Origin: an uncultured Clostridia bacterium
GTDB lineage: Bacteria > Bacillota_A > Clostridia > Oscillospirales > Oscillospiraceae
Assembly: GCA_947166955.1 (NCBI GenBank)
Contig: CAMVGI010000093.1
Coordinates: forward strand, 1-5,887
Direction of reading: 5' to 3'
Length of the DNA: 5,887 nt
Positions 1 through 5,887 of this stretch are shown here, one piece after another. Under the pieces are notes generated by a model. The model was not told the DNA's origin and searched no databases. It was given only the letters and a program-made list of their open reading frames with translations. Within the stretch, counting starts at the first letter, position 1. Each line of letters starts with the position of its first letter. Position numbers and translations under genes: made by a program.

Positions 1-17
1 AGCAGAAGACCGGAACC

Positions 18-1481
18 GTGAGCATCGAGACGCCCCAGCCCGAGCCCGTATCCGTGCCGGAACCCGAACCGCAGCCCGCGACAGAGCAGGGCGTGCCGAA
101 AAAGCTCGTGGGGCTGGTTGCGTCTTTGGTGCTGCTGGCGTGCGCCGCCGCATTTTTCCTGCTGCATGCGCGCGTATTTGCGCCGTTGCACAGGCTCAGG
201 GAAATGACGGGACGTCTGAACAAGTTGGATGCGCGCGAGCTGCGCGCGCAGGCGGACGCCATCGGCGGCGTCGCGGGCGCCGCGGCGCGTGATATTGCGG
301 CGTATGCCGAAGCCATGGAGGAGAACGCGCCCGCGGAGATTCAAGCCCCTGACCGCACGCCGCTGGACGGGGCGGCGGAGCGGCGCGTCGTGGACGAGAT
401 ATGCAGCTCGCTGCTGCCGCAGAGCCTCAAGGAAAACCTTGCGCGGATGACCTTCTCCGTGGCGGGAGGCGTGCAGCGCGGCGTGCGGCGCAACTGTGTG
501 TTTTACGATTACTTTTTCCGCGACGACCGGATGCTCTGCACCGTGGTCGCGCAGGTGCCGGGAACCGGCATCGCCGAGGCGCTGTTTGCCGTGGTCACGC
601 AGACGACGATCCGCAGCCGCCTGCGCATGGGGCGTTCGCTGATCGACGCCATGTCCGACGTCAATACGCAGCTTTACGATCTGGGCGGGCGAGATTCGAC
701 CTGCGCGTTCGTGGGCGTGCTTGACACGATGAACGGGCGCTATACCTTCGTCAACGCCGGCGGCGTTATGCCGATCCTCATGCGAAGCGAGGAGCGTTAT
801 GAATGGCTCAAAACGCCGGCCTACGCTCCGCTCGGCGCAAATGAGAGCGTGAACTACCGTTCGGAGCTGCTGCGGCTCAATCAGGGCGACAGACTGTTCC
901 TTTATACCGCGGATCTCGGGGAAATGACGGATCGGGAAGGAAAGCCGTTCAGCGAGCAGGCGCTGCTCTCCGCGCTGAATCGCAGCCGGAGCAGGACGCG
1001 CGGCACGGAAGAGCTGCTGCGCTTTGTGCAGGACGAGGCGGCGGCGTTTTGCGAGCGGGGCGACGATGTGTTCAGCTCGGCGATGATCGCGCTGGAGTAT
1101 GAAAAGGGAAGCAGGGATTATATCTTTACGCTCGTGCAGGGAAACGTGGAGCAGACGGGCGCCGTGACGAATTTTATGCGCAAGACGCTCTCGGACGGCG
1201 GAGTCGAGGTCAAGGCGCAGGCAAAGCAGATATTGCTGGCGGAGGAGCTGTTTGCGCTGTGCTGCCGCGTGTGCGAGAAGGATGCGGAGGTCAAGATCGA
1301 GTGCGCGCTCCGGCAGGAGGAGGCCGCGATGCATCTGCGTATGTTCGCGCCGATGGGCGGAAAGGACCCGCTGCAAGAGCGCGGCAGCGCGGCGAACTAT
1401 ATCCGCACCCACACGCGGCGCGCGGCGTTTGAGGCGGGGATCGACAGAGATATGGTCGAAATTGAGTCCGAACTGTCCTGA
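18..1481 (+). CDS. Membrane-anchored SpoIIE/RsbU-like PPM phosphatase domain protein, degenerate, with C-terminal RsbW-like domain (start possibly upstream of the window)
   Basis: Counting from the GTG at 18 (487 aa), I see a proline/glutamate-rich segment (residues 6-20), one membrane helix (about 30-49) and a HAMP-like linker (about 52-100, with DAIGGVAGAA in place of DEIGEL). A SpoIIE/RsbU-type domain follows (about 120-362, opening with VVDEICSSLLP), then an anti-sigma-factor-like ATPase fold (about 366-487). Family members dephosphorylate anti-sigma antagonists. Here the metal sites are eroded: GGD is replaced by NCV (159-161), GDVSG by AQVPG (178-182) and YTDG by YTAD (296-299); only the terminal DD (349-350) remains. 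In the C-terminal domain the N-box asparagine is replaced by L414 and no DxGxP motif is visible. Catalysis is therefore doubtful (inference). No clear ribosome binding site precedes 18 and the frame is open back to the window edge, so the start may lie upstream, perhaps with a sensor domain. It is probably co-transcribed with the next two genes. Confidence 0.8.
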   Translation: MSIETPQPEPVSVPEPEPQPATEQGVPKKLVGLVASLVLLACAAAFFLLHARVFAPLHRLREMTGRLNKLDARELRAQADAIGGVAGAAARDIAAYAEAMEENAPAEIQAPDRTPLDGAAERRVVDEICSSLLPQSLKENLARMTFSVAGGVQRGVRRNCVFYDYFFRDDRMLCTVVAQVPGTGIAEALFAVVTQTTIRSRLRMGRSLIDAMSDVNTQLYDLGGRDSTCAFVGVLDTMNGRYTFVNAGGVMPILMRSEERYEWLKTPAYAPLGANESVNYRSELLRLNQGDRLFLYTADLGEMTDREGKPFSEQALLSALNRSRSRTRGTEELLRFVQDEAAAFCERGDDVFSSAMIALEYEKGSRDYIFTLVQGNVEQTGAVTNFMRKTLSDGGVEVKAQAKQILLAEELFALCCRVCEKDAEVKIECALRQEEAAMHLRMFAPMGGKDPLQERGSAANYIRTHTRRAAFEAGIDRDMVEIESELS

Positions 1482-1488
1482 CAACGGC

Positions 1489-1498
1489 GGAGGGGGGG
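1489..1498 (+). promoter_or_regulatory. Ribosome binding site of the second phosphatase gene
   Basis: A GGAGGGGGGG run ends 8 bases before the GTG at 1507. It lies in the 25-base gap after the previous stop codon. It fixes the start at 1507 rather than the earlier in-frame ATG at 1252, whose product would begin inside the preceding gene and would not resemble any domain until about 1507. Confidence 0.7.
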
Positions 1499-1506
1499 AC
1501 ACGGAA

Positions 1507-3117
1507 GTGAAAAAAATACGGCTTGGGCTGAACGCGCGCATTGCGCTCATTGTTTTGGTTCTGGAGCTTCTGCTCTCGGCAATATTGCTGCTAAACAACT
1601 ACATATCGACCTACCGCGTCTATGCAACCTTCTGTCACGAGCGCTCGCGGCAGATAACGGAGATCGTTGCCGATTGGACGGATTGGGAGAAGATCGAGCA
1701 CTTCGCCGAAACCGGCGAGCCGGATGAATACAGCGAGCAGCTGGCGTATTTCTACAACCAGGTCAAGAGCGGGCTCGGCGAGGAGTGCTACCTTGGCCTG
1801 GTCATTCCCTATGACGAGTATGGAATCACGATCTACGAGGCGGTCGCGCCGGGTGATGATCCTGAGGAGATAGTTCCCTGGGGGCAATCGGCTGATTTCG
1901 GACCAGGGTTTAAAGAAGCGATGGTCCCCGATCTTCGCGCGGGGCACGGCAATGAGACGATCATGATGGGCAGGATGCGCGACGGGGGGCTTGTTCTGAA
2001 TACATGGGAGCCGATTTTCGACAGGGCCGGAACGGTTCGCGCGGTTGTAATTACGCAGCAGACAATGCGCAGCATCGACGGCGATCTGAGAGCTAATATG
2101 CTGCGCATCAGCGGCATGTGCATGTTTTTCATTGCCGCAGCGGCGGCGCTGATCCTGCTGTTCCTTCGGCTGAGCATCACCGGACCGATCAAAAAGCTCG
2201 AGAAAATGGTAGACTCCTATGAAAACGGCGCGTTTACCGAGGAAAAGTTTCGACATGACGACGAGATACAAAGCCTTGCCAATTCTTTTATCGGCATGGC
2301 GCGCCGCATAGAGACCTATACCGACGAGGTGAAGCGCACCTCGGCGGAAAAGGAGCGCATCAACACGGAGTACGGTGTGGCGCGGCAGATCCAGCACGAC
2401 ACGCTGCCGACGGTGTTTCCGGCCTCTCCGGAGCGGAGGGAGTTCGATATTTTTGCCGCCTTGGAGGCAAGCAAAAATATCAGCGGAAACTTCTACGATT
2501 TCTTCCTCATTGACGACGACCACCTTGCGCTGGCGATCGGGGATATTTCGGGAAGGGGCATTCCCGCGGCGCTGTTCATGGTCATGGTCAAGACGCTGAT
2601 CAAGGATCGCTGTTTGCAGGGCGATTCCCCCGCGGAGGCGCTGCAAAGCGTCAGCGAGCAGCTGCTGGAGGGCAATCGGGCGAATATGTTCGCCTCGGTG
2701 TGGCTCGCCGTGCTGGAGCTTTCCACCGGAGCGGGCGTGGCGGTCAACGCGGGACACCAACACCCGATTTTGTGCCGCGCCGGAAAGAAGTTCGAATTGC
2801 AGGTCTACCCCCATTGTCCGCCGATCGCGGCGATGGAGGGCGTCCGCTTCCGCAACCATGGTTTTCAGCTCTCGCCGGGCGACACGCTGTTCGTCTACAC
2901 GGTCGGCGCGGTGGAGGCGCAAAACGGAAAAGGGGAAGCGTTCGGCAAGCAGCGCATTCTGGAGGCGCTGAACCGCGAACCGGAGGCGACTCCCAGCGTG
3001 CTGCTGCAAACGGTGACAACAGCGCTGCACCGCTTTTCCAGCGAAGCGCCGTGCCTTGACGACCGGACGCTGCTGTCAATGAAATACTACGGTAAGGACG
3101 GCGTGTCGAGCCAATAG
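1507..3117 (+). CDS. Two-pass membrane sensor with Cache-like domain, HAMP and SpoIIE/RsbU-type PP2C phosphatase domain
   Basis: The 536-aa product starts at GTG with a positively charged KKIR end. It has membrane helix 1 (about 10-29), an outer sensor region (30-197) with Cache-like features such as WEPIFDRAGTV (167-177), helix 2 (about 201-221) and a HAMP domain (222-275, DDEIQSLANSF at 251-261). A signalling helix with VARQIQHDTLP (291-301) leads into the PPM domain (about 305-530). Relatives couple an extracellular signal to dephosphorylation of an anti-sigma antagonist. GDISGRG (345-351, D346), NAGH and the terminal DD (518-519) are kept. GGD reads SGN (N328) and YTDG reads YTVG (V466), so two of four expected metal aspartates are missing. 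Activity may be reduced or absent (inference). It follows the first phosphatase gene by 25 bases and precedes the leader/zinc-ribbon gene by 32, suggesting one operon. No effector ATPase domain follows the phosphatase domain. Confidence 0.88.
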   Translation: MKKIRLGLNARIALIVLVLELLLSAILLLNNYISTYRVYATFCHERSRQITEIVADWTDWEKIEHFAETGEPDEYSEQLAYFYNQVKSGLGEECYLGLVIPYDEYGITIYEAVAPGDDPEEIVPWGQSADFGPGFKEAMVPDLRAGHGNETIMMGRMRDGGLVLNTWEPIFDRAGTVRAVVITQQTMRSIDGDLRANMLRISGMCMFFIAAAAALILLFLRLSITGPIKKLEKMVDSYENGAFTEEKFRHDDEIQSLANSFIGMARRIETYTDEVKRTSAEKERINTEYGVARQIQHDTLPTVFPASPERREFDIFAALEASKNISGNFYDFFLIDDDHLALAIGDISGRGIPAALFMVMVKTLIKDRCLQGDSPAEALQSVSEQLLEGNRANMFASVWLAVLELSTGAGVAVNAGHQHPILCRAGKKFELQVYPHCPPIAAMEGVRFRNHGFQLSPGDTLFVYTVGAVEAQNGKGEAFGKQRILEALNREPEATPSVLLQTVTTALHRFSSEAPCLDDRTLLSMKYYGKDGVSSQ

Positions 3118-3134
3118 AAAGACGAGTTTTTTTG

Positions 3135-3143
3135 AAAAGGAGG
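3135..3143 (+). promoter_or_regulatory. Strong ribosome binding site of the leader/zinc-ribbon gene
   Basis: AAAAGGAGG with a 6-base spacer to the ATG at 3150 is near-ideal. It selects 3150 over the upstream in-frame TTG at 3132, which overlaps the site itself and has no ribosome binding site of its own. The strength suggests higher translation than the two phosphatase genes. Confidence 0.85.
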
Positions 3144-3149
3144 ATCACC

Positions 3150-3524
3150 ATGAACGAGAACATCGATTCCAAGCGGGAATCCGCCCTCAAGAGCATCTTG
3201 GAGCGTCTCACCGACGAGCAGAGGGAAAAGGTGCGGGCGTGCAAGACGGTGGACGAGCTGACGGCGTTTGTGGCGAAGGAAGGGATCGAACTGCCCGATG
3301 AACTGCTCGACGCCGTCGCCGGCGGAGGCTTCTTCACGGAAGAGGATTTGAAGGGCAAAGAGGTCTTTCCGCCGATGCACCCGTGCCCGAAGTGCAAATC
3401 CAAAAATGTAAAAAACTATGATCCGGGCGGAATGTTTCAAATGAGAGTAAAATGCCTCGATTGCGGATACTGGGGCGAATCAGGGGCAAATGCCTATGTA
3501 GCTTGGGCTTCGGTCCGCTGGTGA
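3150..3524 (+). CDS. Nif11-like double-glycine leader fused to a Lar-like zinc ribbon (RiPP-precursor-like protein)
   Basis: The 124-aa product has two parts. Residues 1-60 are charged and helical, with VRACKTVDELTAFVAKEGIE (28-47) and then LPDELLDAVAGGG (48-60). This is the pattern of Nif11-like/TOMM-type leader peptides, in which the double glycine is a processing and export site. Residues 61-124 would be the released part: a linker, then CPKC (79-82), CLDCG (102-106), and a tail AYVAWASVRW (115-124). The spacing and the final A-x-x-AW-x-x-R resemble the restriction-alleviation Lar zinc-ribbon family (PCPFCG...C..CG...AIEAWNRR). Alternatively it is a cytosolic zinc-ribbon protein whose leader serves only for interaction. 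No LanM, radical SAM, YcaO or peptidase-transporter gene lies in the window, so maturation is unproven. The coding call is strong (ideal ribosome binding site, operon position); the family calls rest on motif recognition alone. Confidence 0.8.
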   Translation: MNENIDSKRESALKSILERLTDEQREKVRACKTVDELTAFVAKEGIELPDELLDAVAGGGFFTEEDLKGKEVFPPMHPCPKCKSKNVKNYDPGGMFQMRVKCLDCGYWGESGANAYVAWASVRW

Positions 3525-3527
3525 AAA

Positions 3528-3552
3528 GCTCCGCTCCCTTTGCGAGCGGGGC
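3528..3552 (+). terminator. GC-rich stem-loop just after the leader/zinc-ribbon stop codon
   Basis: GCTCCGCTC (3528-3536) pairs with GAGCGGGGC (3544-3552), giving 9 pairs including one G-U, around a 7-base loop. It begins 3 bases after the stop codon. There is no U-tract after it, so it may protect the mRNA 3' end or be a partial terminator rather than an efficient intrinsic terminator. Confidence 0.35.
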
Positions 3553-3676
3553 GAGCGGATGACGACCTCAACGCACAGGGCAACATGACGAACTGGTGAA
3601 CGAAGACGGACTATGCCGCCTTTACCACTTACACGCTTAATACGCGGCTCCCTGCGCTATCATTAGACTGCTGAAA

Positions 3677-3724
3677 AAGAAGAGATGCCTTCCGACGCTT
3701 CGACGCCGGAAGGCATCTCTTCTT
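3677..3724 (+). terminator. Long perfect stem-loop, probable terminator of the phosphatase/leader operon
   Basis: AAGAAGAGATGCCTTCCG (3677-3694) and its exact reverse complement (3707-3724) form an 18-bp perfect stem around a 12-base loop. The arms are A-rich on the left (continuing into AAAAA) and T-rich on the right (CTCTTCTT), the arrangement of a bidirectional intrinsic terminator. It lies about 150 bases past the last operon gene. The T-tract on the + strand is interrupted by C, so efficiency is uncertain. Confidence 0.6.
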
Positions 3725-3735
3725 ATCGAGACTGT

Positions 3736-3772
3736 CAAACAAAGAAAATATCGCCTTGTTTGCGCATATTTT
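3736..3772. repeat. Imperfect inverted repeat upstream of the 36-aa ORF
   Basis: AAAATATCGC (3745-3754) pairs with GCG (3762-3764) and ATATTTT (3766-3772) with one bulged C at 3765: 10 pairs around the loop CTTGTTT. A competing repeat, CAAACAA (3736-3742) with TTGTTTG (3756-3762), overlaps it, so two alternative folds exist. It lies 17 bases before the ATG at 3790. It could be an operator, an RNA leader structure or part of a recombinase site; nothing in the sequence decides among these. Confidence 0.4.
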
Positions 3773-3777
3773 GTATT

Positions 3778-3784
3778 GAGGTGA
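3778..3784 (+). promoter_or_regulatory. Ribosome binding site of the 36-aa ORF
   Basis: GAGGTGA, 5 bases before the ATG at 3790, is a good match to the anti-Shine-Dalgarno sequence. It supports 3790 as the start rather than the upstream in-frame ATG at 3685, which lies inside the 18-bp terminator stem. Confidence 0.6.
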
Positions 3785-3789
3785 CGTAC

Positions 3790-3900
3790 ATGGAAACCAA
3801 ACTCATTCCAACCGAAACCCACCCGCCCGGCGCGGGCGACCCGCGACCGATCATCCAGCAGGCCATAAGCGACTGGCTCACAAAAGAATTATCCAAATGA
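3790..3900 (+). CDS. Small hypothetical protein, 36 aa, upstream of the recombinase
   Basis: The product begins METKLIPTETHPPGAG and ends in an amphipathic-looking stretch, IIQQAISDWLTKELSK (residues 21-36). There is no membrane segment, signal peptide or cysteine. Support comes from the ribosome binding site 5 bases upstream and a terminator-like hairpin starting at the base after the stop codon, so it looks like a self-contained small transcription unit. I do not recognise the family. Its place directly before a serine recombinase suggests it belongs to the same mobile element, perhaps as a small accessory or control peptide (inference). A chance ORF of this length is possible. Confidence 0.5.
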   Translation: METKLIPTETHPPGAGDPRPIIQQAISDWLTKELSK

Positions 3901-3931
3901 CGCCTGTGCCGTTCTACCGGCATAGGCGTTT
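3901..3931 (+). terminator. Terminator-like hairpin directly after the 36-aa ORF
   Basis: CGCCTGTGCCG (3901-3911) pairs with CGGCATAGGCG (3918-3928) over 11 pairs, one of them G-U, with loop TTCTAC. TTT and then a short AT-rich stretch follow. The U-tract is short, so this may be an attenuator between the small ORF and the recombinase rather than a full stop. Confidence 0.55.
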
Positions 3932-3993
3932 CAAATAAAATCTTGCCGTGAGGCGGCTCTTATGCTGCGATGATTGCGAGCAGTTACGCCTCG

Positions 3994-4000
3994 AAGGAGG
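3994..4000 (+). promoter_or_regulatory. Ribosome binding site that points to an ATT start for the recombinase
   Basis: AAGGAGG is followed by an 8-base spacer and then ATT at 4009, in frame with the recombinase. No ATG, GTG or TTG lies between the in-frame TGA (4003-4005) and the catalytic serine codon at 4036. The next standard start, GTG at 4114, has no ribosome binding site and would remove the catalytic serine. Confidence 0.7.
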
Positions 4001-4008
4001 TGTGACCG

Positions 4009-5550
4009 ATTCTTTGCGCAATCTATACAAGACTGAGTAAGGAAGACGCTGACAAGCAGCAAAACGAATCCGAAAGCATCCAGAATCAAAAGAACCTGCT
4101 GATCCGCTATGCCGTGGAGCACGGGTGGGATATCTATGACGTCTACTGCGACGAGGACTATTCCGGCGCGGACAGGCTGCGGCCCGACTTCAACCGTATG
4201 ATCGACGACGCCGGACAGAAACAGTTCCAAATCGTACTCTGCAAGACACAATCCCGCTTTACCCGTGACATGGAACTGGTGGAGAAGTACATCCACGGAC
4301 TGTTCCCCGTTTGGGGCATCCGCTTTGTGGCGGTGGCCGACAATGCCGATACCGACGTCAAGGGCAATAAGAAAGCCCGGCAGATCGCGGGACTGGTCAA
4401 CGAGTGGTACTTGGAAGACCTCTCCGAAAACATTCGCATGGTCTTTGACATGAAACGCAGGGAAGGACAGTACATCGGCGGTTCGCCCGTCTACGGCTAT
4501 AAGAAGGATCCGGCGAACAAGAACCATTTGGTGATCGACCCGGAGGCCGCGGAGGTGGTACGCCAGATATTCCGGTGGTCGCTGGAGGGGCATGGACAGC
4601 AGAATATCGCCTATATGCTCAACGAACGGTGTGTTGCCAACCCGACGCGGTATAAGGAAGAAAAGGGCCTTGCGCGGAACCACTACTGCAAGCGGGATTT
4701 CGGGCTCTGGAACAAAATCACGGTTTGGCGTATCCTGCGGAACGAGATGTACGTTGGCGTTATGGTACAGGGACGGACAAAGAAGGTCAGCTACAAATCC
4801 AAGGCGCAGATCAATATGCCGGAGGACAAGTGGGTCCGCGTCGAGGGAACGCATGAGGCGATCATTGACCGCAAGACCTTCGACGCGGTGCAGCGAGGAA
4901 TGGACCTGCGCGCCCGCACGGACGGGACGGGAACGATCCACCCGCTCGCGGGATTGGTCAAGTGCATGGACTGCGGCAGTACCATGAGCAAACGAAAGAA
5001 CCGTTATAACCATGAGTATCTGCGATGCAGGCTCTTCATGGACAGCGGCAGGCAGCGGCTCTGCACCAACCACGCCATTCGTCTCGACCGGCTGATCGAC
5101 TATGTTTCCGATCAGGTTCGCGCCTATGTACGGGATTATTTTGACCTTTCAAGGGCCGATCTGCAGCCCAAACAGGACACTCGGACGGCGGAACTGGAGC
5201 GCGAGAAAAAGGCGATGGAGACCGATTTGGAGAAACGCGGCGCTGCGCTGCGTGCGCTTTACCTCGACAAGGTATCGGGTGCGATCAGCGACGGGCAGTT
5301 TGCGGACATAAACGCGGCGTTTCTTGCGGAAAAATCCCGCCTTGAGAGGAAAATCGCCGAAATCGACGGAAAGCTGAGCGAGCGGACGGTGCCGAAAAGC
5401 AAGGACGAGCTGATGCGGCGGGCCGAGGAGCTGCTGAAGCTCGAAACCGTGCCGCGGGAGCTGTTCGTGGCGCTGATCGACGAGATCCGCGTGGGACAGA
5501 GAGACAGCGCGACCGGCGAGCAAAAAATCGAGATCCGCTGGAAATTCTGA
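4009..5550 (+). CDS. Large serine recombinase (resolvase/invertase N-terminus, Recombinase domain, zinc ribbon, coiled coil), ATT start
   Basis: From ATT at 4009 the product is 513 aa. The catalytic domain (1-135) opens LCAIYTRLSKED with nucleophile S10, and has DYSGADRLRPDF (50-61) and the active-site arginines in SRFTRD (R83, R86). The linker helix NEWYLEDLSENIR (131-143) leads to the Recombinase domain (about 148-300, GGSPVYGYKKD). A zinc ribbon follows with C319, C322, C340 and C352, then a long coiled coil (about 391-462) and the family's usual C-terminal strand region ending EIRWKF. These enzymes integrate and excise DNA between short att sites through a serine-DNA link. The length and all domains are intact, so it should be active if translated. 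A start at 4114 would lose S10 and about 35 residues. The gene probably belongs to a small transposon or integrative element; no other mobility or cargo gene is recognised here. Confidence 0.93.
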   Translation: MLCAIYTRLSKEDADKQQNESESIQNQKNLLIRYAVEHGWDIYDVYCDEDYSGADRLRPDFNRMIDDAGQKQFQIVLCKTQSRFTRDMELVEKYIHGLFPVWGIRFVAVADNADTDVKGNKKARQIAGLVNEWYLEDLSENIRMVFDMKRREGQYIGGSPVYGYKKDPANKNHLVIDPEAAEVVRQIFRWSLEGHGQQNIAYMLNERCVANPTRYKEEKGLARNHYCKRDFGLWNKITVWRILRNEMYVGVMVQGRTKKVSYKSKAQINMPEDKWVRVEGTHEAIIDRKTFDAVQRGMDLRARTDGTGTIHPLAGLVKCMDCGSTMSKRKNRYNHEYLRCRLFMDSGRQRLCTNHAIRLDRLIDYVSDQVRAYVRDYFDLSRADLQPKQDTRTAELEREKKAMETDLEKRGAALRALYLDKVSGAISDGQFADINAAFLAEKSRLERKIAEIDGKLSERTVPKSKDELMRRAEELLKLETVPRELFVALIDEIRVGQRDSATGEQKIEIRWKF

Positions 5551-5559
5551 GGGTCGGCA

Positions 5560-5586
5560 TTTTTTGAAAGCAACGCTTTCAAAAAA
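5560..5586. repeat. 12-bp perfect inverted repeat just after the recombinase stop
   Basis: TTTTTTGAAAGC (5560-5571) and GCTTTCAAAAAA (5575-5586) flank a 3-base AAC. The T-run comes before the stem and the A-run after it, the reverse of an intrinsic terminator on either strand, so a DNA site (recombinase binding or element end) fits better than a terminator. It is nested within GGTCGGC (5552-5558) and GCCGACC (5620-5626). Confidence 0.6.
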
Positions 5587-5596
5587 GTGTACTTAT

Positions 5597-5887
5597 GGTG
5601 CGAAGGCACACGTCCTTGAGCCGACCTACACCGTTGCGAACGAGCGGTACCTCGACCTGACGCGGTTTTACGACGTGGAGGCGACGAAGGCGGAGCGCGC
5701 GGCGGTCAAGGCGCACACGGACGCATACCGCGCGGCGTATGCGGAGACGTATCACATCCTGCGCGCGGTGGACGCAATCGAAAGCGAACGGCGCGCCGTC
5801 GTGCGCGCCGCCGCCGACACGGAAAAGCTTGCGCGGCGGATCGCGGGCGTCGCACGGCGCGAGCTGCGCGGCGCGTCTGCGGCGGCT
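5597..5887 (+). pseudogene. 5'-truncated P-loop ATPase-like gene fragment (PRK06851-like), running off the window
   Basis: A frame with no stop runs to the window end and reads GAKAHVLEPTYTVANERYLD, then LTRFYDVEATKAERAA, then a long alanine/arginine-rich helical stretch. This resembles the middle of the Firmicute PRK06851-type ATPases, where a 'DGTAPHVVEP...ERYVDLTRFYD' strand follows the first P-loop half and is succeeded by a helical insert. The DGTAPH residues read YGAKAH here and no Walker A motif precedes them, so the N-terminal part is missing and the gene appears cut by the recombinase element. Translation could restart at TTG 5564 (GAGGG at 5549-5553), which would give a truncated protein. 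The family call comes from memory of its motifs; the coding nature is supported by 91 codons without a stop and consistent codon use. Confidence 0.5.

Follow-up and report, generated by a model that had tools for sequence, protein, structure and literature searches.

A double-glycine leader joined to a predicted C4 zinc ribbon: a candidate precursor of an exported miniprotein in an uncultured Oscillospiraceae bacterium

In the 5,887-nt stretch of Oscillospiraceae DNA analysed here (the window), positions 3150-3524 of the plus strand hold a 124-aa open reading frame with an ATG start, which is a real gene. Its product (P0001) has a double-glycine leader with the C39 recognition positions (L48, L53, V56, G58 and G59), followed by a predicted zinc ribbon. 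We consider, with a probability of about 0.7, that the protein is an NHLM-type precursor of an exported zinc-ribbon miniprotein, cut at the double glycine to leave a 65-residue ribbon outside the cell. Residues 1-59 would act as a Nif11-like, NHLM-type leader bringing the protein to an NHLM ABC transporter, whose C39 peptidase domain would recognise the leader and cut after G58-G59; the ribbon (residues 60-124) would then be exported and would bind zinc outside. Short, often heavily modified peptides are the cargo for which double-glycine leaders of this class are known. The proteins studied here instead join such leaders to compact domains, chiefly C4 zinc ribbons. The ribbons are expanded in G569 and G856, two genomes from a single family, and, if exported, would make up a group of zinc miniproteins secreted by bacteria. 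Profile searches may overlook such miniproteins, because the leaders score below the cut-offs of the curated models and their cores resemble intracellular zinc fingers.

The features of the precursor gene and its surroundings are as follows.

3..1481, plus strand: w1, SpoIIE-type phosphatase, open at the window edge (Pfam, PF07228, 3e-24)
1507..3117, plus strand: w2, SpoIIE-type phosphatase (PP2C) containing a HAMP-like region (Pfam, PF07228, 5e-39)
3137..3143, plus strand: strong ribosome binding site AAGGAGG, with the ATG 6 nt downstream (sequence)
3150..3326, plus strand: leader, residues 1-59, four predicted helices, ending in G58-G59 (sequence, AlphaFold2, relatives)
3327..3521, plus strand: core, residues 60-124, predicted C4 zinc ribbon with C79, C82, C102 and C105 (Pfam, AlphaFold2, fold comparison)
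3384..3395, plus strand: zinc knuckle 1, CPKC, residues 79-82 (sequence)
3453..3464, plus strand: zinc knuckle 2, CLDC, residues 102-105 (sequence)
3679..3722, no strand assigned: 20-pair hairpin 3' of the precursor gene (terminator scan)

The genes w1 and w2 and the precursor gene lie on the same strand in that order, with gaps of 25 nt and then 32 nt. The T-run of the hairpin was detected on the minus-strand side only, so its role as the end of a plus-strand unit is a guess; seven terminator-like sites were found in the window against 3.1 expected. Judged from its sequence, the region 3' of the hairpin looks like a mobile element, in which a small ORF is followed by a serine recombinase (Resolvase, Recombinase and Zn_ribbon_recom in Pfam) and a weakly VirD1-like fragment. 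In the recombinase region (4003-5550) a stop lies at 4003-4005, the frame is open from 4006, GGAGG stands at 3996-4000, and the earliest in-frame ATG, GTG or TTG is at 4114, within the Resolvase domain; the gene may use an ATT start (4009) or may be truncated. The ORF at 5564-5887 has weak similarity to VirD1 (PF07328, 20.0 bits, cut-off 28.2) and is perhaps a mobilisation gene continuing past the window edge. No transporter or maturase was found in the 5,887-nt window; the transporter is presumably encoded elsewhere in the host.

The leader (residues 1-59) ends in LPDELLDAVAGG, with a third glycine directly after it, and the protein ends in AYVAWASVRW. By the register of positions -12, -7 and -4 (L48, L53 and V56), the putative cleavage site falls directly after the double glycine. 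AlphaFold2 predicted helices at residues 3-19, 22-29, 34-44 and 50-56 and strands at 87-90, 98-102 and 108-111, with a mean pLDDT of 69.8, a pTM of 0.37 and pLDDT below 50 at residues 1-5 and 59-61. The helical leader up to GG, the CPKC and CLDC knuckles and the AWASVRW end described in the sequence-only reading were thus all present. The predicted structure has the two CxxC knuckles and the three-stranded ribbon of the C4 zinc-ribbon fold, and through structure comparison we found that the ribbon model aligns with the Dof, RPB9, NrdR and TFIIS ribbons. The whole model gave no Foldseek match at E<=0.001, and the protein gave no match to PDB sequences at E<=1. The core had earlier been called Lar-like, and like Lar it is a small C4 ribbon; however, it scored 20.5 bits against PF14354 (cut-off 28.6) and 13.2 bits against TIGR03655 (cut-off 39.6), so Lar membership was ruled out and only a generic ribbon resemblance is left. 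It also differs from Lar in having a leader of an exporter-linked kind and a core that tblastn did not find in any of 50,697 phage records, for which reason a phage origin of the core was rejected. A leader scan of viral contigs found no confirmed relative, the plasmid search gave no match, and matches to PHROG were weak (best 21.4 bits).

The comparison of the leader with the Nif11 models showed that the window protein scored 11.9 bits (E 0.2) against TIGR03798, below the cut-off of 32.3, and had no match to PF07862 (cut-off 23.8 bits) at E<=1. Among 51 chosen family members, 11 matched TIGR03798 and 13 matched PF07862 at E<=0.01 (best 6.2e-8 for PF07862). The best relative scored in bits, from Eggerthellaceae (L026), reached 30.3 against the 32.3 of TIGR03798; ribbon precursors of G569 reached up to 23.2 bits against the same model, and one of them 23.4 bits against PF07862, for which the cut-off is 23.8. 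From the sub-cut-off scores of the window protein and the matches of its relatives, we conclude that it is a divergent relative of Nif11 leaders and a non-member by cut-off. The earlier suggestion of a Nif11-like leader therefore stands by its relatives, its neighbourhoods and its conserved double glycine, and the resemblance of the N-terminal half to leader families is seen in the relatives, while the direct TIGR03798 profile (11.9 bits) lends it less support. As far as the accessible text of Haft 2010 (PMC2887384) goes, Nif11-like leader peptides also end in GG and form paralogous families with variable cores, as in the window relatives. They differ in that the window leader is under both cut-offs, that the cores of the window family frequently are domains (zinc ribbons, LysM) some 60 aa long, and that the window family has STAS and SpoIIE neighbours, whereas the term 'SpoIIE' does not occur in the accessible text of that paper.

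The leader is a module shared by many proteins. A full-length relative (P0002) is 79% identical to the window protein and keeps all four ribbon cysteines, while three others (P0003-P0005) have residues 1-59 in common with it and no ribbon; these relatives indicate that the window protein is not a product of chance. Of 3666 candidates, 716 matched the profile built from these five proteins at E<=1. Counts below refer to 180 proteins, namely P0001 and the proteins listed from two profile searches (the best 120 of each); the database search behind this set favours leaders with common 5-residue words, and the pattern used for counting, which fits 180/180, itself fixes the leader end (a narrower pattern missed one protein per list). 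The results showed that GG stands at the leader end in all 180, the window protein included, so homologues keep the double glycine, the loss of which had been named as evidence against a leader. Position -12 is L in 178/180, -7 is hydrophobic in 180/180 and -4 is V or I in 170/180, and positions -5 and -8 are variable. Within the accessible text on LahA/LahT of Lachnospiraceae (PMC6363468), mutating the substrates of LahT150 showed that positions -12, -7 and -4 matter and that -5 and -8 tolerate changes; the same important positions are kept in the listed proteins, which supports C39 cleavage. According to the same text, LahA has a Nif11-type leader and several paralogues with diverse cores, as in the window family, and lah is a lanthipeptide operon, whereas the window-family ribbons keep a C4 zinc site.

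Different C-terminal parts behind a common leader, for which a search of paralogues had been proposed, are carried by P0003-P0005 and by 13 pairs of the 180 listed proteins with leaders at least 93% identical and cores below 35%. In 30 pairs the cores are at least 90% identical and the leaders down to 64%. Near-identical cores thus occur behind leaders with just 64-77% identity, and unrelated cores behind identical leaders, from which we conclude that the two halves recombine. The cores under the shared leader are domains of about 60 residues with a terminal cysteine, short Cys peptides, zinc ribbons and LysM; the LysM core (L004:1925-2365, PF01476, 2e-11) is a wall-binding domain.

Ribbon-like cores were found in 46 of the 180 listed proteins (two CxxC in 18, CxxC plus a C/H second knuckle in 13, a degenerate form in 15), a share that is biased because the second search used ribbon proteins as its query; of the 119 cores parsed from the first list, 6 looked like ribbons. 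In the order that includes G003, a Lachnospiraceae MAG, at least 4 of 295 genomes matched, with only some candidates scored, and G569 gave at least 14 matches. Across ten stretches of G569 (L102-L111), all chosen around P0001 matches, 27 of 29 leader ORFs have at least two CxxC in the core, one has none, and one is truncated where the contig stops. Several of these precursors stand in tandem, and the loops between their two CxxC vary. Between the double glycine and the ribbon, close to the former, there is often a fifth cysteine (GGGC or GGC). In G856, which shares its family with G569, ribbons were found in 13/13 leader ORFs on four stretches, in arrays of five and six and as singles. At least 5 of 397 genomes in that family have a leader with a ribbon at E<=1e-10, at most 12 candidates having been scored per genome. 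When the window protein was aligned with G569-type proteins, the leader, the GG and the four cysteines fell in the same register; the invariant cysteines are no independent evidence, because the rows were picked as C4 ribbons. These results indicate that the fusion of this leader to a C4 ribbon recurs among relatives and that the combination is rare by species.

The leader scan of GTDB genomes gave at least 39 loci, apparently mostly in ruminant-gut MAGs, 15 of which have an exporter or a radical SAM maturase within 10 kb and 24 neither. The gene order at L008 is ABC1-ABC2-leader x3-radical SAM-STAS-MatE gene-SpoIIE, and it is similar at L001, L002 and L017; L053 (G004) has ABC1-ABC2-leader-STAS-SpoIIE and no radical SAM gene. 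ABC1 scored above the TIGR03796 cut-off (NHLM_micro_ABC1) in 3/3 tested loci (L001, L008, L017), ABC2 above that of TIGR03797 in the single locus tested (L008), and Pfam found a C39 domain in the L008 transporter. C39 exporters thus adjoin precursors at some relatives, as in known NHLM ABC1/ABC2 systems. The Q/Cys/His/Asp motifs are present in 18/20 ABC1-typed ORFs. Of 14 leader-bearing genomes (18 minus G014, G015, G016 and G018; 40 candidates scored per genome), 10 had an ABC1 above cut-off, compared with 19/200 genomes of one family sample, scored less deeply (5 candidates per genome); in the sample of the G002 family there was no clear coincidence of leader and ABC1 (1/5). Ribbon genes themselves stand beside exporters in two genomes: G410 (L113) has STAS-orf-ABC1 (898 bits)-ABC2-ribbon-ribbon-SpoIIE, both ribbons being C4, and in G947 (L141) a C4 precursor directly follows ABC1 and ABC2, typed by phmmer. 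Many precursors are scattered in the genomes, away from clusters. Precursors are likewise scattered in prochlorosin producers.

The radical SAM maturase beside relatives has PF04055, a SPASM domain and CX3CX2C, and the 25 NCBIfam models listed for each protein all scored below cut-off for this family, which adjoins many leaders. Its N-terminus is predicted to form three strands, two helices and a strand, which fits an RRE-like domain, whose topology we take to be this one. The best structural matches were SkfB (6efn) and SuiB (5v1t), the latter aligned from residue 1-3; with these and 5why, presumably CteB, the maturase has the RRE-like N-terminus, CX3CX2C and SPASM in common, and it differs from them in having no NCBIfam model above cut-off and in being absent from the window. 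In 18 genomes, 12 of 14 maturase matches at E<=1e-100 adjoin a leader (exceptions G015:C37 and G018:C137), against about 0.12 expected by chance if genes are evenly spread. In some relatives, the same leader would also serve an RRE-like radical SAM-SPASM enzyme that could modify the core. At L011:2053-3561, the C-terminus of a maturase ORF continues into the leader-end motif ELPDELLNAVAGG and a short core, which may be either a natural maturase-precursor fusion or an assembly artefact.

Expression of the precursor is probably linked to a SpoIIE/STAS partner switch, of which w1 and w2 would be the representatives in the window. Over its length, w2 is 37-39% identical to the SpoIIE proteins of L002, L008 and L053, and with the SpoIIE of L012 it shares 55% identity across 261 aa. 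SpoIIE homologues lie within 10 kb of a leader in 8 of 68 matches against 1.9 expected, but the best w2 match in G001 lies away from leaders, in a leaderless stretch with w1-like, MFS, w2-like and STAS genes. These results suggest that the regulatory link is likely and not specific, and SpoIIE was rejected as a cluster hallmark.

Taken against other explanations, the secreted or processed zinc ribbon of the sequence-only reading is the best one, favoured by the relatives' clusters and by the C39 transporters adjoining some of them, though not by the direct profile scores. The presence of the maturase raises the alternative that it alters core residues, cysteines or others, to give a cross-linked peptide and no zinc ribbon. 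We consider this unlikely, since the two CxxC that zinc binding needs are kept in 18/46 ribbon-like cores and in 27/29 of those in G569, and the G410 ribbons have no typed maturase-family member in their 14-kb stretch. The docking tag, which had been offered as the other use of the leader, would remain uncut and bind a maturase or membrane protein, with the ribbon intracellular, for example on nucleic acid. That the fold matches are mostly nucleic-acid or polymerase ribbons, and that 24 loci have neither exporter nor maturase nearby, agrees with it. However, conservation of GG and of -12, -7 and -4 suits a protease site, the same leader carries a LysM core, and ribbon genes directly follow ABC1-ABC2 in G410 and G947; a pure docking role is therefore less likely than export, and we rate it as rather improbable. 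The serine recombinase and VirD1-like ORF downstream would suit a chance or decaying fusion without function beside a mobile element, which we hold to be very improbable given the hundreds of related precursors and P0002, the full-length relative with 79% identity and all four ribbon cysteines.

Beyond the exported-miniprotein reading, the G569 ribbons, in which the knuckles are fixed and the loops vary, point to a binding scaffold. A tentative extension, which we regard as possible and somewhat doubtful, is that some gut Clostridia have an exported zinc-ribbon arsenal to which the window gene belongs. Nif11-like leaders would deliver sets of a dozen to at least two dozen ribbon miniproteins, exported by NHLM transporters and turned on by the SpoIIE/STAS partner switch; with two knuckles fixed and loops freely varying, they would form a diversified extracellular scaffold with a logic like that of defensins or knottins. 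In the open-licence literature, we found no paper joining zinc ribbon and Nif11, none joining zinc ribbon, leader peptide, RiPP and radical SAM, and none joining Nif11, leader peptide and Ruminococcaceae; in the accessible text of the Hungate1000 bacteriocin paper, a term search found no Nif11, NHLP or NHLM.

Some further observations concern the cores and gene copies of relatives. A cysteine lies within the last three residues in 146 of the 180 listed cores, many of them otherwise unrelated, and is missing from the window core; it is possibly a common modification or anchoring site. In-frame stops were found in leader or maturase copies of three genomes (G006:C435, G009:C53 and G004:C120), which are probably decaying genes. 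Short tandem repeats serve as cores after leaders at L039:9941-10342 and L008:9434-9883 (GTGPL; GIG(D/E)NSTK).
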